Of a stretch of 55,754 nt of DNA, positions 1 through 55,754 are shown piece after piece. Where the stretch lies: NCBI GenBank assembly GCA_003022125.1, contig PXQH01000022.1, positions 1-55,754 of the forward strand, given 5' to 3'. The stretch comes from Cyanobacteria bacterium QS_8_64_29. GTDB taxonomy: Bacteria; Cyanobacteriota; Cyanobacteriia; Cyanobacteriales; Rubidibacteraceae. Both the position numbers and the translations under genes were made by a program. Every line of letters starts with the position of its first letter. Within the stretch, counting starts at the first letter, position 1. The notes under the pieces are model-generated. The model made no database searches, was not told where the DNA came from, and saw only the letters and a list, made by a program, of their open reading frames with translations.

Positions 1-74
1 CTAGCTGGCCTATGTCCTTCCTTTGAGCGCGTCAAGGCGCTATTCCGGCTACTTATCGAGCATGACATCTTTAA

Positions 75-591
75 ATTTTCGATGCTACGCCAGTACGGGC
101 TCGTTCACGTGTAAGTTGTGATTGCTATAGTAGCTTTACCGGAACAGATAATGACTCGGATAGCATAAAGGATCAATGCAATGCAACCAGCGAAAGCGAT
201 GGTTTTGCACATGCGCTTTTAGAAAGCGATCGAGTAAAAGAAGGTGTAGACGATACTGTAAATTTTAGCGAATATAGCAGTCGTAGACTGGATGTGAACG
301 GAGTTAGCTTGTTGGCAAAGCTCTAGAATCCTCTCGAAGTGGGAATTAAGTTCCCAAAGGCAAGTCCACTTACCTGTTCACGATCCACGTGTTTTGCTAT
401 ATGACGATCTTGACAGCGAAGGAGAGCAATCTGGAAAAGAATATTCAATAGAAAGAACTCAGTCGGTTTTGAGTCGTGCCCCCTATGATGTGGTCAGGCT
501 AAAATATGATGCTTATCATGACGGCGAAAGCGTTGCTGCTGTTTATACAGAAATAATTATTGATGAGACGTTTAACTGTCCGCCCCAATAA
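75..591 (+). pseudogene. Broken open frames upstream of the pseudopilin genes
   Basis: Two open stretches lie here in different frames: one from about 75 to 326, which lacks a convincing start codon, and one ending at 591 that is open back through about 301. Joined by one frameshift near 300-326 they would give a single acidic, Ser/Asp-rich protein tail ending in FNCPPQ. Base composition is AT-rich like the two pilin genes that follow, and the second frame overlaps the next gene's start by 29 bases, which suggests one former operon. I infer a degenerate or frameshifted upstream pilin-operon gene. I do not recognise the family. The window also begins with an open frame (1-114) that could be the tail of another gene. 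Confidence 0.35.
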
Positions 592-1117
592 ATTGAAACA
601 AGCGTCAGCCCAAAATGCCGGGTTTACGCTTATAGAGCTTATTGTGGCCACGGTTATTATTGGAATACTAGCCGCCATAAGCGCACCTGGCATGCTTGCC
701 TGGTATAGCAACACTAAGGTGAATGTCGCACTCAATCAGGTGCGCGGCACGTTAAAGCAAGCCCAGCGCAAAGCAATTCAAAAAAGTAAGCCTTGCATGG
801 TTGAAATAGATAAAAATAATAATAATAGCATTATGGTTACTGAGCCCACTGGAGTTACTAGTGATTACTGTAATGTTATAGAGCCTGATTTTAAAGGCGC
901 CGCGATAGAAACCAATATTGGTAGCAACCAGACAAAATTTACGTTCCGCGGGACCAATACGCTTAGCGATGCTAGAACGATTGTTTTCTTTATTCAAGAC
1001 AATCCGGATGCTTATAATAAAAAGTGCCTAGTTATTTCTAGCCCTCTAGGCGTTATTCGGGAAGGAGACTACTCAGGTGATGAAACCTCGCCTAGTGCTA
1101 GCTCTTGCACGACTTAA
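563..1117 (+). CDS. Type IV pseudopilin, GspH-like
   Basis: Secreted or membrane-anchored pseudopilin of a type IV pilus or type II-like assembly system. The N-terminus carries a class III prepilin signal: a short basic leader, then G followed by FTLIELIVATVIIGILAAI, with the conserved Glu at +5 after the expected cleavage site. The rest is a small globular domain with Cys pairs (near residues 79, 105, 153 and 182) and a C-terminal segment ending around CLVISSPLGVIREG, as in GspH/FimT-type minor pilins. The start is ATG 563; a TTG at 560 is also in frame. It overlaps the next pseudopilin gene by 38 bases. It resembles the HpsB/HpsC-type pseudopilins of cyanobacterial polysaccharide secretion loci, but that specific assignment is an inference. 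Low-GC codon use sets it apart from most of the window. Confidence 0.8.
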   Translation: MRRLTVRPNKLKQASAQNAGFTLIELIVATVIIGILAAISAPGMLAWYSNTKVNVALNQVRGTLKQAQRKAIQKSKPCMVEIDKNNNNSIMVTEPTGVTSDYCNVIEPDFKGAAIETNIGSNQTKFTFRGTNTLSDARTIVFFIQDNPDAYNKKCLVISSPLGVIREGDYSGDETSPSASSCTT

Positions 1118-1688
1118 GCGTAGTAAGTTACCGCAAGTGGCAGGATTTACGCTGATTGAGCTTCTGGTGGCAGCAGCGATGGGATCTATTGTCGTTGCCG
1201 CTACTGGTATTGGCCTAATGGCCATTTTGCGTTCGGATGCGCGTTCGGAGAACTTAACTAGGCAACGGACTGAGCTAAGTCGAGCTCTCGATTTCATAGG
1301 GGAAGAAACCAAAATGGCTACTGCTATTGGTAGTAGCGGATCTGAACCGGGTGAGTTTGATTGTAATAACGCTTCTGGTGTTTTGACCCTGGATATCCCT
1401 TCTGTGGATCCAAAAATTGTTTACTATACTAAGCCAGTTTCTAGCGATAGTAATTGGCTAAGTCCCGAGTCGATCTATCGATGGGGTCCCAGTTTTGATG
1501 GGGGCGGAGAATACGGTAATCCCAGCAATCCCGATGGTTGGAACTGCAATTTATTAGTAGACTCGATTGCTAGTGATGGCTTTCAAGTCACCGTTAATGG
1601 CACTCGGGAAGCAGAGCTAGTTTTGGAAGGAAAAATGGATGATGAGACTTACAAAGTGGAAACGACGGTCTTTGCCAGGGCCCAGTAA
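1080..1688 (+). CDS. Type IV pseudopilin, PilW/GspJ-like
   Basis: Second minor pilin of the pair, about 202 residues. The leader is long and basic and is followed by the processing site G/FTLIELLVAAAMGSIVVAATGI, a prepilin N-terminal helix. The downstream domain contains RTELSRALDFIGEETKMA, typical of PilW/GspJ-type subunits, where this helix is followed by a beta-rich domain. A good ribosome binding site (AAGGAG near 1062-1067) supports ATG 1080 or the adjacent in-frame GTG 1077. It overlaps the preceding gene, so the two are probably translated together. The likely role is as part of a pseudopilus tip complex for pilus assembly or polysaccharide export. The exact substrate is not visible. 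Composition returns to GC-rich immediately after its stop. Confidence 0.78.
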   Translation: MKPRLVLALARLKRSKLPQVAGFTLIELLVAAAMGSIVVAATGIGLMAILRSDARSENLTRQRTELSRALDFIGEETKMATAIGSSGSEPGEFDCNNASGVLTLDIPSVDPKIVYYTKPVSSDSNWLSPESIYRWGPSFDGGGEYGNPSNPDGWNCNLLVDSIASDGFQVTVNGTREAELVLEGKMDDETYKVETTVFARAQ

Positions 1689-1887
1689 CGAGGCAAACCT
1701 CGCACTAGCTCTGTTGCCGTTTGCACCGGGTGTTCCTTAACTGCCGTCCAACTCCCGAAGCGGGCGCTATCCCGCACTTGGAGCCGATCCAAAGGCGTCA
1801 ATCCCGCCGGCTCGCCCCATGCGCTTGCTCGAGCGGCTGCCCCTGAGCGGGCGGTTAGAATCGCAGGCCCCTTGACCGAATGACCCC

Positions 1888-1910
1888 GGGGATTGCGGCT
1901 CGCAATCCCC
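1888..1910. other. Perfect 10-bp stem-loop
   Basis: GGGGATTGCG, a 3-base loop GCT, then CGCAATCCCC form a perfect hairpin 34 bases before the start of the next gene. No T-run follows, so it is not a canonical intrinsic terminator. It could be a leader structure of the downstream gene or a protein-binding palindrome. The rest of the 1689-1944 gap shows no gene I can support. Confidence 0.5.
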
Positions 1911-1944
1911 CAACTCAGCCGCTCTGCGTCGTTGGAGGCAGCCC

Positions 1945-2229
1945 ATGGTCACCATCCCGGACGACACCTACCAGCACCTGGTTTCCTGCTTGCAGGCCCA
2001 CGCTCCGGCGGATGCCGGTGCCCGCCAGGTGCTCGAAGAACTGCAGCGGGCGGTGCGCCCCACCCCGCGCCCCCGAAAGCAGGTGTCGCTGCCGCCGCTG
2101 GAGACCCCCAACCCCGCACCGGCGCTGGTAGCCGCCGATGCAGGCAGACGCTTCAGTAAAGCCATTGCCTGCCGCGATAGCGACGGTTCAACGGTCGAGC
2201 TAACCGTCTCGCAGCGCCGATTGGCGTGA
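1945..2229 (+). CDS. Hypothetical protein, 94 aa
   Basis: Small protein of about 94 residues, not recognised. A GGAGGC ribosome binding site about 5 bases upstream of ATG 1945, and codon use typical of the window, make it a credible gene. The N-terminal part (MVTIPDDTYQHLVSCL) looks helical. The middle is Pro/Arg-rich (RPTPRPRKQ) and the C-terminus includes a mixed hydrophilic stretch ending SQRRLA. No transmembrane segment or known motif is seen. It overlaps by 4 bases the start of the dead methyltransferase gene that follows, so it was probably cotranscribed with it. Confidence 0.6.
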   Translation: MVTIPDDTYQHLVSCLQAHAPADAGARQVLEELQRAVRPTPRPRKQVSLPPLETPNPAPALVAADAGRRFSKAIACRDSDGSTVELTVSQRRLA

Positions 2230-2817
2230 ACGCGATAAGTGATCGCCGCTCCCCCTGGGAGGCGCGCTGGCAGCAGGGGAAAACGGGGTGGGATCGCGGC
2301 GCGCCCAGTCCGGCCCTCGAACGCTGGCTAGCGCTGGATGCCATTCCCGGCGATCGCGTGCTCGTGCCCGGTGCCGGCCGCGGTTACGAAGTTAAGCTAC
2401 TGGCGCAGCGCGGCTATGCCGTTATCCCATTTTCCGGAGCTAGCGCACTAGGATAGAGGTGGTGAGCTGAAGTTAGCCATGACTACCGTCTTCAACACCG
2501 AGATTGCCGAGTCCCCCCAGCAGCCCCTTCAATGCCATCTACGAGCAAACCTGCCTCTGCGCGCTGGAGCCGCCCCTGTGGCCGGCGTACGAGGCGCGCC
2601 TGGCCAGCTGGCTCCGACCGGGCGGCGTCCTGCTAGTGCTGTTCATGCAAACCGGGTGATCGCCGCAGGAAGGGCCGCCCCATCACTGCGACTGGACGGC
2701 CATGCAGGTGCTGTTTGCCAGCGAGCGCTGGTTTGGCCCCAGGCCCCGCCGCTCGAAATCCCCCATCCCAGCGGCCTGCGCGAGTTGGGGGTTTGCCTGC
2801 AGCGGCGTGCCCCCTAG
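2226..2817 (+). pseudogene. Decayed TPMT-family methyltransferase
   Basis: Remnant of a thiopurine-methyltransferase-type (TPMT/YjiA-like) SAM-dependent methyltransferase. The first frame reads PWEARWQQGKTGWDRG...VLVPGAGRGYEVKLLAQRGYAVI, the family's N-terminus and SAM-binding loop, then breaks at about 2432 and stops at 2456. The conserved middle (NAIYEQTCLCALEP, WLRPGGVLLVLFMQTG) resumes in another frame at about 2528. That frame hits a TGA at 2657 and continues with GPPHHCDWTAMQVLF. A further shift near 2740 is needed to reach the conserved end PPLEIPHPSGLRELG and the stop at 2817. So at least three lesions are visible: an internal replacement or deletion of tens of codons, a nonsense codon and a frameshift. 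Confidence 0.85.
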
Positions 2818-2903
2818 CTCGCAAGCGCTCGCATTGGCCTTATACCGCACTCAAGGGGTTACGTTCGGGATCGCAGCGGGCAATGGCAACCGAGGAAGGC
2901 AGC

Positions 2904-3332
2904 ATGTACCGCATTGGCGAAGCTGCCCGCCAGTTGGGCCTCAATCCCCAGACGCTCTACTTCTACGAGCGGCGCGGCCTAATTCCGCCGCCGCAACGCA
3001 CGCGAGCGGGGCACCGCCTGTTCGACGAAGCCACAATGGAACGCCTGCCGTTCATTACCCGGGCCAAGGCGCTGGGCCTGTCCTTGAGCGAGATCCAACA
3101 GCTGCTGGCCCAGCCGAACGGCGAGGCGATCACCTGTCGCGACGGGTACCGGCAACTCAGCGCCAAGGTCCAGCAGCTCGAGCGGCAAATCGCGCAGCTG
3201 CAAGCCCTCAAATCGGAGCTGCAGCAGCGGATGGCGTGCTGCCAGCACAACCGGCAAGGTGAGGAGGCCGAGACGCCGTGCCTGGCCTTCGACCGCCCGT
3301 CCGCTCCGTCTCGCGACTGCTCGAGCCATTAG
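2904..3332 (+). CDS. merR: MerR-family regulator, probable Hg(II)-responsive
   Basis: Transcription activator/repressor of the MerR family, about 142 residues. The N-terminal winged helix-turn-helix (MYRIGEAARQLGLNPQTLYF, then YERRGLIPP and the R..GHRLFD wing) is followed by a long dimerisation helix (residues about 80-110). Cys78, Cys112/113 and Cys126 are present. The 35-residue spacing from Cys78 to Cys113 matches the first two of the three Hg-binding cysteines of classical MerR; the second interval is longer (13 versus 9). It heads a same-strand cluster with rhodanese, transporter, merA and merC, so it probably controls this block from a promoter in 2818-2882. An in-frame ATG at 2883 is an alternative start (adds MATEEGS). 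No clear MerR-type operator was recognised. Confidence 0.82.
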   Translation: MYRIGEAARQLGLNPQTLYFYERRGLIPPPQRTRAGHRLFDEATMERLPFITRAKALGLSLSEIQQLLAQPNGEAITCRDGYRQLSAKVQQLERQIAQLQALKSELQQRMACCQHNRQGEEAETPCLAFDRPSAPSRDCSSH

Positions 3333-3365
3333 CCCCAAATTGCAGGCACTACCTGGGAGGGCACC

Positions 3366-3701
3366 ATGACAGACATCATTTCCCGAGACGAGCTCAAAGC
3401 CCAGCTCGATCACGGCGAGCCCCTTATTTTAATCGACACGCTGCCAGAGCAGGCCTATCGCAAGCATCACCTGCCCGGCGCCATCAACATTCCCTCGGAC
3501 GACATCAACCAGGTTGCTCCACAGCGGCTGCCTGACAAAAATGCCCCCATCGTTGTCTACTGCGCCAATGGTCCCTGCAAGCGATCACAGCGGGCTTGGG
3601 AGCGCCTTAAGGCGCTGGGCTATACCCAAGTTTGGGAGTACGACGAAGGACGCGAGGATTGGGTTGCTGCCGGCTTGCCGGTCGAGTCGGCTGACGCATG
3701 A
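3366..3701 (+). CDS. Rhodanese-like sulfurtransferase
   Basis: Single-domain rhodanese of 111 residues, cytoplasmic. The substrate-binding/active loop is CANGPCKRS (Cys66, with a second Cys at 71), preceded by the typical HLPGAINIP segment and strand IVVYC. Such proteins carry persulfide sulfur and are common in metal and metalloid resistance clusters, where they may deal with thiol-bound metal or sulfide. It starts 33 bases after the merR stop with GGGAGG upstream of the ATG. It overlaps the next gene by 4 bases (ATGA), which implies translational coupling to the transporter. The specific substrate is unknown. Confidence 0.85.
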   Translation: MTDIISRDELKAQLDHGEPLILIDTLPEQAYRKHHLPGAINIPSDDINQVAPQRLPDKNAPIVVYCANGPCKRSQRAWERLKALGYTQVWEYDEGREDWVAAGLPVESADA

Positions 3702-4654
3702 GGCTCTTCGAGCGGCTGCAGCCGCTGGCCATATTGGCTTCCGCCCTCCTGGGCTTAGCGCTTGCGCGCCTTGAGGCCTTGGCTGCGGCGGCTGCCCCCC
3801 TCGTCACGCCGCTGCTGGTTGCGGTTATCTACGCCACGTTGCTGCCCATCGGGCAGCAGCAGCTCGGGCGAGCCCTCGGCCACCGCAAAGTTACCCTGGC
3901 CAGCTTGGGGCTCAACTTTGTCTGGACGCCCTTGCTGGCCTGGGGCTTGGGCGCTGTTTTTTTGGCAGATGCACCCGATCTGCGCTTGGGCTTGCTCTTG
4001 CTGTTAGTAACGCCCTGCACGGACTGGTACGTGGTGTTTACCGGCATTGCCCGCGGGGATGTGGCCCTTGCCACTGCCCTGCTGCCGCTCAACGCCATCC
4101 TGCAGCTAGCGCTGCTGCCGCTTTATGTGTGGGGGCTGGCTGGCTCGCTGGTTGCCCTGCCCCCTCAGACGCTATTGGTGCGCATTGCGCTCGTTTTCTT
4201 GCTGCCGCTGGTGCTCGCTGCCCTGACCCGCCAGCTCGTCCCGCGACTTTGGGGCCAGCGCGCGTGGCAGGCGCTACTGCCGCGCGCCGAAACCGGCCAG
4301 TTGCTGGCCCTCAATGCTGCCGTTGCCGCCCTCTTTGCGGCTGAAGGCGAGGCCTTGCTGCAACAGCCAGCGTTGCTGCTGCGGCTGCTGCCACCGCTGG
4401 GGCTGTTTTTTGCCCTCAACTGGGTGCTCGGTCAGTGGCTGGGCCGCCGCTTGCAATTGCACTACCCCGAGCAGGCTTGCCTGAGCTGCACCACGCTTGC
4501 GCGCAACTCGCCCGTCGCGCTGGTGATCGCAGCTTCGGCGTTTCCGCATCGCCCCTTGGTTGCCATCGCGTTGGCGATCGGGCCGCTGATCGAGCTGCCG
4601 GTTTTGGCCCTGGTCTCGCAAGCGCTGCTGCGGCAGCGCCCCTCGCAGCCTTGA
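3698..4654 (+). CDS. Acr3/BASS-type transporter (arsenite-like)
   Basis: Polytopic inner-membrane protein of 318 residues with about nine or ten hydrophobic segments. It belongs to the bile acid:sodium symporter/Acr3 superfamily. The segment LLLVTPCTDWYVVF (Cys107) corresponds to the conserved Pro-Cys-Thr of Acr3 arsenite exporters, and NAILQL and ARNSPVALVIAASAF match the second conserved region (ArNSp...A). I infer export of arsenite or another oxyanion or metal complex. A role in the mercury block is suggested only by position between rhodanese and merA. It overlaps the upstream stop codon by 4 bases. Confidence 0.75.
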   Translation: MRLFERLQPLAILASALLGLALARLEALAAAAAPLVTPLLVAVIYATLLPIGQQQLGRALGHRKVTLASLGLNFVWTPLLAWGLGAVFLADAPDLRLGLLLLLVTPCTDWYVVFTGIARGDVALATALLPLNAILQLALLPLYVWGLAGSLVALPPQTLLVRIALVFLLPLVLAALTRQLVPRLWGQRAWQALLPRAETGQLLALNAAVAALFAAEGEALLQQPALLLRLLPPLGLFFALNWVLGQWLGRRLQLHYPEQACLSCTTLARNSPVALVIAASAFPHRPLVAIALAIGPLIELPVLALVSQALLRQRPSQP

Positions 4655-4711
4655 CCCTATACCCAACGCTAGGGATTAGCGTGGCAGCAGACTGCAGCTC
4701 GACGTCCCGCG

Positions 4712-6139
4712 ATGGCAACCTCCCCTACCGAGACAATCCGCTTCGATCTCGCTGTTATTGGAACGGGCGGCGCCGGCATGGCCGCCGCTATTAAAGGGGC
4801 CGAGCTGGGGTGCTCGGTGGCACTCATCGAGGCCGGCACGCTCGGGGGTACCTGCGTCAATGTCGGCTGCATTCCCTCCAAGACGCTGGTGCGGGCTGCC
4901 GAGGCTTACGAGCGCGCGCACCGGCCGGCCTTTGCCGGCCTGCAGGTGCATGCTGATGGCGTGGACTGGTCGGCCCTAATGCACCACAAAGACGGCTTGG
5001 TGGAGCAGTTGCGACAGCACAAGTACCGCGACGTGCTGGCGGCCTATCAGGATTACATCTCACTCTGGCAAGGGCGCGCCCGCCTGCAGGCAGATGGCGG
5101 GGTTGCCATCGAGGGCGGCCCCACCCTCGCTGCCGAGCGCGTCGTCGTAGCCACAGGCGCTAGTCCCCATATCCCGGCAATCGAAGGAATCGAGAATGTT
5201 GAGGTCCTCACGAGCACAACGGCAATGGAACTGACGCACCAGCCGCGATCACTGCTGGTGGTGGGCGGCGGTTCCATTGGGGTAGAGCTGGGGCAAACCT
5301 TGGCCCGCCTGGGTACCGAGGTGACGCTGCTGCAGCGCAATCCTTATCTCCTGCCGGGGCACGAGCCGGCGCTGAGCGAGCGGCTCGCGGGCTACCTGCG
5401 CGCGGAAGGGCTGCAAGTAGTGGCCGAAGCCACGCCGGTGCACATCGCGCAAGACGGCGGCGACAAGGTCGTCACGGCTCGGGTGGCGGGCGAGCAGAAA
5501 ACCTTTCGCGCCGAGCACGTGCTGATGGCCACCGGGCGCGCGCCCAATACACAGGATTTGGGCCTGGCGGCAGCGGGCGTTGCCTGCAACGCGGATGGCG
5601 CCATTGCGGTGAGCGACACGCTCCAGACCAGCCAGCCGCACGTCTACGCCGCCGGTGACGTGACCGATTGCCCCAAGTTGGTCTATGTGGCGGCAGCCGG
5701 CGGCGGCATTGCCGCTGAAAATGCCCTCCAGGGTGACGCACAATCGCTGGATCTGGCGGCTTGCCCGGAGGTGGTGTTTAGCGACCCGCAGGTGGCCACA
5801 GTGGGTCTAACCGCGGGGCAGGCGCGCGAGCGGGGCTATAGCGTCAAAACGGCGACGCTGCCGCTAAGCGAGGTGCCGCGGGCGCTGGTGGCCGGCGACA
5901 CGCGCGGGGCAATTCATTTAGTGGCCAATGCCGACAGTGATCGGCTGCTGGGGGCGCACGTACTGGCTGCCGAAGGCGGCGAGACGATCCAAGCCGCGGC
6001 GCTGGCCCTGCGGTGGGGCGCGACCGTGCGCGACCTGCGGCGCACCCTGTTCCCCTATCTGGTGCAGGTCGAGGGGCTAAAGCTCGCCGCGCAGGCTTTC
6101 GAGACCGACCCCAGCAAGCTCTCATGTTGTGCCGGCTAG
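4712..6139 (+). CDS. merA: Mercuric reductase MerA (no NmerA domain)
   Basis: Flavoprotein disulfide reductase of 475 residues that reduces Hg(II) to Hg(0) with NADPH in the cytoplasm. FAD-binding motif GTGGAGMAAA (residues about 17-26); redox disulfide GGTCVNVGCIPSK (Cys48/Cys53); NADPH-binding GGGSIGVELG; FAD motif VYAAGDVTDC. The C-terminus is KLSCCAG, the paired cysteines that hand Hg(II) to the active site and that distinguish MerA from lipoamide dehydrogenase. There is no N-terminal heavy-metal-binding NmerA domain, as in many non-proteobacterial MerA proteins. A 57-base gap separates it from the transporter gene, and a MerC-like gene follows at once. Confidence 0.93.
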   Translation: MATSPTETIRFDLAVIGTGGAGMAAAIKGAELGCSVALIEAGTLGGTCVNVGCIPSKTLVRAAEAYERAHRPAFAGLQVHADGVDWSALMHHKDGLVEQLRQHKYRDVLAAYQDYISLWQGRARLQADGGVAIEGGPTLAAERVVVATGASPHIPAIEGIENVEVLTSTTAMELTHQPRSLLVVGGGSIGVELGQTLARLGTEVTLLQRNPYLLPGHEPALSERLAGYLRAEGLQVVAEATPVHIAQDGGDKVVTARVAGEQKTFRAEHVLMATGRAPNTQDLGLAAAGVACNADGAIAVSDTLQTSQPHVYAAGDVTDCPKLVYVAAAGGGIAAENALQGDAQSLDLAACPEVVFSDPQVATVGLTAGQARERGYSVKTATLPLSEVPRALVAGDTRGAIHLVANADSDRLLGAHVLAAEGGETIQAAALALRWGATVRDLRRTLFPYLVQVEGLKLAAQAFETDPSKLSCCAG

Positions 6140-6154
6140 TTTGAGGAGAAGCCC

Positions 6155-6523
6155 GTGCGACGCTTTTGGACTGACTAGGCTGACAAAGTTGGCCCGCTGG
6201 GCGCGATCACGGCCGCCCTGTGCTGCTTGGGCTTCCCAGCGGCCCTGGCGCTGCTCTCGGCGCTGGGCTTGGGATTTGTCATTAACGATGCCATCCTGCT
6301 GCCGCTGCTGGGCGTGTTTTTGGCCATTACGCTGGTTGGGTTGGCAGCCGGCACCCGCCGTCACGGCCGCCAGTGGCCGCTAGTGCTGGGGGCGATTGCG
6401 GCCGCTGTTACGTTTGGCTTTTTGTTTGTGGCGCCTGCGGTCTCCTATCTAGGTGTCGCCGGGTTGCTGGTTGCTGCGGCAGCCAACATTGCCCTGCGCG
6501 CTCAGCAGCTGCGGCACCGCTAG
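6155..6523 (+). pseudogene. merC: MerC-like mercury transporter with early amber codon
   Basis: From GTG 6155, preceded by GAGGAG at 6143-6148, the frame reads VRRFWTD, then TAG at 6176-6178, then ADKVGPLGAITAALCCLGFP and about 95 more residues to the stop at 6523. The body has four hydrophobic segments with the vicinal CysCys in the first (CCLGFP) and the motif LGLGFVINDAILLPLL, as in MerC-type membrane proteins that pass Hg(II) to MerA. Only the amber codon interrupts the frame. Translation might restart at an in-frame TTG or CTG (for example TTG 6227), but that would drop the CysCys pair. Most likely it is a recent nonsense mutation (Trp or similar to stop) or a sequencing error. Confidence 0.75.
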
Positions 6524-6557
6524 TGGCATCCTAGGCAGGACGACTGCCGAGCGTCCG

Positions 6558-7619
6558 ATGGCCCAGCAAGCCGAGAAATCCCCGAGCCAACCCGGCCTGT
6601 TGTTGGGACCGGGCGGGGCCGGCTGGTGGGATGCCGAGCGCGTCTCCGGCCCGCGCGTCCTGCACTGCGCCGATGGCTGGTGGCGGATGTGGTATTACGG
6701 GCGCGACCCGAGCTTCGATCGCGACATCAACCTGCCCACCGGCCGCTGCGGTATGGCCATCTCGCCCGACGGCGTGCGCTGGGAGCGGGTGAGCGGCCCG
6801 CTAACCTTGGGGGCCATCTTGGAACCCCATCCCGATGGCAACTGCTTTGACTCGGGGCACGTGGGCGTCAGCGATGTCACCGTCAGCGACGGCCTGTACT
6901 GGCTGTGGTATTTCGGCGGCGATCGCAGCTGGCGCTCGGTCGGCGGCCGGCAAGCCAAAGGCATCTGCATGCAACCCGGTTGTGCCGTCTCGAGCGATGG
7001 CTTGCATTGGCTGCGCTTGGAAGGGCCCTACCGCGGGGCACTGCTGTCGCTCGGCGAGGCGGGCGCGTTCGATGAGCTGTTTTGTGCCTGGCCGCAGGTG
7101 GTGCGCGCTGGCGATGGCAGCTGGCTGCTTTACTACCATGCGCTCCATCCCGAGCGCGGCTTTTGGGTGGGCCTAGCTGTCTCGCCCGATGGTCTGCGCT
7201 GGGAGAAAGTGGGTCCGGTGCTAGGGCCGGGCGAGGCCGGCCGCTTTGATGAGGGTGGGGCCGGCACGCGCCACATCTGCCGCATGGGCGAGCGCTACGT
7301 CATGTTCTACGAAGGCGTCAACGCCAGCCACTATCACGCCATCGGCCTGGCCACCTCCGCCGACGGCCGCCACTGGCACAAGCAGGATGGCGACGCGCCA
7401 GCAGGCGCAGCGTTTGCCCCGGCTCCCACTGGCTCGGGGCGCTGGGATGCCCGCGCGGTAGGGACCCCCTGTGTCGTGCCCATGGCCGATGGCAGCTGGC
7501 GCATGTACTACATCGGCGCTAGTGAAGGCGGGACGGACGAGCTCACCAGCCAGCACCAGATCGGGCTGGCGGTCAGCGAGGGGCACGATTTCGCGCGCTG
7601 GCGGCGCTGGGGCGAATAG
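6558..7619 (+). CDS. Glycoside-hydrolase-like beta-propeller protein
   Basis: Protein of 353 residues built of repeated blades. It shows recurrent W-x-M-W/Y-Y-Y motifs (WWRMWYYGR, GLYWLWYFGG, GSWLLYYHAL, ERYVMFYEGV, GSWRMYYIGA) and recurrent SPDGxRWE/SSDGLHWL/SADGRHWH repeats. This is the pattern of five-bladed propellers of the GH43/GH32/GH62 clans. No signal peptide is seen, so it is probably cytoplasmic. Catalytic acids cannot be assigned by eye and the substrate is unknown. It starts 34 bases after merC on the same strand but need not be functionally linked to mercury resistance. Confidence 0.7.
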   Translation: MAQQAEKSPSQPGLLLGPGGAGWWDAERVSGPRVLHCADGWWRMWYYGRDPSFDRDINLPTGRCGMAISPDGVRWERVSGPLTLGAILEPHPDGNCFDSGHVGVSDVTVSDGLYWLWYFGGDRSWRSVGGRQAKGICMQPGCAVSSDGLHWLRLEGPYRGALLSLGEAGAFDELFCAWPQVVRAGDGSWLLYYHALHPERGFWVGLAVSPDGLRWEKVGPVLGPGEAGRFDEGGAGTRHICRMGERYVMFYEGVNASHYHAIGLATSADGRHWHKQDGDAPAGAAFAPAPTGSGRWDARAVGTPCVVPMADGSWRMYYIGASEGGTDELTSQHQIGLAVSEGHDFARWRRWGE

Positions 7620-7667
7620 GGGGCGCCGTGCTAGGCTCGTCCACTGTTGGAGCTGCCATCCGAGCGC

Positions 7668-8090
7668 ATGAAATCCCAAACCGAATACCTGACGTTCAAC
7701 ATCCCCAACCGCGTGGGGTTTGAGAACATTACACCCAAGGTCGAGAACGTGGTGCGGCAAAGCGGGGTGCGCGAGGGCATGGTGCTTTGCAACGCCATGC
7801 ACATAACGGCTTCAGTATTTATTAACGATGACGAGCCGGGCCTCCATCAAGACTTTCAAAAGTGGCTGGAAGCGCTGGCGCCCTACAACGCTTCGGCGCA
7901 GCACTACGCCCACCACCGCACCGGCGAGGACAATGCCGACGCCCACCTCAAGCGCGAGATTATGGGCCGCGAAGTGGTGGTGGCCATCACCGAGGGCCAG
8001 CTCGACTTTGGCCCTTGGGAGCAAATTTTCTACGGCGAGTTTGACGGCCGCCGCCCCAAAAAGATGCTGATCAAAGTCATCGGGGAGTAG
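7668..8090 (+). CDS. YjbQ/UPF0047 family protein (copy 1)
   Basis: Protein of 140 residues of the secondary thiamine-phosphate synthase/YjbQ (UPF0047) family. Motifs: [23 protein letters not shown] near residues 40-60, the His-rich segment [22 protein letters not shown], and the C-terminal [23 protein letters not shown], all characteristic of the family fold and its conserved metal/ligand pocket. Physiological function is not settled for this family. ATG 7668 fits the family's usual start; an in-frame ATG-less extension upstream is unlikely. Its 3' end overlaps the convergent rph gene by 14 bases. A second, diverged copy lies at 14630. Confidence 0.85.
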
Positions 8091-8826
8091 CGTCCTCTGG
8101 AAAGACCCCAGCCGGCAGGACCTCGCGCTGGGCAACCAGCAACTCGCGGATGCCGCGCTCGCCCACATCCAACATTCGATCGAGCTGGGCACGGCTGTAA
8201 CTGCCCGATTCGGCCGTGCCTTGTACCTCAATGAAGTTGAGCTCGCCGTCCATGACCAGGTTGAGGTCCACCTCGGCCTGGTTATCCTCGGTGTAGTCGA
8301 GATCGAGCAGCAGTTCGCCCTCCACCATTCCCACTGACACGGCCGCAATCGCCGTCTGCAGCGGCGACTGCGCCAGCTCGCCACGCTGCAACAGGCGCTC
8401 GAGCGCGATCACCAGCGCCACGAAACCGCCGGTAATGGCGGTCGTGCGCGTCCCGGCATCGGCTTGCAGCACGTCAGCATCCACTGTCAGCGTTCGCTCG
8501 CCCAAAGCGCTCAGATCGAGCGCCGCGCGCAAGCTGCGCCCGATCAGGCGCTGGATCTCCTGGGTCCGACCCGAGAGCCGCATGCCCTCGCGCCGCTGCC
8601 GGTCCGGGGTGGAGCCGGGCAGCATGCGGTACTCGGCCGTGAGCCAACCGCTACCTGTATCGCGCAAAAACGTCGGCACGCCCGCTTGCGAGCTGACCGT
8701 GCACAGCACTACGGTCTGGCCGCACTCGGTCAGCACCGAGCCTTCGGCAAAGCGGGTAAAATCGCGCTGGAAGCGAATGGGGCGCAGCTGCACGGCGCTG
8801 CGTCCGTCGGGACGTTGCCAAGCCAT
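8077..8826 (-). CDS. rph: Ribonuclease PH
   Basis: Phosphorolytic 3'-5' exoribonuclease that trims tRNA 3' ends using phosphate and acts as a hexameric ring in the cytoplasm. Length 249, normal for the family. Motifs: RPDGR near the N-terminus, [34 protein letters not shown], and the phosphate/active-site region [21 protein letters not shown], then [15 protein letters not shown] and [18 protein letters not shown]. All expected elements are present, so it should be active. Start ATG 8826. Convergent with the yjbQ gene. Confidence 0.95.
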
Positions 8827-8954
8827 AGGTGGGGGTGCTTGCGGCTCCTAGGCTTAGGATACAGCAGCGGCGGGGTTGACGCTAGCCTATATCTAGGGTT
8901 CGATAGACAACCGAATGCCCAAGCGCCCAACATCTAGTAGCCAGGGCTCGCATC

Positions 8955-9491
8955 ATGGTCGCCCAGCTGGAAACCCCCCAATTCGACGCTAGCCAACACC
9001 CCGCCTACCAGGTTGAGGGGCTGTTGCACGTTTTTACCGGCCCCCAACGCCAGTTTTTTACCAGCGTCCTGGCGCGCTCGCTGACGGTTGCGGCCCAAGG
9101 AACGCCAACATTGGTGGTCCAGTTTTTTAAAGGCGGCATCGGGCAGGGGCGCGATCGCCCCATGCAGCTGGGCCAGAACCTAGACTGGCTGCGCTGCGAC
9201 CTCGCTCGCGACATCAGCGAAACCCAGCCCGAAGCGGGCGAACTCCAAGCCCTGCAACAGCTCTGGGGGCACGCGCAGCAAGCCATCCAGCAGGGCCAGT
9301 ACGGGCTGGTGGTGCTGGATGAGCTCAGCTTGGCGCTGCAGCACGAGTTCATCCCGCAAGCGGAGGTGCTGCAGCTGCTGGCGCAGCGCCCTGCCCCCAT
9401 CGAGCTCGTCCTGACCGGACCGCAGATGCCTGCTGCCATCCTCGAGCGCGCGGATCGGGTCACCGAAGTTCGCCGCTCCCACCAGCCCTAG
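8955..9491 (+). CDS. CobO/BtuR-like P-loop-family protein with altered P-loop
   Basis: Protein of 178 residues related to ATP:corrinoid adenosyltransferases (CobO/BtuR). LVVQFFKGG, the Walker-B-like GLVVLDELSLAL, and the C-terminal ELVLTGPQMPAAILERADRVTEV match the family. In place of the usual GNGKGKT nucleotide loop it has FTGPQRQFFTSVLA, without the Lys-Thr. From memory this variant is a conserved cyanobacterial paralogue, so the change is not a random mutation, but corrinoid adenosylation cannot be assumed. It is followed by dcd after about 50 bases on the same strand. Confidence 0.7.
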   Translation: MVAQLETPQFDASQHPAYQVEGLLHVFTGPQRQFFTSVLARSLTVAAQGTPTLVVQFFKGGIGQGRDRPMQLGQNLDWLRCDLARDISETQPEAGELQALQQLWGHAQQAIQQGQYGLVVLDELSLALQHEFIPQAEVLQLLAQRPAPIELVLTGPQMPAAILERADRVTEVRRSHQP

Positions 9492-9540
9492 CGCCCCGCT
9501 GGGTTATCCTAGGGCCGATAAAAGAGTGCAGCGGGCGGCT

Positions 9541-10125
9541 GTGGCGATCAAAAACGACACCTGGATTGCCCAAATGGCCCAAAAGGGCATGATCTCGCCG
9601 TTCGTGCCCAGCCAAATCCGGCACGTCGAGGGGGCACCGGCGATCTCCTACGGCTTGGGTAGCTTTGGTTACGACATCCGGCTCTCGCCGCGCGAGTTCC
9701 GCATCTTTCGGCACGTGCCCGGGACTGTGGTGGATCCCAAAAACTTCAACCCCGACAACCTAGAAGCGACCCAGCTCCACCAAGACGAGCGAGGCCGCTT
9801 TTTCATCCTGCCTGCCCACTCCTACGGCCTAGGGGTGGCGCTGGAGAAAATCCAGGTCCCCGAGCAGGTTACCGTCCTCTGCATTGGCAAAAGCACCTAC
9901 GCCCGCTGCGGCATCGTTGCCAACATCACGCCTGCTGAGGCTGCCTGGCGCGGCTATCTCACCCTGGAGCTGTCGAATTCCTCTAGCGCTGACTGCCGCG
10001 TTTACGCTAACGAGGGCATCGTGCAGCTGATGTTTTTGGAAGGCGATCCCTGCGCTACCAGCTATGCCGCCCGAGCGGGCAAGTACCAGGATCAGCCCCA
10101 GGCGGTAACGCTGGCGCGCCTCTAA
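9541..10125 (+). CDS. dcd: dCTP deaminase
   Basis: Deaminates dCTP to dUTP (dCTP deaminase/dUTPase superfamily trimer), supplying dUMP for thymidylate synthesis. 194 residues from GTG 9541 (an in-frame start at 9526 would add five residues). Motifs: ISYGLGSFGYDIRL, the nucleotide-binding GKSTYARCGIVANITP and EAAWRGYLTLELSNSS, with the catalytic Glu in the latter, and QLMFLEGD. Length is normal. The convergent LivF-type gene ends within its stop region (4-base overlap). Confidence 0.93.
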   Translation: MAIKNDTWIAQMAQKGMISPFVPSQIRHVEGAPAISYGLGSFGYDIRLSPREFRIFRHVPGTVVDPKNFNPDNLEATQLHQDERGRFFILPAHSYGLGVALEKIQVPEQVTVLCIGKSTYARCGIVANITPAEAAWRGYLTLELSNSSSADCRVYANEGIVQLMFLEGDPCATSYAARAGKYQDQPQAVTLARL

Positions 10126-10853
10126 GCCTGCGCGCTCCCATAGGCTGCCCCCAGATAGAGCTCGCCCACCTTGGGATCGTCGAGCAGCGCCTGCGCCGGC
10201 CCCTCAAAGCGATCGCGCCCGCTCTCCAGCACGTAGCCCCGATGGGCCATGGCCAGCGCCTTGCGGGCGTTTTGCTCCACCAGCACGATGGCCTTGCCGG
10301 CGCGGTTGATGGCGGCAATCTGCTCGAAGACGTTGTCCGCCAGCCGCGGCGAGAGAGCCGCGGAGGGCTCGTCCAACAGCAGCAGCTCCGGATCCAGCAT
10401 GAGCGCGCGCCCCATGGCCAGCATTTGGCGCTCGCCGCCCGAGAGGGTCCCGGCACGCTGGTGGCGGCGCTGGGCCAGCTCGGGGAACATCTGGTAGGCG
10501 CGCTGCTTGCGCGAGGCCAGATCGCGAGGGTAGGCAAATGCCCCCATTTCCAGGTTTTCCTCTACTGAGAGTGAAGGGAAAACGTTAGCGCGCTGGGGCA
10601 CGTAGCACAGGCCCAGCCCCACGATGCGATCGGGCTTGAGGCCGGCAATATTGCGGTCCCGGTAGCGGATCTGGCCGCCATTGGGGTGCAGCAAGCCAAA
10701 TACGGCCTTAGCCAGCGTGGATTTGCCCGCCCCATTGGGGCCGATGGCGGCAACCAGCTCCCCGGGGGCAACGCTAAAGTTAATACCCTGCAGGATGTTG
10801 AGATCCCGCGAGTAACCGGCGTAGAGATCCCGAACCGCCAACAGTTCGTCCAT
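10122..10853 (-). CDS. LivF-type ABC transporter ATPase
   Basis: ATP-binding subunit of a branched-chain amino acid/amide (LivF/UrtE-like) ABC importer, 243 residues. Walker A GPNGAGKS, Q-loop VPQRANVFPSLSVEENLEMG, signature LSGGERQMLAMGRALM, Walker B LLLLDEPS, and C-terminal GELYLGAAYG as in LivF. The start chosen is ATG 10853 (MDELLAVRDLYAGY); an open extension upstream is out of family. No permease or binding-protein genes are adjacent, so its partners are encoded elsewhere. The upstream neighbour, 5 bases away on the same strand, is a bacterial-type ferredoxin. Confidence 0.85.
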   Translation of the reverse strand: MDELLAVRDLYAGYSRDLNILQGINFSVAPGELVAAIGPNGAGKSTLAKAVFGLLHPNGGQIRYRDRNIAGLKPDRIVGLGLCYVPQRANVFPSLSVEENLEMGAFAYPRDLASRKQRAYQMFPELAQRRHQRAGTLSGGERQMLAMGRALMLDPELLLLDEPSAALSPRLADNVFEQIAAINRAGKAIVLVEQNARKALAMAHRGYVLESGRDRFEGPAQALLDDPKVGELYLGAAYGSAQA

Positions 10854-10858
10854 AGCCC

Positions 10859-11086
10859 TCACTCTGGCGTGCGCTGCAGCTCGGGACGCTCCTCCGGAAT
10901 GATCGCGCCCTCCACCGGGCACACCTGCAGGCAGATGCCGCAGTCAATGCAGGTATCGAAGTCGATCCAGTACCAGTCGCTGCCTTTGGCGTTTTTACCC
11001 GGCCCAGGGTGGATGCAGGCTACCGGGCAAGCCTGGACGCAATCGGCAACGCCTTCGCAGGTATCGGTAACGATGGTGTAGGGCAA
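10859..11086 (-). CDS. Bacterial-type 4Fe-4S/7-8Fe ferredoxin
   Basis: Small electron carrier of 75 residues with two iron-sulfur motifs: DTCEGVADCVQACPVACIHPG and DTCIDCGICLQVCPVEGAI. The second is a complete CxxCxxCxxxCP. The first has the wider spacing seen in Thermus/Azotobacter-type 7Fe ferredoxins. It starts at TTG 11086 with a strong AGGAGG about 5 bases upstream, which decides for this unusual start codon. Cotranscribed with, and immediately upstream of, the LivF-type ATPase gene. The redox partner is not evident. Confidence 0.88.
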   Translation of the reverse strand: MPYTIVTDTCEGVADCVQACPVACIHPGPGKNAKGSDWYWIDFDTCIDCGICLQVCPVEGAIIPEERPELQRTPE

Positions 11087-11157
11087 CGGGGCCTCCTTGC
11101 CTGCCGTCGGTTCCGCTCACCAGCCTAGCAAGCCGCTGCTGCCGGGAATTCGCGCGG

Positions 11158-12372
11158 CTACAGGGTCTCAATTTGGGCGCTGCCATCGGCGCTGACCCAA
11201 GCCAGCTGCGCGATCGCGCAGGCCCGAGCGTAAGCGCGGATGGCTTGGGGCGAGCGCTCGCCCAGATCCAGCTCCACGCGCGCCGATCCCAAGCGCTGAC
11301 GCAGTCCGTGCGCGTAGTTGAGCGCGGCTGCCTCAGCCCCAGCCGCCTGCGGGATGACCAGCCAGTCGCTAGCGGCGGTCTGGCGCGGGAGCTGATCGGC
11401 CGCCAGCAAGCAAGCGTGCAGGTCTTCCAAGTTGAGGGCAAACCCAATTCCGGGCGCGCCTTGCCCCTGCGGCTGATAGAGCTCTAGCAAGCGGTCGTAG
11501 CGACCGCCCTGCCCGAAGCTGCGGATGTCGGTCTCGGTGGCATTGACGGCATCGAAGACGATGCCGGTGTAGTAATCCATGGTCTGCAGCAGGCTCAAAT
11601 CCAGCGTCAGCGGCAGCGGTTGCGCGCAGCTGCGCCGCAGCAGGGCAACGAGGGATTGGAGGTGGCTGACGGTCTGCTGGGTGGCGGCATCGAGCTCCAG
11701 GTCGGCCAGCTGCTGCAGCACCGCCTCGGGCTCGCCGCGCAAATCGAACAGCTGCAGTGCCCGATCGCGCAGCGCCGGCGACAGCGGCAGCGCTTGCAGC
11801 GCCACGCGATCCAGGTGGGCAATGCTGTAGCGCACCTGCTGCTGCAGCTCAGGCGGGAATGGCGCCAGCAGCGATCGCGTCAGGCTGGCTTCGCCCACGA
11901 TCAAATGCCACTGCGGCAGATCCAGCCGCTCCAGGCAGTCAGCCAGCAGCAGCAGGATTTCGGCATCGGCCAGGGTGCTGCCTGCCCCCAGCAGCTCCAC
12001 CCCCGCTTGGTAAAACTCGATCTGGCGGCCGTGGTGGCCCCGCGAGCGGCGAAAGACGTTGGCGTGGTAGTACAGCCGCTGCGGGTAGGGATGCCCGGCC
12101 ATGCGGGTGGCGGCTGTCCGGGCAATGGAAGCCGTCAGCTCCGGGCGCAAGCCTAGGGTGCCTTCCTCGGTTTCCTGCAGCTGCAGCACGCTCGAGCGCT
12201 GGATGGCGCCACCGGCCATGAGCGCGTCCAGCCCTTCAATGGTGGAGGTCACAATGGGCTGGTAGCCCCACTGCTGGAACACCTGTTGCAAGCGCTCGGC
12301 AATCCAGCTTTTTTGGGCTACCTCCAGCGGCAGCCAATCTCGCGTTCCGGTGGGGGCTTGGTACAGGGTCAT
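11158..12372 (-). CDS. hisZ: ATP phosphoribosyltransferase regulatory subunit HisZ
   Basis: Class II aminoacyl-tRNA-synthetase-like protein of 404 residues, paralogous to HisRS, that activates the short form of HisG in the first step of histidine biosynthesis. Motif 1/2 regions: GTRDWLPLEVAQK, LRPELTASIARTAATRM, YYHANVFRRSRGHHGRQIEFYQAGVEL. The C-terminal part carries MDYYTGIVFDAV and FGQGGRYDRLLELY. The HisRS anticodon-binding domain is shortened, as expected for HisZ. Start ATG 12372. The histidine aminotransferase hisC is far away at 37131, so his genes are scattered as usual in cyanobacteria. Confidence 0.92.
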   Translation of the reverse strand: MTLYQAPTGTRDWLPLEVAQKSWIAERLQQVFQQWGYQPIVTSTIEGLDALMAGGAIQRSSVLQLQETEEGTLGLRPELTASIARTAATRMAGHPYPQRLYYHANVFRRSRGHHGRQIEFYQAGVELLGAGSTLADAEILLLLADCLERLDLPQWHLIVGEASLTRSLLAPFPPELQQQVRYSIAHLDRVALQALPLSPALRDRALQLFDLRGEPEAVLQQLADLELDAATQQTVSHLQSLVALLRRSCAQPLPLTLDLSLLQTMDYYTGIVFDAVNATETDIRSFGQGGRYDRLLELYQPQGQGAPGIGFALNLEDLHACLLAADQLPRQTAASDWLVIPQAAGAEAAALNYAHGLRQRLGSARVELDLGERSPQAIRAYARACAIAQLAWVSADGSAQIETL

Positions 12373-12402
12373 TGTTGGGCCGAGCGGCCGATCGCCATCA
12401 GC

Positions 12403-13212
12403 TTAGCGGGGGGCGGCCAGCAGGGCGCTGCTGAGCTCGCCGTGCAGGACGCCGTTGCTAGCCAAGATCCGCCCCGATTCCAGCTGCAGCGGGCTGCCGT
12501 CGTAGGCGCTAGTGCGGCCGCCTGCTTCCTCCACCAAAACGATGCCGGCAGCCATGTCCCAGGGCGAGAGGCCGCGCTCCCAGTAGCCGTCAAAGCGGCC
12601 GCAAGCAACGCTAGCCAAATCCAGGGATGCGGCACCGCTGCGGCGTACGCCCCGGGTCAAGTGCAGCAGGTGGCAGAACTCGGCGCAGTTGTTATCGGCC
12701 GTGTTGCGAAAGTCGTAGGCAAAGCCGCTAACCAGCAGGCTGTCGGCTAGCGTGCTCGTACGGGAGGGAGCGATGGGGTGGCGGTTCCGGGTAACGCCCC
12801 AGCCGCGGGCAGCGCGAAACAGCTCCCCGAATATGGGGTTGTAGACCACCCCCACCTGCGGCGTGCCCTCCACCAGCAAGGCAATGGAGACAGCGCACAG
12901 CGGGTACTGGTGGGCAAAGTTGGTGGTGCCATCGAGCGGGTCGATCACCCACTGGCAGGCACTGTCCGGGTTGCCCTCCGGGGAAGATTCCTCGGCCTGG
13001 ATGGCGTGGTCCGGCACGTGACGCTGCAGCACTTGCAAGATGGTGCGCTCTGAGACGCGATCGGCGCTGGTGACCAAATCCCCCACGCGCCCTTTCTCGC
13101 TCACCTCGGCCAAATCGCCCCAATGCTGCAGCAAGACGGTCCCGGCTTCTAGGGCTGCTTCGGTGGCAACGTCCAGATAAATCCGGCGTTGCGCCAGGAC
13201 ATCGGCGGTCAT
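12403..13212 (-). CDS. Inositol monophosphatase family protein
   Basis: Mg2+-dependent phosphatase of the inositol monophosphatase/SuhB family, 269 residues. Metal-binding motifs: AEES (about residue 76), WVIDPLDGTTNFAHQYP and the C-terminal WDMAAGIVLVEEAGG. It could act on inositol-1-phosphate, histidinol phosphate or related sugar phosphates; in cyanobacteria some members are histidinol-phosphatases. Location directly upstream of hisZ on the same strand (30-base gap) makes a histidine link plausible but unproven. Start ATG 13212. Confidence 0.88.
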   Translation of the reverse strand: MTADVLAQRRIYLDVATEAALEAGTVLLQHWGDLAEVSEKGRVGDLVTSADRVSERTILQVLQRHVPDHAIQAEESSPEGNPDSACQWVIDPLDGTTNFAHQYPLCAVSIALLVEGTPQVGVVYNPIFGELFRAARGWGVTRNRHPIAPSRTSTLADSLLVSGFAYDFRNTADNNCAEFCHLLHLTRGVRRSGAASLDLASVACGRFDGYWERGLSPWDMAAGIVLVEEAGGRTSAYDGSPLQLESGRILASNGVLHGELSSALLAAPR

Positions 13213-13244
13213 GGCAGCTCGCGCGCAAGGACTGTCGGCCAATT

Positions 13245-13790
13245 CTACCGCTCTCGGGCGCGTTTCGCGCCCGGGCGCTTGCGCAGCGGCTGCGCCGTAT
13301 CCCAAATGCCGCGCCCCAGGATGCGCGCGTAGGCTTGGGCATGGGCGAGGCGCTCGCTGTAGCGCGTGTTGGGTGCGCGCTCGATGGCCAGGGCGTGCCC
13401 ATGCTCGACCAGCCGCTGGTTGAGCAGGGTTCCTGCCTTCCAGACGTAGGCCAGGCGACGCCCGAAGCGATCACGCTCGGTGACATCGGCGCTCAAGCGC
13501 ACTTGCCGCTCGCCGCGCTTGCCCCCGACCAGCTTGCTCAGGCGCGCTCGCGCGGCCGGGCCCCAGGGCTGCTGGCGCCCATCGGGGGCCTCAATGCCGA
13601 TCAGGCGGATGCGCGCCCGCAGCGCTGGTTGGCGCTCGGGCAGCAGGACCTCGAGCGTGTGGCCGCTAACCACGCGCTGAACGCGGGTGATCGTTCCCCC
13701 ATCGGGCTGGGCGTCCGCGCACCCCAACAGGCAGCACGCCGCGATGAGCGCGGCCGCGCATTGCGCTGCCCGAGTGGCCCTACTCGTCAT
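13245..13790 (-). CDS. Staphylococcal-nuclease-like lipoprotein
   Basis: SNase-fold protein of 181 residues with an N-terminal signal peptide and lipobox (ACCLLGC, Cys about 23), so exported and probably lipid-anchored. The domain reads ITRVQRVVSGHTLEVLLP...RIRLIGIEAP...ERDRFGRRLAYVWKAG. Active SNases normally have VxDGDT; here the position reads VSGHT, so one metal-binding Asp appears to be missing, while the Arg of RLIGI and of DRFGR is kept. It may be weakly active or act in binding. It starts at ATG 13790, overlapping by 11 bases the end of the upstream ferredoxin gene. Confidence 0.8.
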   Translation of the reverse strand: MTSRATRAAQCAAALIAACCLLGCADAQPDGGTITRVQRVVSGHTLEVLLPERQPALRARIRLIGIEAPDGRQQPWGPAARARLSKLVGGKRGERQVRLSADVTERDRFGRRLAYVWKAGTLLNQRLVEHGHALAIERAPNTRYSERLAHAQAYARILGRGIWDTAQPLRKRPGAKRARER

Positions 13791-14148
13791 CCAGCGGGAT
13801 GGCAAAGCGGACCTTGCCTTGCCCGAAGTAGCGGCCGAATTGCAGGTCGTAGACTTCGTCTTCGTCCTGGGTTTCGATGTCAATGTCGGAGCGGGCGTAG
13901 CCCACGCAAATCAACGAGTAGCCGTGCTGCTGCAACTGCGACGAGAGGCCCATCCCATCTGGGTGCTCGATTTGACCGGCGTTGCGGCGGACGGCGCAAC
14001 TGGTACAAGCCCCGTTGCGGCACAGAAAGGGCGGCTCGATTCCCTGCTCCTCCAAGCTCTCCAGGATGTAGCGATCAGCAGGCAGCGAGACAACGTGCTC
14101 TGTCCCGGTGCGGCGATCACGGACGCGCGCGGTGTAAAAGCGGGTCAT
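13780..14148 (-). CDS. [2Fe-2S] plant-type ferredoxin, extended
   Basis: Ferredoxin of 122 residues with the [2Fe-2S] ligand set CRNGACTSC (Cys43, 48, 51) and Cys81 (SLICVGYA). It has a C-terminal tail of about 35 residues beyond the core, rich in Asp/Glu then basic (DEDEVYDLQFGRYFGQGKVRF), which marks a non-PetF ferredoxin type known in cyanobacteria. Start ATG 14148; the longer frame upstream lacks family support. Its stop codon overlaps the start of the SNase gene, so the two are translationally coupled. Confidence 0.88.
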   Translation of the reverse strand: MTRFYTARVRDRRTGTEHVVSLPADRYILESLEEQGIEPPFLCRNGACTSCAVRRNAGQIEHPDGMGLSSQLQQHGYSLICVGYARSDIDIETQDEDEVYDLQFGRYFGQGKVRFAIPLDDE

Positions 14149-14246
14149 GGTCGCTCCCAGGCGCCAGGGGGCTCGTTTGAGCCAGTGTAGCTCGCGCCCC
14201 AGCTCGCGCGGCCTGCGGGCAGCGAGTGTTAGCATTGCCGTCGCAG

Positions 14247-14334
14247 GGAGAGGTGGCCGAGTGGTTTAAGGCGCGGCAGTGGAAATGCCGTATAGGGTTT
14301 TTCCCTATCGGGGGTTCGAATCCCTCCCTCTCCG
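14247..14334 (+). tRNA. tRNA-Ser (anticodon GGA)
   Basis: Acceptor arm GGAGAGG pairs with CCTCTCC, followed by discriminator G at 14334. The D arm is TGGCCGAGTGGTTTAAGGC, the anticodon loop TGGAAAT gives GGA, and there is a long variable arm (TATAGGGTTTTTCCCTAT) typical of tRNA-Ser. The T arm is GGGGTTCGAATCCCT. The CCA end is not encoded. It decodes UCC/UCU. Confidence 0.95.
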
Positions 14335-14629
14335 TTTGACTTGCCAGCGCCATGTGCCCTGGCTCCCCCGTGGCAGAACGGTAGCAGCGGTCCCATGGTC
14401 GACGCGCAAGCTGCTTCCCCAGCCCGATCCGGATAACATGACGGTGCTCACCGAATCGGCTGCCCAATACGCCCATCTTGCCGTGGAGCCATTACGAGTC
14501 GCCCTGGAAGTCCTCCGACTCGGCGCAAGATGACGGGACCAGCGAGCCCACCCAGGCAGGCGATCGCGAAGTGAGCGCAGCCGATGGAGACGGCGACAGT
14601 CGCTAAAGCGCCGCAATAGGCAGCACGGC
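14335..14629 (+). other. Gene-poor stretch with a short open frame lacking a start
   Basis: No supported gene. An open frame from about 14443 to TAA 14604-14606 encodes LPNTPILPWSHYESPWKSSD and then an acidic Asp/Glu/Gly-rich tail. Its composition looks protein-like, but the frame is closed upstream by TGA at about 14440 and has no ATG. An overlapping frame begins ATG ACG GTG near 14438 and stops at 14533. It could be a small gene with a frameshift, or noncoding sequence. The apparent second tRNA-like stretch near 14363 does not fold. Confidence 0.3.
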
Positions 14630-15070
14630 ATGAGCTACACCCAACCGGCCGTCAGCCACTACCAGCAGATCCATACGGTGCGCACCCGCGGCAAGTCGCT
14701 GCATGCCATTACGCCCCAAGTGGCGGCTGCTGCGGCCGAATCCGGCATCGAAACGGGGCTCTGCACCGTTTTTGTCTGCCATACCTCAGCCAGTCTGGTC
14801 ATTCAGGAAAACGCCGATCCCGACGTTCTGACCGATCTGTCCAACTTTTTCGCCCAGCTCGTCCCCGAGGACAATCAGCGCTACGTCCATACCTTAGAAG
14901 GGCCTGACGACATGCCGGCCCACATCCGCTCGGTCCTAACGCAGACCTCGCAGCAAATTCCGGTGGGCCGTGGCCGGCTGCTGTTGGGTACCTGGCAAGG
15001 GATCTATTTGTGGGAGCACCGGCAGTACGGGCACGAGCGCGAGGTTGTGGTGCATCTCAGCGGTCACTGA
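14630..15070 (+). CDS. YjbQ/UPF0047 family protein (copy 2)
   Basis: 146-residue member of the YjbQ family, clearly diverged from the copy at 7668. It has the more canonical motifs: GLCTVFVCHTSASLVIQENADPDV, YVHTLEGPDDMPAHIRSVLT and RLLLGTWQGIYLWEHR. The LGTWQ signature is intact here whereas copy 1 has FGPWEQ. Function of the family is not settled. It is followed 18 bases later by the FGGY kinase gene on the same strand. Confidence 0.9.
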   Translation: MSYTQPAVSHYQQIHTVRTRGKSLHAITPQVAAAAAESGIETGLCTVFVCHTSASLVIQENADPDVLTDLSNFFAQLVPEDNQRYVHTLEGPDDMPAHIRSVLTQTSQQIPVGRGRLLLGTWQGIYLWEHRQYGHEREVVVHLSGH

Positions 15071-15088
15071 TTCCGGTCCGCACGCGCC

Positions 15089-16351
15089 ATGGTGCTCGCG
15101 CTCGGCATTGACTTTGGGACCAGCGGCGCCCGCGTGATCGCGCTCGATGCTAGCGGATGCGTGCGAGCCGAGCGGCAGCGCTCGCTAGCCCAAGCGGATG
15201 CGCCCGCCGCGTGGCGGGCAACGCTGTTCGCGCTGGTGGGCGATCTGCCCGCGCCCGTCCGTGCCGAACTGGGCGCGATCGCCATCGATGGCACCTCCGG
15301 GACCGTCCTGCTGTGCGATGCCCGCGGCGAGCCACTCGCCGGGCCGCTACTGTACGACGACCGCCGAGCCGCACCGGCTGTTGAAGCAATCCAGGCCGCC
15401 GCTCCGCCCCAGCACGTGGCGGCGACCGCAACCTCGAGCTTGGCCAAGCTTTGCTGGTGGCAGCAGCAGGGCTGGGCCCGGCAGGCCACCTATCTGCTGC
15501 ACCAGGCCGATTGGCTGGCCGCCCTGCTGCACGGGCAGTGGGGCATCAGCGACTATCACAACGCGCTCAAGCTGGGTTACGACGTCGCGGCGCTGCGCTA
15601 TCCCGACTGGTTGGCCTCGCTATCGCCTTGGGAGCTGCTGCCGCAGGTGGTGGCACCGGGCACGCCGGTTGCGCCGCTGGATCCGGCAGTTGCTGATCGC
15701 CTGGGCTGCCCGCGGGCGTGCCAGGTTTGCGCGGGCACCACCGACAGCATTGCGGCCTTTTTGGCCAGCGGCGCTCGCTTGCCGGGGGAAGGCATTACCT
15801 CACTGGGCTCGACGCTAGCGCTGAAGCTGCTCAGCGAGCAACGCGTGGAGGACGCGCGCTACGGGATTTACAGCCACCGCCTGGGGGATCTGTGGCTGAC
15901 GGGCGGCGCCTCCAATGTGGGGGGAGCCGTGCTGCGGCACTACTTCAGCGATGCCGAGCTGGCCCAGTACTCGGCCCGCATCGATCCGGCACAGGAAAGC
16001 CCGCTGGATTACTATCCGCTGTTGAGCCCCGGCGAGCGCTTTCCCGTCAACGATCCGGACAAGGAACCCCAGCTCGAGCCGCAGCCGGCGGATCCGGTTG
16101 CATTTTTGCACGGGCTGCTGGAGAGCCTGGCGCGCATCGAGGCCAGCGGGTATCGCAAGTTGCAAGCGCTGGGGGCTTCGCCGCTGGCACGGGTCTACAC
16201 CGCCGGCGGTGGGGCTCAAAACCCCCAATGGCGTGCCATTCGCCAGCGCCAGCTCGGCGTTCCTGTGGCCCCATCCCAGCACGCCCAGGCAGCTTATGGG
16301 GCGGCTCGATTGGCCCAACAGGGGGCAGGCATCCCCCAGCCGGCTGACTAG
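15089..16351 (+). CDS. FGGY-family sugar kinase (ribulose/xylulose kinase-like)
   Basis: ATP-dependent carbohydrate kinase of 420 residues, cytoplasmic, with the actin/hexokinase fold. ATPase motif GIDFGTSGARVIALD at the N-terminus, GAIAIDGTSGTVLL, second-domain motif CAGTTDSIAAFLASGA, and the C-terminal adenosine-binding GGGAQNPQWRAIRQ. The length is short for xylulokinase and fits the cyanobacterial/plant subgroup characterised as D-ribulose kinase (SePSK1 type), which lacks parts of the substrate domain. I infer ribulose as the likeliest substrate. Start ATG 15089. Confidence 0.85.
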   Translation: MVLALGIDFGTSGARVIALDASGCVRAERQRSLAQADAPAAWRATLFALVGDLPAPVRAELGAIAIDGTSGTVLLCDARGEPLAGPLLYDDRRAAPAVEAIQAAAPPQHVAATATSSLAKLCWWQQQGWARQATYLLHQADWLAALLHGQWGISDYHNALKLGYDVAALRYPDWLASLSPWELLPQVVAPGTPVAPLDPAVADRLGCPRACQVCAGTTDSIAAFLASGARLPGEGITSLGSTLALKLLSEQRVEDARYGIYSHRLGDLWLTGGASNVGGAVLRHYFSDAELAQYSARIDPAQESPLDYYPLLSPGERFPVNDPDKEPQLEPQPADPVAFLHGLLESLARIEASGYRKLQALGASPLARVYTAGGGAQNPQWRAIRQRQLGVPVAPSQHAQAAYGAARLAQQGAGIPQPAD

Positions 16352-16361
16352 CGTGGATCGC

Positions 16362-17309
16362 TCAGGCTCCCTCGGGCAGCCAAGCGATCACGCGGACCGG
16401 TGCGCCACTGCCCGAAGCAATCTTCATGAGCAAGGCCGTGATGGCAAAGCCAGTTGCGGGCAGCCGCTCTAGCTGGGCGAGGTTCTCCAGTACGACGGTC
16501 CCATCCTCAAACAGATGCTGGTGGGCCATGAATTGGGTGGACTGGCCGTAATCGATGCTGGGGGTGTCATACCAATTTGAGCAGCAGATGCACGCTTACC
16601 AAACAGCATGACTCCCATATTGAGGGAGTTATGAAGGCCGCAATCTAGTGCACAAGCCACGAGAATTGGTATCAATGCCCACAGCGGTGATCGCGCGGTT
16701 CTCGCGCAGCCACCGAGCGGCATCCGGGTGCAAGCCGGGAAAGTGCAAATCGGACAGGGCCTGTTGGCCCCGCGCGTCAGTGCCCATGTAGGCCTCGCGA
16801 TCGGGGTAGTACCGGCCGTAGCCCGTGCGGATGGCGAGGATAGCCTGCTCGGGAATCCGACCGTGCTGCTCTTCCCAAGCGCGCAGGTCGCCGATAGTGA
16901 CTTGGTAATCGCGATTCGCCAGAGCCTGCTCGGAGACATCGACGACGGCGGCCGGTCCCCTTAGCTGCTCGAGCGGCACCGCATCGACGGCCGGTTGGCC
17001 TCGGGCCATGTGCTTGGGGGCATCCATGTGGGTCCCGCCGTGCTCGGCACCACAGAACCAGTAGGCAGCGTAGTAAAAGCCCCCTTCGGTCTCGCCCACA
17101 AAATCCGGTTTGAGCTCGAACTCCTGCGGTGCCGTGGGCCAATGCACCGTCTCTTGGTTGAACGGATGTGTCAGGTCGATGGGCGTTCGGCCCGTCCCCG
17201 CTGAGGTGGTTTCAGGTCCTGGCGGCGCCAATGGAAAAGCCTGGCCGATGGCCAACGCCGCCACAATGGCAACCGCGGTTAGGGCAACGTGAACCGTTCG
17301 GATTGGCAT
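16362..17309 (-). pseudogene. Cyclase-family hydrolase gene interrupted by a MITE
   Basis: Kynurenine-formamidase-like cyclase family, with an N-terminal signal/anchor segment (MPIRTVHVALTAVAIVAALA) and the metal-binding motif HGGTHMDAPKHM. The upstream part reads through AVGID and then enters a 102-bp inserted element, where it stops (NSRGLCTRLRPS). Beyond the insert the frame resumes as DTPSIDYGQSTQFMAHQHLF and runs to GAPVRVIAWLPEGA and the stop at 16362-16364. Removing the element and one copy of the 3-bp target repeat restores an intact gene of about 280 residues. So loss of function is recent. Start ATG 17309; an upstream ATG at 17321 is also possible. Confidence 0.88.
16570..16671. mobile_element. 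102-bp MITE, copy 1
   Basis: Short non-autonomous element with terminal inverted repeat TACCAATT...AATTGGTA, flanked on both sides by TCA (16567-16569 and 16672-16674), a 3-bp target duplication. An inner dyad ACTCCC...GGGAGT lies near the middle. It sits inside the cyclase gene. The reverse complement is 89/98 identical to the partial copy at the end of the window. The two end repeats are 8 bp perfect. No transposase gene for it is present in the window. Confidence 0.92.
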
Positions 17310-17477
17310 GGTGCTTGGCAAGGCATCATACTGCTGGAGCAGCTTCCCAGTTTAGAGACCGGGTGGGCCGGCGTGCCGCTCGAGGGGTCGAGGCGCCTTC
17401 AACTCGAATCGAGCGACCCCATTAACCGGAAGGCCCAACCGTAACCGCAGCCAACTCGTTGTCGCGAGTGCCCCGAA

Positions 17478-19337
17478 ATGGAGTCGTTCGTCGTTTCGAC
17501 GGTTGGGTTGATTCCGTTTTACGGCCTAATGGGCGCTGTCTTAGCCCTGCCCTGGGCGGCCGGTTGGGGGCCGTGGCGCGGCCAACGTCCGGCAGCTTAT
17601 CTCAATCTGCTGGCAACGGCGCTGGCTTTCGTCCACGGGGCGCTGGCCTTTACGGCCATCTGGGAACGCGCGCCGCAACAACTGACGTTCGACTGGCTCC
17701 AAATTGCGGATTGGGAGCTATCGCTGGCAATCCGAGCTTCGCCGGTCAGTTTGGGGGCCATCGAGCTAGTGAGCGGCATTACGCTCATCACCCTCGTTTA
17801 CGCGCTGGGCTATATGGACAAAGACCGCTCGCTGGCGCGCTTCTACGGGCTGATGGGCTTTTTTGAAGCGGCGCTATCAGGCATTGCGCTGAGCGATTCG
17901 CTGTTTTTGAGCTACGCCCTGCTGGAGATGCTCACCCTATCGACGTACTTGCTGGTGGGCTTTTGGTACGCGCAACCGCTGGTGGTAACGGCGGCGCGGG
18001 ATGCGTTCTTGACCAAGCGCGTCGGCGATATTGTTTTTCTCATGGGCGTCATTGCCCTCTCCAGCTACGGCGTGGGACTGACGTTTCCCCAAATTGCAGC
18101 TTGGGCCGAAACCGCACCGCTCGATGGCAGCGCGAGCGCGCTGTTGGGGCTGACTCTGATTGCCGGACCGGTGGGCAAGTGCGCGCAATTTCCGCTCAAT
18201 CTCTGGCTGGATGAGGCCATGGAAGCGCCCAACCCGGCCTCGATCCTGCGCAACGCCATTGTGGTGGCGGCTGGGGCCTACGTTTTGATCCGGCTGCAAC
18301 CGGTGCTGACCCTATCGCCCATTACCTCCGCTGCGCTGGTGGCTATCGGGTCGGTAACGGCGATTGGGGCCTCGCTCATTGCCACCGCCAAAATCGATAT
18401 CAAGCGCACGCTCGCGCACTCCACCAGCGCCTATCTGGGATTGGTGTTTGTCGCGGTGGGCTTGGAGTGGGCCGACATTGCCCTGCTGCTGCTGTTCATC
18501 CATGCCATCGCCAAGACCCTGCTGTTTATGAGCGCCGGTTCGGTCAGTTGGATTGCCAACGACCAAGACATCACCCAAATGGGCGGTTTGGCAGCCCGCA
18601 TGCCGGCGACCAGTACCGCTTTTGCCGTTGGCGCTTCGGGATTGGTGGTGCTGCTGCCGCTGGGCAATTTTTGGGTCGTCGGCCAGTGGGTCGATACGTT
18701 TCCGGCCCCGCCTGGCTGGCTGTTGGCCGTGTTGGTGGCGGTCAATGCCCTCAATGCCCTCAATTTGACCCGCGTCTTTCGCCTAGTGTTTCTGGGGGCG
18801 CCCCAGCCCAAAACGCGCCGGGCTCCCGAGGTTCCCTGGCCCATGGCGCTGTCCATGGTGGCGCTGGCCGTCGTCGCCTTGCTGGCCCCCTTGGTGCCGC
18901 AGCGGTGGCAGCTTTGGTTCCAATCCACGGGGTCTTTGGCAACAGCAGGCGAGGTCCTCGCCGAGCCCGAAATCGCGCTGCTGGTGCTATCAGGGGCGGT
19001 TGGGCTCGCGCTGGGCTGGCGGCAGCCGCTGTCTCGGGCGCGATCGCCATCCGTTCGGGCCCATGCGCGCTGGATCCAGCAGAGCCTGGCACGCAACCTC
19101 TACCTCGATCGCCTCTATCGCCTCACGGTCGTGGCGTCGATCGCCCGCCTGTCCCAGTGGGGGCGTTGCCTGGATCGCCACGTTGTCGATGGGGCCATCA
19201 ACTGGATCGGCCTAGGGGCCCTCGCCGGCAGTCAAGGGCTCCGATACGGCGTATCGGGGCAGTCGCAGTTTTACGTGCTGACGGTCGCGCTGGGGAGCGC
19301 GCTACTGGTTGGCCTAATAATCAGTTGGCCTTTCTAG
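17478..19337 (+). CDS. ndhF4: NDH-1 subunit NdhF, CO2-uptake type
   Basis: Antiporter-like membrane subunit of about 619 residues and 14-16 hydrophobic segments in the NDH-1MS-type complex of the thylakoid membrane, which drives CO2 hydration with plastoquinone reduction. Conserved proton-channel features: the Glu/Lys-containing FAEALLEMLTLSTYLL region, DAFLTKRVGDIVFLMGVIAL, GKCAQFPLNLWLDEAMEAPNPASILRNAIVVAAGAYVL, DIKRTLAHSTSAYLGLVFVA. It heads the ndhF-ndhD-cup operon. The absence of a cupS gene after the operon favours the constitutive NdhF4 type over the inducible NdhF3, an inference. Start ATG 17478. Confidence 0.85.
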   Translation: MESFVVSTVGLIPFYGLMGAVLALPWAAGWGPWRGQRPAAYLNLLATALAFVHGALAFTAIWERAPQQLTFDWLQIADWELSLAIRASPVSLGAIELVSGITLITLVYALGYMDKDRSLARFYGLMGFFEAALSGIALSDSLFLSYALLEMLTLSTYLLVGFWYAQPLVVTAARDAFLTKRVGDIVFLMGVIALSSYGVGLTFPQIAAWAETAPLDGSASALLGLTLIAGPVGKCAQFPLNLWLDEAMEAPNPASILRNAIVVAAGAYVLIRLQPVLTLSPITSAALVAIGSVTAIGASLIATAKIDIKRTLAHSTSAYLGLVFVAVGLEWADIALLLLFIHAIAKTLLFMSAGSVSWIANDQDITQMGGLAARMPATSTAFAVGASGLVVLLPLGNFWVVGQWVDTFPAPPGWLLAVLVAVNALNALNLTRVFRLVFLGAPQPKTRRAPEVPWPMALSMVALAVVALLAPLVPQRWQLWFQSTGSLATAGEVLAEPEIALLVLSGAVGLALGWRQPLSRARSPSVRAHARWIQQSLARNLYLDRLYRLTVVASIARLSQWGRCLDRHVVDGAINWIGLGALAGSQGLRYGVSGQSQFYVLTVALGSALLVGLIISWPF

Positions 19338-19384
19338 CGGCTTAAGCTCGAGGTGGGAAAGCGAGCGAGGTCGTCGAGTTGGGG

Positions 19385-20854
19385 ATGCTCAGCGCTTTGA
19401 TTTGGGGACCGGCTGTTGGGGCCTTGCTGGTTGGGGCTTGGCCGCAAACCGCCTCGGCCGAGCGCTGGCGATCGCTGGCCCTGGCGATTGCGGTGGCGGT
19501 TTTGCTGGGGGCGCTCGCTTTGGCAACCCAGTTCGATCCCAGTCAAGCCACCCTGGCCTTCCCCGAGCGCGTTGCTTGGATCGAGCCCATTGGCGTGAGC
19601 TATGCGCTGGGCCTGGACGGCCTCTCGCTGCCGCTAGTGCTGCTCAACGGGTTGCTGACGGCCGTAGCGATTGGCAGCAGCGATCGGCATGTGGCGCGAC
19701 CGCAGCTCTACTATGCGCTCATTTTGGTCCTCAACGCCAGCGTAACGGGGGCCTTCTTGGCCCGGGACGTGCTGCTATTTTTGTTGTTTTATGAGATCGA
19801 GCTCATCCCGCTGTACTTGCTGATCGCCATTTGGGGCGGCGAGCGGCGCGGCTATGCCGCAACCAAGTTTTTGCTGTACACGGCCCTCTCGGGGGCATGC
19901 CTGCTGGCGGCGGCTTTGGGCACCGTTTGGGCCAGCGGGGCTGCAAGCTTTAGCTACGAGCGGCTGGCGGCGCTGGTGCCCGCGCTCCCGGTGGATGTCC
20001 AGGTGCCGTTGCTGGGTGGGTTTCTGCTGGGGTTTGCCATCAAAACGCCGTTTTTGCCGTTCCACACCTGGCTGCCCGATGCCCACGTCGAGGCATCAAC
20101 CCCCATCTCCATCCTGCTGGCCGGCATTCTGCTCAAGCTGGGCACTTACGGCCTGTTGCGCTTTGGCGTGGGCCTGTTTCCGGAGGCATGGCAGCTGCTG
20201 GCGCCCGGACTGGCGGTTTGGGCGGCCGTCAGTGCCCTGTACGGGGCGCTGGCCGCAATCGCCCAAACCGATATGAAGCAAGTCGTGGCGTACGCCTCAA
20301 TCGCTCACATGGGCTACATCCTGCTGGCAGCCGCGGCCGCTACCCCCATCAGCTTGGTTGCTGCGATCGTGCAAACGGTCAGCCACGGGCTGATCTCGGG
20401 GCTGCTGTTTCTGCTGGTCGGGACCATCGGCGAGGCGGTGGGAACGCGCCAGATCGGCGAGCTGCGGGGCCTGCTAAACCCTCAACGCGGCATGCCCCTG
20501 GTGGGGAGCTTGACCGTTCTGGGGGCAATGGCCAGCGCCGGTATTCCCGGCATGGTGGGTTTTGTCAGCGAATTCACCATCTTTCGGGGCAGCTTTGCCA
20601 GCTTCCCCGTGCCAACGCTGCTGTGCATGGTCAGCACCGGGCTAACGGCGGTTTACTTTCTGCTGCTGGTCAACCGCGTTTTCTTCGGTCGGCTGCCGCT
20701 TGACTGGGACCGGCAGCCCTCGGCCTCGCCCTCGCAAGCCCTACCGGCTTTGGTCATGGCTGCCGTGATCGTCACGCTGGGGGTACAACCCCAGCTCTTG
20801 GTGCAGCAGATCGCGTTCCCGATCGCGCCTAGCGCAGTTGCCAGTTATTTCTAG
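19385..20854 (+). CDS. ndhD4: NDH-1 subunit NdhD, CO2-uptake type
   Basis: Proton-pumping NuoM-like subunit of 489 residues, multi-pass thylakoid membrane. Motifs: GLDGLSLPLVLLNGLL, DVLLFLLFYEIELIPLYLLIAIWGG with the conserved Glu, AIKTPFLPFHTWLPDAHVEASTPISILLAGILLKLGTYGLLRF, and TDMKQVVAYASIAHMGYIL with the conserved Lys/His. Pairs with NdhF in the distal membrane arm that carries the CO2-hydration module. A 47-base gap follows ndhF. Start ATG 19385 (TTG 19379 also in frame). The stop overlaps the alternative GTG start of the next gene. Confidence 0.88.
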   Translation: MLSALIWGPAVGALLVGAWPQTASAERWRSLALAIAVAVLLGALALATQFDPSQATLAFPERVAWIEPIGVSYALGLDGLSLPLVLLNGLLTAVAIGSSDRHVARPQLYYALILVLNASVTGAFLARDVLLFLLFYEIELIPLYLLIAIWGGERRGYAATKFLLYTALSGACLLAAALGTVWASGAASFSYERLAALVPALPVDVQVPLLGGFLLGFAIKTPFLPFHTWLPDAHVEASTPISILLAGILLKLGTYGLLRFGVGLFPEAWQLLAPGLAVWAAVSALYGALAAIAQTDMKQVVAYASIAHMGYILLAAAAATPISLVAAIVQTVSHGLISGLLFLLVGTIGEAVGTRQIGELRGLLNPQRGMPLVGSLTVLGAMASAGIPGMVGFVSEFTIFRGSFASFPVPTLLCMVSTGLTAVYFLLLVNRVFFGRLPLDWDRQPSASPSQALPALVMAAVIVTLGVQPQLLVQQIAFPIAPSAVASYF

Positions 20855-20865
20855 TGCCCTCGGCG

Positions 20866-22017
20866 ATGCGTACCGACCCTGCCCTAAGCCCATCATCGCT
20901 GCAAGCTGAGGCGATCGCGCGCCTGGAACGGGGCGAGGCGCTGCTGCCCGAGTCGCAGGCCAACCTAATTGAGGTGAGCGGCATCCTCAAAAGCTACGGC
21001 CTCATTCTGGATGCCTACTACCGCGTACTGGCCGATATGGCCGAGCGGCAGTTTCTGGTCTTTTTGACCTTTTTTAAATATTTCCAGGGCGAGGTGACGC
21101 CGCGCAAGCTGCTGCGCCACTGGCGGCACGACCGCCTCAATTACGAATACGCCGAATACATCATGCGGGCCATGCTCTGGCACGGCGGCGGCGGTTTGGA
21201 TGCCTACCTCGACTCGGCTGAGTTCCGCGAGCGTGCCGAGGGGGCCATTCGGGATAAATTCCGCGGCAACGGCCTCATGCTGGCCATCCACCGCCTCTAC
21301 CGCGAGTTCCTGCCCGAGCAAGTGCGACAGCTGGCCTACTGCAGCGTGCTGGCCCAGTTCTGGCAGGTAATGAGCGAGCTGTTTTTGAGCCTGGGACAGC
21401 GCTACGATAGCGGCGAGATCGCCTCCCTAGCGGCAGGGGTGCAGCACATTCAGGCCGGCCTGCTCCGAGCCGCCAACCGGCCCATCACCTATACGGTTGC
21501 CTTGCGCGGTCAGACCTACGAAATCGTACCGCCATCGGCCGGGTTGACCTTTCTGGCCGATGCGGCCGTTCCCTACGTCGAGGCCATCCTGCTGCGGGGC
21601 ACGCCCTTTTTAGGAACAGTTTCCTACAACGCCCAAGCCGGCCAAATCCCGAAGCGGCAATCGGACTTTCGCTATGGCCCCCTATACGCCGACCCGCTCA
21701 CCACCGGTAGTGCCGGCGTTCCGCCCAGCCTGCTCGCCCAAGATCTGTGGCGCTACCTGCCCGCCGCGCTGCAGGCGCTCTACGGCCAGCGATCGCCCGA
21801 TGGCAGGGACTGGTTGGTGCGAATCGGTCAGGGCTTCCAGAAAGCCATGGTGTGCGTGACGGCGGCTGCCATTCGCGGTCTGGCGCCCCATCCGCTCGAG
21901 ACGGCCGACCCCCAACAGCAGCAAGCCAATCGCGCCCATCTGGCTCAATGGGTCGAGCGCTTCCCGCCCGGCTTGCTGGCGCCGTTAGCCGCGAGCGCGC
22001 CTGACAGTACGGATTGA
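20866..22017 (+). CDS. cupB: CO2 hydration protein (CupB/ChpX type)
   Basis: Peripheral subunit of about 383 residues that docks on NdhF/NdhD and converts CO2 to bicarbonate at a Zn site, with no similarity to classical carbonic anhydrases. Conserved stretches: NLIEVSGILKSYGLILDAYY, FLTFFKYFQGEVTPRKLLRHWRHDRLNYEYAEYI (His/Arg-rich, candidate metal-site region), AMLWHGGGGLDAYL, and QVLPPSAGL-like ITYTVALRGQTYEIVPPSAGLTFLADAAVPYVEAILLRG-type core. The length, shorter than CupA, and the lack of a following cupS point to CupB/ChpX. GTG 20854 is an alternative start overlapping the ndhD stop. Confidence 0.83.
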   Translation: MRTDPALSPSSLQAEAIARLERGEALLPESQANLIEVSGILKSYGLILDAYYRVLADMAERQFLVFLTFFKYFQGEVTPRKLLRHWRHDRLNYEYAEYIMRAMLWHGGGGLDAYLDSAEFRERAEGAIRDKFRGNGLMLAIHRLYREFLPEQVRQLAYCSVLAQFWQVMSELFLSLGQRYDSGEIASLAAGVQHIQAGLLRAANRPITYTVALRGQTYEIVPPSAGLTFLADAAVPYVEAILLRGTPFLGTVSYNAQAGQIPKRQSDFRYGPLYADPLTTGSAGVPPSLLAQDLWRYLPAALQALYGQRSPDGRDWLVRIGQGFQKAMVCVTAAAIRGLAPHPLETADPQQQQANRAHLAQWVERFPPGLLAPLAASAPDSTD

Positions 22018-22317
22018 GTGCAGGCGAGTCCTTACGACGACAAGCGCCCGTGCATGGCGTCGCTATTGGGAGCGTCCTGCACGCTCGAGCGAGGGCAACT
22101 TTCGCCGCAACTGGAATCGAGCGCTCCTGCCATCGCCGGCCATTTTGGTATCCGAGATAACGCTTTAAAAAAGCGTTTATGCAATATAAGAAAAAACAAT
22201 TTTTCATCCGCTTCGTTAGCTTTTAGGATTATTGATAAAGCAGCAGTCGTGCTGCTACTGCAGTACCCAAGACTGTTATTAGCTAATTAGCGAAAGCAGC
22301 CAATCGGAGTAGCGGTC
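22018..22317. other. AT-rich intergenic stretch with two hairpins
   Basis: About 300 bases without a supported gene and noticeably AT-richer than the flanks between 22150 and 22290. Two perfect hairpins are visible: AACGCTTT-AAA-AAAGCGTT at 22159-22177 (candidate terminator of the cup operon, though not followed by a clean T-run) and AGCAGCA-GTCG-TGCTGCT at 22239-22256. A plus-strand open frame here looks non-coding. Confidence 0.5.
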
Positions 22318-22977
22318 ATGTCTGTCGAGGCGCAGGCCATTGTTTTCGATCTTGATGGGGTTCTAGTCGATTCGGGCGGCGTTATTGAGCGGCGTTGGAC
22401 GCAATGGGCCAAGCGCCATCAGCTCGATCCAGAGTTCGTCCTCCAAAACGTTCACGGAAAACGCTTTACGGATGGAATTGCAACGGTTGCCCCTTGGCTC
22501 GACGCCAAGGCCGAAGCCGAGCGCCTGGCACAGGAAGAAGCGCAAGACCAGGATGCCTTTCGCCCCTGCGAGGGAGCCATCGCGTTATTGAACTCTCTTC
22601 CTAATGAGGTTTGGGCAGTTGCGACAAGCTCGGCAAGGCGAACGGCCCAACTACGACTGAGCAGAGCAGGGCTTCCGACGCCGCCAGTACTAACGGCAGC
22701 AGATGATGTTAATTACGGCAAGCCAGCACCCGATCTTTATCTGATGTCAGCTAAATGCCTCGACCAGAGACCGGATCGATGCATCGCGTTTGAGGACACG
22801 CCTGCTGGCGTGGAAGCTGCGCAGCGCGCGGGCATGCAAACGATCGCGGTAACGACTACTCATGCGCGGGAGCAGCTCAGTCACGCAACTGCTGTTGTTC
22901 CCTCGCTTGCCAACCTTCAGTTAGAGAACGATTGCTTTGGTTTAAGCCTCAACATTTTGTCGGCTCAAGGCGTCTAA
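22318..22977 (+). CDS. HAD-superfamily sugar-phosphate phosphatase
   Basis: Haloacid-dehalogenase-like phosphatase of 219 residues, phosphoglycolate/beta-phosphoglucomutase subfamily. Motif I FDLDGVLVDSGG (nucleophile Asp at position 11, acid/base Asp 13), motif II VATSSARRTAQ, motif III Lys in NYGKPAPDLYL, motif IV CIAFEDTPAGVEAA. The cap domain sits between motif I and II. Substrates could be phosphoglycolate, 2-deoxyglucose-6-phosphate, or similar. Start ATG 22318. GC is lower than that of its neighbours, as in the preceding gap. A hairpin ACCCCG-GAT-CGGGGT near 23040-23054 may be its terminator. Confidence 0.88.
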   Translation: MSVEAQAIVFDLDGVLVDSGGVIERRWTQWAKRHQLDPEFVLQNVHGKRFTDGIATVAPWLDAKAEAERLAQEEAQDQDAFRPCEGAIALLNSLPNEVWAVATSSARRTAQLRLSRAGLPTPPVLTAADDVNYGKPAPDLYLMSAKCLDQRPDRCIAFEDTPAGVEAAQRAGMQTIAVTTTHAREQLSHATAVVPSLANLQLENDCFGLSLNILSAQGV

Positions 22978-23335
22978 TCAGCATCGCACGTCAGCCTAAT
23001 TCAAAAACTTGCGGCAAAAGGGTAGCGAACGAGATCTCGACCCCGGATCGGGGTTGATGGCGGCTTAAAAGCATCCAACCTCGATGCAGGCGCCAGCGCG
23101 CTTTGGCAGGGTCCGCCCAGGCTCGATCCGGTCCCATCGCGCAAAAGTGCGATATCGTTACTGCCGTTGCGACTCGGCCTGCTGGGAGCGTGTGATATGC
23201 CGTCCCAGCTCAAGTTGGGGGCAATGGTTTCCCGAGCGCTGGCCTAACACAGAGAGTGCCCAGGAGGCCGCTCGAGCGGCAGTGCAGGCGATATGGAGCG
23301 CAACAAGGACGGTGCGGGCATTGGGCTCAGTCGGG
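22978..23335. other. Intergenic stretch, no supported gene
   Basis: About 350 bases. A GC-rich hairpin (ACCCCG-GAT-CGGGGT) lies near 23040-23054. A long upstream in-frame extension of the following ArnT-like gene reaches 23084, but it does not resemble the family and has Cys/Arg-rich low-quality sequence, so I treat it as non-coding. Confidence 0.4.
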
Positions 23336-24907
23336 GTGGGCGAGCGAGGATGCGATCGCGCTATTGCAACTGGCCTGCTGGGAGCGGCACTGGTGCTGCT
23401 GCTGACCGGTTTGGGTAGTGTCCCACTGCGCGATTGGGATGAAGGGACAGTGGCCCAGGTGGCGCGCGAGATTGCGCAGGCGCCGTCGGGGAGCCAACGC
23501 TGGTTGTTCCCGACCCTTTGGGGCGAGCCCTACCTCAACAAACCGCCGCTAGTGCACTGGGCGATTGCGGCAGCGTACGCGCTTGGTAGCATCAGCGAAT
23601 GGACGGCTCGCTTGCCGGGGGCAATCTGCACGGCCCTGTCCGTTCCGTTGCTCTATGCGCTTGGGCGCGAATCGTTCGTGCGCCGCTTGCCCGCGGCATT
23701 GGCTGCCCTAGTCTATTTGACTTTGCTGCCCGTCGTGCGCCACGGACGGCTGGCCATGCTGGACGGCGCCGTGTTGGCAGTGGGGTTGCTAATGCTGCTG
23801 GCTGCCCTGCGAGTGCGTCGGGATCTGCGTTGGTCGCTGGGGTTGGGGGTGGGGTTGGGGCTAATGGCCCTAACCAAAGGCATGATGGCGCTGTTGTGGT
23901 TGGCTTTTGCACTGGCCTTTCTGCAGGTGGATGCGCCTCGCGTCCTGCGCAGCCGCTACCTGTGGCTGGGCCTGTTGCTCGGGAGCGTGCCTGCCGCAGC
24001 TTGGTACGCTGCCCAGTTTTGGCACTACGGGGAAGCCTTCGTTGAGACCACCATCGTCCGCCAGTCGCTGCAACGGGTTACGTCCGGAACTGGCGATCTG
24101 GCGGCACCGCCTTGGTACTACGGCCCAATCTTGCTGCGGGCGCTGCCCTGGTTGCCGCTTATGGCCTACGGCCTGGGGCTGGCTTGGGTCGAGCGCCAGT
24201 GGGGCTGGGCCAAGCTTGTGCTGGTGTGGAGCGGTCTCCACTGGGCGGCCATCCTGCTGATGGCCAGCAAACTCCCCTGGTACGTACTGCCAGCTTATCC
24301 CGCCTTGGCGCTGGCAACCGGCGTGCAACTCCAGGCAGTCCTCGAGCGGCCTAGCGATCGCTCCTACCCGCGCGGCTGGACGGTGCTGCTGGCCGCCCTA
24401 GCTGTTGCCGCTGGTGCAGGCAGCGCTTATTACGCTTGGCAGGATCCGCCCGAGCCCTGGCTGGTAGTTATTTTAGCCGGGCTGGCAATCGCCTTGGGGG
24501 CTTCGGCCCGGCTGGTGGCGCGGCGCGATCCGCAGTTTGTGGCGCTGCTGGTCTGGGGGAGCTACGTGTCACTGCTGCTGCTGTTCGCCTCGCCCCACTG
24601 GCTGTGGGAGCTTAACGAGGCCTATCCGGTCAAGCCCGTTGCCGCAATCGTCCGCCAGAACGTTCCTCCCGAGCGGGCCGTCTATACCGATTTTGCCTAC
24701 AGCCGGCCCTCGCTCAATTTCTACAGCCAGCACCCGGTTGTGCCGCTAGCCGACCGAGCGCTCGAGCGGCACTGGCAAGCCCAGCCGCAGGCCTTTTTTT
24801 TGCTGCGATCGAAGGCGCTCGAGCGGCTGGCACTGGAAGCCCCCAACCGCGTAGCGAGCGCGCCGCCCAATTGGGTCTTAGTTCGCCCGGGCAAGCCGGC
24901 GTCCTAA
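23336..24907 (+). CDS. ArnT/PMT-like glycosyltransferase (GT39/GT83)
   Basis: Integral membrane glycosyltransferase of about 523 residues with roughly 11-12 hydrophobic segments. The N-terminal loop bears the conserved acidic pair LRDWDEGTVAQVAREI (the D-E motif of the PMT/ArnT superfamily), followed by WLFPTLWGEPYLNKPPLVHW and ARLPGAICTALSVPLLYALGR. It transfers sugars from polyprenyl-phosphate donors to lipid or protein acceptors; the acceptor is unknown. Start is uncertain: GTG 23336 fits the family N-terminus; the frame is open to 23084. The soluble C-terminal region (about 420 onward) holds PPERAVYTDFAYSRPSLNFY. Confidence 0.82.
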   Translation: MGERGCDRAIATGLLGAALVLLLTGLGSVPLRDWDEGTVAQVAREIAQAPSGSQRWLFPTLWGEPYLNKPPLVHWAIAAAYALGSISEWTARLPGAICTALSVPLLYALGRESFVRRLPAALAALVYLTLLPVVRHGRLAMLDGAVLAVGLLMLLAALRVRRDLRWSLGLGVGLGLMALTKGMMALLWLAFALAFLQVDAPRVLRSRYLWLGLLLGSVPAAAWYAAQFWHYGEAFVETTIVRQSLQRVTSGTGDLAAPPWYYGPILLRALPWLPLMAYGLGLAWVERQWGWAKLVLVWSGLHWAAILLMASKLPWYVLPAYPALALATGVQLQAVLERPSDRSYPRGWTVLLAALAVAAGAGSAYYAWQDPPEPWLVVILAGLAIALGASARLVARRDPQFVALLVWGSYVSLLLLFASPHWLWELNEAYPVKPVAAIVRQNVPPERAVYTDFAYSRPSLNFYSQHPVVPLADRALERHWQAQPQAFFLLRSKALERLALEAPNRVASAPPNWVLVRPGKPAS

Positions 24908-24942
24908 CCCAATCGGTCCCTATGAGGACCGCCGACCCCAGG

Positions 24943-25176
24943 TCAGCGCTCGCTGCCGACCGGGCGGCGCCACGGCAGCAATAGTGGCGAGAGGGTCCCC
25001 ACAATGGCGCCGATGCCAAAGGCAAAAGCCATTGCCACGCCCAAAGGCAGCTCCACTGTCCGGAACATCAAAAAGCGCAGGGTCAGCGCGTCGACATTCT
25101 GAATCGACAGCACCGCAAACAACGCTACCCAAGCAGCGAGGATGAGGGAGCTGAGCAGACTGACAAAAACTCGCAT
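24943..25176 (-). CDS. LapA/DUF1049 small membrane protein
   Basis: 77 residues with two transmembrane segments (residues about 4-26 and 42-67) separated by VQN-like SIQNVDALTLRFLMF, the classic DUF1049/LapA signature. It ends in a short basic tail. In other bacteria LapA-domain proteins take part in lipopolysaccharide assembly; in cyanobacteria the role is unknown. Start ATG 25176. It lies 17 bases downstream of the phosphohexomutase gene stop on the same strand. Confidence 0.82.
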   Translation of the reverse strand: MRVFVSLLSSLILAAWVALFAVLSIQNVDALTLRFLMFRTVELPLGVAMAFAFGIGAIVGTLSPLLLPWRRPVGSER

Positions 25177-25193
25177 GGATGACTCCAGTGCCG

Positions 25194-26630
25194 TTAGGCG
25201 GCCACCGGTTCGATTTGCTTGAGTGCGGCTTGGACGCGCTCGGCAAGCTGGGTTTGCTTGGCCTGCGTGTCGCTTTCAATGTAGACCCGCATCAGCGGCT
25301 CGGTTCCCGAGGGGCGCAGTAGCACCCAACTGCCCTCCTCCAGGTAGAGCTTGACTCCATCTTGGTGCCCGGTCTCGCGCACGGCGATTCCGGCAAGCTC
25401 GCTAGGCGGATTGTGGTGAAAGTGCTCCATGGCCGCGCGCTTGCGCGCGTCATCTAGCTCTAGGTCCAGGCGCTGGTTGTAGGCTGGCCCGCCGGCTTCA
25501 GCCAGGACCTCCTCAACCAGCTGCGATAGGGGTTTGCCCTCGTAGGCCATGGCTTCGGCAACCAGCATGTTGGCCAAGATGCCGTCTTTTTCTGGAATAT
25601 GGCCGATCGCGCTCAGGCCGCCCGACTCCTCGCCGCCAATCAGCACAGGCCGCTGGCGCATTTGCTCGCCCACGTACTTAAAGCCCACAGGCGTCTCGAT
25701 CGCCTCCAAGCCGTAGGCGCTCGCCAGGCGATCGAGCAAGTGCGTCGTGGCTACCGTACGCACGATCGCGCCCGTTTGGCCCTTGTTTTTGACCAAGTGG
25801 TGGGCCAGCAGCAGCAGTACGGTATTGGGGGTTAGGAGCTCGCCGCTCTCGTCCATGACCCCAAAGCGATCGCCGTCGCCATCGGTGGCTAGGCCCAGAT
25901 CTGCGCCATCGCGCCGGACGGCATCGGCCAGATCGCGCAGCTGCGCTTCCTTGGGCTCGGGCATGCCGCCCCCAAACAGCACGTCGCGCCAGGCATTAAA
26001 GGTCTCCACCTCGCAGCCGCACTCGCTCAGGATGCGGTCCATGTACCCGCGCGAGGTGCTGTAGAGGGCATCGTATTTGACGCTCAGGCGGGCGCTGCGG
26101 ATGCGGGCGCAATCGAACTGGGCGTACAGCGATTGCAGGTAATCGGCCTGCGGCTCCAGCCTGGCGATGCGCGCGCTGCCATCCCCACTGGGGGGATCCT
26201 CAGCGGAACCGGCAATGTTATCCACAATCGCGTTGGTGATTTCGGTTGTTGCCGGTCCGGCGTAATCGGGAATGTATTTGATGCCGCAGTAGGGAGGCGG
26301 ATTGTGGCTGGCGGTAAACATCAGCGCCCCCGCCGTGCCCAAATCCTGCGCGGCGTGCGCCATGACCGGGGTGGGGCAGTCCCGAGCCACCAGGCGCACG
26401 GACCAGCCCAACTCGGCCAGCACCTCGGCCGCCATGCGTGCAAACTCATCGGCCAAAAAGCGCGTATCGTAGCCCACCAGCACCGGTCGCTCGGCCGAGT
26501 AGGCGCGCTCCAAATGGGCGGTGATCGCGCGGGTGACTTTGCAAACGTTGGCAAAGGTAAAGTCGTCAGCGATGATGCCGCGCCACCCGTCTGTACCGAA
26601 CTTGATGGGCGGATTGCTGGCTAAGCTCAT
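25194..26630 (-). CDS. Phosphoglucomutase/phosphomannomutase
   Basis: Alpha-D-phosphohexomutase of 478 residues, cytoplasmic, interconverting hexose-1-phosphate and hexose-6-phosphate for polysaccharide and nucleotide-sugar synthesis. Four domains are recognisable by motif: KFGTDGWRGIIADDF, the active-site phosphoserine loop TASHNPPPYCGIKY, metal-binding ATDGDGDRFG, sugar-binding GGEESGGL and the phosphate-binding loop RPSGTEPLMRVYIE. Which sugar it prefers (Glc or Man) cannot be told from sequence. The start is placed at ATG 26630 (MSLASNPPIKFGTDG); a longer frame upstream is not conserved. Confidence 0.92.
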   Translation of the reverse strand: MSLASNPPIKFGTDGWRGIIADDFTFANVCKVTRAITAHLERAYSAERPVLVGYDTRFLADEFARMAAEVLAELGWSVRLVARDCPTPVMAHAAQDLGTAGALMFTASHNPPPYCGIKYIPDYAGPATTEITNAIVDNIAGSAEDPPSGDGSARIARLEPQADYLQSLYAQFDCARIRSARLSVKYDALYSTSRGYMDRILSECGCEVETFNAWRDVLFGGGMPEPKEAQLRDLADAVRRDGADLGLATDGDGDRFGVMDESGELLTPNTVLLLLAHHLVKNKGQTGAIVRTVATTHLLDRLASAYGLEAIETPVGFKYVGEQMRQRPVLIGGEESGGLSAIGHIPEKDGILANMLVAEAMAYEGKPLSQLVEEVLAEAGGPAYNQRLDLELDDARKRAAMEHFHHNPPSELAGIAVRETGHQDGVKLYLEEGSWVLLRPSGTEPLMRVYIESDTQAKQTQLAERVQAALKQIEPVAA

Positions 26631-26739
26631 GGGGCTCGCTCGGGCAAACAATTGCCCTTTAATGGTAGCCGACCGATCCCGCAGCCAGGTGCTGGTGGCC
26701 GCGTACAATAGGAAACGCTATCCGCTTGCTCGCCCCACT

Positions 26740-27123
26740 ATGGCCGAACCGCTGGAATCGCAACAGCAGCAGCTGGCCGTTATTGAAGCTAACGCCAACT
26801 ACTTGGGGGCAGTGGCCTACAAAGGCTACTGCGAGTTTGGCGAAAAAGGCACCCTGATCGTGCTGCGCCAGCTCGAGAGCAGCGGCACCGAGCTGGAAGA
26901 CTGGCAGCTGATTTACAAGCCTGTGGGGCTCGTTCCCTCTATGGTCAGCGATTGGAAGGAATCGGGCCTGCAGGAGATGCTAGTCAAGTACAACCCTGAC
27001 GTCTCGGTCGTATGTACCTTTTTGTATCCCAACGGCGCGCACAGCAGCTATCACTTTGAGCCCAGCCAGCCGCCGCCGACGCTACGCCAACAGCTGGTTG
27101 GTGACGGACCTGCCTCGGAGTAA
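26740..27123 (+). CDS. Conserved hypothetical protein, 127 aa
   Basis: A 127-residue soluble protein not assigned to a known function. It contains a well-formed alpha/beta domain (YLGAVAYKGYCEFGEKGTLIV...WQLIYKPVGLVPSMV...YNPDVSVVCTFLYPN). It resembles small proteins conserved among cyanobacteria, from general impression only. Start ATG 26740; it is divergent from the phosphohexomutase gene and 2 bases from the following EVE gene, so likely an operon with it. Confidence 0.6.
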   Translation: MAEPLESQQQQLAVIEANANYLGAVAYKGYCEFGEKGTLIVLRQLESSGTELEDWQLIYKPVGLVPSMVSDWKESGLQEMLVKYNPDVSVVCTFLYPNGAHSSYHFEPSQPPPTLRQQLVGDGPASE

Positions 27124-27125
27124 CC

Positions 27126-27590
27126 GTGCCCTACTGGTTGCTGAAATCAGAGCCCCAAGCCTACAGCATCGGCGATCTGCAGCAAGACGGGCGCGCCATT
27201 TGGGATGGGGTGCGCAACTACCAGGCGCGCAATTACCTGCGCCAGATGCAGCCCGGCGATTGGGGGTTTTTCTACCACTCCAACACCAAGCCGCCCGGCA
27301 TCGCGGGCTTGATGCGCGTCACGGCCGGCAACGTCACCGACCCCACCCAGTTTGACCCCCAGGATCCCCACTACGACCCCAAATCCCGCCCGGAGGCACC
27401 GCGCTGGCAGACGGTCGAGGTGGAATACTGGGAGACCTTTGCCCGCTACCTATCCATTGCGACGCTCAAGGCCACCTTTGGCCCCGAGGAGCTGCTGGCT
27501 GTCAAGCGCGGCAATCGGCTCTCGGTCATGCCGGTTGGCGACTCGGTTGCCGAGCGGATCTTGCAAATGGCGCGCGAAGCGGGCAGTTGA
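27126..27590 (+). CDS. EVE-domain protein (modified-base binding)
   Basis: 154-residue single EVE domain (PUA-like fold), related to human THYN1. Signature: MPYWLLKSEPQAYSIGDL, WDGVRNYQARNYLRQMQPGDWGFFYHSN and AGLMRVTA. EVE domains bind modified cytosine or RNA bases and occur alone in many cyanobacteria; the ligand here is unknown. Start GTG 27126, right after the preceding stop. Convergent with the hydrolase gene at 27592. Confidence 0.9.
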   Translation: MPYWLLKSEPQAYSIGDLQQDGRAIWDGVRNYQARNYLRQMQPGDWGFFYHSNTKPPGIAGLMRVTAGNVTDPTQFDPQDPHYDPKSRPEAPRWQTVEVEYWETFARYLSIATLKATFGPEELLAVKRGNRLSVMPVGDSVAERILQMAREAGS

Positions 27591-27591
27591 A

Positions 27592-28491
27592 CTAGCGCGC
27601 GAGCGAACGGGCAAAGGGCGCGATCACCGCCTCGACAGCAGCTGTGGCTTCGTAGGGCAGGACGTTGCGACCGGCAATCGTTTGCCCCTGCGCGTTGGGG
27701 AGCTGCTGCCGGTACGCCTCCAGCCGCTGCTGGGGCGTCTCGGGCGCTGCCCGACGGCTGATGCTGGTCGCGGCATCGCCCACCAGCACGAGTGTCGGCT
27801 GGGCGACTGCCGGTAGCAGGGCCGCGTAGTTCTGCCGCCAAAAGCCTGCCAGAAACGAAAGCACCGCGTAGCGGCTTCGGCTATCGCGGGCGCCAACTGC
27901 CAGCAGTTCCAACCACTCGCGATCCACCGCCTCAGCGCGCGCAAACAGCCGCTGCTGCGAAAACGAGCGTAGAAACTGAGGCCGGCGAGCGTACTGAAAG
28001 AAAGCCCAACCCAGCGGCGAGCTCAGCAACAGCCACAGCAGCCGCTGCCGCCAGAGAGGGGCGCGATCGCGGATGACCGATCGAGCTGGCGGCCCCACCA
28101 GAACTAGGCCGCGAATGCTGGTTTGGGGCTCCTGCCGGACCAGCTCGAGCGCGATGGGCAGCGATGCCCCCTGTACGACGACCAGCGGCGGGGCTTGAAC
28201 CACAGTCTCCAAAAAGCAGCACAACTGGCTGCCCCAATCGGCTGGCGTGTAAGCCCAGCGCGGCAGGTCGCCATCGCCGCATCCCAGCAAGTCCAGGTTA
28301 TAGAGGGCATGGGGATGCCCCTGCTGCTGCCACTGGCGGCAGAAGCGCCACCAAAAGCGCCGCGAGAGTCCGACGCCAATGGGATGAATCAGGACTAGAG
28401 GGGGTCCTGGATTGGTGGCACTCGACGGCTGCCAGCACTCGTAGCTGCAGCGATAGCCTTGCCAACCGTAAAACTCAGGGGACAGTGACAC
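27592..28491 (-). CDS. Alpha/beta hydrolase
   Basis: Alpha/beta-hydrolase fold protein of 299 residues. The N-terminal HPIGVGLSRRFWWRF forms the oxyanion HG-like region. The nucleophile elbow reads VVVQGASLPIALELV, where the usual GxSxG is replaced by QGASL, so the catalytic Ser position is questionable or shifted. The C-terminal part has LVLVGDAATS, typical of the Asp region, and a late conserved tail. The substrate is unknown; similar proteins are common in cyanobacteria. Start GTG 28491, which follows the stop of the SDR/CIA30 gene by 10 bases and fits the usual N-terminus. Confidence 0.75.
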   Translation of the reverse strand: MSLSPEFYGWQGYRCSYECWQPSSATNPGPPLVLIHPIGVGLSRRFWWRFCRQWQQQGHPHALYNLDLLGCGDGDLPRWAYTPADWGSQLCCFLETVVQAPPLVVVQGASLPIALELVRQEPQTSIRGLVLVGPPARSVIRDRAPLWRQRLLWLLLSSPLGWAFFQYARRPQFLRSFSQQRLFARAEAVDREWLELLAVGARDSRSRYAVLSFLAGFWRQNYAALLPAVAQPTLVLVGDAATSISRRAAPETPQQRLEAYRQQLPNAQGQTIAGRNVLPYEATAAVEAVIAPFARSLAR

Positions 28492-28501
28492 GATCTTGGA
28501 C

Positions 28502-29959
28502 TCAAACGCTCGGATCGGGCTGGAGGTCTTGCCAGGCTGCCGTCCCACGACCCCCTGCAGGCGCTTCGCGGACCTCAACTGTTTTGTTGCGCGCTTGCGG
28601 CTCGGCGATGGCTTGCACGCACAGCTCGGCGATCGCATCCCGGCTGACCTGACCGGTAATCTCGTCGCCCTGCGCCAGCTGTAGCGGCTTGCCGCCGCTT
28701 GCTTCGGTGAGCGCGCAGGGCCGCAGGATGGTGTAGGGCAACCCGCTCTGGCGCACGCTGCCTTCGGCCCGACGCTTCCAGCTCAGGATGCCGCCGAGTT
28801 GCTCGTTCATGCGGACTGCGGGCGGTTGCTGCTCCCAGTCCAGATCGGCGCGCTCGGGTCGCGTGACGCCGGCCGAGCTCACCATGACAAACTGCGATCC
28901 GGGCCAATCCCGATAGGCCTCGATGGTAGCGACCTGCAGTGCAAACGGGCCCGGCTCGAAGGTGGGGTTGAGCTCGCGATCGAACTCGAATTTGCTCAGC
29001 ATCAGCTGCAGCGAATGGAGCTGGCCGGGATCGAAGGGGGCTGCGTCCTCTCGGGTGCGGGCGCGGAAGGTGGGCGTCACTGCTTTGAAGGGAATCTCGA
29101 CATCGATCCAGCGATCGGGCACGGTATCGAAGCTATAACCATAGCCGATGCCGTCCCAGCGGCTGTCGCTGCGTAGGAAAAACTTATAGCGCTTGCCATC
29201 CCCTTTGACGCGCAACCGTACGCCGTCGCAATCGCTCAGATCGAGCGGCGGATCGAAGTTGCGCGTGCGCACCGAGGCAAAGCCACCGTTGTTTTCGGTG
29301 GAAACGTTGCCGGCAAAAACAGCACTGTCGCCAGCCATTGAGAAGCTGCTCTCGCTGACCCCGCCCATGACCGCATCATCAAGGGCGCCCCAGGCAGCTT
29401 GTTCCTGGGCTGAAGGGGCACAGAAGTCAAACAGCATCCGCGCGCCGGGCGCCCGCACCTGCTGCGCGGCCAGCGCTGCCAGGTTGCTCGTGCCGCGGTA
29501 TTCCACTGTCTCAGGTGTGGATGCGGCAATTTCGGGGTCGTAGTAGGTGACCCCCTGATAGTACTTTTGCCGGTCGGGGGTATCGCCTTCCACCGGCTGC
29601 ACCCGCGTCCCCGTACAGCAAATGACGGCGGTGACCCCTTGCATGAGGGACGGCTGCAGGCTCTCGGCAACGGTGATGTCGCCTTCATAGAGATCGAGTT
29701 GCTCGCCCAGTAGGGGGCGAGCGCGCTCGATGCTGCGCACCAGGCCCCGCACCGGATAACCGCGCTCCCGGAGCTGCTGCACGACGCGCTGGCCCACGCC
29801 GCCAGTTGCCCCGGCAACCAAGATGGTGCCGCTACGCTGCTGGCTGGCGGGGGTAGCTGGCTGGGGCCGCGGGGTCTCCTCCGTGGGCTTGAGGCCGGGC
29901 AGTTTGTCCAGTAGCGGAATGGCCCCAAAATACGCCAAGGTCCTAACGAAGCGCCCCAT
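28502..29959 (-). CDS. SDR protein with inserted CIA30 domain (HCF173-like)
   Basis: 485-residue atypical short-chain dehydrogenase with a CIA30 (NDUFAF1) domain inserted in the Rossmann fold. The N-terminal NAD(P)-binding motif ILVAGATGGVGQRVVQQL sits at about residue 45, then GVTAVICCTG. The inserted beta-sandwich (about residues 190-370) contains DDAVMGGVSESSFSM, NNGGFASVRTRNF and DGVRLRVKGDGKRYKFFLR. The Rossmann part resumes as FVMVSSAGVTRPER and PYTILRPCALTE. This architecture is that of plant HCF173, needed for psbA mRNA translation and PSII assembly; a comparable role in this cell is an inference. Start ATG 29959. Confidence 0.88.
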   Translation of the reverse strand: MGRFVRTLAYFGAIPLLDKLPGLKPTEETPRPQPATPASQQRSGTILVAGATGGVGQRVVQQLRERGYPVRGLVRSIERARPLLGEQLDLYEGDITVAESLQPSLMQGVTAVICCTGTRVQPVEGDTPDRQKYYQGVTYYDPEIAASTPETVEYRGTSNLAALAAQQVRAPGARMLFDFCAPSAQEQAAWGALDDAVMGGVSESSFSMAGDSAVFAGNVSTENNGGFASVRTRNFDPPLDLSDCDGVRLRVKGDGKRYKFFLRSDSRWDGIGYGYSFDTVPDRWIDVEIPFKAVTPTFRARTREDAAPFDPGQLHSLQLMLSKFEFDRELNPTFEPGPFALQVATIEAYRDWPGSQFVMVSSAGVTRPERADLDWEQQPPAVRMNEQLGGILSWKRRAEGSVRQSGLPYTILRPCALTEASGGKPLQLAQGDEITGQVSRDAIAELCVQAIAEPQARNKTVEVREAPAGGRGTAAWQDLQPDPSV

Positions 29960-30046
29960 GTCCCAAGATGCCAACCGACACATGATGCTTGCTTGGCTGC
30001 CCCAACATCTCCATCCTCGCACTTGCCGCGCGCTTCCCTCAGCCGC

Positions 30047-30940
30047 ATGAGGGGTAAATCGGCCCTGCGCTGGTTTGCGCTCGGCGTGGCGCTGTTGTTT
30101 TTGCTCCATACACTGCGAGCGCGCTGGCACGAGATGGCTGGCTTGCAGCTAACGAGCGCGCAGTGGGGGTACTGCGCCATGGCGCTGCTGGTGACGGTGA
30201 TCGCGCACGTTTGGTCGGGGTTGGTGTGGCTGAGCCTGCTGCGAGCGCTCGAGCGTCCCCTACCGCTGCGCCGGGGGCTGCGGCTCTATCTCAACACCAA
30301 CTTGGCCAAGTACGTTCCGGGCAATATCTGGCACTTTTACGGCCGCATCGAAGCTGTCAAAGCCGCCGGTAGCTCGCTGGGAACGGCAACCCTGAGCGTG
30401 CTGCTGGAGCCGCTGCTGATGGTTGCCGCAGCCGGCGCGATCGCGCTGGCTGCTGCCCCACTGCCGGCGCTGCTCCCAATCGCGGCGGAACAAGCAGCCG
30501 CACTGCGGGCTGCCGGCCTGGTGGCCATTGGGGGGGGCTTGCGGCCGCGCTATTTGAACTGGCTGTTGCAGCGCCGCCGTCTTGCTGACCAGGACGAGCC
30601 GTTGCGGCTGTCGGCTTATCCGCTGCGGCCGCTGTTGGGGGAGCTGGGCTTTGTCGCCCTGCGCGGGGCGGGGTTTGCCCTGACGGTGGCCGCCTTCGCG
30701 CCGGTCCCGCCGGCAGCACTGCCGCTGCTGCTGGGCGCGTTCGCTGCAGCGTGGGGGCTGGGGTTGGTCGTGCCCACTCCGGGCGGAATTGGCACGTTTG
30801 AAGCCAGTGCCGTTGCCCTGCTTCAAGGCCCGTTCGCGGCCGGCGCGCTTCTGGGCGCTGTTGTCGCGTTCCGGCTCGTCAGCATTGCCGCCGAAGCCGC
30901 TGCCGCCGGCCTGGCTAGCTTGCTGGTTGGGCGGCCCTAG
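30047..30940 (+). CDS. UPF0104/flippase-like membrane protein
   Basis: 297-residue integral membrane protein of the lysylphosphatidylglycerol-synthase transmembrane (UPF0104/DUF2157-like) family. It has about eight hydrophobic segments and the family signature region LYLNTNLAKYVPGNIWHFYGR and LVVPTPGGIGTFEASAVALL. Members are thought to move lipids or lipid-linked substrates. Start ATG 30047. It is divergent from the HCF173-like gene and convergent with tsaB, whose stop overlaps its end by 4 bases. Confidence 0.75.
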   Translation: MRGKSALRWFALGVALLFLLHTLRARWHEMAGLQLTSAQWGYCAMALLVTVIAHVWSGLVWLSLLRALERPLPLRRGLRLYLNTNLAKYVPGNIWHFYGRIEAVKAAGSSLGTATLSVLLEPLLMVAAAGAIALAAAPLPALLPIAAEQAAALRAAGLVAIGGGLRPRYLNWLLQRRRLADQDEPLRLSAYPLRPLLGELGFVALRGAGFALTVAAFAPVPPAALPLLLGAFAAAWGLGLVVPTPGGIGTFEASAVALLQGPFAAGALLGAVVAFRLVSIAAEAAAAGLASLLVGRP

Positions 30941-31572
30941 CCCACTGGGTGCTGGCCGTAGAACGGGGCGGCCTGTGACCAGTGCGGTCGCTCCCCCTGC
31001 TGCCAGGCTCGAGCGGCTAAGTGCCAAACCCCGCTTGCCGTTGCGCCCAGCTGGGGTGGCGCTTCCACCACCTGGCAGTCGGCCGGTTGCGCTGCCAGGG
31101 TTTGCTGCCAGTCAGCTGCTGTCATGGCGGTATCGGCCAGCGCTGGCAGCAGGCCCTGCCCGTCCGGGGTGACCCGGTAGATGGCCCCAAATTGCTGGTT
31201 GCGGCGTGCTGGCATCCGGACGGCGATGGTGCCCTCCGGCTGCAGCAGCGCCGGTTGCGATCGCGCCACCGCCGCCAGCGTGGAGATGCCAAACAGCGGC
31301 AAGGCCAGCTGCTGGGCTAGCACGCGCGCGGTTGCCACGCCGGCGCGCGTGCCGGTAAAGCTACCCGGACCAATGGCAACGGCAAGCCAGCTCAAATCGC
31401 GCCACGCCAGCGGCGGCAGGAACTGGGCCAAGCAGAGCTGCAAGTGCGTCGCCAGCTCCCAGCCCAAATCCCAGCTTTGGGTGCGGAGCTCGCCGCCTAT
31501 CGCCCCCACCGCAGCGCCCAGCTGCGGGCTCGCGGATTGCAAGGCGAGGCCGTAGGCATCGGCTTCGCGCAT
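30937..31572 (-). CDS. tsaB: tRNA t6A biosynthesis protein TsaB
   Basis: 211-residue ASKHA-fold protein needed with TsaC/TsaD/TsaE to make N6-threonylcarbamoyladenosine at tRNA position 37. Typical motifs: LALQSASPQLGAAVG (the usual DTS replaced by QSAS), LSWLAVAIGPGSFTGTRAGVATARVLAQQL, and PLFGISTLAAVA. TsaB lacks the metal-binding His of TsaD, as here. Start ATG 31572. Confidence 0.9.
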   Translation of the reverse strand: MREADAYGLALQSASPQLGAAVGAIGGELRTQSWDLGWELATHLQLCLAQFLPPLAWRDLSWLAVAIGPGSFTGTRAGVATARVLAQQLALPLFGISTLAAVARSQPALLQPEGTIAVRMPARRNQQFGAIYRVTPDGQGLLPALADTAMTAADWQQTLAAQPADCQVVEAPPQLGATASGVWHLAARAWQQGERPHWSQAAPFYGQHPVG

Positions 31573-31798
31573 GGAGCGGTAACTTAGCGCGCTGCTGGTG
31601 ATGGTAAAGGGAAGCCTGCCCCAATTGCGTGGGCCTGCGATCAAGCCGCTCGGTGCAGCCGATAGTATGTTTCAATAGGGGGTAGAGATATTCATTCGGT
31701 TGGGCAGGTGCGCGCTGGGCTTGCGGAGCTGGCGTCAATCGAGATGCCGTCCCGGATTGAAATCTCAGCCCAGCTCAATTGCGGAGACAATCGCTTCC

Positions 31799-32056
31799 AT
31801 GTCCATCTATATCGGTAACCTCTCTTACGAGGTAACGCAGCAAGATCTAAACGCCGTTTTTGGCGATTACGGCACCGTTAAGCGCACCTACCTTCCCACC
31901 GACCGCGAAACCGGCCGCAAGCGAGGCTTCGGCTTTGTCGAGATGGCCAATGAAGCCGAAGAGACCGCGGCTATTGAGGCGTTCGACGGCGCCGAGTGGA
32001 TGGGCCGAACCCTCAAGGTCAACAAAGCCCGCCCGCGCGAGGAGAAAAAAGGCTAG
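31799..32056 (+). CDS. RRM-type RNA-binding protein (Rbp)
   Basis: 85-residue single RNA-recognition-motif protein. RNP2 IYIGNLSYEV near the start and RNP1 KRGFGFVEM near residue 44, and a basic end RPREEKKG. Typical of cyanobacterial Rbp proteins, which are often cold-inducible and bind mRNA. It has a long leader of about 150 bases between tsaB and its ATG, as usual for cold-regulated rbp genes. Start ATG 31799. Confidence 0.93.
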   Translation: MSIYIGNLSYEVTQQDLNAVFGDYGTVKRTYLPTDRETGRKRGFGFVEMANEAEETAAIEAFDGAEWMGRTLKVNKARPREEKKG

Positions 32057-32090
32057 CGCCCGCTTGCAGTGCCGCCGGGCGAGCTGTCCG

Positions 32091-32825
32091 TCAGCCCGAT
32101 TCGTACCAGCCAGCTGCTTGCGCGCGGATCGCCAGGTTGCAGACTGGGCGCCCGGTCAGGCACTGCCAGTGGCAGGCAAACAGATCGGGGCTTTGCACGC
32201 CCACGCTTGCTAAGGCAGGAGCAGCTGGAAAGGGCCAGAGGCGATCAAAGGCAATCTGGCCGTCTAGGTAGCCAAACTGCAACAAGTAGACGGCTGGCGG
32301 CGCTGCCAGTGCGTGCAACAGCTGATGCCCCAAGCGATAGAGCTGCTGCCGCTGGTGATCGTCGAGCTCGATAGGCTGCCGGTAGGTATTGGGGGCCATG
32401 CCTTCCCCAATGGCTTCACCGTAGAGCGGTCCCTTAGCGGTTAGGACCATGGGCAACCAGTAGTTGCCCGCCCAAGCAGCCGGTTGCTGCAAGCCGCTCG
32501 CGCACTGCAGGTGCGCCTCGACCCATTGCTGCCGGGCGCGCACGTCCTTGCAGGCCTGATAGATGGCCCGACCGGGAAACTCAAAGCTGTCCGGGAGCGC
32601 GATCGTCAGCGGACAGTAGCGCGGTTGCTGCTCCCCGTCAGATGGCTCGGCCTGCAACCCGGCAGCCGGGACGACCTCAATGGCAGCACTCGGGTCCTGC
32701 GCCGCAATCGCCTGCTTGAGGGCCGCCACCATTTGCTGGGTTGCGCGCGAGGTGGCCACAATGTTGCCGGCGCGATCGATCTCGGCGTCGACAGCAATTC
32801 GGATGGGGGCTGCGGACGGGAGCAT
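32091..32825 (-). CDS. Conserved hypothetical protein, 244 aa
   Basis: 244-residue soluble protein. I do not recognise a named family. Features: an N-terminal beta-strand-like stretch (PIRIAVDAEIDRAGNIVATS), then helices (QQMVAALKQAIAAQ), the sequence PLTIALPDSFEFPGRAIYQACKDVRARQQWVEAHLQ, and GQIAFDRLWPFPAAPALASVGVQSPDLFACHWQCLTG at the C-terminal end. No signal peptide or membrane segment. Start ATG 32825. Convergent with the RRM gene and divergent from the methyltransferase gene at 32932. Confidence 0.6.
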   Translation of the reverse strand: MLPSAAPIRIAVDAEIDRAGNIVATSRATQQMVAALKQAIAAQDPSAAIEVVPAAGLQAEPSDGEQQPRYCPLTIALPDSFEFPGRAIYQACKDVRARQQWVEAHLQCASGLQQPAAWAGNYWLPMVLTAKGPLYGEAIGEGMAPNTYRQPIELDDHQRQQLYRLGHQLLHALAAPPAVYLLQFGYLDGQIAFDRLWPFPAAPALASVGVQSPDLFACHWQCLTGRPVCNLAIRAQAAGWYESG

Positions 32826-32931
32826 TGCTGCCGTGCGGCAAAGTTTCGCGATCGCGCCCCATTATCGCCCCCAAGCCCCGCGAATGGAAGGCGGCTGAGG
32901 GCATCGAGGCTGCGCGAGTACGAGGATCGTT

Positions 32932-33663
32932 ATGGCTGACGCGACTACCGAGATCCGGCCGGGCGAAGTCTTTGCCGAGACGGCCGAGTTCGACACCCGC
33001 ATCCGCGAGCTACTGCCGCACTACGACTCTCTGTTGGACGCCATCGTCCGCTGCGTCCCGCCTGGCGCCGAGCGCATTTTGGAACTGGGGTGCGGGACGG
33101 GCGAGCTCAGCCACAAGCTGCTGGCGCGCTGTCCGCAAGCGCAGCTGGTAGGAATCGATTATTCGCCGCGCATGCTGGCGGCGGCAAGCGACAAACTGCA
33201 GGCTGCTGGCGCTGGGGATCGCTGGCAGGGCCTGGAACTCGACTTTGGCGAGTGGGCCAACAGCCAGCACGCCCGCGAAACCGGCACCGCGTTCGACGCG
33301 ATCATCTCCTCGCTTGCCATCCACCACTTGAGCGACGCGGACAAGCAACAACTGTTGCAACAGGCTTGCCGCTCGCTCAAAGCCGGCGGTGCGTTCTGGA
33401 ACGCCGATCCCCTGCTGCCGGAGGCGCCCGCGCTCGCAGATGCCGACGACGAAGCCCGGATGGCATGGGCGCAGCAGCATGGCATCGACCGCGAAGCCGT
33501 GCGCGCCCGCATTGGCACCAGCGTGCCCTGCGGTCACTCCGGCCCTGATCGCTTGGCAACGCTAGAGGCACAGTTGCAGATGCTGCGTGAGGCTGGCTTT
33601 CACCCGGTGGCCGTGCCGTGGAAACATTACAATCTGGCTGCCTTCGGCGGCTTTAAGGCCTAG
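32932..33663 (+). CDS. Class I SAM-dependent methyltransferase
   Basis: 243-residue methyltransferase. Motif I is ERILELGCGTGELSHKLLA (residues about 46-64), motif post-I VGIDYSPRMLAAASDKL, motif II AIISSLAIHHLSDADKQQL, and motif III AGGAFWNADPL. The C-terminal segment has helices with PCGHSGPDRLATLEAQLQML. The substrate is unknown. Start ATG 32932. Its stop overlaps by 4 bases the stop of the convergent THUMP-domain gene. Confidence 0.88.
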   Translation: MADATTEIRPGEVFAETAEFDTRIRELLPHYDSLLDAIVRCVPPGAERILELGCGTGELSHKLLARCPQAQLVGIDYSPRMLAAASDKLQAAGAGDRWQGLELDFGEWANSQHARETGTAFDAIISSLAIHHLSDADKQQLLQQACRSLKAGGAFWNADPLLPEAPALADADDEARMAWAQQHGIDREAVRARIGTSVPCGHSGPDRLATLEAQLQMLREAGFHPVAVPWKHYNLAAFGGFKA

Positions 33664-34733
33664 GAACGACTCGCCCGAGCGGGGTGACCGTGCCACACAT
33701 CCAGCAGCGCGATGGTCGTGGCGGCAATGGCTTGGTCGGTGCCGTAGGTCATCTGCGGTGCCAAATCGAGCGTGTAGTCGGCCAGCTCGAAGCAGCCTGG
33801 CGGAATGCCTTCGTTGGAGCCGTTGAGCGCATAAACGGCAGGGGCTGATTCCAACTCGCCGGCCAGCTCCTGGGCAACCGCCGGTAGCGTCTGCCCGCGC
33901 GGATCGGTGGCAACAGTCAAGGTAGGCGCTTCAGCTGCATCCCGCAGCAGCTGGTAGAGCTCGTACACCACTAGCGGCACTTGGCGCACGCGGTGGCCGT
34001 AGGTCCGCTTTTGCAGCGAGAAGCGCGATTCGCGGCCCTCCTCAATGCCATCGAGCAGCGTCCGCAGCGAGCGGGCGCTCACCGGCGAGTCCACCACCAC
34101 AATCAGCTGAGCTAGCTCGAAGGCCTGCACCGAGCGCCCTAGCGACTCGCCCATGCGGCGCGTACCGCGCAAGTCTTCGCTTTCGTAGGCCAACTGCACC
34201 AGCGTCAGCTTTTGCGTTAGCTGGCGGGAGTCGGCCTTGCCGCGCTTTTTGGGGCGGACGCAGCTCCCCTCAAGGAGGCCAATGCCGGCCCAGTCGCCGA
34301 CTAGCTCCACCCGGATGACAAAATCGGGCGCGCTCAAATCCACGCTCAGGGTGCGGCTGGCGTCCAGAACCGCAGCGCCGGCTGCGATTTTGACATCGCG
34401 GGAGGTGAACGCGTGCTGGCCGCGCCGCGTGGCCCGAACGGCAAAAGTGGCCCCCTCGGGCAGGCGCTCGGCCGCGCGCGCGCAAGTGGCTGCGATCGCC
34501 GCGCAATCCGGCGGGGCCACCTCGGCCTCAATGGCAATGGCCTGCTCGAGTTCGGGGATGGCGCGCATGGTTGCGGTGGGCAGCTCCCGGTCGCTGCCGA
34601 GCCAGACCAAGCCCCAGTACCCCGATGGTTCCGGCACCAGCTGCGCTTGCGGAAAGCACTCGCGCAGCCGGGATGCGACGATGTGCGCTTTGTCGCGCGG
34701 CGCGGTCGCCAGGTATTGCCATTGCGCTGCCAT
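33660..34733 (-). CDS. THUMP domain plus SPOUT-like RNA-modifying protein
   Basis: 357-residue protein resembling the THUMP-containing SPOUT RNA methylases common in archaea (COG1818 type). The N-terminal half (residues about 1-165) has the THUMP pattern: PEGATFAVRATRRGQHAFTSRDVKIAAGAAVLDAS and SAPDFVIRVELVGDWAGIGLL. The C-terminal half (about 190-357) ends in a SPOUT-like knot: APAVYALNGSNEGIPPGCFELADYTLDLAPQMTYGTDQAIAATTIALLDVW. Start ATG 34733. The role (RNA 2'-O- or base methylation) is inferred from the family. Its stop overlaps the convergent methyltransferase's stop. Confidence 0.72.
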   Translation of the reverse strand: MAAQWQYLATAPRDKAHIVASRLRECFPQAQLVPEPSGYWGLVWLGSDRELPTATMRAIPELEQAIAIEAEVAPPDCAAIAATCARAAERLPEGATFAVRATRRGQHAFTSRDVKIAAGAAVLDASRTLSVDLSAPDFVIRVELVGDWAGIGLLEGSCVRPKKRGKADSRQLTQKLTLVQLAYESEDLRGTRRMGESLGRSVQAFELAQLIVVVDSPVSARSLRTLLDGIEEGRESRFSLQKRTYGHRVRQVPLVVYELYQLLRDAAEAPTLTVATDPRGQTLPAVAQELAGELESAPAVYALNGSNEGIPPGCFELADYTLDLAPQMTYGTDQAIAATTIALLDVWHGHPARASRS

Positions 34734-34852
34734 ACGGCCCGTTCGGGCTGGATCCGGATCGTTACAATAAGCTTAAAATAAGCGCGAACGCCAAGGACGC
34801 GAGCGCTAAAACGGGAATGGCGATCGCCGCTTGCAAGCACAAGGGGAAGGCT

Positions 34853-35212
34853 ATGGCCCAGCAGAGTGCAAGTGCCGACATTCCCCAAATCACGGTGGAA
34901 GAGCTAGCTCGCGCGATTGCCGACCCAGCGCGGCCGGTTCAGGCAATCGATGTGCGCGAGCCGGAGGAGCTCGAAATCGCCCGCTTGGATGGGTTCGCCA
35001 ACCTGCCGCTGAGCCAGCAGGCAAGCTGGGCAGGCGAGATCCACCACCGCTTCGATGCCGAAACCGAGACCCTGGTGATGTGCCACCACGGCATCCGCTC
35101 CGCGCAGATGTGCCAGTGGCTGTGGCAGCAAGGCTTTCGCAATGTCAAAAACGTCATTGGCGGCATCGACGCGTATGCCCTGGCGATCGACTCGAGCGTG
35201 CCGCGCTATTAG
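34853..35212 (+). CDS. Rhodanese-like protein
   Basis: 119-residue single rhodanese domain. The active-site loop is VMCHHGIRSAQMCQWL (Cys about 75), with the usual DVREPEEL and GGIDAYALAID. It belongs to the common cyanobacterial single-domain type used in sulfur carriage; the partner is unknown. A GGGGAAGG ribosome binding site precedes ATG 34853. Not related in position to the mer-cluster rhodanese at 3366. Confidence 0.88.
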   Translation: MAQQSASADIPQITVEELARAIADPARPVQAIDVREPEELEIARLDGFANLPLSQQASWAGEIHHRFDAETETLVMCHHGIRSAQMCQWLWQQGFRNVKNVIGGIDAYALAIDSSVPRY

Positions 35213-35299
35213 CGCAGGCCAGCGCAATGGCGGCTTGCTCGATGCAACGCGCGGCTGCAGCTGCGCGTCATGGTGGTAGGGGACTGAGCGTGCCGGACC

Positions 35300-36400
35300 A
35301 TGGCTGACGAGCGCAAGCTGACCGAGCGCCACCAGCAGATCCTGCGGGCTACCGTTCGCCGTTACGTCGCCACAGCCGAGCCCGTTAGTTCCAAATCGCT
35401 GGCCGGCAATCGCGACTTTGCCGTCAGCCCAGCCACGATCCGCAATGCCATGGGGTGGCTGGAGCAGGCCGGTTTGCTGTTTCAGCCGCACACCTCGGCC
35501 GGTCGCATTCCGTCGGACTGGGGGTATCGGCTCTATGTCGATCGCCTAATCGAACCCGACGAGCGCTTGGGGAGCCAAACCGAGCGCTTTCTCAACCAGC
35601 GCCTGGATGCCGAAACCGGCAACTTAGAAGCTCTGCTTCACGGGGCCGCCCAGCTGCTGGGCACCCTCAGCGGCTACATTGCGCTGGTTACCTGGCCGCA
35701 GACGCCCCACCACACCCTCAAGCACCTGCAACTAGTGCGGCTGGATTCGGGTCGGGTGATGCTGATTGTGGTGACCGATGCCTACGAGACCCAGTCGGTG
35801 CTGATGGGGCCCTCGAGGGCAGACGGCGCTGATCGGGGACCGGACGAGCGAGAGCTACAGGTTCTCTCCAACTTTTTGAATCACAAGCTGCGCGGGCGAT
35901 CGCTGGCTGCCATCGCCTGCCTCGACTGGAGCGAGCTGGATCGCGAGTTCCAGCAGTACGCCCGCCTCATTAGCAGCATCCTGCAAGCGCTGCGCGAGCG
36001 CAGCCACGCGCTGACCTCAGCCCCCATCGTCGTCCGCGGCATCTCGGAGGTCCTGCGCCAGCCCGAATTTTCGCAGCTGCAGCAAGTTCAGACGCTGCTC
36101 CATCTGTTGGAAGCCGAGCCCGATCAGCTTTGGCCGCTGATGTTCGAGCTGCCGGCCAGCGAGGGTAGCGAGGGTAGCGAGGGTAGCGAGCGGAACGCAA
36201 CAGTGCGCATTGGCTCGGAAAATCCGCTGGAGCCCATGCGCAGCTGCACGCTCATCTCGGCTCATTACTGCCAGGCTGATCGCCCGGTGGGTAGCGTGGG
36301 CCTCATCGGTCCCACGCGCATGCTCTACGAAAGCGCGATCGCGCTGGTCGAGGCGGTCGCTGGCTATTTGTCTGCCACGCTCAACCCTAGCGACCCCTAA
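35300..36400 (+). CDS. hrcA: Heat-inducible transcription repressor HrcA
   Basis: 366-residue repressor that binds CIRCE inverted repeats upstream of heat-shock operons. N-terminal winged HTH: RHQQILRATVRRYVATAEPVSSKSL, and the wing VSPATIRNAMGWLEQAGLLFQPHTSAGRIPSDWGYRLYVD. A mid-domain with LSGYIALVTWP is followed by the regulatory domain and the C-terminal GSVGLIGPTRMLYESAIALVEAV. A 9-bp tandem repeat (GAGGGTAGC x3, 36161-36187) inserts SEG repeats in a loop near residue 290. No CIRCE copy was recognised near this gene. Start ATG 35300. Confidence 0.92.
   Translation: MADERKLTERHQQILRATVRRYVATAEPVSSKSLAGNRDFAVSPATIRNAMGWLEQAGLLFQPHTSAGRIPSDWGYRLYVDRLIEPDERLGSQTERFLNQRLDAETGNLEALLHGAAQLLGTLSGYIALVTWPQTPHHTLKHLQLVRLDSGRVMLIVVTDAYETQSVLMGPSRADGADRGPDERELQVLSNFLNHKLRGRSLAAIACLDWSELDREFQQYARLISSILQALRERSHALTSAPIVVRGISEVLRQPEFSQLQQVQTLLHLLEAEPDQLWPLMFELPASEGSEGSEGSERNATVRIGSENPLEPMRSCTLISAHYCQADRPVGSVGLIGPTRMLYESAIALVEAVAGYLSATLNPSDP
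36161..36187 (+). repeat. Tandem repeat, 9-bp unit, inside hrcA
   Basis: Three perfect copies of GAGGGTAGC, encoding Glu-Gly-Ser repeated in a loop of HrcA. The unit length is a multiple of 3, so changes in copy number would keep the reading frame. Confidence 0.85.
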
Positions 36401-36410
36401 GGAGCGAGCC

Positions 36411-37079
36411 GTGTGGCGCACCATTGCATTCAGCTTGCTGTGGGTGGGCTTGGTTGCCTACGCGTTCGCGCTGGCACCGCCCAACAGCCCAGAGACGCCC
36501 GCGCTCCTCCGGCAGCTAGCCAGCGGCCAGTGGCAAGATCTCAACCCGCTGCTGGTGGCCCTGTTTAACCTCATGGGGATCTGGCCCATTGCCTACGCCA
36601 GCGTGCTGGCCAGCGATGGCAGCGGCCAACCCGTTCGCGCCTGGCCCTTTGCCCTGACCGCCTTTGCCGTGGGCGCGTTTGCGCTCCTGCCGTATTTGGC
36701 TCTGCGCCGCGCTAACCCCACCTTGGCCGGGGGCAAAAGCGGCCCGCTCAAGCTGCTCGATCGCCGTGCCACTGGGATCTTGCTGTTGATCGCGAGCGTG
36801 CCGCTGCTGGGCTACGGCCTGCTGTGGGGCGACTGGCACGCGTTCGCCCAGCAATGGCAGAGCAACCGCTTCGTCCACGTTATGAGCCTGGATTTCTGCC
36901 TGCTGTGCGCGCTGTTTCCGTCGCTGCTTGGCGATGACATGGCGCGACGCGGCCTGCACGAGCCGGCCGTCTTTTGGGCCGTGAGCCTCATCCCGCTGCT
37001 CGGGCCGTTGGCCTATTTGAGCGCGCGGCCGCCCTTGCCCGAAGGCAGCGGGGTGGCACATCAGGCCAGCCCGCATTGA
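36411..37079 (+). CDS. Membrane protein of unknown function, 222 aa
   Basis: 222-residue protein with about six hydrophobic segments (residues roughly 2-20, 45-65, 73-96, 118-135, 150-170, 185-205). I do not recognise a named family. The last cytoplasmic tail is PLPEGSGVAHQASPH. A good AAGGAGCG ribosome binding site precedes GTG 36411, 10 bases after the hrcA stop, so it is likely cotranscribed with hrcA. A role linked to heat-shock control is only positional. Confidence 0.65.
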   Translation: MWRTIAFSLLWVGLVAYAFALAPPNSPETPALLRQLASGQWQDLNPLLVALFNLMGIWPIAYASVLASDGSGQPVRAWPFALTAFAVGAFALLPYLALRRANPTLAGGKSGPLKLLDRRATGILLLIASVPLLGYGLLWGDWHAFAQQWQSNRFVHVMSLDFCLLCALFPSLLGDDMARRGLHEPAVFWAVSLIPLLGPLAYLSARPPLPEGSGVAHQASPH

Positions 37080-37130
37080 GGAGCGCGCCAGTGCTAGGGT
37101 TGGGCGGGATGGCGAGTCGAGGGAGAGGCC

Positions 37131-38291
37131 ATGCCCGAGGGCGATGCGAGTGCTGGCTTGGCAGCGCTGCGAAGCGACCTTGCCGAGCTGGTGGCCTACG
37201 AGACCCAAACCGATGGGGCCAATGGCAGCGAGGGGGCAGCCGAGCTGCCCGATAAGCTCGACGCCAACGAATGCCCGTTCGATCTGCCAGCGGCCCTCAA
37301 GCAAGAGCTCGCCCGCTACTACGAGCGCGCTATCGCGGCCAATCGCTACCCCGATGGCAGCCACGCCAGCCTCAAGCGCGCCATCGCCACCTACGCCAGC
37401 GAGTCCGCAGCTGCCAGCATCAGTCCTGATAGCATCGCGCTGGGCCATGGGTCCGACGAGCTCATCCGCAGCTTGCTGATCGCCACTTGCTTGGGCCGCC
37501 CCAGTTCGGTGCTGGTGGCCCAACCCACTTTTGCTATGTACGGCATTATCGCCCGCACGCTGGGCGTTCCGGTCGTCTCAATCGGTCGTTCGGAATCCGA
37601 CTTTGCCATCGATTTGGCGGCCGCGCAGCGCGCAATCGCCGAGGCACGCGAGGCACCCGTGCGCGTCGTGTTCGTGGCGCACCCCAACTCGCCCACCGGC
37701 AATCTCCTCTCGGCTGCCGAGCTCGACTGGTTGCGCAGCCTGCCCGAGCGCATCCTGGTGGCCATCGACGAAGCCTACTTCGAATTCAGCCAGCACTCGC
37801 TCGCCGGCGAGCTCGCCCAACGGCCCAACTGGATCGTGCTGCGCACGTTCTCCAAGGCCTTCCGCCTGGCAACGCACCGCGTCGGCTACGGCATCGCCCA
37901 TCCCCAACCGATCGCGGCCCTGGAGAAAATTCGCCTGCCTTACAACCTGAGCGGCATGGCGCAGGCAGCGGCGCAGTTCGCCCTCGATCGCCGCCAGCAA
38001 CTGCTGGCAGCCGTGCCCACCATTCAAAGCGAGCGCGAGCGCCTGCGGATGGCGCTGGAACAAATCCCCAACGTCCGCGTTTGGCCCAGCGCAGCGAACT
38101 TTTTGTACTTGCGCCCTACCCCGCCCCCCTCAGCGGCGGCCGTTGCGAGCGCCCTGCAGGCCAGCGGCACGCTCGCGCGCCACACCGGCGGTGGCATCCG
38201 GCTCTCGGTGGGATCGCGCGCGCAAAACGAGCGCGCCCTGGCGCGCTTGCAGGCAGCGCTGCAAGCTCACTCGAGCGCCCCAACCTCGTAA
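37131..38291 (+). CDS. hisC: Histidinol-phosphate aminotransferase
   Basis: 386-residue PLP enzyme of fold type I, converting imidazole-acetol phosphate and glutamate to histidinol phosphate. PLP-site motifs: LGHGSDELIRSLL, AQPTFAMYGIIA, FVAHPNSPTGNLLSAAEL, LVAIDEAYFEFS, and the Schiff-base region TFSKAFRLATHRVGYG with the Lys in SKA. It could also act on other amino acids (tyrosine/phenylalanine) as in many HisC proteins. A GGGAGAGG site precedes ATG 37131. Convergent with the S4 gene, overlapping its stop by about 25 bases. Confidence 0.9.
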   Translation: MPEGDASAGLAALRSDLAELVAYETQTDGANGSEGAAELPDKLDANECPFDLPAALKQELARYYERAIAANRYPDGSHASLKRAIATYASESAAASISPDSIALGHGSDELIRSLLIATCLGRPSSVLVAQPTFAMYGIIARTLGVPVVSIGRSESDFAIDLAAAQRAIAEAREAPVRVVFVAHPNSPTGNLLSAAELDWLRSLPERILVAIDEAYFEFSQHSLAGELAQRPNWIVLRTFSKAFRLATHRVGYGIAHPQPIAALEKIRLPYNLSGMAQAAAQFALDRRQQLLAAVPTIQSERERLRMALEQIPNVRVWPSAANFLYLRPTPPPSAAAVASALQASGTLARHTGGGIRLSVGSRAQNERALARLQAALQAHSSAPTS

Positions 38292-38473
38292 GCCTCGCCC
38301 GCAATGACGACCTGATCGCCGGGAGCCAGCTGGCGGCCGCGCCGCGTCTCGCGCTCGCCGTTGACCGTTACCTCACTGGCTTGGATCCGGATCTTGGCTT
38401 CACCACCAGTCCCGACGGCGCCGACGAATTTCAAAAACTGGGCCAGCCGGATGGAGCGACCGGATGCTGTCAT
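38267..38473 (-). CDS. Small S4 RNA-binding domain protein
   Basis: 68-residue single S4 domain: SIRLAQFLKFVGAVGTGGEAKIRIQASEVTVNGERETRRGRQLAPGDQVVIAG, the typical S4 alpha-L motif that binds RNA, as in YaaA/RlbA-like proteins. It starts at ATG 38473, overlapping the GNAT gene's stop (ATGA), so the two are coupled. Its end lies within the convergent hisC coding end. Confidence 0.85.
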   Translation of the reverse strand: MTASGRSIRLAQFLKFVGAVGTGGEAKIRIQASEVTVNGERETRRGRQLAPGDQVVIAGEAYEVGALE

Positions 38474-39102
38474 AGCCGTTTGTGGAGCAGCAGGCGCCGG
38501 GAGCGGCCCAACAACCAGGCGCTGCAGTCCGGTTCGCGCCGGCACACGCGGTAACCGCTGCTTTCGTAGAGCTGTCGCGCGGCGGGATTGCCCTCCAAAA
38601 CGTGGAGGTAAATATCCCGAGCGCCCCACTCGAGCGTCGTGCGCTCGCAGCAGCGCAACAGCTGGCGGGCAATGCCGTGCCGGCGGCACTCGGGCCGGAC
38701 GGCTAAGTTGGAGAGGTAGGTCGAGCTCGCGCCGCGCGCGCGGCGCGGCCATCCCGCATGGCGGGCCAGCTCGATCGTTCCGGCGATCGCCTCGCCCCGC
38801 TCGGTTCCGGTGGTGGCAACCCAACACACGCTCGAGCGGGCGCTCAGGCGCTGGCGCAAATCTTGCTGGATGCCCAGCTTGATGCCCAGCTTGAACAAGG
38901 GGTGGACTATGGCCTGGAGGCCGCGCGGGGGATGGAAGCTGTCAGCAATTAGGGCCGCCAGCCAGGGGAGGTCTTGCAGCTGGGCCTGGCGAATGGTGGG
39001 GCTGGCTGGGCCGGTACTACCGCTTGCCCCCACCGAGGCCAGCGAACCAGAAAGGCGTTCCGTCACGGCAGCAGAGGAGCGCTCTTTGCCTAATTTAACC
39101 AC
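38470..39102 (-). CDS. GNAT-family N-acetyltransferase
   Basis: About 210 residues; GNAT domain in the C-terminal half: the acetyl-CoA loop VRPECRRHGIARQLLRCCERTTLEWG and the following HVLEGNPAARQLYESSGYRVCRRE, close to the RimI/RimJ pattern. The N-terminal part up to about residue 40 is low-complexity. Start GTG 39102 is chosen because it follows the Gfo/Idh gene by overlap of 8 bases; an open frame continues upstream to 39177 without family support. Acceptor unknown. Confidence 0.8.
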   Translation of the reverse strand: MVKLGKERSSAAVTERLSGSLASVGASGSTGPASPTIRQAQLQDLPWLAALIADSFHPPRGLQAIVHPLFKLGIKLGIQQDLRQRLSARSSVCWVATTGTERGEAIAGTIELARHAGWPRRARGASSTYLSNLAVRPECRRHGIARQLLRCCERTTLEWGARDIYLHVLEGNPAARQLYESSGYRVCRREPDCSAWLLGRSRRLLLHKRL

Positions 39103-40192
39103 GCTGTCCGGAATCGCGGCAGCTTTCGGCAAACTCCAAGGGGAGGGGCGAGAGCGATGTGGTGGGCGCTGCAGCACCGTTGCAGGTGTCCGCGCGATCG
39201 GTCAGGGCCATTTGCTCCACCCAAGTGGCCAGGCGCAGGGCTTGGAGCGCCTGCTCGCCCCCAACCGAGGGGCGAGCGCCGTTGCGAATGCAGCGGATGA
39301 AATGCGCGATCTCGGCATGCAACGGTTCGATCTGCTGGGCCTGAACTTGCTCTAGGTCGCAATCTTGGCGGTGCCAAGCGGCATGGCAGTCAGTGCTGCC
39401 TCGAGCGGCGGCGTGCCGGTAAATGGAGACTTCATTGCCGAGCAAGTCAGCTTCGGCTAGGGCGTGCTGGCAGTGAGCCGCAATGCGGCGCGTTTTGCGA
39501 TGGGCTACTTTGCTAGCGGTCAGCGTTGCCAGCAGGCCGTTGGCAAAGCCTACGGTGGCCGTAACGTAGTCCAACTGCTGCGAGCTGGCGGTTTGGCTGC
39601 CGCTGGCGGCCAGTTTGACAGGTGGGGCCGCCATGAGCTCTAGTAGTAGGTCCAGATCGTGGATCATCAGATCCATCACGACCGAGACATCGCTGGCCTG
39701 TTGGGGATGGGGGCTCAAGCGGTGGGCTTCCAGCGCTAGCGGCGTTTCGGCCTGCAGGATCTGCCGCAGCTCGCTAAAGGTGGGATTGAAGCGCTCGATG
39801 TGGCCTACTTGCAAAATCGCGCCGGCTGCCGTTGCGGCCTCGACCAGGGCCTCGGCCTCAACAAGGCTGGCAGCGATGGGTTTTTCCATCAGCACGTGCA
39901 CGCCGGCATGCAGGCAATCCAGGCCAACGCGGTAGTGCAGGCGCGTGGGGACGGCAATGCAAGCCGCATCGACATGCGGCAGCAGCTCGCGATAGCTTTC
40001 GTAGAAGTCGATCTGGTACTGCTGGGCGATCGCAAGGCCGCGCTCGACGTCAATATCGGCAACGCCAACCAGCTCGACGTCCGGCAGCAGGCTAAAGATG
40101 CGGGTGTGGTGTTGCCCCATATTACCCACCCCAATTGCGCCTACGCGCAGGGGGGCATGCCGCTCCGTGGCATCGGCTCTTGGGTGATGCAT
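39095..40192 (-). CDS. Gfo/Idh/MocA-family oxidoreductase
   Basis: 365-residue NAD(P)-dependent sugar or inositol oxidoreductase. Rossmann motif VGAIGVGNMGQHHTRIFSLL at residues about 17-36; EKPIAASLVEAEAL (the EKP motif) near residue 103; the catalytic region VVMDLMIHDLDLLLELM in the C-terminal domain. The substrate is unknown; related cyanobacterial enzymes act on sugars or biliverdin (BvdR), which is also in this superfamily, so a tetrapyrrole role cannot be excluded. Start ATG 40192. First gene of the Gfo-GNAT-S4 operon. Confidence 0.85.
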   Translation of the reverse strand: MHHPRADATERHAPLRVGAIGVGNMGQHHTRIFSLLPDVELVGVADIDVERGLAIAQQYQIDFYESYRELLPHVDAACIAVPTRLHYRVGLDCLHAGVHVLMEKPIAASLVEAEALVEAATAAGAILQVGHIERFNPTFSELRQILQAETPLALEAHRLSPHPQQASDVSVVMDLMIHDLDLLLELMAAPPVKLAASGSQTASSQQLDYVTATVGFANGLLATLTASKVAHRKTRRIAAHCQHALAEADLLGNEVSIYRHAAARGSTDCHAAWHRQDCDLEQVQAQQIEPLHAEIAHFIRCIRNGARPSVGGEQALQALRLATWVEQMALTDRADTCNGAAAPTTSLSPLPLEFAESCRDSGQRG

Positions 40193-40332
40193 GCGTTTGC
40201 GCTCCTGTCAGCTCCTCCACCACAACGGAAGTGCAGGGCCAATCCCCCCCGACGGCAAAACCATGCAGATAGTACCACGGTGCTTTTGCGCAAACGGGCA
40301 GGTATCGGCTGCACTGTAGTCACTGAGGCACT

Positions 40333-40348
40333 ACCGTCCTAGGACGGT
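40333..40348. promoter_or_regulatory. 16-bp perfect palindrome upstream of queC
   Basis: ACCGTCCTAGGACGGT is self-complementary and lies 30 bases before the queC start, in the 185-base divergent gap between the Gfo/Idh gene and queC. It could be an operator or an RNA hairpin in the leader. A preQ1-type riboswitch was looked for here and not recognised. Confidence 0.4.
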
Positions 40349-40377
40349 CTCTAAAAGTTCCCTAGGGGTACGGCACT

Positions 40378-41073
40378 ATGACGGTTAAAGCCGTGGTTTT
40401 GTTGTCCGGTGGGCTGGATTCAGCCACCGTTTTGTACCGCGCCCGGGCGGACGGTTTGGCCTGCCATACCCTAGCCTTCGACTACCAGCAGCGCCACCAG
40501 CGCGAGCTGGATGCGGCAGCGGCGATCACGCATGCTGCTGGAGCCTCTCAGCATCAGCTCGCTCGCATCGATCTGAGCCTCTGGGGCGGATCGGCCCTAA
40601 CCGATCGCGAGCGCGAGCTCCCCCAAAACCGCGATCGGGCGGCCATGGCCCAAAGCATTCCGGCAACCTACGTTCCGGCGCGCAACACCATCTTTTTGAG
40701 CTTTGCCCTCTCCTATGCTGAAGCCATCGGCGCCGAGCGCGTCTACATCGGCGTCAACGCCCTGGACTACTCCGGCTATCCCGACTGCCGGCCGGACTAC
40801 ATCCAGGCCATGCAGGCGGTGTTTCGGTTGGGGACCAAGCAAGGCCGCCAGGGACAACCGATTGCCATCGAGACGCCGCTGCTGGCGCTTAAAAAGTCCG
40901 AGATCGTCGAGTTGGGCGAGCGGCTGGGCGTCCCTTGGGCGCTGACCTGGTCCTGCTATGCCGGGGGCGAGCGCGCTTGCGGCACCTGCGATGCCTGCCG
41001 CTTGCGCCTGCAGGCCTTTGACGAGCTAGGCCTGCGCGACCCGCTGCCCTATGCTCCGCTTGATCGGGCGTAG
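40378..41073 (+). CDS. queC: 7-cyano-7-deazaguanine synthase QueC
   Basis: 231-residue ATP-dependent enzyme that makes preQ0 for queuosine biosynthesis. PP-loop VVLLSGGLDSATVL at residues about 6-19; ARNTIFLSFALSYAEA; and the C-terminal zinc-binding cysteines in CYAGGERACGTCDACRLR (Cys at about 198, 206, 209, 212). Length and motifs are standard. Start ATG 40378. Convergent with the CorC/HlyC gene (10-base gap). Confidence 0.94.
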   Translation: MTVKAVVLLSGGLDSATVLYRARADGLACHTLAFDYQQRHQRELDAAAAITHAAGASQHQLARIDLSLWGGSALTDRERELPQNRDRAAMAQSIPATYVPARNTIFLSFALSYAEAIGAERVYIGVNALDYSGYPDCRPDYIQAMQAVFRLGTKQGRQGQPIAIETPLLALKKSEIVELGERLGVPWALTWSCYAGGERACGTCDACRLRLQAFDELGLRDPLPYAPLDRA

Positions 41074-41083
41074 CAGCCCGGGG

Positions 41084-42565
41084 CTAGGAAGCCGGTGGCG
41101 GCCCATCGGCAGAAGCCGAATCAGCACCCGAGCCATTTTCAGGGTCGGGCCGCTCCCGCTCGCTGGATGGGGGCAGCGATTGGGTGGGCGGCTCGCGGCG
41201 GTGGATGCGGATTTCGTACAACCGCGGCCCCTCAGCCGACATGACCGTCATATCCAGATCGCCGTAGCGCAGCGTCTCGCCCTGGGTGGGAATCTTTTGA
41301 AATTGGTAGAGCAGAAACCCCCCCAACGTCTGGTACTCGTCCGTCGCCGGCAGATCCAGATCGAGCAGGTCGTTGATTTCATCCAGATCCATTTGGGCCT
41401 GGACCAAAAAGGTTTGCTCGTCCAGCATCTGGATGGTGAGGGCTTCGGAGTCCTCGGACTCGGTTTCGCCGCCGATGATTTCGTCCATGAGGTCTTTGAG
41501 GGTAACCAGGCCAGCCGTTCCGCCGAATTCGTCGACCACAATGAAGGTCTCTTGGCGCGATCGCTGCATGAGCGACAGCAATTCGTTGAGCGGCGTAAAC
41601 GCTGGCACAAAGCGTACGGGCCGGATCCAGGCCTGAATGGGGCTCTGATGGGCGATGGTGTTTTGCGCTAGCGGGACGGCCATCTCCTTAAAATCGATCA
41701 GGCCGCGAATGTCATCGAGCGACTCGCCCGTGACCGGATAGCGCGAATAGCCCTCGGCAGCCACTCGGTCGAGCAGCATGCCGAAGGTGGCTTCGCTGGG
41801 CAGCGAGACAATTTGGGGGCGAGGCACCATGATTTCTTCGGTTAGCACCTCGCCAAACTCGAACACGTTGTTGAGCAGCGTGCGCTCGTCGGCTTCCAGG
41901 CCCGTGGATTCGCGCTCGGTCGCCACGATCAGCTGCAGCTCCTCTGAGGTGACGCGGTTGTGCCATCCTTGCTGGGCATCGCGAAAGCCAGCCAAGCGCA
42001 GCAGCAAGCGCGTCGATTGGTTCAAGATCCAGACAAAGGGATGGACCAACCGGGCCAGCAGCAGGCTGGGTGGTCCCAGCACGCGCGAGAGTTGCTCGGC
42101 CCGCAGTAGCGCGATCGATTTGGGGCAAAGCTCGCCCAGCACGATTTGCAGGTAGGCCACCAGCAAAAAGGCGACGGGGACGGCGACCGAGTGCGAGAGA
42201 AAGCGGGCTGTTGGCTCCGCAACGGGCAAGCGCAGCAAGCCCGCTTCGACTAAAACGGCCATGGTGCGCTCGCCGATCCAACCCAATGCCAAGCTCGAGA
42301 GGGTAATGCCCAGCTGGGTGGTCGATAGCAGTCGCTCGATACTGCGTTGCAGCGCTTGCACGGTTTGAGCCTGGACGTCACCGGCTTCCACCAGCTGGCT
42401 GATCCGCGATCGCCGCACTGCAACCATGGCGAACTCCGCCGTGACGAAAAATGCGTTGATTGCAATCAGCGACAGGACCGCCAGCAACCGGACGGCGGCA
42501 TCCCCCAACGAGAGTTGGGGCGGCTGGGGGGCAGCCGCGAGCGGGGCAGCTTCAGTAACGACCAT
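41084..42565 (-). CDS. CNNM/CorC (HlyC) family transporter
   Basis: 493-residue protein: DUF21 transmembrane domain (four hydrophobic segments, residues about 20-170: AINAFFVTAEFAMVAVRRSR, LGITLSSLALGWIGERT), a CBS-pair domain (about 215-340: EEIMVPRPQIVSLPSEATFGMLLDRV and GGTAGLVTLKDLMDEIIGG), and a C-terminal CorC_HlyC domain (TEDEYQTLGGFLLYQF-like). Such proteins move Mg2+ or Co2+ or regulate their transport. The protein ends in a disordered Pro/Ser-rich tail. Start ATG 42565. Confidence 0.9.
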   Translation of the reverse strand: MVVTEAAPLAAAPQPPQLSLGDAAVRLLAVLSLIAINAFFVTAEFAMVAVRRSRISQLVEAGDVQAQTVQALQRSIERLLSTTQLGITLSSLALGWIGERTMAVLVEAGLLRLPVAEPTARFLSHSVAVPVAFLLVAYLQIVLGELCPKSIALLRAEQLSRVLGPPSLLLARLVHPFVWILNQSTRLLLRLAGFRDAQQGWHNRVTSEELQLIVATERESTGLEADERTLLNNVFEFGEVLTEEIMVPRPQIVSLPSEATFGMLLDRVAAEGYSRYPVTGESLDDIRGLIDFKEMAVPLAQNTIAHQSPIQAWIRPVRFVPAFTPLNELLSLMQRSRQETFIVVDEFGGTAGLVTLKDLMDEIIGGETESEDSEALTIQMLDEQTFLVQAQMDLDEINDLLDLDLPATDEYQTLGGFLLYQFQKIPTQGETLRYGDLDMTVMSAEGPRLYEIRIHRREPPTQSLPPSSERERPDPENGSGADSASADGPPPAS

Positions 42566-42664
42566 GACGATTGGGGCGTTGCACGGCGGCAGCCATCGCT
42601 CGGGCAGCGCTCAAATCACCAGCAGTACGGCTCTGGCCCAGCTCGCTTGCCCCAGTGCCGGCGG

Positions 42665-42925
42665 CTAGCCGCTGCTGTCGCCATCCCGATTCATTTTGGC
42701 TTCGGTCTGCTTGATAATTTTGCTCTCCGAGATAATGGAGAAGGCATCGCGGGACTGCTCGCTACCCGCGCGCTGGGCCTGTTGCGCCGGAGCGCCCTCG
42801 GGCGGATCGATCTCTTGCAGTGCTTGGTAGCCCATGCGAAGTCCCAGCAGCAGGCTGACAAGCGTGGCTCCTAGCATGGCCGCCAGCCAAATAAGCGTTA
42901 GTCCCAGCATGGGTTGCACTCGCAT
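42665..42925 (-). CDS. Small membrane protein of unknown function
   Basis: 86-residue protein with one transmembrane helix (residues about 6-28, MLGLTLIWLAAMLGATLVSLLLGLRMG) and a soluble charged tail including SRDAFSIISESKIIKQTEAKMNRDG. Not recognised. Start ATG 42925 chosen because it begins right before the membrane segment; an upstream ATG at 42955 is also in frame. It lies on the same strand upstream of the CNNM gene. Confidence 0.55.
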   Translation of the reverse strand: MRVQPMLGLTLIWLAAMLGATLVSLLLGLRMGYQALQEIDPPEGAPAQQAQRAGSEQSRDAFSIISESKIIKQTEAKMNRDGDSSG

Positions 42926-43047
42926 CCGCGTTGCCCGAGGGTGCCCGCTAGTCAAGCCTAAATGGCGGGCGCTGCCGACCGCAATCGCATCGCAGCCGCT
43001 AGAGTAACTATAATGTGCAACCAGCCTGGCTGGCCAGGCCAGCGCGA

Positions 43048-43120
43048 CCAGGGTTGGCCGAGCGGTTTAGGCAGCGAACTCATAATTCGCCTCAGGCAGG
43101 TTCGACTCCTGCACCCTGGA
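43048..43120 (+). tRNA. tRNA-Ile2 (CAT anticodon, lysidine type)
   Basis: Acceptor CCAGGGT pairs with ACCCTGG, discriminator A. The anticodon stem-loop GCGAACTCATAATTCGC gives anticodon CAT. This stem-loop matches bacterial and plastid tRNA-Ile(CAU) (ACTCATAAT core) rather than elongator or initiator tRNA-Met, so C34 is expected to be modified to lysidine and to read AUA. The T arm is GCAGGTTCGACTCCTGC. CCA is not encoded. Confidence 0.88.
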
Positions 43121-43231
43121 TTGCTCTAAAGTCTTTCTTGCTGGACGTCCCGGCTAGCGCTGCCGGGATCGCAACGAGCTACCGAACGGGTTGGCCAAAT
43201 CCTGCGTTCGGATGGGGGGACCGCTAGCGCT

Positions 43232-43501
43232 TTACCGCTCGAGCAACTGCCGGTAAACGCGATCGGCGCGCTCGGCATCGCTGGCGATGGCACGCTTGGG
43301 ATACCCCTGCAGGCCCAGCAAGGTGTCAGCTTGAGCGCCCAGCGAGCGGTCCTCGAAAAACGTGCCGGATTGGTGAAAGAAAGCCGCCTCGAGCGCCTCG
43401 GCACCAGCGGTTGCGTGATCGGGATGGGCGCGCGCCCCTTGGCCCCAGCAACCCAGCAAAAGGGTTAGCCCTACCGCCATTGCCCGGAACGAGCAGGCCA
43501 T
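43232..43501 (-). CDS. Small secreted protein of unknown function
   Basis: 89-residue protein with a signal peptide (about residues 1-25, ending AHP, hydrophobic GLTLLLGCWGQGARA). The mature part contains ALEAAFFHQSGTFFEDRSLGAQADTLLGLQGYPKRAIASDAERADRVYRQLL and is not recognised. Start ATG 43501. Divergent from pyrE. Confidence 0.55.
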   Translation of the reverse strand: MACSFRAMAVGLTLLLGCWGQGARAHPDHATAGAEALEAAFFHQSGTFFEDRSLGAQADTLLGLQGYPKRAIASDAERADRVYRQLLER

Positions 43502-43567
43502 AATGAAGGGTTAGTGTCACTGCCTCGATCTTACTAACCCCACTCGCTTGGAGCCCGGCTAGCAACC

Positions 43568-44140
43568 ATGCCAAAGACCGAGACAGCCTCGCACCGCCAG
43601 CGCCTGCTCGCCATGCTGGCGCAATATAGCTATCAGCAAGGTGAGTTCACCTTGACCTCGGGGGAGCGCAGCTGCCATTACATTGACGGCAAGCAAGTCA
43701 CGCTCCGCCCCAAAGGTGCGCAGGCCGTCGGCGAGCTCATGCTGGCGCGTTTGTCAGCTAGCGTGCAAGCCGTCGCCGGCCTGACCCTAGGGGCCGATCC
43801 CATTGTTAGCGCAGTCAGTACGGTCTCAGCGTACGGCGAGCGCCCGCTACCAGCTTCGATCGTGCGCAAGTCCCCCAAAGGGCACGGTACAGGCGCCTAT
43901 CTGGAAGGGCCCACTTTGCCGGCCGAGGCACGCGTCGCCGTTCTGGAGGATGTGGTCACGACCGGACAATCGGCCTTGCAAGCCGCGGATCGCCTGCAGG
44001 CAGCCGGTTACTCCGTCGTGCAAATCCTGGCGCTGGTCGATCGCGAGCAGGGGGCCGCCGAGCAGTTTCGCGCGAGCGGGCTGCCGTTTGAGGCGTTGTT
44101 TACCTTAAGCGAGGTGCGCGAGCGCGCCGGCCGCCCTTAG
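43568..44140 (+). CDS. pyrE: Orotate phosphoribosyltransferase
   Basis: 190-residue type I phosphoribosyltransferase making OMP from orotate and PRPP in pyrimidine synthesis. FTLTSGERSCHYIDGKQVTLRP near residues 27-48, VSAYGERPLPASIVRKSPKGHGTGAYLEGP, and the PRPP-binding loop VAVLEDVVTTGQSALQAADRL. Length normal. Start ATG 43568; overlaps the following convergent gene end by 4 bases. Confidence 0.93.
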   Translation: MPKTETASHRQRLLAMLAQYSYQQGEFTLTSGERSCHYIDGKQVTLRPKGAQAVGELMLARLSASVQAVAGLTLGADPIVSAVSTVSAYGERPLPASIVRKSPKGHGTGAYLEGPTLPAEARVAVLEDVVTTGQSALQAADRLQAAGYSVVQILALVDREQGAAEQFRASGLPFEALFTLSEVRERAGRP

Positions 44141-44322
44141 CCCAGCGTTCGAAACCGCTCCCGCGCCAGCAGCTTTTTAGAGACAAAAATTTCGCCCGTC
44201 TCGCGCTCCCAGCGGATGTGCTCTTGCGGCTCCAGGCCGTGATTGGCGGCCAATCGCTCCAAAAAGACCAGCACGTCGATGGGGTGCTCGCCGCCAAATT
44301 TGGGATAGCGCACTTCCGGCAT
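44137..44322 (-). CDS. Small conserved hypothetical, 61 aa
   Basis: 61-residue soluble protein, MPEVRYPKFGGEHPIDVLVF...WERETGEIFVSKKLLARERF. No known motif or membrane segment. Start ATG 44322. Convergent with pyrE and overlapping its stop. Downstream on the same strand from the LOG-like gene by about 35 bases. Function unknown. Confidence 0.5.
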   Translation of the reverse strand: MPEVRYPKFGGEHPIDVLVFLERLAANHGLEPQEHIRWERETGEIFVSKKLLARERFRTLG

Positions 44323-44356
44323 GGGAGGGGCGCAGTGCAACGACTCAGGCCTTATT

Positions 44357-44884
44357 CTAGCCGCCGCCGGTGCGCCCGCCAGTGCCCTGGTCCGGGATTG
44401 CCAGCCAGGCCGGTAGCTGCTGTAAGGCCGCCTCGGGCGTATCGGTGCTGGCAACGCGCTCGCCAGCCAGCTGGCGGAACAAGGCCAATGCTTCGGGCGG
44501 CGCTGCCAGCAGCACGACCGGCTTGCCCGCTTTGAGGGCTAGCGCTACCTCTGAAGCGGTGCCCAGCCCCATGCCGCACGCCACGATGGCATCGCTGCTG
44601 AGCGCGTTGATGTTGTTGCGCGCGTTGCCCAGATCCGTGGCGATGGCAACCGCCACCTCAGGAGCAGCAGCATCCGCATCCCCATCGGGCAGAATCCCAA
44701 CTGTCAGGCTGCCGGCGGCCCGAGCCCCGCGGTTGGCGGCCGCCATCACGCCCTGCGGCCGGCCGCCGGTTAGCAGGACCCAGCCGCGCTGGGCTACTCC
44801 CTCGCCCAGGGCGTAGGCCCGTTCGCAGTCCGCCGCGCTCGCCCCTTCCCCTGGTCCCATAATACCGACAATCGTGCGTCGCAT
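44357..44884 (-). CDS. LOG/Rossmann-like nucleotide-binding protein
   Basis: 175-residue TIGR00725/LOG-like protein related to DprA/LOG nucleotide phosphoribohydrolases. Motifs: TIVGIMGPGEG at the start, WVLLTGGRPQGVMAAANRGARAAGSLTVGILPDG (the GGxxGVM pattern), and ACGMGLGTASEVALALKAGKPVVLLA. Canonical LOG enzymes carry PGGxGTxxE; here GMGLGTASE keeps the Glu. Substrate unknown. Start ATG 44884, 7 bases after the UbiA-type gene's stop on the same strand. Confidence 0.82.
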   Translation of the reverse strand: MRRTIVGIMGPGEGASAADCERAYALGEGVAQRGWVLLTGGRPQGVMAAANRGARAAGSLTVGILPDGDADAAAPEVAVAIATDLGNARNNINALSSDAIVACGMGLGTASEVALALKAGKPVVLLAAPPEALALFRQLAGERVASTDTPEAALQQLPAWLAIPDQGTGGRTGGG

Positions 44885-44890
44885 GGGAAG

Positions 44891-45802
44891 CTAACCCAGC
44901 GAGCCGGCCGCCATGCCGGCCAGCAGCACAAAGCCAATGCCCACGTTCTCGCGAAAAAGTTGCGCGAACAGGCGATCGGGGAGCTCGGGCTGCGACAGGC
45001 GCACGTACTGGGCTACCCAGCCCACCACCGTGATCGCCCAGGCCAGCCAAAAGCTCGGTTGCAGGCCCAGCTGCACGCCTAGGGCCGCCAGACAGCCGCA
45101 AGCCCCGGCAAAGAACGCGCCCACCGCCTCACTGGCGTAACGGCCGAAAAACAGGGCGCTGGAGTGCACCCCAATGCGCCGGTCGTCGTCGCGATCGGCC
45201 ATGGCGTAAACCGTGTCGAAGCCCAGCGTCCAGAGCAGCGTTGCCCCCCACAGCAGCCAGGCCCCCGTCCCCAAGCACGAAGCCGCCGCCGGGGCATTGG
45301 CCGCGCAGCTGATCGCGCTCCAGCTGATGAGTACCGCAAACCCCCAGGCAACGGCCAGCACGAGCTGGGGGATGGGGAAAAAGCGCTTGGCCAGCGGATA
45401 CGCAACGATCACCGGTACGGCTGCCGCACTGAGTCCAAAGCTGACAGGATTAAGATACGTTGCAATGCCGGCCGCGCAGGCTAGCGCCGCAATGGCGACA
45501 GCAATGCCGGTACGGACCGAGAGCGCGCGCGAGGCCAACGGCCGGTTTTGGGTGCGCGCCACCTGCGAGTCGATGTTGCGATCCCAGAGATCGTTAATGA
45601 CGCAGCCGGCCGCGCTGGTGACAAAACTGCCAACGACAATCAGCCCCACCAGCGGCAGCGGCGGCCGGCCACCGGCCGCCAAAACCACGCCCCATAGCGC
45701 CGGCACCATTAGGATTAAGCGCCCGGTGGGGCGATTCCAGCGCAGCAGCCGCACCACCGTCCACCATGTGGGCTCGGCCGATGGTGATTGAGGCGAGCTC
45801 AC
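44891..45802 (-). CDS. UbiA-type prenyltransferase (4-hydroxybenzoate)
   Basis: 303-residue integral membrane prenyltransferase with about eight to nine membrane segments. First Asp-rich motif NDLWDRNIDSQVARTQNRPLAS, second motif FDTVYAMADRDDDRRIGVHSSAL, both for Mg2+/prenyl-diphosphate binding. In cyanobacteria this enzyme prenylates 4-hydroxybenzoate for plastoquinone synthesis. Starts at GTG 45802. Divergent from the ppx/gppA gene. The two downstream genes (LOG-like and a small hypothetical) may be in its operon. Confidence 0.87.
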   Translation of the reverse strand: MSSPQSPSAEPTWWTVVRLLRWNRPTGRLILMVPALWGVVLAAGGRPPLPLVGLIVVGSFVTSAAGCVINDLWDRNIDSQVARTQNRPLASRALSVRTGIAVAIAALACAAGIATYLNPVSFGLSAAAVPVIVAYPLAKRFFPIPQLVLAVAWGFAVLISWSAISCAANAPAAASCLGTGAWLLWGATLLWTLGFDTVYAMADRDDDRRIGVHSSALFFGRYASEAVGAFFAGACGCLAALGVQLGLQPSFWLAWAITVVGWVAQYVRLSQPELPDRLFAQLFRENVGIGFVLLAGMAAGSLG

Positions 45803-45893
45803 GGCACCTCGCGCGAATCCATCCAGTGCTTGCTATTACCCGATCCTAAGCTATATCGTTGCCCCACCAAGAGCTAGCTTTGCCCCAAGTGCC

Positions 45894-47591
45894 ATGGTTG
45901 CTACCGACTCTGCCCTGCCCAACGCCGTCGATATTGCCCACCCCACCGGTCAAGCCGAACGCAACCTAGCCGCTATCGACATTGGCACGAACTCCATTCA
46001 CATGGTGATCGTGCGGATTCAGCCCGAGCTGCCGGCTTTTAATATTATCGCGCGCGAGAAAGATACTGTCCGCTTGGGCGAGCGCGATCCCGAAACGGGC
46101 GCCATCAAGGCAGAAGCGCTGGAGCGGGGGCTGGCTGCCCTGCAGCGCGGCCGGGATTTGGCGCGCAGCTTTGGCGCCGAGCAAATCGTGGCCGTGGCGA
46201 CCAGCGCCGTTCGCGAGTCGCCCAATGGGCGCGAGTTCCTCAAGCAAGTCGCCTCGGAGCTGGGGATCTTTGTCAGCTTGATTTCGGGACAAGAAGAGGC
46301 GCGCCGCATTTATTTGGGCGTGCTCTCGGGCATGGAGTTCCAGGACCGGCCGCACGCCATTGCCGACATTGGCGGGGGGTCGACCGAGCTCATCCTGGGC
46401 GATGGGCGCGAGCCGCGCTTTCTCAGCAGCATCAAGGTGGGGGCGGTCCGCCTGACTGAGGAATTGGTAACCACCGACCCCATCAGCACGGCCGAGTTCG
46501 AGTACCTGCAGGCCTACATCCGCGAGATGCTGGCGCGCCCGAGTGAGGAGCTGCGATCGCAGCTGGCCCCCGGCGAGCCACTGCAGCTGGTGGGGACCTC
46601 CGGCACCATCGAGACCCTGGCCTCGCTGCATGCCAAGGAAACCCTGGACTGGGTGCCGTCACCACTGCAGGGCTACCAGTTCAGTCGCTCGGACTTGCAA
46701 GGCATGGTCGATCGCCTGGCGGCCCGCAACCGCAAGCAACGCGCGGCCATGCCCGGCATTGGCGACAAGCGCGCCGAGATCCTCCTGCCCGGTGCCCTCA
46801 TTCTGCTGGAGACCATGAAGCTGCTGGGGTGCGAGGACATCACCATTTGCGAGCGGGCCCTGCGCGAAGGGTTGGTGGTGGACTGGATGTTGGCGCACGG
46901 CCTGATTGCGGATCGCTTGCGCTATCAGGGCTCGGTGCGGCAGCGCAGCGTGCTCAACATTGCCCACAAGTACCGCGTGGATTTGGCCTACAGCGAGCGT
47001 GTCGCGCAGCTGGCCCTGAGCCTGTTCGATTGGACCCAGGGCTGCCTGCACGAGTGGAGCACCCGCGAGCGCGAGCTGCTTTGGGCGGGCGCCATCTTGC
47101 ACGAGTGCGGCATCCACGTCAGCCACTCCGCCTATCACAAGCACTCCTATTACCTCATCCGCAACGGCGAGCTGCTGGGCTTTACCGAAGCCGAGATTGA
47201 GGCGATCGCCAACCTGGCGCGCTACCACCGCAAAAACAAACCCAAGAAAAAACACGAGGGCTACAAGAACCTGCCCGACAAGCAGCACCGCAAGTTGGTC
47301 GAGCAGCTCAGTACCCTGCTGCGCCTGGCCGTTGCCCTGGATCGGCGCAAGCTGGGTGCAATCGCGCAGCTGCGCTGCGAGTACCGCGCTAAAGGCAAGG
47401 AAATCGTCCTGCACCTGAGCCCGGCGCGCGCCGAGGACGATTGCGCCTTGGAGCTCTGGAGCGTCGAGGACAATAAAGGGCCGTTCGAGGAAGCATTCGG
47501 CATTCAGCTGACGCCGCAACTCGAGCCGGCTGCCGTTGCAGGCTCACCTGCCGAGGGGGCCCAAACCGTCGAGCCGCAATCCTCGCGCTAA
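45894..47591 (+). CDS. Exopolyphosphatase/GppA-family protein
   Basis: 565-residue Ppx/GppA phosphatase with C-terminal HD-like domain. The N-terminal ASKHA fold has AIDIGTNSIHMVIVRIQPE, ADIGGGSTELILGDG and VGTSGTIETLASLHAKETL. The C-terminal region includes LHECGIHVSHSAYHKHSYYLI and LARYHRKNKPKKKHEGY, with HD-type features. It hydrolyses polyphosphate and/or (p)ppGpp-related pppGpp. Start ATG 45894; 91 bases separate it from the divergent prenyltransferase gene. The S10 peptidase gene starts overlapping its stop (TAATG). Confidence 0.93.
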   Translation: MVATDSALPNAVDIAHPTGQAERNLAAIDIGTNSIHMVIVRIQPELPAFNIIAREKDTVRLGERDPETGAIKAEALERGLAALQRGRDLARSFGAEQIVAVATSAVRESPNGREFLKQVASELGIFVSLISGQEEARRIYLGVLSGMEFQDRPHAIADIGGGSTELILGDGREPRFLSSIKVGAVRLTEELVTTDPISTAEFEYLQAYIREMLARPSEELRSQLAPGEPLQLVGTSGTIETLASLHAKETLDWVPSPLQGYQFSRSDLQGMVDRLAARNRKQRAAMPGIGDKRAEILLPGALILLETMKLLGCEDITICERALREGLVVDWMLAHGLIADRLRYQGSVRQRSVLNIAHKYRVDLAYSERVAQLALSLFDWTQGCLHEWSTRERELLWAGAILHECGIHVSHSAYHKHSYYLIRNGELLGFTEAEIEAIANLARYHRKNKPKKKHEGYKNLPDKQHRKLVEQLSTLLRLAVALDRRKLGAIAQLRCEYRAKGKEIVLHLSPARAEDDCALELWSVEDNKGPFEEAFGIQLTPQLEPAAVAGSPAEGAQTVEPQSSR

Positions 47592-49114
47592 TGGCCGATT
47601 CTGCCCCTGCCGAAGCCAGCGATCGCGCCTATCAGCCCCCGGCCGGCCGGGTTAGCGAGTACCAGTTCAGCGGTGACGGTTCGGCGGGCTGGCCCTACCA
47701 AGTGCGGGCCGAGTGGCTGCCGCTGCGCGAGCGCGAGCGGGCCGTGGCCGAGGTCTTTCATGTGGCCTATCTGGCTGGCGATGCCCATCCCGGCGAGCGT
47801 CCGCTCACCTTTGCCTTCAATGGCGGCCCCGGGGCTTCCTCGGCCTTTTTGCACCTAGGCGCGCTCGGGCCTCAGCGGGTGGCGTTTGCGGCTGACGGTA
47901 CGGCGCCACCGCCGCCGGTGCAGCTAGAGTCGAATCCGGCAAGTTGGCTGCCCTGGACGGATCTGGTGTTTGTCGATCCGGTGGGGACAGGCTTTAGCCG
48001 TCCGCTTGAGGCCGCCTCGGACACATCGGCGCCATCCCAGCAGAACCGTAGCGACACGGCCCAGCGCGACAGCCAAGCCGAGACCGGCAACTTCTACGCC
48101 CTACAGCGGGATTTGGATGCGCTGGCCGAGTTCCTGCAGCGGTTTTTATCCCGGCACGGCCGTTGGGAGAGCCCCATCTTTGTTGTCGGCGAGAGCTACG
48201 GCGGGTTTCGGGTCGCCAAGCTGACGCAGCTGCTGCAGCAGCGCTACGGCATCGGGCTCAATGGGGCCATCTTGCTCTCGCCGGCCCTGGAGTTCCAAAT
48301 CCTAGATCCTTCCGATTACGACCTCCTGCCTTGGATCGATACCTTTCCCACCATGGCGGCAACGGCGGCATTCCACGGCGCCAGCCGCACGTGGGCGCCC
48401 GATGCCGCACCCGAGACCGTCCGCGCCGAAGCCGCCCGATTTGCTAGCAATGACTTGCCCCGCTTGCTGGTCCAGGGCGCTGCCATGCCGGATGAGGAGC
48501 GGCAGGCGCTGCTGCAAACCATGGCGGACATGCTGGGCCTACCCGAAGCGCTAGTGACAGCCGCACAGGGCCGCATTGCCAAGACCACCTTCGTGCGCCA
48601 CCTCCTGCGCGATCACCGCCGGGTGTGCGGCCTCTACGATGCCACGGTCACCGCCGTCGATCCCTACCCCGACCGCGAGCGTTACGAAGGCCCCGACCCC
48701 ACTTTGGCCGGCATTGACCGGATATTTGAGGCGGGCATCAACGCCCTGCTGCGCCGCGAGCTAGGACTCGAGACCGAGCGGCCTTACACGTTGGTCAATT
48801 GGGAGGCCAACCGCTGCTGGCAGGTGGATCTCGAGCGCCACCTGCTCGAGCGCCAGATTGGCGCTACGGACGAGCTTCGCTACGGCCTGCAGCTCAACCC
48901 GCACTTGCAGGTCTATTTGGCGCACGGCTACTACGATTTAGTTACGCCCTTCCACACCAGCGATCGCCTGGTGCAGCTGATGAAGCTGGATGAGGGCGCG
49001 GCCGCGCGCTTGGCGGTGGAGCGCTTTGGCGGCGGCCACATGTTCTACACTTGGCCGGCGTCTCGCAGCGCGCTGGCAACTACCATGCAAGCGTTCTACG
49101 CGCGCGCGATCTAG
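47591..49114 (+). CDS. S10-family serine carboxypeptidase-like protein
   Basis: 507-residue alpha/beta-hydrolase of peptidase family S10. Nucleophile Ser in [15 protein letters not shown] (residue about 202), preceded by the substrate-recognition [18 protein letters not shown] motif and [15 protein letters not shown]; catalytic Asp probably in [19 protein letters not shown] and His in [10 protein letters not shown]. No signal peptide is visible, so it may be cytoplasmic. Start ATG 47591, coupled to the upstream gene. Convergent with the fecE-type gene, overlapping by 4 bases. Confidence 0.9.
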
Positions 49115-49911
49115 CGGCGCGCGGCCACCGCCCGCCGCCCGATGGGCACGCACATGGGCGTGCCGGCCACCGGATCGGGCACGATGCGGGCATCGATGCT
49201 AAAAACGGCGCGGACGGTCTGCTCGGTCATGACGCGCTCGGGCAGGCCTTGGGCGTAAATTTGCCCGTCGCGCACGGCCACCAGGTAGTCGCTGTAGCGG
49301 GCTGCCTGGTTGATGTCGTGCAGCACCATAACCACCGTCCGCTGCTGCTGGACGTTGAGCTCGGCCAGCAGGTCCAACACCTCCATTTGATGGGCCAGAT
49401 CCAAAAAGGTTGTGGGCTCATCCAACAGCAGGATTTCGGTGTCCTGCGCCAGCACCATGGCTACCCAGGCGCGCTGGCGCTGCCCGCCCGAGAGCTGCTC
49501 CAGCGGACGATGGGCGAATTCCTGCATGCCGGCCAGCTCGAGCGCCCAAGCCACCATGCGCTCGTCCTGGGACGACCACTGCTGCAACCAGCTCTGGTAA
49601 GGGTAGCGCCCCTGGGCGACCAAATCCCGCACGGTCAGCCCCTCCGGGGCAATAGGGCTCTGGGGCAAAATGCCCAAGCGCTTGGCGACTGCCTGGGTGG
49701 AGCGCCGAAAAATATCGCCCCCATCCAGATAAACCGTGCCGCCATGCGGCTTGAGCAAGCGGGCCAGCCCCTTGAGCAGGGTGGATTTGCCGCAGCCGTT
49801 GGGCCCCACCAGGACCGTGATGCGCTCGCTGGGCACCGCTAGTGCCAAATCGCGAATGACGGGCGAGCGGCCGTAGCCTAGGGTCAGGTTTTGCGTCTCG
49901 AGCCGGTTCAT
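49111..49911 (-). CDS. Ferric-siderophore ABC transporter ATPase (FecE type)
   Basis: 266-residue ATPase subunit of an iron-siderophore/iron(III) importer. Walker [21 protein letters not shown]-loop [19 protein letters not shown], signature [18 protein letters not shown], Walker [18 protein letters not shown]-loop [19 protein letters not shown]. It is on the minus strand, with the fecD-type permease also minus but about 4.5 kb away, the intervening region holding the isi module on the plus strand. Start ATG 49911. Confidence 0.88.
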
Positions 49912-50141
49912 GGTCTTGCGGCGCCCGATGGGTTGGGGAGACTGCAGGATGGCTTGCCTTGGGGGGCAATTGACGCGCTGCGCCGCCTATAGTGGAACCG
50001 ACCTTACTACGACAGGGTCAAAGCGAACAAGCCTGGCGCCCGTCGCCGAATGTACCCCTCAGTCGGGACTCAGTTGCAGTTATTGGGGACGGTGCCAGCT
50101 TGCGTGTAAGATGATTTTAGTCGCTACCCCAAACAGCTGCC
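49912..50141. other. Divergent gap upstream of fecE-type and TPR genes
   Basis: 230 bases without a supported gene. It must hold the promoters of the minus-strand ATPase gene and the plus-strand TPR gene. AT-richer steps (GTGTAAGATGATTTTAG near 50104-50120) could include a -10 element. No unambiguous Fur-box (GATAATGATAATC-type) was recognised. Confidence 0.35.
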
Positions 50142-51017
50142 ATGAAAGGAACCCCAATTTCGCTAGCCGCTTCGCTGATCTACAGCACGGCGCCACTGAT
50201 TGCACCAGTGAGCGCCGTTGCCGTGATCGCAACAGTCACAACTTCCCAGCCTAGCCTAGCCCAAGCAAGCGAGGGGTCTGCCCGAGCAGCCCTGCAAATG
50301 GGTTTCGAAAACTATAAAAAAGGAAACTACCAAGCCGCAATTGAAGACTTCAACCGCGCCATCGAGCGCGATGGCGAGCTAACGCGGGCGTATTACTTTC
50401 GCGGCGTGAGCTACCTGCAGTTAGGCAAGCCCCAAAAAGCGCTCGAGAGCTACAACCAGACCATCGAGCGCGATGAGGACAATGCCAGCGCCTACCACGA
50501 CCGCGGCGTCGCTCACGCGCAGCTGCAAAATTGGGACAAAGCGCTCAAAGACTACAACCAATCGCTCGAGCTCAAACCCAACCAACCCAATGTCTATCTC
50601 AACCGCGGCATTGTCAAAACGCGCCAGGACCAGCTCGAGGCCGCGATTGAGGACTATACCCAAGCCATCGAGCTCGACAGCGAGCTAGCCGGTGCCTACG
50701 CCAACCGCGGCGTCAACCACGCCGCCCTCGGCAACCGGCAAAAAGCCCTCGACGACTTTGAAAAAGCTGCCAAGCTCTTTCAGGAACAAGGCAACCAGGA
50801 GCGCTACCAGGCCGTTCAAGAGCGGATGCAGAAGCTCAAGCAGCAGGCCGCCGGCACCAACTTCCAACTTGAGAAAGCGGATGAAGGGGATGGCAGTGGC
50901 GATGCTGCCACCGACTCAGGCGATGGCACAGCTGCCGAAGGCGAAGACGAGGAAGCTGAGGCCGATACTGACGCTGCTGCGGATGCCGAAGCAGGCGAAG
51001 CCGACAACGAGCAATAG
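50142..51017 (+). CDS. Exported TPR-repeat protein with acidic tail
   Basis: 291-residue protein. The signal peptide spans about residues 1-40 with a hydrophobic core and likely cleavage near LAQAS. Residues about 50-215 contain about five tetratricopeptide repeats of the type AYYFRGVSYLQLGKPQKALE/NRAIERD. The last ~60 residues are Asp/Glu-rich with a probable disordered character (ADEGDGSGDAATDSGDG). It is likely periplasmic or thylakoid-lumenal and mediates protein contacts. Start ATG 50142. A strong terminator follows at 51054, so it is probably not cotranscribed with the IsiA-like gene. Confidence 0.85.
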   Translation: MKGTPISLAASLIYSTAPLIAPVSAVAVIATVTTSQPSLAQASEGSARAALQMGFENYKKGNYQAAIEDFNRAIERDGELTRAYYFRGVSYLQLGKPQKALESYNQTIERDEDNASAYHDRGVAHAQLQNWDKALKDYNQSLELKPNQPNVYLNRGIVKTRQDQLEAAIEDYTQAIELDSELAGAYANRGVNHAALGNRQKALDDFEKAAKLFQEQGNQERYQAVQERMQKLKQQAAGTNFQLEKADEGDGSGDAATDSGDGTAAEGEDEEAEADTDAAADAEAGEADNEQ

Positions 51018-51053
51018 CCTCTCCTAGCCGCCCTAATAAGCTTCGCTGCCATG

Positions 51054-51082
51054 GCGCTGCCCTTCGGGGCAGCGCTTTTTTT
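51054..51082 (+). terminator. Rho-independent terminator after the TPR gene
   Basis: GCGCTGCCC-TTCG-GGGCAGCGC (9-bp perfect stem, UUCG tetraloop) followed by seven T residues. It separates the TPR gene from the IsiA-like gene. Confidence 0.93.
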
Positions 51083-51154
51083 GCGAGCGGCTACTTGCGG
51101 CGTCCTGTGAACTTTCATTAAAGCCGATCTCAACAAGCTGGCCGTAAGATAAGC

Positions 51155-51181
51155 TTGCTCGGCAAGTTGTTGCGCTATATT
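51155..51181 (+). promoter_or_regulatory. Candidate promoter of the IsiA-like gene
   Basis: TTGCTC at 51155-51160 and TATATT at 51176-51181, spacing 15, a little short for sigma-70. The -35 lies in a small inverted repeat CTTGC-TCG-GCAAG (51154-51166). No clear Fur box. Tentative. Confidence 0.3.
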
Positions 51182-51206
51182 TTCAACTAGCTAGGAGGTG
51201 AACGGC

Positions 51207-52253
51207 ATGGCAGCGAGTACGGCCAGCGCGCTCTCGCCCGCGCAAGATCCCGATCGAGCCCCCTGGTGGGCGGGCAACGCGCGCTTGATCCATCACTCAG
51301 GCAGGCTGCTGGGCGCGCACGTGGCTCACGCCGGGCTGATCGTCTTTTGGGCCGGGGCCATGACGCTGTTTGAGCTCTCGCAGTTCGACCCGGCTCAGCC
51401 CATGTACGAGCAGGGCCTGATCCTGCTGCCACACCTGGCTGCCCAGGGGTGGGGCATTGAAGCTGGCGGCGAGATCGGCAGCACCTACCCCTATTTCGCC
51501 ATTGGCACGCTGCATCTGATCTCGTCCGCCTTTTTGGGCGCTGGCGGCGTTTACCACGCCCTGTACGGTCCGGCCGAGCTGGAGCGGCGCTTTCCCTTTT
51601 TTGGCTACAGCTGGTCCGATGGCAACAAAATGACCACCATCTTGGGCATCCATCTCATCTTGCTGGGGATAGGGGCCTTTCTACTGGTTGCCAAAGCGAT
51701 GGCCTTCGGCGGCCTCTACGATCCCAGCGTTAGCGATGTGCGGGTCGTGAGCGACCCCACGCTCAACCCGGCGCCCATTTTCGGGTATTTGGTCGATGCC
51801 TCAGGCCGCAACTGGCTCGCGGGCGTTGACAACCTCGAAGATCTGGTCGGCGGGCACGTCTGGATCGGCATCCTGCTGGTATTGGGCGGCGTTTGGCACG
51901 TGCTGACGCAGCCTTTTGGTTGGGCCAAGCGCGTGCTGGTCTGGTCCGGCGAGGCCTATTTGGCCTACGGCCTGGGTGGGCTGGCCCTAATGGGCTTTGT
52001 CGCGACCTACTTTGTCGCCGTCAATACCACCGCTTATCCGGAGGCGTTCTACGGACCGCCCCTAACGGTCAAATTCAACATCGTTCCTTACTTTGCCCAC
52101 GCTGACCTCGACTACGTCACGGCCCGCACCTGGCTGGCCAACGCCCATTTCTGGTTGGCGTTCTTCCTGCTGCAAGGCCACATCTGGCATGCCCTGCGGG
52201 CCGCCGGGTTTGACTTCCGCCGGGGCCGGCGCACAGCCGAGGCTGCCCAATAG
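51207..52253 (+). CDS. IsiA/CP43'-like chlorophyll-binding protein
   Basis: 348-residue protein of the Pcb/IsiA six-helix antenna family in the thylakoid membrane, binding chlorophyll a around PSI or PSII. Conserved start [41 protein letters not shown] and [73 protein letters not shown], and the C-terminal [17 protein letters not shown]. The large lumenal loop E of CP43 is absent, which marks the antenna form. Start ATG 51207 has AGGAGG 8 bases upstream; a GTG 51198 is also in frame. It precedes the PsaL-fused paralogue by 41 bases, likely one operon. Confidence 0.92.
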
Positions 52254-52294
52254 CGGCAACGGAGTGCTATCGCAAGAGATTGCAAGGAGGAGTT

Positions 52295-53782
52295 ATGACA
52301 GCAACGGCAACTGCACCGGAGGGCGCGCAGCCCCGAGTGGGCTGGTGGGCCGGTAACGCGCGCCTGACCGATCTCTCGGGCAAGCTGCTGGGCGCGCACG
52401 TGGCCCACGCTGGGCTGATCGTGTTGTGGGCTGGCGCCATGACACTGTTCGAGCTCTCGCAGTTCGATGCCAGCCAGCCCATGTACGAGCAGGGCCTGAT
52501 CCTGCTACCCCATTTGGCTGCCCTAGGGTTTGGCGTTGGCCCCGGCGGCGAGATTGTCGATACCTATCCGCTATTTGCCATCGGCGTCCTGCACCTGGTC
52601 GCTTCGGCCGTCCTGGGCGCTGGGGGGCTCTATCACGCCCTGCTTGGCCCTGCCGTCCTGCGCCGCGACGAAACCTTTTTGGGGTTTTTTGGCTATGACT
52701 GGCAGGACACCGACCGCATGACCAACATCCTGGGTATCCACCTGGTCATGCTGGGCATTGGGGCTTGGCTGCTGGTGGCCAAAGCCATGCTCTGGGGCGG
52801 CCTGTTTGACCCAGCTGCAGGCGAGGTGCGCGCCGTTAGCGACCCCACCCTCAATCCCGCAACCATCTTTGGCTACCTGGTCGGCGCTTGGGGGCCTGAA
52901 GGCATGGCCGCGGTTGACAACCTGGAAGATGTGGTGGGCGGCCACATCTGGGTGGGCCTGATCTTGCTTGCCGGGGGTGCTTTCCACATCTTTACCCAGC
53001 CGTTTAGCTGGGCGCGGCGCGTGCTGGTCTACTCGGGCGAGGCTTATTTGTCCTACAGCCTGGGGACGCTAGCCTACATGGGCTTTTTCGCCGCTTACTT
53101 TGTCACGGTCAACGACACGGTCTACCCCGAGACCTTCTACGGCCCGGCCGGGACGTTCGAGACCGAGGCCGGCACCGTCACTGCGCGCGGCTGGTTGGCA
53201 ACGTTCCACTTCGTCCTGGCCCTGCTGGTGCTGTTCGGCCACATTTGGCACGCCATCCGCGCCCGCGGCCGGGCGGCTGGCTTTGACTTTAGCGCCGGCG
53301 ATTTCATCGGCCCAGACCGCAGCCAAAGCGAGGGTAATCTCGCCACGCCCGTCAACGGCTCCGACTTTGCCCTGTTTTTCCTCAAGTACTTGCCCATCTA
53401 TCGCCCCGGGCTCTCGCCGCTGGCTCGCGGACTGGAGATTGGCATGGCCCACGGGTACTTCCTGCTGGGCCCGTTTGCCCGGCTGGGCCCCATGCGCGAT
53501 GCCGAAGTTGCCAATCTGGTCGGGCTGCTGTCAGCCAGCGGGCTGATCGTCATTCTGACGGTGTGCCTGTCGATTTACGGCACGGCCGCTTCGTCGCGGA
53601 CGCCCGAGCTGCCCGAGCAGCGATCGCCAGCCCCGAGCGTGCCGGCAGCCCTCCAAACCAGCGAAGGCTGGAGCCAGTTCTCGGGGGCCTTTTTAGTCGG
53701 CGGCGTTGGGGGCGCGACCTTTGCCTACCTGCTGCTGGAGAATGCCGATCTGCTGGGCGCTATCGCTAGCGGCTCGGTCTAG
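52295..53782 (+). CDS. IsiA-like antenna fused to PsaL
   Basis: 495-residue two-part protein. Residues about 15-335 form an IsiA/CP43'-like antenna ([25 protein letters not shown] and [14 protein letters not shown] motifs, ending in [18 protein letters not shown]). Residues about 348-487 are PsaL, the trimerisation subunit XI of photosystem [66 protein letters not shown], then [24 protein letters not shown]. The linker after residue 335 is short and there is a Pro/Ser-rich insertion before GWSQ. Known from some cyanobacteria as an IsiA-PsaL fusion; it could tether antenna rings to PSI. Start ATG 52295 with AAGGAGG just upstream. Confidence 0.93.
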
Positions 53783-53792
53783 ATCCGCCCGT

Positions 53793-53830
53793 ACCGGCCT
53801 GCCTAGGGAAAGGCGCCTTGGCAGGCCGGT
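53793..53830 (+). terminator. Strong inverted repeat after the fusion gene
   Basis: ACCGGCCTGCC and GGCAGGCCGGT form a perfect 11-bp stem, extendable to about 15 bp with one mismatch. A C-rich run, not a T-run, follows, so termination by the intrinsic mechanism is uncertain; it may act as an mRNA-stabilising or attenuating hairpin between the antenna gene and the regulator. Confidence 0.6.
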
Positions 53831-53853
53831 CCCCCCTCATGCAGTAACGAGCA

Positions 53854-54657
53854 ATGGGTAACGCCATGCCGACCCGCCAATCGCAGCAATGCCTGGCCCA
53901 TTTGAGCCGGTCGACTTTCAGGCGCTACGAACGCCTCTCGCAGCGCGCCAACGACCTTTGGAAGATCGAGCGGGGCGCCGTGCGCAGCTATAGCTGGAAC
54001 GCGGCCGGCCATGCCATCACGCTGGGCTATTGGGGACCAGGGGACGTGGTGGGCGGTTGCCTGTCGCGCTTTGCCCCCTACAAGACCGAGTGCCTCACCC
54101 GGGTCGAGGCCATCCGCATTCCCAAGCGCTACTGGCCGGCGCTGGCTGAGGCCATTCTGACGCACGCCCAGCAGACCCAGGAACTGCTGCAAATCGTTCG
54201 CTCGCCCAGTGCCTATGGCAACTTGCGGCAGCTGCTCGACTGGCTCGCTGGTAAGTTCGGTCGGCCGGTGCCGGCGGGGCAGCTCATCGACTTGCCGCTG
54301 ACCCACCGCGAGATCGCTGAATCCATCGGGACGGCACGCGTCACGGCCACTCGCTTGCTCAATCAGTTAGAGGTTGAGGGAGCAATCGTCCGCCAGCGAC
54401 AGCACCGCGTCATTGTGTGCCACCCCGCAAGATCGCTCGGTGTCCCTGATGGCAGCGAAGAGATAGCTAGCTCAATAGGGGCGGCGGAGCACCAGCAAAT
54501 AGATCAAAAACGGCGCCCCGATGGCCGAGGTGATCGAGCCGCAGGGGAGTTCGGTCCCCGGAAACAGGACCCGGCCGAGCAAATCGGCTACGACCACCAA
54601 CATGCCGCCCATCAAAGCCGCCGTGGGGACCAAGCCTTCGTGCGCAGCGCCCACTAG
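53854..54657 (+). CDS. Crp/Fnr-type transcription regulator
   Basis: Open frame of 267 residues. The N-terminal half shows a small effector-like beta-barrel (DLWKIERGAVRSYSWN, LGYWGPGDVVGGCLSRF), shorter than the classical cNMP domain. The C-terminal winged helix-turn-helix is clear: LTHREIAESIGTARVTATRLLNQLEVEGAIVRQRQHRVIVC. The family normally ends soon after this, about residue 190. The last ~75 residues are antisense to the fecD-type gene end and look like read-through. Position after the isi genes suggests control of this iron-stress module. Start ATG 53854, with a second in-frame ATG at 53866. Confidence 0.75.
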   Translation: MGNAMPTRQSQQCLAHLSRSTFRRYERLSQRANDLWKIERGAVRSYSWNAAGHAITLGYWGPGDVVGGCLSRFAPYKTECLTRVEAIRIPKRYWPALAEAILTHAQQTQELLQIVRSPSAYGNLRQLLDWLAGKFGRPVPAGQLIDLPLTHREIAESIGTARVTATRLLNQLEVEGAIVRQRQHRVIVCHPARSLGVPDGSEEIASSIGAAEHQQIDQKRRPDGRGDRAAGEFGPRKQDPAEQIGYDHQHAAHQSRRGDQAFVRSAH

Positions 54658-55518
54658 GCGGCGGGCCAAATGCGGCGCCATCAATCCGACGAAACTAATG
54701 CCGCCAGCCGTAGCGACAGCACTGCCAGCCAGTCCCACGCTGGTTAGCAACAGCACCCCGCGCTGCCACTCCACGCGGCTGCCCAACCCAGCGGCCAGCG
54801 CATCCCCCAAACTGAGGGTGTTGAGCTCGCGCGCCATGACCAGCGCCAGCACCCCCAAAACCACCAACCAAGGCACCAGGGCCAGTACATGGTCCCAGCT
54901 GCGCCCGTAAACGCTACCGGTAAGCCAAACGAGTGCCCGCGACACGTTGTCGATTTGGCCGAAGGCCGTCATAAAGCCCGTCAGCGAGCTCACCAGACTG
55001 TTGAGGCCGATCCCCACCAGCACGAACCGCACCGGCGAGCTGCCGCCCTGCCAAGCCAGCAGATAGACCAGCACCGAGACGGCTAGGGCGCCGCCAGAGG
55101 CTGCGAACGGCAGCAGCGAGACGGAGGCATTGGGGAGCGCCACGATCAGCGTGACGGCCGCCAAGGCAGCACCGGCGTTGACGCCAATGATGCCGGGGGC
55201 CGCTAGCGGATTGCGCGTGATGCCTTGAATGAGCGTGCCCGCGATCGCCAGCCCTATCCCCACAAGGACGGCCACCAAAGCGCGCGGCAAGCGCAGCACG
55301 TTAACCACGAACGGATGGTTGGGATCGCCGGTTTCGAGTCCCAGGATGGTTTTGATAACCGCCAGCGGCGGCACGCGGTACTCGCCATAACTGACGCTTG
55401 CCACCACGGCCATGCCCGTGACGAGCGCTAGCGCCAGCAGCGCAACGGGCACCCGCCGGTCGAAGCGGAATGAGAGCGGCGGCCGTTGGGTGCGCAGGAC
55501 TAGCCAGTACGAAGCCAT
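54472..55518 (-). CDS. Iron-siderophore ABC permease (FecD type)
   Basis: 348-residue polytopic permease of the BtuC/FecCD family with about ten hydrophobic segments. Conserved ALVAVLVGIGLAIAGTLIQGITRNPLAAPGIIGVNAGAALAAV, FVLVGIGLNSLVSSLTGFM, FVGLMAPHLARRLVGAAHEGLVPTAALMGGMLVVVADLLGR and the C-terminal ELPCGSITSAIGAPFLIYLLVLRRPY. Probably works with the fecE-type ATPase at 49111. Start ATG 55518; the frame is open a little further upstream. Its 3' 186 bases overlap the opposite regulator frame. A MITE copy begins about 140 bases upstream of its start. Confidence 0.88.
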   Translation of the reverse strand: MASYWLVLRTQRPPLSFRFDRRVPVALLALALVTGMAVVASVSYGEYRVPPLAVIKTILGLETGDPNHPFVVNVLRLPRALVAVLVGIGLAIAGTLIQGITRNPLAAPGIIGVNAGAALAAVTLIVALPNASVSLLPFAASGGALAVSVLVYLLAWQGGSSPVRFVLVGIGLNSLVSSLTGFMTAFGQIDNVSRALVWLTGSVYGRSWDHVLALVPWLVVLGVLALVMARELNTLSLGDALAAGLGSRVEWQRGVLLLTSVGLAGSAVATAGGISFVGLMAPHLARRLVGAAHEGLVPTAALMGGMLVVVADLLGRVLFPGTELPCGSITSAIGAPFLIYLLVLRRPY

Positions 55519-55656
55519 GCCCAAGATGCGGTTGCCCCGCTTGGAAACTGACGAATCCAAACTCCCTCAAATCCCTTGCGCGTTGCAATAGCTTGTCGCG
55601 CGAAAAGCGCTGGTCAGCCAAGCTGTTTGCCTGAGCTAGGCTTGCAATACCTCTCA

Positions 55657-55754
55657 TACCAATTCTCGTGGCTTGTGCACTAGATTGCGATCTCCAAAAC
55701 CCCTTCAATATGGGAGTCATGTTCTTTGGTAAGCGTGCATCCGCTGCTCAAATT
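55657..55754. mobile_element. MITE, copy 2, cut by the window end
   Basis: Begins TACCAATTCTCGTGGC directly after TCA (55654-55656) and runs to the last base of the window, 4 bases short of the 102-bp length. The orientation is opposite to copy 1, with 89 of 98 bases identical to its reverse complement. The window end inside a repeat suggests an assembly break. The other TCA and end are outside the window. Confidence 0.92.

Follow-up and report, generated by a model that had tools for sequence, protein, structure and literature searches.

A known type of isiA-psaL fusion gene and its unfused antenna partner in a small, GC-rich cyanobacterial genome without a standalone flavodoxin gene

Where in photosystem I (PSI) would a protein sit that carries both a chlorophyll antenna and the PsaL subunit on one chain, and what would it do there? 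The question is raised by a 495-codon gene of Cyanobacteria bacterium QS_8_64_29, at 52295-53782(+) of the window (the whole stretch of 55,754 nucleotides of contig PXQH01000022.1 that was analysed), in which the original prediction saw an IsiA-like antenna fused to PsaL and built into the centre of the PSI trimer. Read directly, the gene is a single open reading frame from an ATG at 52295 to a TAG at 53780-53782, with no internal stops and no frameshifts, and a likely ribosome-binding site (AAGGAGGAG, 52284-52292(+)) ends 2 bases 5' of the ATG. Antenna and PsaL were correctly placed within one chain, as both Pfam domains are matched in this one frame: the PSII/CP43 family (PF00421) with E 2.8e-77 and a best stretch of 21-291, and PsaL (PF02605) with E 2.9e-60 over 348-490, both ranges being given in the numbering of a TTG-started 500-residue protein, from which five is subtracted for the ATG-started form of 495 residues. 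The chlorophyll antenna family TIGR03041 is matched with 411.6 bits against a cut-off of 335. Four in-frame start codons lie within residues 291-395 (at 301, 312, 366 and 384), only the last of which, Met384, is preceded by a Shine-Dalgarno-like sequence; since this codon is already within predicted PsaL helix 1 (375-397), translation from an internal start is unlikely to yield a complete PsaL of its own.

The antenna domain spans approximately residues 17-330 (52343-53284(+)) and is supported by Pfam, conserved histidines and a structural model. PF00421 matches the fusion in two stretches, profile positions 4-272 and 445-484 of 500, and the missing middle is the site of the large CP43 loop; by sequence, the antenna half is of the IsiA/CP43 type without that large lumenal loop. 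A linker of about residues 331-348 (53285-53338(+)), modelled with low confidence, leads into the PsaL domain at approximately residues 343-485 (53321-53749(+)), with three long predicted helices, the PF02605 match and the conserved residues E381 and H386. Residues of this kind, in antenna and PsaL alike, bind chlorophyll. In an alignment of 40 fused proteins (the window's included), 11 antenna histidines are shared by 39 or more, and the window protein has all of them; its PsaL domain likewise keeps every position on which at least 95% of 131 PsaL rows agree. Residue 368 largely separates the two forms of PsaL: 83 of 91 fused rows have Ile there, and 38 of 40 standalone ones have Ala. From H319 to L366 the window protein has 48 residues, against 46-49 in 39 fused relatives. 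The Pro/Ser stretch that had been thought an extra of this PsaL is nothing of the sort: G429-W459 counts 31 residues in the window protein, and 30 of the 39 fused relatives are longer (34 residues in 15, 33 in 13 and 40 in two), the other nine having 25.

Among solved structures, the best match of the fusion is chain 7y3f_1, the IsiA2 of Anabaena sp. PCC 7120, whose sequence is also in entry 9zjt (E 1.4e-197, residues 19-491 of 500), and CP43 chains rank after it. The two proteins share their whole architecture with 62% identity over 469 columns and linkers matching in length within one residue, whereas the loop between PsaL helices 2 and 3 is six residues longer in the window protein. An AlphaFold model built with 40 fused sequences (mean pLDDT 75.6, pTM 0.55) retrieved 7y3f_1 at rank 1 in Foldseek (E 7.7e-38, 62% identity, 469 columns, rmsd 14.3 Å) and second by Z in VIA-align (31.8, tied with CP43 chains; rmsd 13.0 Å). 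The model thus backs both folds, but it places the two halves unlike those of 7y3f_1, and its linker has a pLDDT below 50. In the Anabaena PSI-monomer-IsiA complex, which consists of a PSI monomer and six IsiA subunits, PsaL is missing, and IsiA2 fills the vacant position with its C-terminal domain (Nagao et al. 2023, PMC9938196). Residues W426, F427, N451 and W454, which served to distinguish IsiA2 from PsaL in the map (PMC9938196), differ in the window protein when aligned to 7y3f_1.

On these comparisons the window protein belongs to a class already known under several names: IsiA2 in Anabaena, IsiA4 in Leptolyngbya (a name also used in PMC9938196) and CBPV. The IsiA4 proteins of Leptolyngbya JSC-1 and Trichodesmium, cited here for their architecture and gene clusters, have a C-terminal PsaL domain and a cluster of IsiA-like genes, as in the window, and are assigned to monomeric PSI, although their clusters are larger (isiA2-isiA3-isiA4-cpcG2; PMC12090762). 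The PsbC-PsaL hybrid nsp37500 of Nodularia, likewise a CBPV, shares the fusion, nine membrane helices and a cluster with isiA-like genes; its cluster includes isiB and a classic isiA, both of which the window genome lacks, and nine further carriers of the fusion were named by its authors in 2013 (PMC3610870). Anabaena has four isiA genes (PMC9938196) against two in the window genome. Classic IsiA (IsiA1; PDB 6kif, 6nwa and 6k33) has the same six-helix antenna domain as the fusion, but is unfused and forms an 18-member ring around PSI trimers (PMC9938196). No gene of the IsiA1 class was found in the window genome by the PF00421 search and the IsiA tree. In PMC7214436 the numbers denote ring positions, not genes.

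The fusion has a companion, as had been predicted: an unfused antenna gene (51207-52253(+)) lies 41 bases upstream on the same strand, an arrangement that proves usual: of the loci of the best 80 among 394 relatives (many with short flanks), 73 have such a partner. In a second set of 16 loci from genomes labelled G, at least 14 are paired, two (L124 and L125) being missed by the pair rule through overlapping stop-to-stop frames; the sets are not summed, as at least five of the 16 genomes are already among the 80. The best solved match of the unfused protein is 9zjt_2 (505 bits, against 386 to Anabaena IsiA1, 7y3f_4), from an entry that also contains the IsiA2 sequence, and 9zjt_2 is probably Anabaena IsiA3. 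The copy is called IsiA3-type because the IsiA tree places it in a clade of 30 rows (SH-aLRT 83) made up of unfused upstream partners. In the same tree the fused antenna halves, the window's included, fall in a set of 34 rows, 32 fused and two unfused (SH-aLRT 98), and both window proteins lie outside the clade named IsiA1-type, which is without an Anabaena IsiA1 row. The names IsiA1-type, chosen from the pattern of scores, and IsiA5-type are putative labels for two other unfused clades. The tree holds 95 rows; a narrow motif filter let through rows from four of 11 additionally fetched loci and one of two extra IsiA-like genes of G005. In G013 (L125 8028-10423(-)) the unfused gene is nearer to the fused antenna half (495 bits) than to the usual IsiA3 type (432) and is perhaps a recent copy or split.

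A standalone psaL had been proposed as the thing to look for, and one was found on contig C51 of the genome, an assembly of 2.22 Mb in 69 contigs with 99.95% completeness. The GC content of the window is 64%, that of the genome's own loci on other contigs 61-67%, and that of six family members' loci 43-54%. A recent, local joining of this psaL to the antenna gene was rejected as the origin of the fusion. A PsaL tree of 86 rows (the window, the complete set of 40 standalone rows and a random sample of 45 from 90 fused ones) required two changes between fused and standalone labels against a shuffled mean of 28.8; the window's PsaL half pairs with the fused row L010 (support 88), whilst the separate psaL of this genome falls among the standalone rows of its family. 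As the window's PsaL half groups with other fused halves, the fusion is old, although the deep branches of this tree are weak and the fusion need not have a single origin; both trees were quick searches with many weak branches. The standalone rows (L127-L166) form two well-separated groups of 22 and 18 (SH-aLRT 98 and 100) with the fused rows outside, and genome G027 has one member in each (L146 and L159). The original prediction was right that such fusions were already known, but not that they are few: the architecture is present in all of the best 80 loci, and at least 33 of 386 genomes sampled across the phylum (the window's included) have a match spanning the join at E <= 1e-30, counted where the row starts at query residue 4 or earlier. 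A further match, in G341, lies within a 531-residue frame and may be one more carrier. In the family the fusion occurs in eight of nine genomes, the window's own among them, and is absent from G002. Carriage by viruses was rejected, IMG/VR having yielded one pattern stretch and zero relatives.

The best explanation, to which we give a probability of roughly 0.86, is that this IsiA2-type (CBPV) protein takes the seat of PsaL, holds PSI in the monomeric state and, when iron is short, initiates an arc of IsiA. Its PsaL domain would dock in the PsaL seat of a PSI monomer, displacing ordinary PsaL, and the attached antenna domain would lie against PsaA and block the formation of trimers or tetramers. 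The fused antenna domain would also start an arc of IsiA, mainly or only of the neighbouring IsiA3-type protein, which would feed excitation energy to PSI when a shortage of iron makes PSI itself scarce; the ordinary PsaL encoded on the other contig would serve PSI oligomers. Replacement of PsaL and the monomeric state are carried over from the Anabaena structure, in which energy transfer was timed at 55 ps (PMC9938196), and the same role is given for the fused class in PMC12090762 and PMC3610870. For the window organism itself we infer control by iron and a make-up of two proteins.

The alternative that survives best accepts the same structure and differs in its trigger, such that its probability and that of the best explanation do not sum to one: the antenna pair may be a standing or low-light antenna of PSI in this lineage, iron stress being no longer the main cue. 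We think this improbable, at perhaps one chance in four. Two points in its favour concern flavodoxin. An isiB-like frame is present in 67 of the best 80 of 394 loci, the broken one of L010 counted, and adding those from 13 of the 16 G loci gives 80 frames, 72 of which are no more than 1 kb from the fusion's downstream end. Within the family, G003-G007 have a full-length isiB, which in G003 flanks the fusion on its opposite side. No standalone flavodoxin was found in the window genome, whose only two flavodoxin domains belong to frames of some 600 residues each, a size that would suit flavodiiron proteins. In the nearest relative, QS_4_48_99 (G001, L010), the fusion is intact and the isiB immediately behind it is broken, at 9867-10326 of L010 (7158-6699 of L111). 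Since the flavodoxin gene usual beside the pair is missing, the tie to iron stress is weakened. Loss of isiB with the fusion kept is probably not unique to the window genome, as four of 11 genomes (nearly all picked for a locus without isiB) have no full-length standalone flavodoxin, namely G000, G001, G008, which is only 85% complete, and G013; G001 also has a partial flavodoxin match in a 192-residue frame. The other seven have a full-length one elsewhere. A standing antenna would also be consistent with the narrow set of antenna genes, the six PF00421 matches of the genome being accounted for by CP47, CP43, the fused gene and the unfused gene.

Against a standing antenna are the neighbours of the pair. 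Genes resembling those of a siderophore-iron transporter flank it, FecE-like at 49111-49911(-) and FecD-like at 54472-55560(-), both scoring under the curated NCBIfam cut-offs. These minus-strand genes enclose a plus-strand cassette (a TPR gene, the IsiA3-type gene, the fusion and the Crp-type gene) that is placed as if inserted into a fec operon. The fec genes of L049 stand together, approximately 2 kb from the fusion. The phycobilisome also argues against it, since its genes are present (eight PF00502 matches, as in five of eight other family members) and the main antenna has therefore not been replaced by the pair; the stronger idea that the pair serves as the main antenna finds no support in this family-typical number.

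A Crp/Fnr-type gene, identified by profile matches (53854-54657(+)), starts 72 bases past the stop of the fusion, in the place that isiB takes in most relatives, and its 3' part overlaps the end of the opposite-strand fecD-like gene. It may be, as was suggested, a dedicated regulator of the pair. Crp-type relatives occur in four of the best 80 of 394 loci (several with short flanks), three in Moorena and one in Halothece, where they are divergent and upstream of the unfused gene; G004 and G007 have short partial frames in that upstream position (L112 and L115), G013 has a match of 61 bits close to the pair (L125), and the copy of G003 is about 2.8 kb away (L117). A second Crp-type copy, 52% identical, is on contig C13 of the window genome. 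IdiB is a Crp-type iron regulator. IutR was set aside as a relative of the regulator, being described as an AraC protein. A terminator-like hairpin (51053-51076(+)) stands ahead of the antenna gene pair, and a perfect inverted repeat with 11-base arms and no T-run behind it (53793-53830(+)) lies between the fusion and the regulator. A scan of 50900-54800 found no sigma-70-like promoter. Rfam IsrR (RF01419) matches antisense to both antenna genes (51612-51789(-) and 52700-52877(-); 114.8 and 100.5 bits), but the CP43 genes of two genomes score higher (151.9 in the window's own genome and 174.4), so the match seems to follow CP43/IsiA coding sequence and is not taken as a sign of an IsrR antisense RNA.

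The placement with which the locus was first read, in which the fused protein enters PSI trimers and brings antenna chlorophyll to their centre, is most likely wrong and very improbable as a rival to a monomer-forming IsiA2-type protein. PSI oligomers do require PsaL (PMC9938196), and the well-conserved PsaL domain of the fusion would agree with such a role; in the solved homologue, however, PSI is a monomer in which the PsaL-like domain replaces PsaL, and its authors propose that the antenna domain of IsiA2 hinders oligomerization (PMC9938196). A functionless gene, whether a decaying relic or a wrong join, can practically be dismissed, for only the lineage's loss of isiB points that way, and the intact frame with its ribosome-binding site, the retained histidines and PsaL residues and the identical architecture at each of the best 80 of 394 loci all speak against it.

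What, then, would an IsiA2-type protein with so few partners mean for this organism? One tentative answer, which we hold to be rather less probable than its opposite, is a minimal system: the fusion and one IsiA3-type antenna would constitute the whole antenna of the PSI monomer, without an IsiA1 ring or flavodoxin, and remodelling of the antenna would be uncoupled from the switch from ferredoxin to flavodoxin and placed under a local Crp-type regulator. The fusion itself is of a known kind; mildly new is the minimal set, a fusion with an IsiA3-type partner and without IsiA1, IsiA5 and flavodoxin, of which we recognised no report in a literature judged mostly by titles. The locus extends a structurally understood fusion of antenna and PSI subunit to a small, GC-rich genome with fewer partners. 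Should the two genes suffice by themselves, they would offer a very simple example in nature of a PSI monomer recruiting an IsiA arc, and would raise the question whether such an arc functions without flavodoxin.
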